A stretch of 64,000 nt of DNA from Gordius sp. MW1 (taxonomy: Eukaryota; Nematomorpha; Gordioida; Gordea; Gordiidae). The notes beneath the pieces are model-generated. The model did no database searches. It saw only the letters and a list, made by a program, of their open reading frames with translations, and was not told the origin of the DNA. The translations under genes were made by a program, and so were the position numbers. The DNA lies in NCBI GenBank assembly GCA_964036665.1, contig OZ038528.1:6764501-6828500 (forward strand), given 5' to 3'. Shown here piece after piece: positions 1-64,000 of this stretch (the first letter of the stretch is position 1; each line of letters starts with the position of its first letter).

Positions 1-950
1 TTATAAATATAAGCTAATGCAAAAATTTGTTATTTACCTTTTTAGATGTATGCTTCTATAATTGTTGAAATTGTATTAAACTTTGTATTTTGTAATAAGT
101 AAGTTCCTAAGCTTATAAATATAAGCTAATGCAAAAGTTTGTTATTTATCTTTTTAGATGTATGCCTTTATAATTGTTGAAATTTTAGTATTTTGTTATA
201 AGTAAGTTACTAAGATTATAAATATAAGCTAATGCAAAAATTTGTTATTTACCTTTTTAGATGTATGCTTCTATAATTGTTAAAATTGTATTAAACTTTG
301 TATTTTGTAATAAGTAAGTTAAGATTATAAATATAAGCTAATGCAAAAATTTGTTATTTACCTTTTTAGATGTATGCTTCTATAATTGTTGAAATTGTAT
401 TAAACTTTGTATTTTGTAATAAGTAAGTTCCTAAGCTTATAAATATAAGCTAATGCAAAAGTTTGTTATTTATCTTTTTAGATGTATGCCTTTATAATTG
501 TTGAAATTTTAGTATTTTGTTATAAGTAAGTTACTAAGATTATAAATATAAGCTAATGCAAAAATTTGTTATTTACCTTTTTAGATGTATGCTTCTATAA
601 TTGTTAAAATTGTATTAAACTTTGTATTTTGTAATAAGTAAGTTAAGATTATAAATATAAGCTAATGCAAAAATTTGTTATTTACCTTTTTAGATGTATG
701 CTTCTATAATTGTTGAAATTGTATTAAACTTTGTATTTTGTAATAAGTAAGTTCCTAAGATTATAAATATAAGCTAATGCAAAAGTTTGTTATTTATCTT
801 TTTAGATAAATGCCTTTATAATTGTTGAAATTTTAGTATTTTGTATTTTGTTATAAGTAAGTTACTAAGATTATAAATATAAGCTAATGCAAAAGTTTGT
901 TATTTATCTTTTTAGATGTATGCCTTATAAGTCCCTAATATTATAAATAT
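1..950. repeat. Satellite array with a 324-bp higher-order repeat
   Basis: Tandem AT-rich monomers of about 103-112 bp start at 1, 113, 216, 325, 437, 540, 649, 761 and 871, each opening TTATAAATATAAGC. The starts recur every 324 bp (1/325/649, 113/437/761, 216/540), so three diverged monomers (112, 103 and 109 bp) form a higher-order unit. Unit 1-324 and unit 325-648 look essentially identical, whereas neighbouring monomers differ by several substitutions and short indels. From about 760 the order decays, and a degenerate tail runs to about 950. The array enters from the left edge, so its full length is unknown. It stops about 50 bp before the integrase-OTU start codon. It could be a satellite block or a tandem subterminal region of that element. 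Confidence 0.93.
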
Positions 951-998
951 TAAACTACTTAATTTATACTTTGATTAATTTAGCATTTATTTAATAGA

Positions 999-3477
999 AT
1001 GGAGGAATATAGTTTTATTGAGATTATAAATTATATGAAAAATGGGACTATTTCAGCAAACCTTACCTATAGACAAAAATTCTATTTCCTTGAAAAGACA
1101 AAAAAATACAAATTAGAAGAAAATTTGTTGTATGTTAGGAGGGCAGCTACATTTTGTGGCCAAAAAAGAGGTATTAAATATGAAGCATATTTTATTTTGT
1201 TAGATAAGTGGTTTAGGGTTGTTACAGAACCCGAAGAAAAGAAACAATTACTTAGTTTGTATCACAATGGTACTGAGGGAACCATCGTAGGACAAAGCCT
1301 AGGGTCACATCTTGGCATCAATCGCACAAGGGCCAAGATCACTGAAAAGTATTAGTTTAATTGTTAGCAAATTAAATAATTTATTATAAATAGCTATTGG
1401 TGGCCACATTTATCTGAGGATGTGACAGCCTATATCAATGGTTGCAGTATGTGCCAAAAGCACTCTGGAAAAACTGATAAGGCTACCCCTCTCTTGCATC
1501 CTGTATCCATCCCTTCATCACCATGGCGACTTGTTGGGATGGATTTATGCAACATGCGACCCAGTTCGGAAGGTTATTGCTGCTTTCTAGTAGTCATTGA
1601 CTACTTTACAAAGCATGTAGTAGCTAGAGCATTGAAAAGCCATACAATGCAAGAGGTGGGGGATCACCTTATACAAATTTTTTTTGAATATGAGTTTCCC
1701 GAGGTATATTATAAAGCAAATATGATGTAATAATAAACCATTTTTAATAGGCTGTAATCAATGACCAGGGTAGGGAATTTGTGAATTCTTTTACCCAGGA
1801 GATGTACACTATGGCAGGTGTACATCAGAGGATAACCACAGCTTATCATCCCCAGGCCAATGGTTTGGTCGAGCGGATGAACAGGACTATATTGACGAGT
1901 CTCTTAAAGTCCTGGACGGTAACTGTGAGCGTTGGGAGAGAGCGTTGCCTGGCGTGATCTATTCCCTGAACACCGCGGTTCAGGGATCAACGAAGATGGC
2001 ACCTTTTTTCTTGATGTTTAATAGGTATTAACAAATCATGTCATAACACCAATTTTCTTTTTTATATCTATTAGATACGCCAGGCGAGTTTTAAAGAGCG
2101 ACATGGAAATAGCTGCCGAGCCTAAAGAGGTTGCGGTAGAGGTCCCCTCTGAATCGGGTATTAATGCTGACGTAGCCTCAATGGCTCGTCAAGCATACAA
2201 ATTTGCCAGTATGAATATCCTAAAGGCACAACAAGTGCAAAAAAAATCATACGAAAAAAGGCATAAAACGTCATATGCCTTTAAAAAAGGGGATGTTGTA
2301 CTCGGTTACAACCTTAGAAGGGCCGATAGGAAGGGAGATAAAACGGCGCCTTCTTGGTTGGGGCCCTATAAAATAGTCGATAATTTCAAAGGTATGAGAT
2401 AAGTTATATTATTTATTATTATTAAGGTACATATTCACTTGAAAACATGTCAGGGCAAAGCTTAAAAAAAAAATTCACGGGAGTTCTCTCAAGAAATTTA
2501 GACAAAATTTGGATGGGGGTATTTAATATTATATATAAATTAATAAAATATAAAAGATTTGCCTAGTGACCTTTGGACCAAATCTGATTCTTTGATAAAA
2601 GGAACAGGTAGCTAAATGAACCTTTATGACGTTCAATAGATTATGTTTAATATTTATAAAACTTGTAACCCATTTTATTGTAGCCAAAAAAAGCCATCTA
2701 AGATGTGAATTTTATGTTGGATTTTTATACTACATCTTTTTATAAATTCTATAGGAGCCGAAAATGATAGAAATATAGGGGAAATCGATAAGTTGACGCA
2801 TGATGATGGTAAAAAAATATCTAAAATATAGGATATTATATTGCTTATTATATTATTATAAAATTAAATATTTTATAGACGTAATTTACAAGTCGTCGAT
2901 AGTGGAATTTAAGCTATCGTTTATTTTGCCAGACGTTTCCTGGAAAGAAAGGGCTATGGCTAGGTAATTTAATGTATAACGGCGATTAAATTATTAATAA
3001 TTATTTTTTAGATTGGGTTATACATGCCCAATTGGCCATCAAACCCAACCTCCGAAGAAATTAGAACCAAATTTTGGGGTTTTTGAAGTCGAAGGCGACG
3101 GTAATTGTTTTTACCGTTGCATAAGCAAGGCAATCTATGATGATCCAAATCATCATTCATTAATCCGCAATTATATTTGTAATTATTATTCTTCAGCTCC
3201 TCCACCTCCAGAGGTGAAGGCTATGGTCGCACCAGAGACTATAGCAGAATATATTATTTCTCATAAATTAAATATTTTAAAAACTTGGTCTTCACATATC
3301 GATATTTTATTATTTTCTCATGCATTTTATATTTCAATTCATGTATATACTTGGCAGAGGCAATTAAACAAATGGGTATGGTTTTCTTACCCTCATTGTT
3401 TTTCTCCAGATAATTACGCAATTTATTTACAACATAACATTAATCATTTCAACTTTATTTTCGATTGTTGTTTATAA
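999..3477 (+). CDS. Ginger1-like integrase-OTU protein, 9 exons, two frame breaks
   Basis: Exons read as 999-1348, 1394-1703, 1751-2024, 2075-2391, 2427-2518, 2557-2607, 2755-2808, 2879-2963 and 3012-3477. All introns are GT-AG, of 45, 47, 50, 35, 38, 147, 70 and 48 nt. Exons 1-2 give the HHCC zinc domain (YHNG, GSHLG, CSMC). Exons 2-3 give the integrase core, with catalytic Asp in GMDLCN, Asp in INDQGREF and Glu in NGLVERMN. Exon 4 holds a GPY/F module (SWLGPYKI). Exon 9 is an OTU cysteine protease: GDGNCFYR carries the Cys and NINHFNF the candidate His. Two single-base deficits break the frame, near 1907-1910 and in the A10 run at 2464-2473; the exon sum of 1999 nt is two short of a multiple of three. 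From family knowledge, Ginger1 DNA transposons encode gypsy-like integrases that can carry OTU or Ulp proteases, and DNA transposons keep introns. It may be a transposase or a domesticated copy. AATAAA lies at 3548. Confidence 0.78.
1349..1393 (+). other. 45-nt intron in integrase-OTU gene
   Basis: GTATTAG...AATAG. Removing it joins the HHCC half-domain to the YWWPHL motif in frame, completing an AAC codon across the junction. Confidence 0.8.
2392..2426 (+). other. 35-nt intron in integrase-OTU gene
   Basis: GTATGAG...TTAAG, among the shortest introns inferred here. It splits the residues just after the GPY/F module; removing it makes a GGT codon and keeps the downstream reading. Confidence 0.7.
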
Positions 3478-3553
3478 TGTTTTCTTGTTATGTTACGCGT
3501 TTTATTATCTATACGATTTTGTTTATAATTATTGTTATACGTTCTACAATAAA

Positions 3554-3904
3554 GTTTTTATATATTACAAATAAATATAGTAGCAAATTTTTTTATTAGT
3601 AGATGATAATAACTTAAATTATAATTTAAAAGTTGATATATTTTATATAAATAACAAATATATTTAAAAAATATTAAAACAAAAAATATTAAAATTAAAT
3701 ATTTAATGAGCTTAATTTATATTATGTTAAGCCTTTATTAAAAAATCTATTTTTGTTAAACCTTTATTAAAAAATCTATTTTTGATTGACATTTATACCA
3801 GCCTATAATAATCTTTTACCAGCCTATAATAATCTTTGTTGCAATTATAGTGCAAAAATACATGATTGACGTGTTTAATTGACTTACGCTATATCTAACG
3901 ATAC
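3554..3904. repeat. AT-rich spacer with two short tandem duplications
   Basis: No gene seen. A 29-bp unit (CCTTTATTAAAAAATCTATT...) occurs twice from 3732, and a 21-bp unit (ACCAGCCTATAATAATCTTT) occurs twice from 3797. I saw no inverted match to the left side of the integrase-OTU gene that would mark a terminal repeat. Confidence 0.6.
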
Positions 3905-4190
3905 GCGAATTGAACATTACACCGGATCTTAAAGAAAAAATGAAAGATAACCTTAGGAAACAGAAGTATTACCATGACAAGAACGCAAAATTTAGAGAAT
4001 TTAAATCAGAGGATGATGTTTGGATACGTAAAGAAAGGGGTTTTGGATAGTATAAAGGAGTACTCCAAGATAGGAAAGGAGAATATTCTTACAATGTTAG
4101 TAGGAAAGAAGGGCTTAAAAGGAAACAACCCGATCAGTTACACCGAGAGTTTGGTCAGGAGCTATACCGTAGCACCTGTCAGACTGTAGG
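3905..4190 (+). pseudogene. Ty3/gypsy integrase C-terminal remnant
   Basis: Translation gives NLRKQKYYHDKNAKFREF followed by DDVWIRK and a second-frame stretch with YSYNV and QLHREF. This is the familiar gypsy tail of the form 'QKxYYDKxAKxREFxVGDxVWVR ... HxDQL'. An in-frame stop follows RKERGFG and the reading then changes frame, so it is a dead fragment. No LTR is visible beside it. It is unrelated to the integrase-OTU gene upstream and closer to the gypsy copy at 40.7-43.0 kb. Confidence 0.6.
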
Positions 4191-4199
4191 AAGAGTTTG

Positions 4200-4822
4200 A
4201 TTTGTAATGAAGGGAGATTTGTCGTGATATGTTTATCCTAACTTCGTTATTGTTAACGATATTTAATTATTATGTATATATGTATTCCTTGTGGAGAAAT
4301 ACCACGTCTTTATGTTTCTATTGTTAAATTATCATGTAAATTAGACATAAAACAAATTATAAATAAAAACAATCATTATATTCGTAAACTAAATTTAAAA
4401 AAGCGGATGAAAATTAAAAATTATTTAGAAAAAACATGCAATAGCACAAGCGATGACAACTGCTTTAAATTACCTATATCTTGTCTATAAATCAACAGAA
4501 TTCATCAGCCAAATATTATAGATTATGTCATCTAGCGTTCAAGCATAATAAGGCATGCTATTTTCCTTTAAAACAGTTAAAGCGTTAATTTTATACGACT
4601 ATGTTTATGATTATTATTGCTAAACTTCGGGTGTAAGTCAAGAAATCTGAAATTTTACATGGACCCATTTAAAAATCAATTTTAATATCGTTTAATTATG
4701 CATTGCAATAAAGTATTTTGATTAATTGATTCTTTAGAATTTTATTAGGTTTATTTAAAATGGGCTGGTGGCAATTGGCAAATAGTTATTAATTATCTTC
4801 AATTAAAGTTCAATCAACCTAT
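4200..4822. other. Gene-free AT-rich stretch
   Basis: A 72-codon open frame at 4272-4490 has AT-biased composition and no recognisable motif. I see nothing else supportable. Confidence 0.5.
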
Positions 4823-4830
4823 GTCATTTT

Positions 4831-5575
4831 TAGAGCTGTTAAAGTTACTTATTCATAGTAACTAATTAAGTTAGAGACTTTAACTTAAAGTTACTTTCAA
4901 AAAAATGTAATTAAATACAATAACAGTTATATTTTTTGAGAAGTAACTGAATAAAATTGCATAGCAATTAATAGTTCAAGTTACTTACAGTCACTTACCT
5001 AATGGAATTAGGTACATTAAAAGTTGCTCGGTTATTTTAAAAAAAGTGTTTTCTAATAAAATTTATTATTTACATATTGGAATAAAAATCACAGGGTAAT
5101 ATATGTGATTCGATTTGAATAAAACGTTATATTTTATTTTGTCGTCTAGTAAGCTTGTCCGCTATTTACTAAATATTAGTTTCCAAGACCAAATAGGCAC
5201 ACTACGGGGCGTATATTGCATAGCAATAAAGTTATTATCATATTTTTTTAAAAATTTATCATTATTATTGTTCCTTTATTATGAATAGATATTTAAGAAA
5301 ATAATAAATTATGATATTAGTAATTACAGGATGAATTAGCTATTTGAAAAAGTATTTAATGCGATAAACACCAACTAGACGTGTATAACTATATTATTTA
5401 ATTTGATTAATGATTTTTAAATTTTATTAAAAGTGACTGTAAATTTAATTGTATAGTTGCTGATTTAATATAACTAACTACAGTTACAGTTTTTCTCAAG
5501 TAAAACAGTTAATTTATGAAGTAAAGGAAGTAGTCCAGGAACTAGTTACATGTAACTAGTTATTTAAAAGCTCTA
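4831..5575. mobile_element. Non-autonomous hAT element, TSD GTCATTTT
   Basis: The ends are imperfect inverted repeats: left TAGAGCTGTTAAAGTTACT, right (complement) TAGAGCTTTTAAATAACTAG. They are flanked by exact 8-bp direct repeats GTCATTTT at 4823-4830 and 5576-5583. Inner ends carry many copies of GTAACT/AGTTAC, as in hAT subterminal repeats. There is no transposase. The right half resembles 46130-46450, so the family has more than one copy here. Confidence 0.85.
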
Positions 5576-5759
5576 GTCATTTTTATATAGGTAAATGATT
5601 AACATTTTTGCATTAAAACTCCACACAAAATAAACATATATTATATGTGTATACTCCTAAAAAAATCCTATGTTTTATTTTTGAAATCTTTTAAATTTTA
5701 TATTATAAGTAATTATGTTATGTTTGCCGGTCGATAAAATAGGTCGTCTTGCCTTATAA

Positions 5760-6998
5760 TTACCTTCTGCTTATATTTCTTGCTGTGGTCTGTATTGCTA
5801 AATAGATTAGTGATGTTGACTCCTTGGTTTGGTATATACATATTCCACAAATAATAACAATGCAGCCTAATAGCTGATAAAAATTAAAGGTTTGCCACCT
5901 TAGTATTAAGGATATGGCCCAAACTATAAGAATTCTCATACTGTCAATTACCATTCTAGTGGTTGCGCTTAGAATTTTGGTAACACTTAACCCTGACACA
6001 TTAACTAAGGGGATACACGTAAAATTTAAAATTATGGATCCAATCAACGGTGCTGAACTCCTTACTTGAATCCATGCGTCAAAAGAGTTTTCCAAATAAA
6101 TTGGGTGATTATTATTATAAAAAGATTGAGAGCCAATGTTGCTGATAGGAATGTTAGAAACTAGGATTATTACAGGTATTATAAAAGATAATCCAAATAT
6201 TCCCTCCCAGCCTATAACCCAAAAACATGATAGGTCAGGGCTTTCGGTAACTATTTTTTCCTCAATCACAACTTGAAATGCTACTATGATCTGTGAGAAG
6301 AAGATTAAAAGATCAGCCATAACCGTCTTTATGATTGAATAATAATCGTGGTCACTGTTTGTAAGTATAGGATTACTGTAATTTCCCTGTTCTAGTTTTA
6401 AATTAAACGATTTGGTGTAGACTATATCCGAAACACCGACAATGATAATACCTAATAAAATTATTAAGACTCCGCTCCATTGAGATGAAGATAATTTGTT
6501 TTTAAGTAAAAGTGCCGAAAGGGCACCGGTGAAAATGATAACACCACCTCGAAACATAGAAAAACTGGAAACCAATGTCAAGTTTAAGGCATAATACATT
6601 ATACAAGATGATAACATATCACAAAACGCGGGTACGGTAAAACGAAATATGTTGCTAACTTTCAATTCTTGCTCAGTTAAATGATGGCTTTTAAATAAAT
6701 TTTCCTTCTGTTTTGATTGAGTTTTTAGCAAAGCATCCTCCTCTTGAGTAAAAATTATTTCTTGCTTTGAATTAGTGTTTTGATGGGAAAATTGTTTTTT
6801 AATTGCATAAATTACTAAACATGTAGCTTCTCCCAAAAACATGATAGCAGTTTGAATGAAGGGATGGTTAAAGTTGTGAGGGTAACCGAAAGAACCATTG
6901 GATTCTATCTTATCTGCTAATTTAATTGATATAGTATGAATAGATCCAGAGATAATCATAGTTGCTCCAATAATTAAATGTTTGATTTTAATAGACAT
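5760..6998 (-). CDS. SLC35F6-like multi-pass transporter (EamA/DMT family)
   Basis: Single uninterrupted exon of 412 codons plus stop. The frame opens slightly upstream with TTG, but the first ATG (complement of 6996-6998, MSIKIKHL) gives a normal start that leads straight into a hydrophobic helix. About ten hydrophobic segments follow. Diagnostic stretches are GGVIIFTGALSALLLK, GVLIILLGIIIVGVSD, CFWVIGWEGIFG and SVTKILSATTRMVIDS, the last two matching the conserved WEG and ATTR motifs I know from SLC35F6 (C2orf18). A hydrophilic loop near residues 70-105 is longer than usual. Family members sit in endolysosomal or mitochondrial membranes; the substrate is uncertain. The absence of introns in a region of intron-bearing genes could mean retroposition or intron loss. 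TTTATT (AATAAA on this strand) lies about 85 bp past the stop, near 5674. Confidence 0.85.
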   Translation of the reverse strand: MSIKIKHLIIGATMIISGSIHTISIKLADKIESNGSFGYPHNFNHPFIQTAIMFLGEATCLVIYAIKKQFSHQNTNSKQEIIFTQEEDALLKTQSKQKENLFKSHHLTEQELKVSNIFRFTVPAFCDMLSSCIMYYALNLTLVSSFSMFRGGVIIFTGALSALLLKNKLSSSQWSGVLIILLGIIIVGVSDIVYTKSFNLKLEQGNYSNPILTNSDHDYYSIIKTVMADLLIFFSQIIVAFQVVIEEKIVTESPDLSCFWVIGWEGIFGLSFIIPVIILVSNIPISNIGSQSFYNNNHPIYLENSFDAWIQVRSSAPLIGSIILNFTCIPLVNVSGLSVTKILSATTRMVIDSMRILIVWAISLILRWQTFNFYQLLGCIVIICGICIYQTKESTSLIYLAIQTTARNISRR

Positions 6999-7345
6999 TT
7001 CTAACAACTCAATAAAATTTTCAGTGGAAATTTAGTATTGCTAACAATTGTTGGCTTGCAAAATATGTTTAATCATTTTACTAAACGCACAGCTAAAGCA
7101 AATTAATTGATATCTTATAACATTATATTAATGCTTATTTGTGTGGCGATATAAAGTAGTAGAAAGGGCGTCGATGCTGCAAAAAATAGTATACTAACTA
7201 TATAAATTTAATGACTTTTAATTAAGCAAGTATACAAGTATACAGGTCACATATAATTAAATTAATAATGCGTTATGATTTTAGCGTATAAACGTCATAT
7301 AGTTATAATGTTGAAGTCGTTTTTTAATTGTTAATTGTATAAGTC

Positions 7346-10300
7346 ATGGGAGTTGATTATGAGCGATCTTATTCTTCTGAGGCTTTCAATAAGCAAATAG
7401 TAACATCAGTGGATAGAGAACATAGAGAAAGACTGTCCCCAACTTTACTAACTTTAGCTAAAAGGGAAGTCAAAACCAACCAAATTTTCAAAAAATTTCA
7501 CAATTTAAACCTCGATCAAGGATCTTCTCTATATTACGCGCATAATAAGCAGGAAATCGTGTATGTGCCACCTAGGTTAAAGCTCTCTAGTATAAATGAT
7601 CGGGTGGAGCAAAAGACGAAAGCTTTCTTACAAGAAGATAAAATCAAGCCAATTGCTAAAGTATCTTGGACAAAAGTCATGCTCAATAAGGCCGAGGATT
7701 TTGAAGCCCAAAAATTAAAGGCATTAGGTATGATAGACTTATATAAACAATGTCAATTATTATACATAAAAGCAATTCAAATAACATAACTATAAATGTT
7801 TGCTAAGTATATAGCTATTATTCAGTAAATAATATTTCTAATTATTTCATTAGAACGTTCATCTGAAATTGCAGGAGTTGATGAGGTATATAAAATAATA
7901 ATGAGCAAATATGTCATTTTAATACATATTTTGAAAAAAGTTAATCCTTGTTAATAAATAGATACGAAATATAGACATTTTCACAACTCGGGAGAATTAC
8001 GAACATCATCTCCATAATACAGAGTCAAAAAATTACAAGTTAGATTCAGAAGGATCCGAGGAGATTATATTTAGGAAAATAAGTCCCTCGCCAGTGTTGG
8101 AAAAGGAATTGGAAAAAAGGATGAAACAAAAACTTATTCCTTCAAGAGGAAGTTATAGAAGTATATATGTGGCAACATTTTAAAGTTTTTATCAGCTAAA
8201 TAAACCTGTAATTTACCGGATAAACGGTTATAGTTAAGTCCAAAGACGTTTAGCTTAAAACATATAAATTGTTTGTTTTTATTTTAATACGGCCAATATA
8301 ATTTCAGGTGAAATCATGCAAAGTCAAAATCTCCAATTTGACCCCTGCCCATTTTTTCCAGCAAATTCCATCATAAATCTTGATATTTTTAATTTTAAAA
8401 CGACCCCACCAGAAATTAATTTAAATTATCACTTAAAATTCGGTTCATAGCGATAAAACTACGTGTTATAATTTTAAATTCCTATTTATTGTTTGGACGA
8501 TTACAATCAGGGATGTAGCTATTAAAAATTTTAACCTAATCCCAACCTGATTGCATCATTAAATATTAAATCAGAATACGTTCAAGTGTGGTTTGGGCCA
8601 CCCTTGCAGGACTCTAAGCGGTCTTCAAACAACTTCATACATTTAAAAAGCTTGGTTTTCGATTGTAATTTTGTCTTAAAATTAAATTTCACTATTTTTT
8701 GTTATTGTCATATATTCTATGTAGCAAACAATAAATTTTGCCATAAATTATTACTTTTTTTCTTCCAATAACTTAGATTCCTTGAAGGGAACTTTGGGAG
8801 GGAGAAGAAAGAGCAAACAAGAAAACAAGACCGTTATAAAGGAATGGAGAAGAAAGAGACATAATGCGTTAAGCAATTTCAAAAAGGAGCAAGATTTAGT
8901 CAAAAAAGATTGGATCGAAAATAGTGGTAAACCCTTTGTGCGTGGTATTCATAAGGAATATAAAAAGGAATTGGACAATTTGTATTGTGATTTTGAAATG
9001 CATTTGAAAGGGGTGAATGAGGATTATCAAGCTTATGTGAAGCGATTGGAGATGGAGCAAGATGTAAAAAATAATAATTTTATGGAGGAACTTAGTAGAT
9101 TTTGGGGAAAAGAAAATAATTTAATGAACCAAGAATGGGAAGAAGAAAAGGTTAAAACAGTTGTGAGCGCAAGAGAAGAAAATGATAACATTCGAGACGT
9201 GGGAAATATAAAAAAAATTGCTGATTTGAAAAATGCTTTTAAAGAAAATTGGGACCATACTTTAGATAATGCTATTAATATGTGGATTGAGGAAAAGGCT
9301 GATGTAGAAAATAGAGGTAAAATAATATTAAGCTATCTAAATTTCGCAAAGTATTATGATTATAATACATAATAATATTGCATCTTTTTTTGTTACTTTA
9401 ATTCTAGAGAAAGAAAATTTGAAAATTTTTGCCTATGAGAAAGCTAGCGATTTGGGGAGTGATAAAACAAAATTGCTCACTACTTGGGACAAGGAAGTCA
9501 CTAATTTTAACAAAGAATTTCAGAAAAAAGTGGAAACGATAAAAGGTGTGATAATGCAAGATTATGAAAGCATACAAAAGAAAATGGAAAAGGACGTAGC
9601 TCAAAAGTATTCTGCTCATGAAAAGGCGAAAAATTATAAGCAAAGAATTAATGAGTCATTAGGAGACGATGGTACAAATACCGAAGAAAAAAATTTGTCA
9701 AATTTAATTAGTCAATTTAACTTAGAGGAGTGGGCCCGAGGTTCTAAAAAAATTAATGACATCATAAAACAAACTCAACAAAGCAATGTAGGGGTGCCCT
9801 CTGATAATATAAGACATTCAAAGCAAATCAACGATGCTGCAAAGTATGAAAAGTATGTAGAAGAAGCGAGAGAATTATTTAATCGCGAGTCCAACAAGCT
9901 CGCTCAAGAAGTCGAAGATGATATAAAAAGCAGTTACAATTCCTTTATAAACTGTAATAAAGGCAAAAATTTCAGCGACGCTTCGCAACCGCACGTCGTT
10001 TTAAACACACCGCTCGACAGTGTTAATGCGTATGACATGTTAAATAAAATATCTACGACAACTTCGAGTTTTACCAGTATGGATGATTCGAGTAATGCTA
10101 CAACCATAGACTCTTCCTACACTCCCCACGTAACTTTGACTAAGCCATCAGATTCAACGAAGAAAGGTGCCGATTCAAACTTAGTAGATGTTGCTAAACC
10201 AATTTCAATCGTTATTGGGAAAACGTTGACCAAAAGCGTTTCTTTCATTAAAGGTAACTTATTGTCGGGTAAATATTAAAATACTAAATAACATATTTTT

Positions 10301-11453
10301 GTTATATACAAAAAATATAAAAATCACCGATATCAAGTAAAAAATTGATCAAACACTTTATTATTATGAAAATTATGTGTTTGTTTTAATTTTATATCAA
10401 ATATGCAACTTAAAGGTTTCAACAAGGATTATATTTTTCAGGCATATAAACTATATTTACTTATTAACTGATTTTAATATTTAAAAACCCCAGGCGACTT
10501 AGCCCCAAAACCCTACCTTTCAGATCATGATTCATTACCATCTGATTCTATAACCCCTACCCCGAGTATACCATCTTTTGAGCCACTTGGTGTGAAGCAG
10601 GATGACAATCGGGCAATAAAATCGATCGTTAAAAAAACCAGTGTTAAAACGGGTGAAGAAGATCGCTTGGAAAGTTTTAAAGTTAGCCAGGATAACCTTC
10701 AAAAGAAAGTATATGCATTTAATTTGATATGCATCGTTTTAAGTAAAAACTAGTGACCTGCAACTGGCCTTCCTATAAAAAGTTTAAGAGTTTGGGCCCG
10801 GCCCGTGCCCGTTAAGGTTATTAATTATAGGCCCGGACCCCACCGCTAAATTTTTAAAGAGCCCGTTGGCGTTTCCAAATAATAATAATTTTTTTCAATA
10901 TTGGAACAATCAGAGATATGTTAATAATGCTCATAATAATCATGTAAAAATTAGTTAATAATTGTTGGTCTTAAACGGGGTTTTAATTCTTCCAACAAGC
11001 GACCTGGCGTTTGAAAACTTTCACTAGTAACAGCTGTAGCCTCTATACATAAAACGATATATATCAAATATAAAATTTCTAAAAATCTTATTCTAGGTTA
11101 TATCTATACATATCTACCATACTATAAGATCAAAACTTTCATCATCCACAATTTAGAATTTGCAGATCATTTTATAAGTAAATAATGAGGAAAAATGAAT
11201 AAAGATTAAATCATTAATGTGAAATTTGATAATTATAAACTTTAAAATACTTATAAAAGCCCACCTTTTATATAAATTAAAAAATAAAACACAATTTAAA
11301 CTATTTTAGCGGCCAATGATAAGCCTCATTTATATTTTTTTCAAAAAGCCCGTCAATTCCTTTGGTTATATCCGCAGGCCGGGCCATGCAAATATCTAAT
11401 AAAATCCTTAATGATTTATTTATTTTTAGAGCGAACCTCAAAGGAATATATGA
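7346..11453 (+). CDS. Uncharacterised 750-residue coiled-coil protein, 7 exons
   Basis: Exons are 7346-7727, 7854-7885, 7962-8160, 8777-9316, 9408-10268, 10494-10708 and 11430-11453. All junctions are GT-AG, every phase agrees, and the sum is 2253 nt (750 residues plus stop), so the gene looks intact. The N-terminal 200 residues are basic and polar. Residues from about 210 to 490 are highly charged, rich in Lys/Glu/Asn and alpha-helical in character (for example KEWRRKRHNALSNFKKEQ), suggesting a long coiled coil with regular Trp (EWxxE, FKENWDHT). The C-terminal third is Ser/Thr/Asp-rich and probably disordered, with two similar patches (HVVLNTPLDS, HVTLTKPSDS). There is no signal peptide or membrane segment. 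I do not recognise the family. The short terminal exon is the least certain part; otherwise the frame would end near 10753. The last intron holds a hAT relic. Confidence 0.72.
10751..11398. mobile_element. Degenerate hAT relic of the GGCCCGG-subterminal family
   Basis: The left end TAGTGACCTGCAA and right end TGCAAATATCTA resemble the intact element at 32083-33205 (TAGAGACCTGCA ... TGCAGGTCTCTA). Both carry GC-rich inner ends built from GGCCCGG/CCGGGCC in otherwise AT-rich DNA. Flanks GTAAAAAC and ATAAAATC match at 6 of 8 positions, an aged target duplication. No coding remnant is seen. It sits in the last intron of the coiled-coil gene. Confidence 0.6.
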
Positions 11454-12414
11454 TCGTAATCGTTTGGATCAAGATAATTTTTTACCAAGATTAACACAAT
11501 GTTTTTATTAAATAATGTTATAACTTTATATTGTTTTTGCCATCATGTATAATGTTTAAAATTTTTACTAATAATACTTTTTAGTTATCAAAATCAAGAT
11601 ATATTTTTTATCGTTGAATTAAATAAATATTGGCAACCACATGTTAGCTTAAATCGCTAAAATTTAATTATTAAAGTATCTTTTATTATAAACTTTATTC
11701 CATATTTGGGACGTTCAGAATTCAGATCCTAAAGAATTTGAAAGTAAATCTAAAATCAAATATCTTTGCTGTAGATGTTATATTTAAACACACGGGTGGG
11801 GGTTAAACCTCCCCTCGCTGACTTTGAGCAATAATAAATGATATTAATGCAATGCACTAAAAAATTAAATAAGTAAAATAGCCACGTTCATTTCTTCTTA
11901 CTTTTCTAAATAATTAAATGTTGTTTAAGAAAATAATTTGTGATGGTAAGTTACAAGATCAGATTCTTACTTATATCCTTTCATATAAAGTAACGAGTAA
12001 AAGCTTATAAAATTAACTTCCAGCAATAACAATATTAACAGAATGTCTGAAAAAACACTAACAATATTAAATACAAGGTAAAAATTAACAAATTTAATTT
12101 AATATCTATTTTGAGGCCCTGAATTTGAGAAGATTTCAGCATTGGCTTGGACCAATTCTGCTAAAACAATCGGGTTTTACGACCTAATAGCCAACAACCC
12201 CTTTAAAAACAATTGTCTACTCAAATTATATTTAAAGTAATTATTTCGTTAAGCCTACATAGTATAGCTTTTTACAAGAACTATTTTTCGGAATATAAAT
12301 TTTATACACGTTTTTTTAAATATACAATACCTTTAAAAATAAGATTAAATAATTCAAAAACCCTGCAAAATAAATTTTTTTTGATTAACAATAAGATAAT
12401 TTAATCGATGCAAA
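11454..12414. other. Gene-free AT-rich stretch
   Basis: Downstream of the coiled-coil gene. AAATAAAT near 11621 could serve as a poly(A) signal. No other recognisable feature. Confidence 0.45.
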
Positions 12415-13703
12415 GGTTGGGGAAAAAGTTCGTAGAGATTTTATCAAAGTCTTTTATTTAACGATAATTTATTGTTATAACAATAATTTATTCAATGATA
12501 TATTCGCCGTTGCTGTTTACGACCTCCTCCCACATTTTGACCAATTTTTCGATGCCAATACGCCAAAAATTGACCGGTCTGGTATCGACGAAGTTGTTGA
12601 GCCAGTTTTTAAGGCCCTCTACATTGTCCAAGGTAACGCCCCTCATATGGTTCGAGAGAGAGCGGAAAAAATGGTAATCCGTTGGTGCAAGGTCCGGAGA
12701 ATATGGTGGATGTTGAAGGACCTCCCATTCGAGCTCTTGGAGTGCGGCTTTTACGACTTGAGCAACATGGGGCCTTGCGTTATCGTGAAGGAGTATGGTC
12801 TGGCCTTGTCGATGGGGTCTTTTGAGTCGAATAGCCTCATTCACGCGGTGTAGCTGGGATATATAGAGCTCCTTGTTGACCGTGGCATTCCTTTCCAGAA
12901 TTTCCCAATGCAGAATGCCCTCCCAGTCCCACCAAACGCAGATCATGGTCTTTTTTGGATGGAGGTCAGGCTTGACCCTCGGCTTTGGAGTCGCTCCAGG
13001 AGCCACCCACTCCTTTCTTTGCTTCAAATTTACGTCCAAATACCATTTCTCATCTCCCATGACGATTCGGTACAAAAAGCGCTGTTTATGACCGTGGGTT
13101 GCTCGATGACGGGCGAGATGTTGAGAAGAAATTTGAAGGCGATTTTCTTTGTGGCTTTCGTTAAGCGCGTGAGGGATCCAAGATCCCAATTTTTCGGCAA
13201 ATCCCATCGAATGAAGATGATTTAGGATGGTTTTATGATCGAACTTCATTATTTCTGCCAATTCACGACTTGTTTGGCGACCGTCCTCCTTCAAAAGTGC
13301 TCTGAGACACTCTTCGTCGAATTCCGAGGGTCTTCCGCTACGGGGCTTGTCAGCGATGTCAAAATCGCCATTTTTGAACTTTGCGAACCATTTTTGTGCT
13401 GTAGACTCAACTATGACACCTTCTCCCTATACTTTACAAATGTCACGGGCTGTTTCAGCAGCGTTTTGACCACAATGAAAAGCGAAAAATAGCAGGTGTC
13501 GAAAATGTTGATTTTTACCGTTTGGATACTCCATTTTGACGTCGCGAAAGTTATTAAAAACTAAATTTCTTAAAATCACGATTGGCACAGTTTTGTAGAG
13601 GGGAAAGAGTTCTACTTAATGAATATTATATAATTCATCAGAAGCAAAAAGTCGATAAAATAATGCAACATGTGTTGCACCCTACCGAACTTTCTCCCCA
13701 ACC
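12415..13703 (-). mobile_element. Mariner transposon, nearly full length (1289 bp)
   Basis: Terminal inverted repeats begin GGTTGGGGAAAAAGTTCG at 12415 and, on the other strand, GGTTGGGGAGAAAGTTCGG at 13703. The length is typical of mariner. A clean TA target duplication is not visible at either edge (AAAG and TTTT flank the repeats), so outer bases may have changed. It carries the transposase on the minus strand. Confidence 0.85.
12488..13534 (-). pseudogene. Mariner transposase with one in-frame stop at codon 36
   Basis: The frame runs 348 codons from ATG (complement of 13532-13534) to the stop at 12488, the usual mariner length. Only codon 36 (13427-13429) is broken, reading TAG after ARDICKV. 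The N-terminus holds the HTH DNA-binding region (WFAKFKNGDFDIADKPRSGR). The catalytic triad is complete and shows DD34D spacing: Asp161 in MGDEKWYL, Asp251 in LLHDNARPH and Asp286 in YSPDLAPTDYHFF. Everything else reads cleanly, so the copy is young. Whether it was dead on arrival or recently silenced is open. Open frames on the opposite strand are shadows of this gene. Confidence 0.9.
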
Positions 13704-13819
13704 AAAATTTTGAAGGGGGAGTTATCTCCCCCTCTGCCGTTTATTTTATTTTATTTTTCTCACTTACAAATATTTCATAAAATAACGCGTATTATAAAGT
13801 ATGTATATATATTGGTAGG

Positions 13820-14118
13820 TAGTAAACGAAAAAATTAAGGGTATATTACCAAAGCTGGCGCAAAAACGGTTAGCGACAGAGAAACAAGATAAAATTCGTA
13901 AAAAACTGGAGTCGAATTATAGTGTGTTTCTTAGGCTAACTATGGGTCTTTTGCCCAGGGCGCAAAAACGGTTAGCGACAGAGAAACAAGATAAAATTCG
14001 TAAAAAACTGGTGTCGAATTATAGTGTGTTTCTTAGGCTAACTATGGGTCTTTTGCCCAGGGCTAATTCAATTCTTAATTATTTATTCATCGGGATACTT
14101 CTAGCTTTTATCCCTTAA
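13820..14118 (+). repeat. In-frame 102-bp tandem duplication in a coding-like stretch
   Basis: A 102-bp unit beginning GCGCAAAAACGGTTAGCGAC occurs at about 13858 and 13960 with one visible difference (GAG versus GTG). As 102 is a multiple of three, both copies stay in one frame, giving a 34-residue repeat containing EKQDKIRKKL and SNYSVFLRLTMGLLPR. The frame runs from about 13827 to the stop near 14118 and is Lys/Arg-rich at each repeat start. It could be an exon or a retroelement remnant; I do not recognise the protein and see no partner exons. Confidence 0.6.
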
Positions 14119-14938
14119 TTAATGATATGAATTAATTTTATTGTATTTGAGATAATCAATTTAATTTGTTAGAAATAGGGATAATTGATGAATGGAGTTA
14201 CAACAAAGGCAACGGGAGGGAAGGGTTTGGTAGATAAAGTTTCTTCGATGGATTGTTCTTTACTCAAATTTTCATATAGATTTAGACCTAAAATTACTAA
14301 ATTATATCACAATTCAGTTTATAAACATTTTGATATCTATAGAACTTCACACTTTTAATTGGTCTTACTTAAAAAATGACATTTTGAAAGTATTTTACGA
14401 TATCCAAGGAGGGATGTATTTTTTTATCTTTTTGCTTGGGCATATTTATTAATTATACCCTCCCTAGGAACTTTTAAAACTATATTTTAGACTTGAGAAT
14501 ACTCATATTAATGGTTGAGATTGAACAAAATAATAAAAAATTTTAAAGTAATTGGATATATATAAATTAAAGTGAATTTTTTTTTACCAATCCACCCCAC
14601 AAGTTATATTTTTCTAAATTTATTTTTTTAATTATTGAGTCAATTCTTTGTAGGTAGTATTTGAATGTACACAGTAAAATTAAAATTTTTTAAAAAAGTT
14701 TGAAAAAATATCAAGTTTAGTGGGAATTTTTTAATTTACCATTTTTAGTGTCCTACAAACTTTAAGACAGTTAGCTAAATTATATTGGCAATGTTCCATT
14801 TAAACAGCAATTACCGAGTCTTTTCTCTCTCATCTAACAGTCCCTATTGCCACAAGCATTGTCACACCACTAGCTAATTGGCAATCTCCATCTCGTTATT
14901 TAAAGAAAATAGTATTATTAACATACCTTCCAATAAAT
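14119..14938. other. Gene-free stretch upstream of the sulfotransferase
   Basis: AT-rich. No TATA box or other promoter element can be picked out with confidence among the many AT runs. Confidence 0.4.
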
Positions 14939-15988
14939 ATGCTTAGCTCTAATCAAAATATATACGATTCCTATTTTCGCAAAATTACAGATGCACATAT
15001 TTGGCAGGGCATCCTGTACCCCGGAGATCTATTCAAGCCAGAAGTATTGAATGACATCAAATATTTTAAAGTCAGATCCGATGACATCTTTATCTCCACC
15101 TACCCAAAATCCGGTACTACGTGGACTGCCGAACTTGTGTCAGTAATTAATAGCCAAGCTAATTTAGAATGGGCTAAAAGTCTTGATATATCCGAACGCG
15201 TCTTACATTTAGAAGCGCCACCAAATTTATGTTTGCAACAATTAGATTCCCTCCCGTCCCCACGTATATTCGAAACTCATTTACCCTACCATCTCCTGCC
15301 TGATGATATTAGACAAGGAATCGGCAAAGTCATATACGTTATGCGAAATCCGAAAGATGTCGCAGTGTCTTTCTACCATCACCATCGTATGGTTAATGAC
15401 TTAGGAAATTTCGATGGCACATTCTCAGACTTTCTCATGCTCTTCAGCGAAGGGAAGACAGTGGGAGGATCGTGGTTCGATCATGTACTGGGTTATTGGG
15501 AGCAAAAGGAGAGAGAAATACTGATCCTCAAATACGAAGACATGAAAAAGAATTTACGAGAAATCGTAGTTCAGCTAAGCTCGTACCTGGAGGTTGTTTT
15601 GTCCGCGCCACAAGTGGATGACGTGTGTCATCATTGCTCATTCGATGTCATGAGGAAGAATGAAAAAGCCAATCGAGATTGGATTCCTCTTTTCGACAAG
15701 TCAAAAAGCAACTTTATGAGAAAAGGCGTGGTAGGTGATTGGAAAAATTACTTTGATTTAGATGAAGACAGAAGTTTCATGTCGTTATATCGGTCAAGAA
15801 TGTCGCGATCGCCATCACTCAGCTTCGAGTTCGAAGGTAAAGGTTATAAAGGAGATGTAGAAACTCAGGCGATAGAGAGACCAATTCACGAACAGACTAA
15901 TAGCGTGGAACATTCAAACTTACATTGGAATAATTCTGCTAATGTCTATGAACACTTGTTACCCTCACAAACGCTTGCTCCATCCTAA
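14939..15988 (+). CDS. Cytosolic sulfotransferase (SULT family)
   Basis: Intronless 349-residue frame from a clear ATG. SULT enzymes transfer sulfate from PAPS to hydroxyl or amine groups of small molecules in the cytosol. The family signatures are present: the 5'-phosphosulfate loop TYPKSGTTW (residues 54-62, Lys57), the candidate catalytic His114 in ETHLPYHLLP, 3'-phosphate-binding Arg136 and Ser144 in RNPKDVAVSFYHHH, and the C-terminal RKGVVGDWKNYF (from Arg261) contacting PAPS. Animal SULTs run about 290-300 residues; this one has roughly 50 extra polar C-terminal residues (IHEQTNSVEHSN and on) with no obvious motif. The substrate class cannot be told from sequence. AATAAA signals lie at 16370 and just beyond. 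Lack of introns could reflect retroposition. Confidence 0.93.
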   Translation: MLSSNQNIYDSYFRKITDAHIWQGILYPGDLFKPEVLNDIKYFKVRSDDIFISTYPKSGTTWTAELVSVINSQANLEWAKSLDISERVLHLEAPPNLCLQQLDSLPSPRIFETHLPYHLLPDDIRQGIGKVIYVMRNPKDVAVSFYHHHRMVNDLGNFDGTFSDFLMLFSEGKTVGGSWFDHVLGYWEQKEREILILKYEDMKKNLREIVVQLSSYLEVVLSAPQVDDVCHHCSFDVMRKNEKANRDWIPLFDKSKSNFMRKGVVGDWKNYFDLDEDRSFMSLYRSRMSRSPSLSFEFEGKGYKGDVETQAIERPIHEQTNSVEHSNLHWNNSANVYEHLLPSQTLAPS

Positions 15989-16629
15989 GAAACCAATGTT
16001 CCACTCCCATAGGCGTGTGGTTCAATTTATAGTCATCTTAAAATATTGGCAAACTTGACCGAAAATTTAACCTCAGTCATTTATGAGTTCTACATGTATA
16101 GTTATAGCTGTCGCTTTATAACTTTACCAAACATGCGGTTTAATCTATTTTATATTTATTCCATATGTAACTTTAAATACCAAATTTCAATTATTAAATT
16201 ATAAATGGGATTTTGATTCCTTATTAACCCTGGGCATCCTATGTTAAACGCCACTTAATTACCTCATTTCAATAATGCGCCTCACGTGTTATATTAACTT
16301 GCTATATATTGTTAATTAAATGTTAAACTAATTTATCATTGGGTGTACTTAATTTATATGTTGTACATTAATAAAAGTTCCAACACATAATAAATTTAGG
16401 GGAATAAAGAGCCTCGTCTTGTAACCTATAAAGACTTAATGGCAATGATAAAGTTGCTCTCTAAGAATTATTATAAATTATGATAGAAAATTTTATTTAA
16501 AATCGCTTATAAAAAATTTACGACAAAAGTGATTGCATCTTAATACATATATGTTATAGGTATTATCACAATATTAAAATAATTTTTTAGTATTTGCTTA
16601 ATTGTTACGGATTAATAAAAATATTTCCT
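15989..16629. other. 3' flank of the sulfotransferase, otherwise empty
   Basis: Contains AATAAA at 16370-16375 and further AATAAA-type words to about 16410. No gene seen. Confidence 0.5.
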
Positions 16630-16791
16630 TTATTCCAATATAGGATCCAATCCCAAATCCTCTTGCTCCTGGACAACGCATTTAATATAAGCCCTCTTAT
16701 GTTCATCCAAGATAGCAAATTGCGGATATAAGTTTTGACAACTTTGCACTATTAGTCTTGATAATTCGTGTTTGCTCATCTGACACTCTTT
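16630..16791 (-). CDS. Possible small protein or last exon, unrecognised
   Basis: After a pyrimidine-rich tract ending AAAG on the minus strand, an open stretch reads ECQMSKHELSRLIVQ and ends QEDLGLDPILE with a stop at 16630. It is about 50 residues with balanced composition, Cys/His/Glu and conserved-looking helix, unlike the Lys/Phe/Ile-rich noise upstream in the same frame. It could be a terminal exon whose partners I cannot find, or chance. No homologue recognised. Confidence 0.3.
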   Translation of the reverse strand, partial: KECQMSKHELSRLIVQSCQNLYPQFAILDEHKRAYIKCVVQEQEDLGLDPILE

Positions 16792-16935
16792 AAAGGTCAA
16801 AAACAAACATATGTCGTAGTTATATTTTATTAACCTTTCTTTAATTGTAAATTGCCTTACAACCGATAAATTTTTAAAAAGTTTAAAAAGTAAATCAGCC
16901 TTAAAAAATAAATAAATCAATATAATTTTAGTCAT

Positions 16936-19358
16936 TTTGGAGGGTTAAATTGGCTTTTTTGATTTGTCATAAATATTCACTAAGTGTATATAACGATATC
17001 TTTTCAATAACTATTTAAATTATAAAGCAAATTTTAGTTTGACTGGAAAGGCATAATAAATGGTTATTTTAAAACTAAACTTTTAGAAATTTTCACACTA
17101 AAACTTCATTAAATTGCCACCTTAGAGTTTTTTCGTAAGAGCGTCTCACCTTAAGTTAGAGGTTTAAACTTTAAAGTAATTTAACGAAAAATTGCACTTC
17201 CCTAAATCAATCCGAAACTTTTGTCCCTTCCCTTGATTTAAACTCTGCCTATGCTCATTGTGATGATTATTGTTAAATTATTATCAAGAAAATAACATTT
17301 AAAATGAAATTTATCCGTACTTAACTGATATAAGTGAGCCTATATACAATTATTTATAACTTACTGACTCCTAACAATACTAGTAATGTCGCGAATAATA
17401 TTTGAAACACTTGGTTAAAATTCATTTTTAAAATGTAAAATATAAATAAATCGTCTTCACTTTATTATTAGGTATATAAGTAGTATCATAAAAAATGTGT
17501 CATTGTCGTAAGTCCATATTAATGTCGTTGATGAGACCTTGTTTAATGAGACCTAGAGGGGATTGCATTACTAATTTGGGTCATCGTCATTCTCAAACTA
17601 GCGTTGTATGGAAATGGTTGTTGTAATAAAAATGATTGTGGGCCAAGGAAATTAATTTAAAGGACTAAATTGTTCGAGCAGGTTACTTCGTTTAAGAAAA
17701 GTGAAATTTACACCGAGATGCGATATATTATTGAAAATCTAATCTCCTCCTTAGTTTTAAATGCTAAATTAATTGGTAATAAAATTCGTTTTCTGGTAAC
17801 AAATCAGAGGTATAATTCTTTTTATAGAAGATGACCAAAATGAGTGATTATCTTGGGCATATTGAAAGGGGACAGCATGGGCAACTGCCTCCCCCCCCCC
17901 CTATGGTTATGTAAATAATAGAATTTGATTGAAATGAAAAAAAACATATAAGCTTTGCCAAAATAATTACCACAAATTGTTTCAATATTTATTTTTGACA
18001 AAGCAGATATTAACCCAACTTTATTAATTTTGAATTAATTTTTAAAAGATTTTCCAATCCAAATGTAATTCTGATTTTTTTTAACCAGATGCCTTAATTA
18101 TTAAAATTTATCGGCAACATTTGATAATAAAAGCTTCGCACAGACAATCCAATGTCCAACAAGTCACAAATATAGGTTATCTGTCAATTGTTTTGGATAT
18201 AAGTACCGAAATTTTATAATTATATACTCGCTGGTATAGTACCACAGTATTAGAAAAATTATTGTTTACTTGATTTTTTGACGATAAAAAGGATGTTTGC
18301 ATTTAAAATAGTTCGACCAAATTTTTATCTTTTAAAAATAACGTGGCGGACATGTTGGACTGAGTTTTATTCAAATTTGTTTAAATGGCACTTTTTATAC
18401 ATTTGTTTTGTAAAAAAAATATAGCATAACGCTCAAAACCCCTCCGAGTAAAGTTCAATTACTATAGTGTTAGATAACAATCAAACATTTAAACAGATTT
18501 ATAGTTATTTTGATAAAATGGACTTCTGCAGAGGTGATTTATTATGTTTTTAAGTAATCTCTCTCCGAAATGTATTAGGATAAGGCTAAAGTGTCTCTAA
18601 AAGTTTTGTGTTTGCAAAACTATCATAATTTGTTTATTTGAAATTTTAAGCCTGAGTTGGAATTAAATTAATTTAAATCGTGGCAAAATTTTAATGTTTT
18701 CTGTATTATTTATAGCGCAACGGCTAAAACAGCTCTTAATTTGGTATAATTATATTGGAAAATGAAATCTAATATAAATGCAGCCCTGCCCTAGGTCTTA
18801 TGAAATATTGGCATAAAAATTAATAGCCAATCCAAAAGTACACTATATAAAGACATGTATGTTTTCATGCCTAACCTTAAATTAATATTCGCAAATTTGT
18901 TTTTTACCTTAAAAAAAATTGTAGGTCGTTTAATCCTAAAGATTTGTTGATATGTGAAATGGCTTATTTTGTATGTAACCTTGAATAAAAATTGGCAAAG
19001 AAACTGTACTAATAAACAAACATTTAAAACAATTTTAAGTAAAAACATCATAATAGCATGACATAAGTGTCCTTCAATACATACTCCTATTGTCAAAAAC
19101 TAAATTTAACCTTTTTTGTAATTATGCACATTTTCAGAGCCAATCTGCTTATTTCGAAAAATTGCGTTTAATTGCTGATTAAATCTTTTTATATTGAATT
19201 TTATTCAAAAAGTATCAAATTAGTCATACAATTCTAAATAACTCGGCGCAATTTAAACATAAAGGTTACAGCGATATAGCTTTATATCAAAAAGCAATAG
19301 GCGATGAGCAAAATTTGTAGTGTAATCAATATGTGTATATCAAGGGAATGTTTATAAT
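16936..19358. other. Gene-free AT-rich intergenic DNA
   Basis: Holds a C12 run near 17890 in a fragment (GGGCAACTGCCTCCCC) that recalls the termini of the 'GCGTAGCCAGGGGG' elements elsewhere in the window. Open frames here, including 18791-19096 (-), are hydrophobic and AT-driven. Nothing else supportable. Confidence 0.45.
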
Positions 19359-22300
19359 TCAGGGAATATTAGTAAGATCCAAAACAGAGTAAAAAGGGGT
19401 AACATAGGAACCGAGGTACAGTTTATTTCCGATTTGCATAGCTTCACTCAAAGCATAAACTTTGCCTGTAGGATCGTGAAAACTTCGAATAATACTGCCG
19501 TCTTGAATATTGATCTCCACAACTAGTCCGTACTTTGGCGTTAGGCTAAGCGTCCATTCCGGTTTGATCACCTTTGTCAATTTATCATAAATTACGAGAA
19601 ATATTCAAGTTAAAAGAAAACAAGGAGCGAAAACCTAAGGCTTAAGCTTTTAAAATCATTGTTTAAATATATTTTTGCTTAGATAATAAAATATTTGGCA
19701 TCTCACAATAAAAAAAATTTGTGAGTTTAAGGTGGATATAGGGGCACTTAACGTGATATGACGCATTCTTCACTTTTTATGCAATTAAATAGACAAGATT
19801 TTGATCGATATGTATTTACCCGCGCCCGTTAATTCAGAGCTCTTTAAATGTAACATAGCAAGCGAATCGCTAGAAACCTCACGATATTAAAAACCTAAAA
19901 CTTACTAAAACTTTTAGGTATAACTTAAAAGTTATTCACAAAACCGTTCCTGACCTGTTTAATAACGGCACAAGAAATCATGGTAAAGCAATAAAAATAT
20001 AAATTAAACTTTAAATAGATATTTTTTTAGTAGGGGACGTGAAGCTAGGAAATCGAGGGGCGATAACTTTTCCTTGACTCGCAAAACAGCGGCGGTGACT
20101 AATATGTTTCCCTCCAGGTTGTATTTGATGTTGTCGGGGAACATAGGTAAATTAAAACACAAAGTTTCCAGCTTGCCCTTGTAAGGCCCTCGCAAATAAA
20201 ACCTGCAATAAAATAATTATTTACATTTAATTTAAAATAATATATTTAGTGAAATATGCAAATAAAATAATTTTAAAGCTTAAAAAGTCATAAGTTTAAT
20301 TCAAACGGACTTCGCCTGACCAGTGTTACCTTAACATTCAGGGCCAAAACATAGGAAGCTATTTTAACTAATATTATTCAATTTTTCCTATAAACAACTC
20401 GTTTTTTAATTTCTATATAATTTTCATCAATCCTCGATAATAAATCTGCGATTATAAAATACCTGTATCCTTGATTGGAAATAAAATTCAGTTTAAAGGA
20501 ATATATGAATAAATTTCCCTCATTACTTCAATATGATTTTAGTGGTCAAAAAACACAATAAAATCTCTTTATAAAAAAATTCTTAATAATGACAAAATGC
20601 GCTTACAGATGGGTTATGTAAGAAAACATCTTGTTTAATATTATTTAGTTATCATCTTTATGACACAAAACTTTCAATCAATATTTCGTAATCTTACTGC
20701 ATTTATTTGAACATCACCTCTCGTTTAATTACCCATTAAAGATTAAGTTGTTTTATAAAAATAGTACTGACTTGAGTATAGCTGCTCCGACCGATTCCGA
20801 GATTAGAAGGTAATTTTCGGCGGGAGATAAAAGCAATCCGTTGGGAAATTGTAGGTTGTCAACGATGACTGAAAGCTTTTTTGTTTGAGAATCATACTTA
20901 AAAACTCTGTGCAAAATGTTCATACGATTTGTTAAGATCCAATTAAAGTTTAAAAAAATACTGGTTTGGCCAAAATTAAGTTAAAGTTGATGGAAAGATG
21001 GATATAAATGAACAAGGACTATTATTTTAAAAAATTAATTTCGTCTAAAAGCTTAATAATTGCAAAAGTTATAAATATCTTTTTGCGTTACCTTTTGTTA
21101 TAGTTAGCTAAACCAATCGAGTATAATGAAAGAATGTTCAGTTATAATTTCCACCACAAATGAATGTTCATAGGAAAATGATTTTAAATCCAGGTAGATC
21201 ATACAAATTTTTCATTCAATTCTGAAAAAAAACACTAAACACCGCGCCAAAATAATGTTCAAATTAGTGACACCCTAGGCATAAAAAAATAAAATATTCC
21301 CAACGTAATCAATGATCAAGTGAAAGATACTTTTGATAAAAAACAATTTTCTTTTTAAAACGATCCATTTTTATGTATGTACATTAAACAATGGCAATAT
21401 AATTTGCCTGCATACCTTCCATCGGGTTTGGCTTCTAGCACGGCGTAAATGAATTTATTACGATCCCAACGGGTGCTGGAAGACGTGAAGTAAATGTCAC
21501 CACTCTCGCTAATTTGCAAGGAATTTATGAATTTTATCTTTTCCTTCGCCATCAACTCCTTACCAATCACCGCTTCTACTTTGTTTACTAGATAATTCGA
21601 TGCAAAAAGAATAAATAAAAAGTGTTACACAAAAATTAGAGAATAAAGAAATTTTAATCATACCCAAAATTGTTAAGTAAACACAATATGCAAACTACAC
21701 TCTAGTTAGTGTAATTCTTATGGCAAACAAACAGAGGTTGTATACTAATATATTAGTTAGAGTAATAATACAATGCAAATTTAATATTGGATAACAAAGC
21801 AGAGTTGGTAGGAATTAAATATATTTACTAGATGAAACGTTTACGGTATATATGCCCAAGTATGCATCAGCTACATATAACATCCCATGAGAGTTAAATT
21901 CAATGCCTAATGGTCGACCGCAGGTTAATTCATCTTGCAATGTATCTAACGTACATATTAAAATTATATAATCTTAATTAAACTATATTGCCAAATTCTA
22001 TATATCACAATAAAAAACAGCACAAGTAGCTTTACATTTAATATTAATATAATGTGTGTGTAAATAATTTTACATACAAACAAGTAGAAAATTACACACA
22101 AAGCTGCCACATTATTTCATAAAATTTAAAATAAAAGCCTTAAGGACTGCTTGATATTTCTGTTATAATTGTGTTAATACAATAATACTCTTGTTTCAAT
22201 AAGCTGCCTCATAAATTTACTGTGTAATACATTACAAAATTTAAACATTATATGGCATTAAGATTTTGGGACAAAATTTGCAATGGGACAAAACTGGATA

Positions 22301-23647
22301 AAAAATACAACTTTCTCAAACGCAAACACACGTTTTAAAAGAATTTAATAAGACCAATAAATTAAATATACAAACTTTTTAAAAGGTGAGACATTTTTAC
22401 AATCATCAGAGCCCTAAAAACTTACCACAAGGGGGTTTCCCAATTCTTGCTACAAATTCAATTCTAGATTCTTTTAGTTTGAAGATGCCTTGTTTAGAGC
22501 TTGTATAAATCTCATCTGCAAATTTACCACATAATATTAGAGATAAAAGAAAAAATATTTTTGATCAAAGTAGTACAATGCCTAAGTGCAAATATTGTAG
22601 AAAAAATAATGTAAGTCAAACAAATTATTTTAAAATTACTGCTTAATCTTGACAAATACATATAAGTGAAAGATTTTTTAATTTGATAAAATTTTTCTGC
22701 ATGCCATAATTATTTTGCGGAATTTAAATTAATCAAAAAGATAGAAAATGTTTAATTAATAAAAATAATTAAATTTTTTAATTAATGCAGGTGATTAGGG
22801 CTATGCATAACAATATATTATGGCTACCCATGATTTAACATGTTATTTTATTAATTTAGTTGATTATCATTTTTGATATTATTTATTTTTTTATTATTTA
22901 ATTTATTATAATTTTTGCAAACAATACCAAAAAATTGAACCATATTTTTGAAAAATAACTAATTTGATAACAAGACATTTTCAATAAATATTAAACACCT
23001 ATATAGAATTGAAATACTAGATTAATAAACACTAAGCATTAAGTTGAGATTTATGAATAGCAAACATTTACTATTATAAATTTTAAAAGATTTTTACACT
23101 TGTAAACAATATTATTTTTAATCATTATATTTTTATTTATCCAAAGATATATTAGTTATAATTTATTTTTAACACCCTGTAATATTCCCAAAAATAAATC
23201 TATAAAAAATATTAACCTTTATATAATGCAAAAGATTCAGGTCCAAACAAGTCATTCTCTGCTTTCCTTTCAGCCATTGATAAAATGTTGTTTGGAGTAA
23301 GGATTCCTGACATGCTAGGTCTCTCTGGATAACTAAAAAAAAGTTAAATTTTTGATCGCTTATGTAATTATGATGAAAATTTAACATTATTTACTTTCAA
23401 ATTTAAAATCTTATTGGTAGTACCTATATGAATGTGGTTCAATTATGTCTGGTGCATTGAAAATTATAAATGAAGCGCTCAGAATTATAACAATGGCATA
23501 AAATATGATTTTACCATATCCTTTTCTAAAATTGAAAATAGAATTCTATTTCAAAAATAATTTATAATCTAACTTTTCAATTTTTTTCCTTATAATTGGA
23601 TCCTGAATCTTTTTATCACCATTTATAACACGTTTTCGAATTTCCAT
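19359..23647 (-). CDS. APMAP / strictosidine-synthase-like membrane protein, 9 exons
   Basis: Exons on the minus strand are 23647-23574, 23525-23424, 23332-23217, 22515-22426, 21933-21829, 21587-21416, 20906-20772, 20202-20010 and 19571-19359. All introns are GT-AG, every phase joins, and the sum is 1200 nt (399 residues plus stop), close to APMAP (about 416). Exons 1-2 give a basic cytosolic tail and one signal-anchor helix (IIFYAIVIILSASFIIF), so it is type II. The rest is a six-bladed propeller of the SMP-30/strictosidine synthase type. Landmarks are DEIYTSSKQGIFKL, CGRPLGIEFN, MLYVADAYLGIY, FINSLQISESGDIYFTSSS, DGRVFKYDS, FPNGLLLSPAENYLLISES, FPDNIKYN and SIIRSFHDPTGKV. Animal homologues are membrane esterase-like proteins (mammalian APMAP, insect hemomucin); plant-type alkaloid synthesis is not implied. 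The first intron is 48 nt; others reach 701 nt. Confidence 0.92.
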
Positions 23648-23829
23648 GTTTAAATTAAAATTGGTGTCGAAAAGTTTAAAATCGTTGCAATTGATGACAA
23701 AAGAGTTTTATTAGTCTATGGATAAATGTCGAAATAACGAAATAATGAATAACCCATGCATACCAATCAGGGGCGTAGACAAGGGGGTAGAAAAACGGAT
23801 AATTTACCCCCTTGGCCAAAAATTAATTT

Positions 23830-24577
23830 GTTTTATACGTTTTGGCACTTAATAAAACCAAATTTGGAAAACTACCAGACCGATTTGGCTCAAAGTTTCA
23901 CAGTTTATTCCCCATACTCCGGAGCATGTTTTAAGATTTGTTCGAGCCAAATCGGTTCAGTAGTTTTCGAGGGGTCACGTTTTTTTGTTTTATACGTTGT
24001 TTTATACGTTTTGGCACTTAATAAAACCAAATTTGGATAACTACCAGACCGATTTGGCTCAAAATTTTAGAGTTTATTCCCCATACTCCAAGCATGTTTT
24101 AAGATTTGTTTGAGTCAAATCGGGCCAGTAGTTTTCGAAGGGTCACGTTTTTTTGTTTTATACGTTTTGGCAATTAATAAAGACGTCATATGCTATGCAG
24201 TATAATATATGAAGCTTAAATGTTTTATGGCTGCATAAAAATTTTCTTTCATATTAAATCAGGTCAGACCCGTTACCATATGAATGAACCAGAGGAATAT
24301 AAACATTAGATTCTACAAAGTATTTTATGTCATGGTTATGCGTTTATTTTGTAGAAGAAACTTAAATTACATTTAAAACTCGGTGACATTTCTTTAAGGC
24401 TTATGCTAAACTTTACCATAAATTATTTGGGTTATATCTGTACTGCGTTATGAATATTTTATGTTTTTAGTCAATTATTCATAAAGTGTAAGTCTACAGC
24501 CATTAGAAACACTTAAAAAGTGATACTGCAAAATGCAAAAATAAATGGCAAAACAACGTTTGCCGGGTTCATCTAGT
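23830..24577 (+). mobile_element. Helitron, 5'-truncated, 3' end CTAGT
   Basis: The 3' terminus has a hairpin (GGCAAA and TTTGCC around ACAACG) then GGGTTCATCTAGT at 24577, matching the CTRRT rule. Its interior shares blocks with the copy at 31348-33464 (GACGTCATATG, CATATTAAATCAGGTCAGAC). The 5' TC end is missing. A block of roughly 170 bp around 23835-24180 is duplicated in tandem. Confidence 0.7.
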
Positions 24578-25044
24578 CTTATATATAAAAATGAAACTAT
24601 GTGTGTATGCCGCCACCAATTTTGAAAAATATCAGACCGATTTGGCTCAAAATTTCATAGTTTATTCCTGACACTCCGGAGCATGTTTTAAGATTTGTTT
24701 GAGCCAAATCGGTCCAGTAGTTTTCGAGAACAGTTTAGCGCCTGATTCTCAACTTTTTTGGAAAACTACCAATCCGATTTGGCTCAAAATTTCACAGTTT
24801 ATTCCTGACACTCCGGAGCATGTTTTAAGATTGTTCGAGCCAAATGCAAATCGGTCCAGTAGTTTTCGAGTATTCGTACGCCTTGCACTGTGTACGGAAA
24901 TAGAACAATAGAAGTAGAACATATAGACATCAAACTTTATTTTTACTTCAATAACCGCTTTATCATCATATATGCCCTAAAATTCCAACATAATTTAATA
25001 CACCCGGGTAAATGGCAAAACAACGTTTGCCGGGTTCATCTAGT
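24577..25044 (+). mobile_element. Helitron (468 bp), head-to-tail with preceding copy
   Basis: Starts TCTTATATATAAAAATG and ends with the hairpin and CTAGT at 25040-25044. The first T is also the last base of the upstream Helitron's CTAGT, so the copies are joined head to tail. The interior has two copies of an inverted-repeat module (ACCGATTTGGCTCAAA ... GAGCCAAATCGGT). No Rep/helicase gene, so non-autonomous. Confidence 0.8.
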
Positions 25045-25069
25045 TAATAATATTATATTAGTAAATAGA

Positions 25070-25140
25070 AAAATAAGCCCTTCGGGCGTAGCTGGGGGCT
25101 TCGTCCCCAGACCCCCATCTCATCGGGGGCTCCGCCTTAT
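25070..25140. other. GC-rich hairpins inside the hAT element
   Basis: Consecutive stem-loops GCCCTTCGGGC, GGGGGCTTCGTCCCC and CCCCCATCTCATCGGGGG stand out against AT-rich surroundings. They lie between the Helitron end and the hAT right terminus. They resemble bacterial terminator hairpins only by shape; the context makes them part of the hAT. Confidence 0.6.
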
Positions 25141-25228
25141 AAATAATTTATTGAAATAAAAATGTTTTTAAAAATTTGGAAAATTTCTACCCCCTTGAGA
25201 AAATCCTGGCTACGCCCCTGATACCAAT

Positions 25229-26897
25229 GAATCTAGCAATACTTTAAAAAAGATAGAGGGGTTTGGAACCTTATTTTACTTTAAACGGGAGGGTGCTAAT
25301 GTCTATTTAAACTTTACTTATATTTGCAAAATTATCAAATTTGTATTTTTACCTTTTATGCTCTTACAATTCTTATGTTTACAATCGATTTTGGTGTTTC
25401 CCCCATAAACATACCCAAAATTTAAAATAAAGAGGGGGGATAAAAAGTTTAAAAATACTTTAGAGGGTTGAAGTTTCACTAACCCCCATGTCTTCCATAT
25501 AGTCTACCTTTGGATTTTTGCCTATACCTAGTGCAGGTCAAAACAATCTAACCCTCATTAAAATTTTATTTCTAATAGTTTATAAAATTGGTGAGATAAC
25601 AACGACAACATGCAAAAAGATTATAAATGTTTATATCAAAATTTTGTGCAAAATTTTAAATGTATAATGGAGCTAATGCATTTACTATATTGTGAAATTA
25701 ATTTATTAGTAAAACACTATAACCTATAGTTGAGAATCGCAGTTTAAATGACACTAGTTTCAATCTTATCAAAGACAACTAAATAATGGTTTTAGAGCCA
25801 CTATATATAAGGAACACCTGGACAGCACTTAAAGACTTTCAACCCGCAGACATTCGAAAATATTTATTATAAAAATGAATAAAATTTTGATGATGCAAAG
25901 AAATCTATTAAATATAAAATGACACCAGGATCGAAGGTAACATAAGATTTGCGATTTATCCTTTCAGTATTTTAAAATTGAAATTAAATCCCAGAATGAT
26001 TTAATTCTACATGAATTTATATTTCTTCAAAAGAAAATTCTTCTAAAAAACATGTATCAGATATAACGGTTACGATTATAGCCGAATTTGACTAATTCTA
26101 GAATAAAACTATAATTTTTCACAAGAAAATGAGGTTAGAGGCGTATTGAATATTATTTCAATCTAAATAATAAGGTTGAAATACCCTTAAATTTAGTGTC
26201 TTATAAATTGTTACAATGTTAACTCAGTCCTTCGGACCTCACCGCCTTCGTATTAGACTGGGTCTTTCCATTACACCTTAAATCTGCCCTCTTCTTTACT
26301 GAGTAGAGCATTATTTAAGTTTATTGAAATATCCTTTCCACCACTTACTTCGGCTTGAATGGGGTTTGACCCTTCTCATTTTTTTTATTTTAAGGTCTCT
26401 GACATCGCGACTTCTTTTCCGTTATCTTGGCCAATTTGTACATAAGATGACCTTCACCCATTTCTGTGTATGAAGCATTCTTCGCTATTGCAACATCCTT
26501 TTAGCGGCTCATTTTGCCCTCCGAATTTCTTGATTTATGCCACGGTCTTTAGAATTTACTTTTTTTCTATAAAATCCCTCTTCGAATGATCTTACTAACA
26601 TATTCCCTATTTAAAGCTTTGCTTCCTTTGGTCTGTCTAAGAAGCAAAATAGTCGTTTCAAGAAGTTAGCGTCTCCTAATCGTCGTCTGCGTTCCGTTAC
26701 AACTTCCTAGCACCAAAGAATGTAGAGCTTTCGGATGGTATTTATCGTTTTAACATTTTAACCTAAGGAAAATCATGTTTTGAGCAATAAAACTCAGCAG
26801 ACTAAGAAATCTGTTTGTGCACAATGAACAATTTACTTGAAGAGAAATGGTTTTTTGTTTGTTTTTGAGATTTATATATATTGTATAAAATAACAAT
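25229..26897. other. Gene-free region with an unclassified less AT-rich patch
   Basis: From about 26220 to 26760 base composition becomes less AT-rich and CT-skewed on the plus strand, with short open stretches on both strands but no recognisable protein. It could be an old repeat. The rest is plain AT-rich DNA. Confidence 0.4.
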
Positions 26898-26905
26898 ATT
26901 TATAC

Positions 26906-27563
26906 TAGAGGTGTGCACGGATCAATCCGAGCTCGGATCAACATTTTAATTTTGGAAGTCGGATCGGATCAACATTTTATTTAAGTCGGATCGGATTTTC
27001 AAATTTAAAATAAACAATAATAAGTTCTAATTAATTACATTAATAATTTTTAGTATACCTTTTCATAATTATCTTTGAAATGAAGATTGCAAATATGATT
27101 CAAAAAAAGATTTGCTGAAATGGTGGGTTTCATATCAAACAATCCTGCCAAGGCTTTATAAGCTGGCAAATAAAGTTTAGCCATACCTGCTACCTCTACC
27201 ATTTCGGAAAGAAATTTCTCGGTGGCTGGAAGAACATTAGAAGAAAGAAGAACGCGAATTAAACCAAAAAATTTAGATTCTTTATTATTATTATATAATA
27301 TGGAATTAGTCAAATAAAATTTTATACGGGTCTATTATAATTGCTATTCCTTATTTTTATGTATTTTGAATTTAATCATCAATAAAAAGTTCTGTTCTAA
27401 AAATTTTAATTTAAAAATTTCGGATCGGATCGGATTTAGATTTTAAAAAACTCGAATCGGATCAGATTTAGATTTTAAAAAACTCGGATCGGATGGATTT
27501 AAATTTTTCAAAAACCCCTCGGATCGGATCGGTTTAAAAAAATTTGATCCGTGCACACCTCTA
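26906..27563. mobile_element. hAT element (658 bp), TSD ATTTATAC
   Basis: Perfect 20-bp terminal inverted repeats TAGAGGTGTGCACGGATCAA and exact 8-bp flanking repeats ATTTATAC (26898-26905, 27564-27571). Subterminal regions consist of repeated CGGATCGGAT words. The centre (27050-27313, minus) keeps an 87-codon frame with LPATEKFLSEM and YLPAYKALAGLF, possibly a scrap of hAT transposase or a captured exon. Confidence 0.92.
27050..27313 (-). pseudogene. Coding-like fragment inside hAT element
   Basis: Open for 87 codons and ends KDNYEK before a GTATAC word that looks like a donor site. LLSSNVLPATEKFLSEM followed by YLPAYKAL recalls the 'PFxxATExLS...LPxYxxL' block of hAT transposases, but the match is by eye. 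It may instead be a captured host exon. No start or downstream partner found. Confidence 0.4.
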
Positions 27564-27965
27564 ATTTATACATGAGAAAATTTTGACGCACGCAATTATT
27601 ATTTTTTAGAGTTTATATCCTTCACCGGAAGCATGAGTTATTTATTATGACGAGCGGTGTTAACTAACGTGCTATCGCCCTTCCCAAGCATTGAGGGCCA
27701 TAATTATATATTATCTAGTATTTACAACGAGGTTTATATCTTCAATTGTACCTTACCTTTCCCACTTCACATATCATTTACCACTTTTTCCTAATTTATA
27801 TGCCACAACCGATCAAGCTAATTTCAGTCCCTAATTTCCAAGCCCCCCCCTCCCCGTTGATGTTTGAAATTTAAAACGATATTCAATAAAATTATAGCAA
27901 ATTTTGTTATGGACAATTTTTTTGGAATATTAAAAATTATAATTTACAAAAGAGAATAAATCAGG

Positions 27966-40101
<12,136 letters not shown>

Positions 40102-40739
40102 GAAAATTTCAGCTGGTAAATTAATTCCGTTTCAAAATATCTTAATTTGCAATAACTTTCGTCTACGGTTCGCATACAATTTTTGAATATGCATAATATC
40201 AGATATAGAGTTAATTAGGAAAACATAGGGTAATCGTCAGGGTCTGCATAAAACTTTTATTCATATATGTGCAGGGTCATAAAAATTTTAATACTTACTT
40301 TTTTATTACTTCCCGCATCAACCAATAATTTGAATATTTAACATGTTTTTTAGAGTAACCTCAATTTCTTTGAATAATATTATTTATTGGGTTTAGTTTG
40401 TTCACTTATCATACAAAAGAATGTATTTTAATAATCCTTTTCATAACTATAAAAGCGCTTAATATATGTTCACACAAACAGTCCCATGTTAGATAAATTA
40501 TCAATAAATCTCAAAAACCTACATATATACCTAAGGTTTCCGATGAGTTTATTGCACTAAATTTATTTATAACGATGTATGAGGTTTTATTTAGACAAAC
40601 TCATCCTATATAATTAAGTGGTGAATAGTGAATATGTAACGCGTAAAATTTATGGCTAAGTTGGTAGGTGTTATTATATTAGTTTTATAATTTTATTAAT
40701 TAAAAAAATCTTGGAAAACTTCAAGGCTACGTACCGCAA
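40102..40739. other. 5' flank of IARS2, no feature seen
   Basis: AT-rich with no clear core promoter. No other gene reads away from IARS2 here. Confidence 0.45.
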
Positions 40740-43020
40740 AGGTAAATCAAATCACTTGCAGGACCCAAAATCGAGATTGGAAACGATATTGGTCGCATAA
40801 CTTACGAAGAATTAGAAGGCGAGAACTTCGCAGAAGTAAGCGTAATAACACAAAATTGTGGCAATATCGATCTTGCAAAATTCCAAGAGGATCCAGACAT
40901 AATTTTGGTGTCAGATTACTTGATGGAAAATGTACGCTAGAGACGTTACCATCTCCTTATCGAAGCTTAATACTTGTATTGGAGGTCAACAACAACGTGT
41001 TATTACGCAACGAAAATATAGTAATTCCATCAGTGTTGCGACCTCAGGTACTTGAATTGCTTCATGCAGGACAAACAGGCATAGCCAAGATGAAAGGTCT
41101 AGCGAAGAGAAGATATCACGAGATATTACCGTGTTCGTAGGACAATGCGGAAAACTTGCCAGGACGCCAACACACGACAAGAAGGGGATATGGCCGCCAA
41201 CGAGTCAAGTTTGGAAAAGAATTTACCTTGATTTATTTGATTTTGAACAATATCTGCGTAGATGCACATTCCAGTTGACATGAATATAAAGTGAGCACGT
41301 TATCTAAGTAGGTAGTAGTCGATTTTATAAAAAAATCATGCAGGTGATTATTAGTGATGCGGAAAAATCGAAAAAAATCTCGGTCTCGTCTCGTCTCGAA
41401 AAACCGAGACGAGACTAGAATTCGAAAAATGGAGTCGAGATCGAGACGAGAATTTTGATGTCGAGACGAGACGATACGAGATTTTCTCGGCGAGATCTCG
41501 ACTTTTTATTGATCGTTAGATTTTAGTAAATTATTGTGTATTTTAATTTACATGATTTACATTTAAGGTATATCAAGTATAAATCAATATGTTTGGAATA
41601 TATTTGATATTAAAAAAATTCTTAAGTGTAGTAATTGTTATATATTTTTGCAAAAATTTGGCAATCATTTACCTAAGTATGGTTGATTTTTGTCACACAT
41701 TTAAATACGTACTCTTTAATTTAAAGTTTAAAACTTTATGTTCTTAATTCTATAATAATGCTGCTTTTATTGTTGTTTTTACAACGTTTTATTTGTGCAA
41801 CTAGTTATCAATTCTGTAAATAATAATAACATCATTAAATGTCACTCCCACTTTGTGGTTTATCACGCTATAGTAAACACGCACTAAATACTATGGGCTA
41901 TAATTGATGATGGTTATATAAATGGACTTAAACGTTTGCCTTAAATATGTTAAGGTCTAGTTTGAAGCTTTAGCAAGGGTTAATAAAGAGTCTCAATTTG
42001 CTCAATTATGCAACTAAGTCAACTATAAGCGAACTTATAATTTTCCAAGTCCATTTATAGTTGACAGACACAGTTTTGATACAAATGTTATAATTTGCTA
42101 GAACAATAAAATTTAATTTCCTATATTTCAAATTTATTAATAGTTTTTTATTCTACACTTATTAAAGAAAATATTATCTTTATGAGTTAATTCATATCTT
42201 TATATTGTCAATGAGATCTCGTGTCCCGCTAAATCTTTAAAAAGTTTGTGTATTAGAGTTTTTCCAAAAATATAAAAGTTTGCCATTTGGATTTTTGAAC
42301 ACTTATTTAATATTTTTAATAAAAGAGGAGAAATTTTTATTTCGTATATATATTTTTTTAAATGTCGAGACGAGACGAAAATTCTCGTCGAGACGAGACG
42401 AGACCGACATTTTTTTAGACCGAGACGAGACGAGATCGAGATTTTCATAATCGCTCCCGAGACGAGACGAGATTTTGTTTTCGAGACCGAGACGAGATCA
42501 AAACACTAGTGATTATGTCTCCCGAAGACGATAGTATCTGACAACGGCATCGCTTTTGCCCGCGTCGAGAGCGGTTTTGTAGTAAATGTGGAATACGGCA
42601 TTTACTTACCCCTCCATATCATCCGAGTACGAATGGACTCGCCTAAAGGCAGAGGGCTGTGATGAAACGATGCTTGAAAAACGCTAAGGTCGAGGACGGG
42701 ACATATCCTTTTCGACTCTACCATAGTGTTGCACCGAAGTTTCTTGACAACCGGTTAGCAAGGTATCTCTTAACCGTTTACCACACACACCTTAGATACG
42801 ATTTTAAAATCGGCGCAATTAGACACGACATCACACCGCGGATTTAAATTTAAAATCGGTGATGCTGTATGGACGCGCAATTATGTAGGAGGAGAAATAT
42901 AGAGGCAACAATCCTATCTCAGAAGGGCACAAAAATGTACGAGATAAAAGCGCTAGCTTCTCCGGGTCGGCACCTGCGTCACGTTGAACAATTACGCCCT
43001 AGATCGATATAATAATCTTT
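40740..43020 (+). pseudogene. Decayed Ty3/gypsy pol (integrase), split by a hAT
   Basis: Left of the hAT, a frame reads NIVIPSVLRPQVLELLHAGQ and IAKMKGLAKRRY, the gypsy integrase zinc domain region. Right of it come VSDNGIAF (second catalytic Asp), LLTPPYHPSTNGLA, MKRCLKNAK and a tail with KIGDAVW and GRHLRHVEQLRPR. There are several frame changes, and the codon after NGLA (42644-42646), where the catalytic Glu belongs, is TAA. The first catalytic Asp region is lost or unreadable. I see no LTR pair. The hAT at 41352-42508 interrupts it, so the gypsy copy is older. Confidence 0.8.
41352..42508. mobile_element. hAT element (1157 bp), TSD GTGATTAT, CGAGACGAGAC ends
   Basis: Exact 8-bp repeats GTGATTAT flank it (41344-41351, 42509-42516). 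The ends start TAGTGATGCGG and (complement) TAGTGTTTTGATCTCG. Both subterminal regions are arrays of GAGAC/GTCTC words (TCTCGTCTCGTCTCG). The interior is AT-rich with no convincing transposase. It is inserted in the gypsy pseudogene. Confidence 0.9.
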
Positions 43021-43680
43021 TTATATTTTATCTAGATTCAATACGTAACGGAGTGGGTAGTCGTTGAGGTGCGCTTGAGAGCGATACGACTCGAACTAAG
43101 GGGAAGGCCAAGACCGAACGTGTTCGAGTCCGATAAAGAAGGCCGATGGAACCCGCGTTCGCACCGGTACCCACTCAAATTATATTATGGCGGGTAGACG
43201 GGAAACACGTCATGAGGCGACTAGGCCTAATAGGGTGGGCATAGCAACGCGGTATCGGGACATAGTGGCTTACCCCGAAGTACAGCTGGACGGGTTAACC
43301 TGGAACACCGAGAGGTGGCCCCGCGCACAACTCAAACGACGACAACGCAACTCCCCCAAGATTGTCCGAGACGTTCCAAGGTGATAAGGGATGAGAGGGC
43401 AAGGACGTCACGCCGTCCGCAGGCGGGACGGGCGAAAATAAGGCAGACAAAGGCCTTTTACCGAGAGTGTCGCCTTTGACACCGAATGCCAATGTGAGGG
43501 CGAACGATCCCGCCCAAGCCAGCAGGCAAGACAGGACAGTAGCGCCGGTAGTGTCGGGAGGTGGGGTCAACCCCGAGTAAGAAGTTCAATTGTTGGAAAA
43601 TACTCTAAGCCGGGACAGCACGGACTTGGTGGGTTCTCAATTTAAAAGAATGATTTGTCGTGATCCGTAACCAGACAACA
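43021..43680. other. GC-richer tail after gypsy pol, unclassified
   Basis: Composition rises well above the surroundings. Open frames on both strands (for example 43187-43384) have no recognisable domain. This may be the 3' part or LTR of the gypsy element, but no direct repeat partner is in view. Confidence 0.4.
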
Positions 43681-45250
43681 CTTAAAAAAGAAACGCACTC
43701 GAAATATATATTAAAAACATATATTATATATGTTGTTATTCGATTAAAATAAATTTCATTTGGTACTACAAATTTTATACTCTCACATCCTCCAAGAATA
43801 ATACTCCCTCATCTTTACGACGCTAATAGTCCCATTCTAAAATATAATACTAGTATAATACTCCCTCATTTCTACGAATATAATACTCCCATCTTCAAAT
43901 TTAATAGGTATTTTAATAGGAAAAAGGGTAGTCCTAATCGTACGCACCTGTTTGAAAGGCGCTCGTTAATCTCAAAAAAATCTGTGCCTTTACATAGAAC
44001 TTTCTTTAATGACAGTTGCTAGTTTACTTGATTAATGTAATAGTTTGCTTTGCAACCTTGATTTCCAAACATTATAACAAAGCAAACTATTGCTATCAAT
44101 ATAAGTTGCATTTAAATAATTTCAATATTTCATAGTACATTGTCTTCATTAAGGCTCTGCTGTTCCTGATAATAGATTGCCTGTTCAGATTTTATAATTA
44201 ATGCCCGTTTAGGTCGGCCCGAACCCTTCTAAATATTATTTGGTTATGGAATCCTTACAGCAGCTCTTGCCCGGTCATGATACTTTAAAATGTATTTTAT
44301 AAATAATTAATGTCAAGTGCAGCTAATTGGACGAGAAACTTAAATCAGTAACTTTATTTCCCCACAATTTTTGCTCTATCAAATTTTTAGAACGGTCTAT
44401 AGATATGGCTCAAGCTAATGCTCTTTTAAATATTTTTTGTTTTTCCGCCATTTTTCTTAAAGATTTTCAAAATATTCAGTTTATTTGAAAATTGCAGAAT
44501 GAATTCTAATAGTAAATGATATATCAACTATTAAAAGTTAATATAATATCTAAACGGCATCAGAAAAACTATCATTACCAAATGTATTATAGGCAGGAGA
44601 CTTTACGTTGCATAAAAAACTTCCAAACTTAAAAAATCTTAAAATTTGACATTATTTAAGCTAATAATTCTAATTTCAGATTTTGAGAAACTTTTGTATT
44701 TATTATTGATACAACATTTGTAAATAAAACAAGTTTTTGAAATCAGTTTTAATTATACAGTCTTTAGAAAATGTGACAATTCTTATTTTTTGCGAAAACT
44801 CTGAAAATAGTTTTTGAAGCAATTTAATTTTAACAGATAGCGAAATCATCATGATAAAAAATTGTGTTCTATAATATAGCTCTTTATTAAAAAATACATT
44901 TGATAATAAAATTTGTTAAAGTGGTCAGAAATTATTAATAAGCATAAAAAACAAGATTAAAATTACTCAAATTACTGATATAAAAGTTTAAAAAATGAGA
45001 GAGTTATAATCAACAAGGGTCTATTTACTTACTTTTTTTCCAACAATAATAATAAGTCTTTCAAATCATTAATAAGAAGATCGCGAGAAGTTCCAAGAGA
45101 ATTACGAATTATTTATATGGGATGAACTACTAATGTTCGCTTGTTAGCACCATATGCGCTAGCAAAACAGGATAACTTTCTCCGACCCGAAGTTAAACTC
45201 TCTTAGCACGATCTTTGGACTGAGTCTTTGACAGACAGCTAACTTTTTTC
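43681..45250. other. Gene-free intergenic DNA
   Basis: AT-rich. A short motif ACTCCCTCAT followed by TACGA recurs near 43800-43890. Nothing else seen. Confidence 0.4.
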
Positions 45251-45299
45251 TCCCAATAGCTTGTTCGGGTATACCTATCGAACGTCTTTGAACGATTGT

Positions 45300-45670
45300 T
45301 GGAGATGTAATGTCCGCATGTATCTTGTATTAACGGGATTTGTCATCTACGATCGTTTTCTATGCATTTGTAAAGTTGATCATCACCGTAATTATCTCGA
45401 TATTCGGCCTTCCCCTTCAAGCTTGCTGTTGCAACGATGCGTGACATCCACGCCCAACAATTGATCACGTAAATCTGGGTGTCGTTAGGTTCAGGATATT
45501 CTACCCATTGTTTTCGTTTTAAGCAACCCAAAGAAATTTCCTTTCTTTGCCCCAAGAGAGCGATCTCTCAGCTAGGAGAAAACAAAAACCTCCGCCACCC
45601 CAGGTCGCACAGGCCGCTCCTGGATGAGAGCTGCTAACCTCTCGACCACACGGGTATGGATATTTCCTTA
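45300..45670 (-). repeat. tRNA-derived SINE candidate
   Basis: On the minus strand a head reads CCGTGTGGTCGAGAGGTTAG followed by CAGCTCTCATCCAGGAGCGG. It fits a pol III A box (TGGTCGAGAGG) and the general layout of tRNA-like SINE heads. A B box (expected GGTTCGANNCC) is only poorly matched by GTGCGACCTGG. A non-tRNA body follows toward 45300. No target duplication identified. Confidence 0.45.
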
Positions 45671-46129
45671 ATACTATCAGTGACGTCGCTATACCACACA
45701 TCAACCATCGGTGCCAACACGGGCACCAGCGACATTATTAAGTTTAAAAATATTGGCACCAGCCGTATCTTGCATAAAATACAACTTCGCCTACCATCAT
45801 AATCATGGTTGACAAAGTTAGTTTTGTTTGCTCTCTTCCTGTTAGTTTAGCATTATTGATTTTATCATATTTATGGGATGTATTCTCAAAACATTAATCT
45901 CCAAAAATAGTTTCTTTCATGTGCTTCCATAAGTAGTTATTAAAGAATGGCCAAGGTGTTTTGTGAATTTCCATGTCAAATTAAAATAATACAAGCTGTA
46001 TAATTAAAAAATAATAATTCAATAACGTTTATTAATATTGTATTATCAGTAATAATGGCCTAATGATCAAAATTTGGATATATTAACAAATAATAAAATA
46101 TTAATTTTTTATAGTATATGCTCAGTAAA

Positions 46130-46450
46130 TTCTTAGAACGAAAATAATAAATTATGATACTTGTAATTTTCTAACAAAATGGATTATTTATTCAAAATAG
46201 TATTGAAATTTAATCCGTGAAGGAAATTTAAATTTAAAGCGATGAACACAAACTAGACGCTATATTATTTAATTTAATTAGTGAATTTGCATTTTATAAA
46301 GAGTAACTTTAACTTTCGTTGAATAGTTACTGAATGAATGTAAATGACTACAGTTACAATTGCTCTGAGTAAAAGTAACTGATTACAATAACTTTTCTGA
46401 TGAAAATTAACTAGTTCCAGGAACTAGTTACATGTTACTTAACAGCTCCA
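46130..46450. mobile_element. Truncated copy of the 4831-5575 hAT family
   Basis: Shares blocks with 5280-5575: ATAATAAATTATGATA, ACTAGACG, TATTATTTAATT, and near the end GGAACTAGTTACATG then a TTAACAGCTC terminus. The left end and target duplication are missing, so it is an old fragment. Confidence 0.65.
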
Positions 46451-47785
46451 GTTGTAAGACATTTTAACTATTAAAATGTAGTTAATTCCATTTTAAAATT
46501 TATGGTGATAACTGTATTTAAAAATGTTTGATAAAATTAATGATAAATGTAAAAATCAAATTTGTTTGTAGGCTACTTTTTCATTCCTAGCACAAAAGGG
46601 CTTCAGGAATTAAGGTGGACATTTTATTAAGAGCGAATAAAAGCTAAAGTCTGGTGGTATTCTTGTATGACGAAATTTTTCACAAAATATTTTTAACATC
46701 GAGGTGAAGGAGCTAACTCCATCTTGCCCACAGCTCCTACCACCCCAAGCCTGGCATCGCCTGACTCACACCTTACAACGGGACCCCAGGATGAGTAAAT
46801 TTTCGGATGGAGTCCAAAACAAAACAGTTTTAAAATCAAGCCAAGATATCGTTCACGGACATAAGTCCTCGACAGCAAGCAAGCGTCGTTTTTAGAGAGA
46901 TGTGTTAAAACTTTTAAGTACTATTAATTTGTATTGGGCCATGAGGTTAATGATCAAATGTTTAATTTGTTTTACAGTAAGCTCAAATTTCTTTCGAATA
47001 GAGGTGATGTAAGCATAAAAAATACGTTTTTAGAGCGGAGGCACACTCATACATAAATTGATATTGTTTAGTACCATAGCATTTAATTAATGCTTATTAA
47101 TTTGTTCAACTTTTAAACTTTACTCAATAAAATTTAAATTTAGGACTTAAATGCTTTTTTAATTATTATTAAACCTCATTATAAGAGGCTTGTATACGGC
47201 ATTTATTTACTTAACGATACAGTAACGGAAAAGTATAAATACCTGGTTGTTTGCATTGAGGTGGGTACCTAAAAAGGAAATGAGAGTCAGAGGGCATCGA
47301 GGCCCCCACCTGCTAAATATATTATAAAATCAATATCGTAAGCATCCTTGAACCAAATAAAATCTTAAGGAGTTGCTTGAAAAGGCGTTAACTCCAATAC
47401 TTTATAAATTCCCGTTTATGCTATAACGTATTTCGGTAGTCCGATATAATTTGTGTTGATTCGCTCTGTATAATACCTAAATTTCAAGTGTTTTAGTTAA
47501 GAATGCTCTAGACTGATCTATACGGTATAATGATTGAAATAAAGATTTAAAAGGCAGAAAAATAATTATAAAGACCTATTATTCTTAACAATCATTTTTC
47601 CGCCGTCCCTATAACACTTCGACCGTCGTCATAATCTACACAAATGTCTATGCAAAAATTAGAATAGGAAACTTTTTCTTAAAAAAATATATTCTCAAAA
47701 TTGTTATAAGTTAAATATAATAGAAAACGCTTATTAAAAAAATGTTTTGAGGCAAGGAGAGTGAATAAACGAATTTCAGTTAAAC
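46451..47785. other. Gene-free intergenic DNA
   Basis: AT-rich. A patch at 46680-46900 is less AT-rich and gives short opposite-strand open frames without recognisable motifs. Confidence 0.4.
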
Positions 47786-47786
47786 C

Positions 47787-48322
47787 TCGAGGGCATTCGT
47801 GGGACACCACGGACCCCACGATAGTTATAAACTTAAATATTAAACGCGTTTACAGACGAATTGATCTGCCCTTTTCAGTAGCCTAATATTTTACCAAGAA
47901 CTCAATTTGGGGAAAATTTTATAACTTTTGGCCCACTGCTTTTTAAGATATAGCATCTTTTTGGCCACAGGGGTCTTGTGTACCCCACGAATAAATGTTT
48001 GTATTTTAATTTATATCATCATATGTTTGTGCAATTATATTTTTTATGCATTTCCGACTTTCTTTAAATAAAAAATCATTTTAATTTTGATTCATTTCAT
48101 GGTATATGATGTTAATAAAAATGAGGCGAGGCATTGAAATTGAAAAAAAAAATATGACCTCAGAAAAATGTTAATAATTTTTGTAATATTGTTTAATTAT
48201 AAACTAAAATTTATGCCATCAATTAAGAGTCCTTTAAAAACATATATTCAAAATCTGAGATATTTAATTAGTCGATAGTTATATAAAAAATGGGGCCAAA
48301 TATACCCCACGAATGCTCTCGC
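47787..48322. mobile_element. Possible TIR element (about 535 bp)
   Basis: Left CTCGAGGGCATTCGTGGG and right (complement) CGCGAGAGCATTCGTGGGG are imperfect inverted repeats. A similar CCCCACGAA word occurs internally near 47990, and a further GAATGCTCTCGAGAG lies just outside the right end. No coding and no convincing target duplication, so the class is unknown. Confidence 0.4.
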
Positions 48323-48932
48323 GTTCGGGATTTTCGGGAATGCTCTCGAGAGTAAAAAGTATTAAAATCACGATATCCTTTCAACAGGGGAATAAGGGTC
48401 CAAGGTGTTCAACTTTCTTAGCCCAAATATGTTTTTATGTTGGGGGAGAGGGAGACTTTGAGGAGGCTGCTTTCCTTTTTATAAACTCTTTATAAAGATC
48501 ACATTTTTTGACCATATGAGCAGAACTCGTCAGCAACAATTTAATTGTAAAAATTAATAGATAAAATATGCTGTTTATTGCACATTTTTGATCGGAAACA
48601 GCGATTTTTAATTTTAACATTAATTGTAATAAATACGCAATTATATGAATTAATATAACAATGGCCGAATATATATGGGATGTATTTTTCCTATTAGAAT
48701 TTATTCATATCTTGACATATGTTTGCGATTATTAAGGTTTATTTACAGGTAAAAAACGACAAAATATATATTAGGATTGTTTATATTTATTAAATATACA
48801 TTTACGCTAATCATGAAGATTTTAATATATTCTATAAATGAAGTATTATTCAAAGGGATACTCTAATCACGTATGTTCAAAATCCATAGAAACCGACCAT
48901 TTGGGGAATGTGTGATTAAAATTTGGAAAAAA

Positions 48933-51900
48933 TTACGTTTTTGAATTGTAACCTTCAATCATATTTTCGATAATGAAATTGAAGGCCTTTTTGTAGATGT
49001 TCTCAATATTTTCCGTATATCGATCTTCTAATGTTTCTTTGATGGCGTTTAGAAAAGGGTCGCGAAGTTTCTAATTAAAAACGAAGTTTAAAAGATATTT
49101 GTTCAAATATATTATAAGTAATTCTCACAAATTTAACTAATTTAAAGTTAATCCAATTAAGAATTGTGAACAATTATTATTAATTACATTAATATATGGA
49201 TTCAAGTGTAAAAATTCACCGCTTTTAATTAAGTTGAAAGCAAATATACCAATTTTGACCATACCAAAATCTTTCTACTATTTCAACAGGTGAATATTAT
49301 ATTTATAATAATAAAAAACAGCACTCTAAGATATTAAAATTACAATTTTGGTCTTTTAGTAACAATTCCAAATTTTTAGAAATGCCATGCTTTAATAAAG
49401 ATGACCTTGCCAATTAACTTCACAAGTTATTTGGCAAATCTAGTTTGATTTACATTACGACTAAATAAAAATGCACACTTCAAAAAAGGATGGATCAAAG
49501 TTTTTAAAATGCTGGTAGGAATTGCCTAAGGCAAATAGGAAATCTCGAAATTTATCGTAGTCTTCTAGTAAAAGGATGGATTTGGAGAAACCATTCATTA
49601 TGGAATCAGCAGTGGCACCGATGGCATTTTCTTTATCCTCTTCTTTCACGTTCGCCTTGATCACATCCCCGAATTCGGGATGATTTGCGAGCAGTCTTAA
49701 ATATATTAATTTAATTTCATAAATGTAAAATTTGACAATAATTTACGGATACTACATTAATAAAGCAATCTCATCTTATCTGTATAAACATAAAATTTGA
49801 TTAGTAAGTAAATTTGGTCCATTTTAGGTGACGTTTTCAATAATGTGCAGTAAAAATTACAGAAGTTATGGAAGAAAATAAATGAGAACAAGAATTATCC
49901 ATCATAAGTTATTCAACAAAATGAATATCTTTCAATTAGTTAAACATGGCGGCCTATGTCTTTACTTAATATTTATCAGCTGTTTACCAGCCTAGTATTA
50001 TTAGTCTAAGGCTATAAGTAAACCATACAAGTGACTAAATTTATAAAATCATTCCTAACATGTATAGATTAACTGTTTGCAAATATTTTTTTGAATTTTT
50101 ATTTTGGCTTACGTTCTAAACAAGTTTATAATAATTTGTAAATTAATTAAACTGGTAGAAATGATCATATCGTTACACTACCTGATATAATGACCGTTGT
50201 TTTTACCTTCATTTTCACGTTAAAATTTAATAGACACTAATAACCATTAAAGTCTTGTTAAGTCAGGAGCGCCCCCCCTTTATATTATATTTAAAGGAGC
50301 GGAGGAGCGGCTTCCTCTCCCGCTCCAGCCCTAAAAGGAGCTACTCCCGCGCCCGCTCCTCATTTTTAAAAAGGAGGGGCGCTCCAGCTTTTTTTATAAA
50401 AAGTAGCGGCGCTCCTGACTTAACAAGACTCGAACTTGTTTCTAATTGTGAGAAGAGAGGTTAAACTGTATAGCAATGAAGGCACCGACTGTCAGGCGCT
50501 TTTAAAAAGAAGCGGGGGGGGGGTGGGGATAATCGCATTATTGTATCGATTGATTATTCTATCAAGCATAATTAGGCCCTTTATTTTTAATGAGAGTGAT
50601 TGGGCCTAAAATCGATTATAACTAATCAGCAATCCAATATCGCCGTCCCCCACCCAACCAATCAAAAGCTCAAAAGAGGCATAAAAAAGTCAAGTTATTG
50701 GCAATTATAATGCAAACGATAGATGTGCGCCATTATGTCAAAAAAACATATTCGACAAATGACAACCAGTGCCTTTAAAAAAACTAATTCTCTTGTTGCG
50801 TCCATTGTCTTAATTGATTTAATTGACCACCAAGCATACCTCGAGGTATCACCACTATATATAATTGATTTGTTTATACCTCGCGGAGGCAACACTAAAC
50901 TTAATTGATTTCAATTAATATATGTGTATATAAAGGAATTTTATATACACCAGAACCGACTTTGTTCTCGCATACAATTTACTTTATTTGGATAATAAAT
51001 AAAGCACTTATTACTTTAACTTAGTGGTATTATTTTATCCCGAAATTGGTGACCCCGCATTTCGGGGGAGCCGTTTTTTCCCTCCCCCAGAATACGCCCT
51101 TAAGCAACGGTGTCTTGGTTTTTTTTTGTGTTAAAATTATGAAATTTAGATATTGGGCACTCCTTAGTAAATCTGGCAGCCAATACAAATATTGTAAAGA
51201 CACGATCGAGCCGAACAACCAAACACGTCAACTTCTAAATATCGAAATCTGCGTGTCCGACTGCTATGCCTTCCTATCTGATTACTACTACGACAAAAAG
51301 ACCTCGATGCCCTGCTACATCTCTACATAGACAACAACAAAGTCTGCCGAACGCCCAACCACTGCTGCCCAACCACTGCTCTTCGCATGGCCCTAATCGA
51401 AAAACCCATCTCAACATCAACCCACATGGCCTCTTGCAACGAGCAAAGACTACGTTCGACAATAACAATAACACCTACTACCAACGTTCTCACCACCGCT
51501 TACCGGTTTAGTTGATGGACGATTGCGATTCCAATATAGATACCTCTGCCCGAGGCATGTAACTTATTAATATATTGGATAGCACCACAACGACACACAC
51601 ACAACTCACACCTCGGCCACTTCACTAACAACCATGGTAGGCGGTAGAAAACTGGCTAGTATTACGATCATCCCTTACACATACTTTAAAACTGGCTAGT
51701 ATTACGATCATCCCTTACACATACTTTAAACTGGCTAGTATTACGAACATCCCTTACACATACTTTACATCAACTAAGAAATTTTTCAATTTTATATAAC
51801 GCTCCACTTCAACGAAGGAGACTATTTGTTGCGTCCATTGTCTTAATTGATTTAATTGACCACCAAGCATACCTCGAGGTATCACCACTATATATAATTG

Positions 51901-54900
51901 ATTTGTTTATACCTCGCGGAGGCAACACTAAACTTAATTGATTTCAATTAATATATGTGTATATAAAGGAATTTTATATACACCAGAACCGACTTTGTTC
52001 TCGCATACAATTTACTTTATTTGGATAATAAATAAAGCACTTATTACTTTAACTTAGTGGTATTTTTTTATCCCGAAACTCTCCCTCAAATAAATTCGAT
52101 AACATTTTTAAAGCATAGTGGTAGCCTTAGTAATTTGTCACGATATAGAAATTAACTTACACTGAAAAGATGTCCTTAAAAAAGATCAATATTTACGACT
52201 TTTATTACGCTCGTGATGGCCAGTTATTAGATACGTTTAAATTTTGTTGTGTATAAAATTTAAATATATTATTATTTACCTACCTTATAAATAATGCACG
52301 AGAGTAGATAAATTATAACAAATGTAAAGTTTTTATACCGATTTAAAAATTTAATAATATCTACAATTTTATGTAAGCATATATTGTCCTGTTTTTTCAT
52401 CTAATTACTATAACGTTATTATTAGCAGAACATTATGAACTAAGCTTAGACCGATAAAATTGATTAAGATCAAAACTCAACATTATATAGGCATAAGCAT
52501 AACATTTAACCCTTCTCAAAAATTTAAATAAGCAGCCAGCATTGTTACCTTTTTCCATTTTATTTTTGTTTTTATGGGGTTATTTTATTTAAAATTAAAG
52601 AATAATAGTATATAATTTTGCCCATTTGTTAAGTAAATAAACGCCGATCGATGAAGGCCATATCACTTTAATCGTATCACAAACAGTAATAAAATTTGTA
52701 ATTTTAAAAACTTTTAGCAAAAAGATATTCATGCACACAAAACTAAGTCGGTTTTTAAAATAGTGTGTATAAGAGTTGATGCATCATTAAAATGGCGGAT
52801 AACTCAAACTTCAGGTTTGGTTTTGAGTTTAAAAAATATAAATTCAAATTCCAACCTAGCTGAGCATTGAGTTTTCAACCTAAAAATGCCAGATAATTCA
52901 AATTTAATGGGGTGACGTGAAAATAATTAACTGGTGGGACGTAGGGATTTATTAAGTAAAAGGATTTCATTATGACAATCACAAAATTGAAATAAGTAAA
53001 GAATCAACCTTAATGACTTTTGAAATATAATGATCATAGGAATATGTGATTTTAGTTGATCTTAAAAAACCTTTTAAATAAAAGGATAAAAAATACATTA
53101 ATAAACTTTTACCAACCATCATTAATAATTTAGGACATAAGAATTCCGGGCTAGTGCTAGAGGCCTTATTTACAGCACGAAAGCGTACTTACTCAAATAA
53201 AAATCACTTTATCAATAATATGTATAGAAACTTTTAAGAGATCCCTTGATTATAAAAGTGATAAAATTTTTTGTACTCTTTTAACTCCTAATTGTTCGCC
53301 AGATCATGTTACAACAATTCGTATAAACGCTAGTTGAAATTATTAGACCTATTATTGTGTTAAAAACCTCTAGCTTAATACGCAAAATGTAAATAAGGGT
53401 TGAATATCTTTTAAGTCAGTTTGGATATTCTAAAGTGTAAATATACCCTATGAAGGCATAATAATTTTATTTAGCTCTAAATAATAGCCAGGATCTACTA
53501 GGTAAAATTTGTAACATTCTGTACTAATAAGTTAAATTTTTTTACTTAGTAAAGTTCTAAAAATTTAAGGGTCCTTAAAGTTTCATTCATTCCAAATTAT
53601 GTATAAAAAAGAAAAAATCATCGCATTCGCTATAAATGTATCCAATGATAGTTCCAGTTAAAGTCGTTTGTTTTACTTTAGCCCGATCCGAGTTCCATAT
53701 TTAAATAGAAAAGCAAATTTTGAATTTCAAATTGTAAGAACACTTATGTTAAATTAATGTTTACAAATTCATTTTATATGCTAAATTCAATCATACTTTT
53801 TTTATAAGCTCTATTGCTATTTGATATGTGTGTTTTTATTTATAAACATGACATTTTTATTTTACAATTTTTAGCAACAAAAAGTTACATACAAAAGGAA
53901 CGCTGTAAAAACGTTATAATAATAATTTGAAATAGTTTTAATGCCTTTTACATGGCTTGGCTTGAGTTTGCGACGGGCCATGTGGCCTACGGTTGGACTG
54001 TCTCATCAAAGGCTCCCCGAGCCCGATTATATTAATTTTTGTCCGAACCTTGACAACCCTTCGGGCTTGAACAAGATTGGAGAAAAATATTCTCCTAGAT
54101 ATTGAGATTTATGTGCAAAATCGAATAAAAGACGTCATGAAATGCATCTTATTAGGGAGTTTTACTTATAATATTATAGGGATAAAGCGTAATAATATAT
54201 TAACTTGCATCCTAATGTTTGATTTAAAGTATTCTAATAATTAATTTTTTTTAAATAATCAAAATTTTAATAAACTAAAATATTTAATTTTGCCTTTCAA
54301 GGATCTCAGTTTTAAGGAGGCTTTAAACTGTTACCATGGTGTTTTAATAAAATTGCGGCTTAAAAAACTTAGCCATAAGCATGCTGCCTTTAAAGGTATA
54401 AATTAGTGTGAAGATTTGTACTTTTATGGCTGACTTGTTGTGTATGGTTGTGGCTAGGTATTCCGAAAATAGTCGGTTTTATTAGTTTTGTTAATTGAAT
54501 ACTTTATCTTTTTGGCTTGATTAAGGTGCAAGTCGAAGGTTAACAAAAGAGAGAAAACCTATGCTGATTGGATACACAATATTGATAAGGTTTGAAGTAA
54601 GAGTTTAAGCTAATTTGGTGTAATTAGAAATATAAGGGCAAAAAATCTAATGATGATTTGGTTTGACAAAAAGGTATAGGGAAAATTTTCGTCACCGTTT
54701 ACCCGCTCCTCACATGATTAAAAGTAATGTTAGGCCCCTAAAGGCCAAAACTCTAACTACGCCACTGCTCCAAAATATAATCATTATTTTAAAGGTAGCA
54801 AGGCTATCCAAGATTTGACAGCCTATCATTAAACATTCAATTAAACAAACTTTTTATAAAATTATAAATTTTATAATAAGCGAATACCCGTAGTAGTGAA

Positions 54901-57900
54901 CTCATTGTTTGCTTAATTTTTATATGATTAATTGGCATTCTGTACACTTGGTCCATAATAGGTTATCGTTATAAGATTGTTAAAGATTCCAAATCAAATG
55001 GTTTTACAGACCTACTTTAGAGCTATAATCATAAAATTAAGTTTAAAACTGATATGGCATCATCGTTAATCGTAAATAATAGAGATTATGAAGCCATTAA
55101 ACTTTATTAAAAAATTAGGTTCCTAAAAATTAAGCTTGGTAAAACATTGATCAATTCTTTTTAGTAAGTATAACACAATAATCACTATAACGTCCATTTT
55201 GGAGAGAGCTGTCACAACAACCTGCACAAAAACACTTTTATATTGATTAAATTTTTGTCCATTTTATTTTAAAGCATAGTGTTACAACGAAGCTGCAAAG
55301 TAAAGCTCTCATTTATTAGACACTAGATGAACACGGCAAACGTTGTTTTGCCATTTACCCGGGTGTAATTTTAGGGCATATATGATGATGAAGCGGTTAT
55401 TGAAGTAAAAATAAAGTTTGATGTCTATATTTTCTACTTCTATTGTTCTATTTCCGTATACAGTGCAACGCGTACGAATAATCGAAAACTACTGGACCGA
55501 TTTGGCTCAAACAAATCTTAAAACATGCTCCGGAGTGTCAGGAATAAACTGTGAAATTTTGAGCCAAATCGGTCTGGTAGTTTTCCAAAATTGGTGGCGG
55601 CATATATACACACATGTATACATAGTTTCATTTTTATATATAAGATGACAGAACAATAAGATGCACAAAACACGTTAAATCATGAGCAGGAAACAAAATT
55701 AGAAAAATTATTTTTTAACTACAAATTTGTGAACAATGTGTAGTGTAAGAATTTAATTTAAGCTCTTTATAAATCCATTGTCTGTCTTTTTCTAGCTCAT
55801 CCTACTAACAAAACGACCTCTCGGAAAAAATCAATAACTTGTAATTAATTGGTTTTACCTATAAAATGGCAACCTACTATGCATAATTTATTCCTAGTTA
55901 TAAAATTAAAATATATAGTAACCAGCCGTAAAAACTTTTAGCAAAATAGGTTTATTACACTATGCTCTCGTCCCATTTGAGTAATTTTATAGATCGTCCT
56001 AAATGTAAGAAAAAATAATGATAATATCTCGTGGGTGTTAATTAGCAATAACAAATATTTTATTAATTAATTGTTATATCTTTTTTGAATTTATAGCTAG
56101 AAAAGGTTCAAGGTTAAGCTAGTTTATATACATCGTTTTCCCGCCTTATAAATGGTTTCCAATTAATTAAAAACTTAATCGAAAATTTGTTTGAATGACA
56201 AAAACACTAATGCAGATCAGAAATACCTGTCACTCATGATAAATCATTTTAATATTAGGCACTGTGTTATAAGATTCATGATATAAAAGGAAAAGGTTGG
56301 TGGTTCTAAAATGATGGGCGTAGCCAGGGGGATGCATGGAGCGGTGGCTGCTTCCCTAAATTCTTTAAAACTTAATTTATTTATAGCTAAAATTTAAAAA
56401 AATTATCATTTTGCCCACCCTAAATTATTATTGCCCCTCCTCTAATTCAGACCCTGGCTACACCCATGCTAAAAACACTTTTAGATTTTAAAATTAATGC
56501 CCATGAAGTAATTAATCGATTGAACTTAATCCATTGAAAATGGAGAAGTTTGTAAAATGTTACGCAGCGGGATATATAATTGAAATTCATCTTAAAGTGT
56601 AAATTATTTTACATCTGGTTGCTAATTAAAAAAATTATATTGATTTTTTATATACCATGTAGAAATTACGAGTGTTAATGATATAATATTAAAATCCCTT
56701 TGCGAAACGAGATGCAAATCAAATTAAAATCATCCATCGATTTTATAAATTAGAAATGCCATTTTCCACACTTGAACAAATTACTTAATAGTATTGATCA
56801 AAAATTGCTAAACCCTTTTAGTTGGCATCACATCATATGTGCTAAAAGTTTTTACGTTTTATAAATAATCATTATAAATATAGACTTGACAAGCCGTAAA
56901 AGTTAGTTAATTTTATAAATCCTTTGAAGATCATATAAAAATTTCATATTCTTAAAAAAAATATTTTAAATTGGAAATTACCGAAAAAATTATAAATATA
57001 TTTTTGTCAAAACTACGAATATGATAAAGTACATAGACTTCCCGACGGGGCGACATGCAAAGGATCTTACAAAGGTACTTGACTCCTTTTATTAAGAAAA
57101 ATAATTAGGGTGAACAAACAAAATATGATTAAAATATAGAGATTATTAATATAAATGTGATTTTTTAGAAAATCTACACTTGTGGAAACGAGAGCTCATT
57201 AGGTAATATAATAGCCATTGCGTTTATTATTAAAAGGTAAAATCAATATATTTTGAAATTTGCCTTAAAATTTTAAAATGTTTAAACCGGGCTCGGGTAA
57301 AAATTGAAATAAAACATCAGGCTCGGGTTGGTCTAATATAAAAAAAACATGGTCCGATAAAATAAATTCACAAGAGTACAAACATAATATAACTTTTTTG
57401 GTTATGTTATGGCCATATAATTATTGTAATTTACACAACATTAAAACTTTTATAAGTCCCTGCTTAATTTTAAAAAGATTTATAGAGAGAATTTGAAGTA
57501 AAAGCTATAATGTTGATTATATAATTGTATAAATCTAATTTATCTTTTTATTAACAAAATCTAAGGTCAAATTCATTCATATTAAAATTTATTATGTTTG
57601 CTAAGAATTAATTAATATCTAAGAGCAAGTTTGATGGTTTTCTGAGAGTTGCTTCAACCAGAGTTTTCTCATGGCATAGATAACAGGAATATTAACGTTT
57701 TGGTCCTATATGTCTGCAAATCATGGTGGATATGAACTTAATAAGTTAAGTAGTTACTAGTTTAAAGGGAAAAGGACAGAGTTCCTCTTCACTGAAAAGA
57801 AGGCAAGTATCACGTTGAACATAGCAAAAATTCGATAAAATTTAATTTAACAAATTTCTAAATTCCATAAACATTGTACATTTGCTTATTACAAAGGGTA

Positions 57901-58252
57901 GGGGGGGGGGGCAAATGCCACGTAAAAGATATTACATAAGATTAAGAAATAGTTTTGTATAATATCTCACTCTATGAATTTAAAAATAAATCATCATTTA
58001 CTTGTTCATCATACTCATCCCCGTTTCTTCCATGTTACGGGTGACACCCTTCCAAGACTTACCGGCTAAAAATATTTCTCGCCTCGTCAATGGAACTCGA
58101 GGATCATTCATTGGCGGTTTATCATATATATCTCCTGGTGCGCCTGGTACGTTATTACCAACCGCATTTGCAACCTTCTTACCAGAACCGACACCTGTTG
58201 GGCCTCCGGGTGGGCCGTCGGTTTTGGTTTGGGAGCTGGATACGCAACCCAT
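48933..58252 (-). CDS. N-myristoylated globin lacking F8 and E7 histidines, 3 exons
   Basis: Exons are 58252-58002, 49695-49479 and 49070-48933 (606 nt, 201 residues plus stop). Introns fall at B12.2 and G7.0, the two ancestral animal globin positions. The start chosen is MGCVSSS: Gly2 fits N-myristoylation and Cys3 palmitoylation, so it is probably membrane-bound, like globin X-type proteins. An upstream in-frame ATG at 58312 would hide that signal. A Gly/Pro linker (residues 13-53) leads into the fold: helix A PLTRREIFLAGKSWKGV (Trp67 = A12), Pro90 (C2), helix E to H without gaps against neuroglobin. By that alignment CD1 is Ile96, E7 is Thr112 and F8 is Tyr144, with His146 two residues later. 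Related invertebrate globins have Phe, His or Gln, and His there. No frame break or stop, so it seems functional. The first intron is 8.3 kb and full of transposons. AATAAA is at 48791-48786. Confidence 0.88.
50251..50430. mobile_element. MITE with 23-bp TIRs and GGAGCGG-rich core
   Basis: The ends are perfect inverted repeats, AGTCTTGTTAAGTCAGGAGC plus GCC, around a core of repeated GGAGCGG/CCGCTCC words. Length 180 bp. No target duplication is visible, and if the element starts at CAGGAGCG the outer repeats would be host palindrome. The core resembles hAT subterminal repeats. Confidence 0.7.
50794..51045 (+). mobile_element. Left LTR of TRIM-like element
   Basis: 252-bp repeat beginning TGTTGCGTCC and ending TATCCCGAAA. 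It includes a promoter-like TATATAAAGGAA and AATAAATAAAG downstream, as expected for an LTR with start and poly(A) signals. Preceded by CTCT, the target duplication. Confidence 0.88.
51046..51826 (+). mobile_element. Internal region of TRIM-like LTR element
   Basis: Starts TTGGTGACCCCGCATTTCGG directly after the LTR, the position and form of a tRNA primer-binding site. The interior is only 781 bp and has no gag or pol homology. It contains a 39-40-bp unit (ACTGGCTAGTATTACGATCA...) three times at 51651, 51691 and 51730. It ends AACGAAGGAGACTATT before the right LTR, a weak polypurine tract. It must move with enzymes from another element. Confidence 0.82.
51827..52078 (+). mobile_element. Right LTR of TRIM-like element
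   Basis: 252-bp direct repeat of 50794-51045. The only difference I noticed is TATTATTTTATC versus TATTTTTTTATC near the 3' end, so the insertion is recent. Followed by CTCT (52079-52082), matching the left flank. Confidence 0.88.
55322..55645 (-). mobile_element. Short Helitron (324 bp) in globin intron
   Basis: On the minus strand it starts TCTTATATATAAAAATG and ends with the shared hairpin and CTAGT. It has a single inverted-repeat module (ACCGATTTGGCTCAAA ... GAGCCAAATCGGT), the minimal form of the copy at 24577-25044. Confidence 0.85.
56313..56468. mobile_element. MITE of the 'GGGCGTAGCCAGG' family
   Basis: Left GATGGGCGTAGCCAGGGGG and right (complement) CATGGGTGTAGCCAGGG are inverted repeats about 155 bp apart. 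Flanks CTAAAAT and CTAAAAA suggest an aged target duplication. The interior resembles part of the Helitron-nested element at 31680-32010 (TTTGCCC... and CTAATTCA). Confidence 0.6.
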
Positions 58253-61200
58253 CGCTTTTGTGTTAGCAAATGATCTTATGCAATGTATCCATAGATAAGG
58301 TTGCAGTAACAAGATTTCTAGAATAACGCCTAGTATTTAGATAAGCGCATCGCGCGCCTAAACTTGGAACGTCTTTGAGGGCGAATGACGTCTGCCAAAT
58401 TATAAATCAGCGGTATGGCAAATGTTAAAATGTCGAATGACAAAAAAGCCGAAGGGTGTAAGATTGCGAAAAGGGGGTGGGGGTTATTATTCGTTTGACA
58501 GCTAGAATACAGTTATTAATCGATGAAGAGAGATGACAACTAATGAAACGGGGGAGGACAGCAGGAGGACAATCAATTAAAGCTGTGTCAAAATGACTTT
58601 ACGGCGATAATTGAGACGAGCGTCGCGTTATTTGATTTAAGGGGTGTGTGTTTAATATTCAATACAATGGATGGAGTGATGTCGAAAATTAACTCACCTA
58701 AACTGTGAACGCTCGCGGGGATGAGGAGGGATTTGTAGTGAGGAGGAGATAAGAATGAAACCGTGAACGAGGAGGACTTGTCATGGCTCCCTTATTCCCG
58801 CATGATACTAAAGAAGTAAGAAAGGCTACGGCTAGTGATCGTGCGTTAGCTTTCAGCCGACAACATTAACAACATCACCCAGTAGTTGGTGGTTACAATA
58901 AAATACACACATACTCATTATATTATATATATATGGGTGAGTGGGTGGGTGTAGCATTAGGGTGGGTGACATTGTTATAATAGCGCGAGAATAGAGGCAC
59001 ACAAAAAATCAATAATTCAGAAATTATTGCAATTTTTTTCTCGGCTCCTCCTCTATCCATTTTCAGGCACTCTTCTCCCTCTCTTTCTCACTTACCAAAT
59101 GGTTAGTGCGAAATGAAAAAACGGTTTAAGAGAGTTTAATTAATGAGAGTGTCAAAACAACCACTCCGCCATACTCCCCTCCCGCTACCCTGCTAAAGTT
59201 TATATCGTGTTTATTTTAAATTAATTAAAAGATTAGACTCCACTGAAATCAAATTAAATGCCTGTCATTTTAATTATATAATTTATAACGTGTTGATATA
59301 AATTTTATTTGAATAAATCGCATATAGTGTGGACATTTTAATTCCAAAATGGATACGTTTACAACTTAATTTAAAAAATGTTAAATTTAAAATAAGCTTT
59401 GTAAAAAAACCGTGTATCCTTTCATAAATAGCAGGAGGAAATGTAATTAATATACAATATATTAAATTACAAATAAATAATAAAAGTGCGCCTCCCTTTG
59501 CTACCTATATAATTCGTTTTGTTTGTAGGGTTTCCTTTTGATCTGCAAAAATATTACTGCTTCAACCACACCTTAAACATAGGGAATTTGTAACTTTGTA
59601 TATTAAATTGAGTAGAAGCACGAACAAATTTTTAATATAAAATTAAGGTCATATTTATTTAAAATTTAAATTTTTACATCTCGCCCAATATTCCTTCCCT
59701 GAATCATCCAAATCGCGGCTACCATGTGTTTAAATAAAATAATCTTTTACTAGCCAGTTAAATTAAATATATTGGTTAACATATACTACCTCATTAAAAC
59801 AGATAACAGGAAAAAGTTAGCGATAGTTACTAATTTAGAAAAATATTTTTTTAGATTATTTTGTACAAATCACTTAAATCCTAATTTAAATTTCAAAATT
59901 TTGTAGTAACTTTTTGACTTTAATCGTAAAATGTATTTATCTTTTTTATAAATTTTGAGCGGATGGCTCAAGTTCTGTCGGCAAAATGTAGAGTTGGCAT
60001 CTTATCAAGATCGATTGCAACTTATAACAATTAAAAATTGCATAGCAAGTAATAATAATTTATCTTAAAGGTTAGTTGTACCACGAACTCAAAATAACTC
60101 CGCAAGATGTTAATTTATTAGTTAGGAAAAATAAAGTAGTAATTACTTTGCATTTGAGTTATACCTATTTAATAATAAATCAAACAATTTTAAGAATTAT
60201 ATTCTCCAAACAAACTTTTATTGAATGCACAAACATTTTCCATATTTTTGTGATACTAAACTTATTTTTCCTGATTCAAAGCAACACACTCACGAGAACT
60301 TTTTATTTCACTACACATCAAGTTGTGACATAAAAAAACATGACCTAAAATATTTTTTTATATTTTATGTATTTAAATTATTAAGAGGAGCAATTAATTA
60401 TATCAAATTCAAAATATTTTAAGTTAGTTTTACAAATAAGTTTTACAAACTGAAACTCTTTCTTTTAAATACGCGAAGCGTAAGACGAGCTACTTTTTGG
60501 AGTGTTATATCGTGAAATAAAACTAACTCCTTTTGACAAAGAACGTTATACATGGAGTCAAGCTCTTCGATTTTAAAAATAATGCGAAAATTCTTCTTTA
60601 AGGTCGACCAAACAAATCCCAGCCATTGTTACGACACTAGTATCCACCACCAGCTGACAGTTTCACTAAAGGGAAATCAAATTTCATCATTATCAATAAA
60701 TGTGTTTTAAAATTTGATATTAAGGTACCAAAATCACAGATTTTAATCTTGACCCTCCCACAATTGTTATTGCTCCACTCTAATCTAATTCAAATCCTGG
60801 CTACGCTAATTCTATATGAATCAAATTAAAGCAGCTTAAATGTCATTATTTCTCACTAGCATGACCGTTTAGCAATGACGTTTAAACTTAAGGCTAATCC
60901 CAGGCTTGTCACATTATATGCTGTTTCAATTATATGGAAAATATTTGCTTTCAAGGTTTCAGTCCCACCCTAATTTCGAGAACGTTAGTGGTTTCATAGC
61001 TTTCTCATTAAACACAAAATTAATTATAATTTGTCAAATGTCTTTAAAACTCCAGTTTGTACTGTCAATATTGTGTTTTGCAAACTTAAATATTTTTGTC
61101 ATTGACCGAAGTCGACCGATTTATTATAATTTTTTCGATTTAAGAGCAATCACATGATTAATGTTGGTAGAGTTTTTAGGGAAAAATAGATGTTCCATGT

Positions 61201-62160
61201 ACATAATTTTATAAGTGAAGCTATTTGTAATTCTATCATACCAATTTTCTGGCGTATATAAATCATACAAGCTAGAGATTTAATAAAACTTATCTTTTTA
61301 TCCACACAGGAAACCACGTGCAACTCATCTCATCGTATAGTTTCGTGTTATATATTGGGACACCTCTTTTTTCCTCATTTTAAAGGCAAATCAATACTAT
61401 TTAATTTAGGTCTTCTAACTTCACATTGTGCTAGGTGTAATTGAGAATGCGGTTTGCGACACATTGCATATGCACCCTCTCTCCACCTACATCTCAGGTG
61501 ATCCGCATGATTGCGCATAATATTCCCATTTAAGTGACTACTAGTTCAGCTTATCTGACATAATTCTTGACGATATTTACTAAGAAATTGTTATGCCTAG
61601 CCTAATGATAAGTGATAGGGGCTTAAATTGACTGCTCCAGCGAGCCTTGATATCTCTAATTTTAAACTTACAAATTTATAAAAAGATATATTATAGGCAA
61701 TGAATCCTGGTCCCCTCGTCCTTCCCCAGGCTCTTCGGTCACCAGGAGAATTTTTTTTAATAAATTAAATTGCTGATTAATTGTTTTTCTCTTAAATCCC
61801 TTTCTCATTTGAAAATGTTTATATGATAAATAATAGAGCCATTAACACTCTATGTTTTTAAACCTTAAATTTTAAATAAATGTTTGATTAATTTCATAAT
61901 TTTTAGTATCTAATCCGTATTTTTATTGATTAACTAAACATAGATTAGTCGTAGCAGCTTTATTTAAAAACAAATTAGTATTTACGCCATTAATGCGCAT
62001 TTCGTTAATGCAGGCCTCTAATTTGAATATCAAAAATGGATTGTTAATATAAAATATAACTTCAGCACTAGGTACCTAGCAGATAATTTCGCATTTATCT
62101 CTTAATTAAATAAATTATAACAGATTTGGGAATCTTTATTGACACGGCTACTATAGGATG
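58253..62160. other. 5' flank of globin and gene-free intergenic DNA
   Basis: About 58320-59200 is less AT-rich and may include the globin promoter, with a GGGTGGGTG/TATATA tract near 58920-58970. No core promoter can be fixed. The open frames at 60.0-61.2 kb are AT-driven and without motif. Confidence 0.45.
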
Positions 62161-62173
62161 ACAAAAGATGTGA

Positions 62174-62240
62174 GCATGGGCGTAGCCAGGGGGAGGCAAA
62201 CACGGACAGCTGCCTCGCCCCCCCCCCCCTCAATCCAAAA
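62174..62240. repeat. Terminal relic of the 'GGGCGTAGCCAGG' family
   Basis: ATGGGCGTAGCCAGGGGGAG followed by a run of C beginning CTCGCCCCCC matches the left end of the MITE at 56313; no right end follows. Confidence 0.5.
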
Positions 62241-62849
62241 ACTTTTCTGAATTTATTAAATTAAGGTTTGATTTCAAAAAACCCATGGGTATGAGTGTTT
62301 ATATGGTGCACTAAACCGCTGAATGACTAGATCAGTAAATTCGGACGCGATTTTATTAATGGCTAATAATTATATTTACTTAATGTTGCATGGGATTGGA
62401 GAGTTTGTGGTGTATTTAATGAGCATAGAAATTATTAAAAACAAGGTAATTGTCAAAAGTGTATCCCAAGATTCTTAAAAAGTAAAAAGTTATTGAGAAT
62501 CAATAAATATAAAAACATTAGCAAGCATGCATTTATATTAAGCATGTTCATAAGCAGATGGTGACCAAGTGCGCTTTATAATTAATCTAATTGGTATTGA
62601 AATAGCGAGCATTGAACGATATATCCGCACCCTTCTACGCGGCCTCTTAGCTACGACGTCCTCTGATATTTAAGTGAACGCATCATCGTTCAGTATTAAT
62701 AATTAATCAGCTTAATAACAGCACACACCTCCAAAAAAACAATAATTTAAGCTATACAAAAATTGCCTTTTCATTTATATAAATTGTAATGGAATTAATG
62801 GGTTTTAAGTATAACATTTTTTCAAATTAATAACTGACTTAATTATAGT

Positions 62850-63120
62850 CAAAACCGTTTAATTGTAAAGTCTTGGACCTGATTTTTTTTCTCGCGATTA
62901 ACCGATATTTCGCGATTAAACGATGGAAATAAAAGTATATGTACATTATATTAAATATTCATTTCTTAGGCTTCGCAATAAAACGATATTTTATATAATT
63001 ATCTGGTTGATTTAAGGACTCGAAAATGTTTGTAAATATCCGATATTGTACTATTAAGCGATTTGTCAATAAACGATGTTTTTGTTAACATTATCGTTTT
63101 AAAAAAAAACAAAATGGCGT
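62850..63120. repeat. Possible pogo/Tigger-like terminal remnant
   Basis: Repeated words CGCGATTA, CGATTAAACGAT and AATAAAACGAT, ending TTATCGTTTTAAAA, recall the ends of pogo-like elements. There is no transposase and no defined terminus, so this is only a suggestion. Confidence 0.25.
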
Positions 63121-63643
63121 TTAACTTCGCGGCATAGCTGTCAACAGGGGTAGGCTACCCTCCCCATAAAAGCATATTTTTTGGGCATAACAAAATTCCT
63201 GTAACGATTTTAAAAAATCCTCAGTAAGCCCCCTCCCTTTATTCTTACTTTTGCTCCCACCACCTCCCAAAAAACTTAATCTTAAATAAGTTCATGGTTT
63301 AAGTGTTGCCAAAGTATGATTCGATTAAGATATGATTAAGTGTGAATAATAATAAAATAATATTTCTGATAAATTTTAAGTTATGGCTAGAATTTCGTGA
63401 GGATAAAGGGTTGACAAAATAGATAAAAATTATTCTCTTTTAGACTTTTCAAGCTATTTAAAATGTATAGTAAATCCGTTTTATTTTTCCAATTTAACTA
63501 TTTATTTGTATAAGTTACTAAAATAAACGATATATTATTTGAAGAAAATAAACATGAGGATACAATCAAGCTTTTCGGTATTTATAAGTATTCCACAAAA
63601 AATATGAAATATTATTTTATCGTCTTCTTCTTCTTCTTCTTTA

Positions 63644-64000
63644 TCAGTAATTTGGTCCCACAATCGCGGGGTTTGTTTTGATAAGTTTCTTCCATCTTGA
63701 CCGGGTGAGTGCCATGTCTTGAGTAATCTCTTTAATTTTCATAACTTTATCGACTTGCCCTTTCCACGTAACACGGGGTCGTCCTCTTCCTCTCTTCCCC
63801 GGTACCTACATGTCCAGTACTTTTCGATTTACGTCATCAATGTCTTTTAGCACATGCCCATACCACCTTAGCCGATTTTCGTTAATCATGTCCGCCATAG
63901 GTTGAATACCCATTTTTGTCATGAAAAAGTCATTCGTCATATGGTCGAGCTTAGTATACCCCAAGCTCCACCGTATCATTCTGATCTCTGTGGCTTGTAA
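63644..64000 (-). pseudogene. 3' end of a non-LTR retrotransposon reverse transcriptase
   Basis: On the minus strand the frame enters from the right edge with EIRMIRWSLGYTKLDHM, then NRLRWYGHVLK and GKRGRGRPRVTW, and stops at 63644-63646. This is the familiar C-terminal 'RLRWYGHVLR ... RGRPxxxW' block of RTE-like LINE ORF2 proteins. One internal TAG (63806-63808) breaks it just before GKRGRG. A GAA-repeat tail (TTC repeats at 63623-63640 on the plus strand) follows the stop, typical of LINE 3' ends. Confidence 0.85.

Follow-up and report, generated by a model that had tools for sequence, protein, structure and literature searches.

In nearly all globins, the histidine residue at position F8 holds the haem iron. 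A gene of the hairworm Gordius sp. MW1 (Nematomorpha), located within the 64,000-nucleotide stretch of genomic DNA analysed here (hereafter referred to as the window; GenBank assembly GCA_964036665.1, contig OZ038528.1, positions 6,764,501 to 6,828,500 of the forward strand), encodes a globin-type protein with a tyrosine at this position. The locus raises the questions of whether this protein is a globin, whether its F8 residue is truly tyrosine, whether the gene is maintained or decaying, and whether its product can still hold haem.

The gene lies on the minus strand and comprises three exons (58252–58002, 49695–49479 and 49070–48933) with GT–AG borders, which together encode 201 amino acids in 606 nt and contain no internal stop. 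Exon 1 (58002..58252) encodes residues 1 to 83 and two bases of codon 84, covering the MGC start, a linker, helix A and most of helix B, and ends at a GTAAAT donor; it is supported by a collinear protein from the hairworm Gordionus, described below. Intron 1 (49696..58001, 8.3 kb) interrupts codon 84 in phase 2 (B12.2), and exon 2 (49479..49695) extends from the last base of this codon to residue 156, covering helix C to the start of helix G and containing the CD1, E7 and F8 sites. Intron 2 (49071..49478, 408 bp), in phase 0, separates residues 156 and 157 (G6/G7, that is, G7.0), and exon 3 (48933..49070) encodes residues 157 to 201 of helices G and H, followed by the stop. B12.2 and G7.0 are two typical globin intron positions, and the introns of globin X (GbX) occupy the same positions. 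Both introns, which a preliminary description of the gene had called ancestral, are found at the same places in four paralogues in this genome. With 72 residues, exon 2 falls nine short of the 81 in the paralogue C6a. The intron 2 donor (GTGTGC) is weak, but the Gordionus database protein aligns without gaps across both junctions.

Intron 1 also contains a short, 1.29-kb LTR-like element (50793–52078), in which two 253-nt direct repeats start 1033 nt apart. The repeats are 100% identical, so that the element is probably a recent insertion; its interior seems too short for a full element. Elsewhere in the window, we observed an OTU-like protease open reading frame (ORF) (3001–3474, plus strand), an EamA or nucleotide-sugar-type transporter (5763–7031, minus strand), a Mariner/Mos1-type transposase ORF that is open over 312 codons (12491–13426, minus strand), a sulfotransferase (14804–15985, plus strand) and exons of a class I tRNA synthetase that is IleRS-like by eye (29562–30107 and 35176–35544, minus strand). 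A Pfam scan of nine ORFs gave no match for three of them, and a search of the whole window against Rfam at gathering scores gave no matches.

The encoded protein (hereafter referred to as the window globin) matches the Pfam Globin family (PF00042) over residues 82 to 191 with 26.5 bits, exceeding the curated cut-off of 22. When the same model was run against the genome in all six frames, six matches were listed, and the window gene, which is split by its introns, was not among them. Among solved structures, the best match is to a haem globin from the tardigrade Ramazzottius (5ziq, E 1.3e-18). This hexacoordinate globin of Ramazzottius varieornatus (5ziq/5zm9), called kumaglobin, is designated a haem protein in its entry title and has F8 His and CD1 Phe, unlike the window globin. 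In our family alignment, this tardigrade globin (P0003) has Ala at the aligned E7 site and His at E11, hinting at an unusual distal ligand. Structure modelling predicted that the Gordionus protein keeps the globin fold proposed in the preliminary description, in a model that is blind to apo versus holo states. An androglobin identity was ruled out, as the window globin has 201 residues and a single globin domain in the ordinary order; androglobin is a large multidomain protein with a circularly permuted globin domain (passages of PMC11077535).

To place the protein among known sequences, about 5.8 billion database proteins were searched by a word-based method, which needs shared short words and in which an absence means little. 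The single-sequence search gave one match at E 0.01 among 68 candidates, and the single close relative is LOC135928312 (P0001) of the hairworm Gordionus sp. m RMFG-2023 (Nematomorpha). A two-sequence profile added one match (P0002, on a 3.3-kb contig), which has His at the aligned E7 and F8 sites, and a seven-sequence profile recovered the Gordionus protein and the Ramazzottius chain only, among 1616 candidates. These word-based searches found no Gordionus paralogues, and the ancestral states therefore rest on the window genome, P0002 and the tardigrade globin. LOC135928312, which carries the database name "uncharacterized protein" and not that of a globin, is 70% identical to the window globin over its full length, starts with MGCVSSS and has the same Ile, Thr and Tyr at CD1, E7 and F8; it differs in the linker and the C-terminal tail, and its histidines lie elsewhere. 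We take it as the ortholog of the window globin.

Read directly from the codons, CD1 is Ile96 (ATC, 49659..49661), E7 is Thr112 (ACT, 49611..49613) and F8 is Tyr144 (TAC, 49515..49517), all on the minus strand and as first described, so that the window globin lacks the hallmark F8 His, CD1 Phe and E7 His or Gln. We compared these sites in nine other globins, seven from the window genome together with P0002 (which lacks helix A) and the tardigrade globin: CD1 is Phe and F8 is His in all nine, E7 is His in seven and Ala in two, and B14 is Phe in eight, the window globin having no Phe there. CD1 lies six residues after the C2 Pro. Tyr144 lies 32 residues past Thr112, and counting inclusively it is 13 codons from where exon 2 ends; the residue at the same distances from E7 and from the exon 2 end is His in all four paralogues with the same introns. 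Furthermore, a profile trained on the nine F8-His globins only, with the two Tyr proteins excluded, places Tyr144 and its Gordionus counterpart in the conserved His column (138.6 and 140.2 bits). Three of the nine rows (C6a, C7 and C6b) have a Tyr at F7; if the alignment slipped by one residue, so that Tyr144 corresponded to this F7 Tyr, F8 would become Gln or Arg, and F8 His is thus lost under both registers. A register error at F8 was ruled out by the exon anchors and the profile alignment. The gene model was built without RNA and includes the weak intron 2 donor, from which it could be argued that an error in the assembly, the gene model or the alignment produced Tyr144; however, the Tyr also occurs in a second species, in a separate database record, and its register is anchored both by exons and by the profile, making an artefact hardly credible.

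The globins elsewhere in the genome (211.8 Mb in 12 contigs) were read from the best-scoring candidates, and the number of loci is a lower bound. The intron-bearing globins are C6a (L020), C6b (L023), C7 (L021) and C1b (L022), together with two C6 copies known from exon 2 only (L029 and L032) and a frameshifted C6 copy (L031), and a second type, whose globin domain lies within a single open exon, is represented by three loci on C4 and one on C1. F8 is His in all 11 loci read, including the frameshifted copy. Five of these loci (L020, L023, L029, L031 and L032) form a cluster at G000:C6, about 21.706–21.791 Mb, which is probably a lineage-specific expansion and in which L031 is frameshifted near F8. 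The C1b gene (G000:C1, about 20.75 Mb) has E7 Ala and a polar N-terminal extension of ~215 residues starting with MGVVLG. The C7 gene (G000:C7, about 19.943 Mb) has an in-frame MGCLHS start upstream and an in-frame stop before the globin part, which may reflect either an additional intron or a start that has been disabled, and C6b exon 1 changes frame upstream of the globin part. C7 and C6b were used from the globin part onward only, with nothing mended; L029, L032 and L031 entered neither the tree nor the profile, and C4c entered the tree only.

A tree of 12 rows covers, besides the two Tyr proteins, the tardigrade globin, P0002 and hairworm paralogues, and joins the window globin to these only. 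The root is arbitrary, and three of the nine inner branches are open. In this tree, the two Tyr proteins group together as a clade (98/99), and a 100/99 split places them with the tardigrade globin; the simplest history would therefore be a duplication followed by a single loss of F8 His in the hairworm lineage.

The comparison with Gordionus also bears on whether the gene is maintained. Over residues 41 to 201, the two proteins align with no gaps and share 124 of 161 residues, and residues 41 to 79 are identical, a run of this length appearing in 4 of 20,000 shuffles. The 37 differences are conservative: 22 have positive BLOSUM62 scores, versus 12.0 expected, and their mean score is +0.59, versus −0.37 under neutrality, a value reached in a fraction of 0.0002 of 5,000 neutral runs. 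Neutral change of equal size would introduce 1.8 stops on average, yet 16% of the runs were stop-free, so that a lack of stops is weak evidence by itself. The simulation (GC 0.30, transition weight 4, all change on one branch) is a rough protein-level null, not a dN/dS estimate, and the apparent constraint is read from one ortholog, at the protein level instead of by dN/dS. The alteration of F8, E7 and CD1 together, the weak second donor and the presence in the same genome of a frameshifted copy of another family member (L031) are what a decaying or dead duplicate might display. However, the ortholog carries the same residues and aligns without gaps from residue 41, and the substitutions are conservative, with no stops, so that we regard decay as very improbable. 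L031 illustrates decay in this globin family, a state that the window gene does not resemble. A pseudogene is strongly disfavoured, the frame being intact, the sequence constrained relative to the simple simulation and the residues shared with the ortholog, in keeping with the preliminary description, which had argued from the open frame against decay. Drift or recent decay explains the window globin poorly.

Whether a maintained protein of this kind holds haem was addressed from its candidate ligands. The two orthologs share no histidine: in Gordionus, His89 of the window globin faces Asn and His146 (49509..49511, minus strand) faces Gln. His ligation of haem is therefore very unlikely on sequence grounds. 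The suggestion in the preliminary description that haem might be bound through His146 thus falls, whereas the rest of that proposal, an intact globin fold with an N-terminal start of the double-acylation type, is supported. Its account of Ile CD1 and Thr E7 as departures is likewise borne out as an observation, but according to passages of PMC2228317, C. elegans globins with F8 His tolerate Ile at CD1 and odd residues at E7. Since nematode globins keeping F8 His also have CD1 Ile and a non-His E7, the change at F8 is the telling one.

The pocket retains, for example, F4 Leu, FG5 Phe and G5 Phe, and the two species agree at 12 of the 13 pocket sites compared, which also suits a kept pocket. Tyrosine ligates ferric haem in catalases, Hb M variants and the H93Y myoglobin mutant, and CD1 Phe and B14 Phe normally pack around the haem. 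Tyr144, which sits at F8 and is conserved in both species, might thus act as a proximal tyrosinate ligand on ferric haem in a membrane-bound ferric sensor or peroxidase. This reading draws on the agreement at the pocket-lining positions and on the F8 Tyr of Daphnia pulex HbL C, E, F and K (passages of PMC7457136). However, the absence of CD1 Phe, B14 Phe and E7 His leaves distal support weak, and O2 binding by the Daphnia F8-Tyr domains is called questionable by the authors of the same work, so that we consider Tyr ligation unlikely, with some real chance of being correct. Haem could instead be bound through a ligand other than F8, such as a Met, a Lys or an unshared His: conserved Met and Lys residues are present, for example M117 at E12, and a Methylacidiphilum globin is described, in passages of PMC4476040, as having Lys–His ligation with the proximal and distal sites swapped. 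Against this, His146 and His89 face Gln and Asn in Gordionus, and Met occurs at E12 in five of the nine other rows, all five with F8 His, so that M117 resembles a core residue; such ligation seems improbable. On balance, we favour, with some confidence, the reading in which the window globin has dropped His-ligated haem, and most likely all haem, and would serve as a membrane-tethered adaptor or regulator. More tentatively, hairworms may have turned a lipid-anchored globin into a membrane sensor or adaptor that works without haem, its pocket closed or holding, for example, a lipid; strongly constrained in more than one species, it would be a conserved pseudo-globin of animals.

A membrane location is suggested by the N terminus. 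By eye, both species have a Gly2/Cys3 acylation motif: the MGCVSS start of the window globin (58235..58252, minus strand), of the type acylated in globin X, is identical in P0001, the window protein beginning MGCVSSSQ and the Gordionus protein MGCVSSS. The window globin is thus apparently tethered to the membrane by lipids. Membrane association has been demonstrated for zebrafish GbX, in which G2 and C3 are both required for membrane targeting, as reported in passages of PMC3176823. In the mechanism that we propose, an ordinary haem-binding membrane globin would have been duplicated, and one copy would then have lost its His-ligated haem. Gly2 myristate and Cys3 palmitate would tether this copy at the inner membrane face, as in zebrafish globin X, and the globin interior would be filled by its own side chains or by a non-haem ligand. 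The surface formed by the pre-A segment and helices A and B (residues 41 to 79) could dock a partner, possibly a haem-bearing sister globin, and the window globin would act via this surface as an adaptor or regulator, not as an enzyme of oxygen, NO or redox chemistry. Two sequences underlie the proposed partner surface, and its conservation is not special to the haem question, as much of the A-helix motif also occurs in the paralogues and in the tardigrade globin. Passages of PMC7457136 suggest that the slow change of GbX and GbX-like (GbXL) proteins may reflect direct protein interactions.

A comparison with known systems places these features in context. Like the window globin, globin X and X-like proteins (clades III and II in passages of PMC7771090) carry acylation sites on an N-terminal extension. 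Unlike the window globin, arthropod GbX and GbXL proteins highly conserve CD1, E7 and F8; according to the relevant passages of PMC7457136, the 14 exceptions at these sites among 187 arthropod sequences are all HbL. In Daphnia pulex HbB, F8 is Val, and ostracod Puriana HbL2, like the window globin, has lost all three sites (Met, Val and Val); in contrast to the GbX and GbXL classes, the Daphnia and Puriana proteins belong to the HbL class, which is reported as faster evolving. A loss of F8 His has also been published for hexapod androglobin. C. elegans GLB-26 (T22C1.2) resembles the window globin in its Ile at CD1 and in being myristoylated, as the window globin may be, but published excerpts describe it as a haem-binding, proposed redox protein that keeps F8 His. 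C. elegans T19C4.5, like the window globin, lacks F8 His (it has Asn), whereas its C. briggsae homologue has F8 His (passages of PMC2228317). All 15 putative amphioxus globins keep F8 His in the published excerpts. An analogy in mode of action comes from bacteria, in which non-haem globin sensor domains (Stranzl et al. 2011, as cited in PMC7457136) use a globin fold for sensing without haem.

A literature search, which took in few subscription papers, found no report, among the papers listed, of a lipid-anchor-type globin with all three sites changed or of a nematomorph case. The combination of a lipid-anchor-type start with three changed sites, shared by two species and occurring in Nematomorpha, appears to be new. 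Passages of PMC2228317 exclude T19C4.5 for want of F8 His, and those of PMC4527676 demand F8 His for globin status. Definitions based on F8 His can drop such proteins before counting, creating a blind spot. The function of membrane globins is unsettled; suggestions include protection from reactive oxygen and a part in redox signalling (passages of PMC7457136). If our reading is correct, a constrained member without a haem ligand would separate the role of the tether and surface from that of haem, and the hairworm protein would provide a natural test of the idea that GbX and GbXL engage in protein interactions. Any partner that this globin keeps would then point towards what the GbX and X-like class as a whole does.
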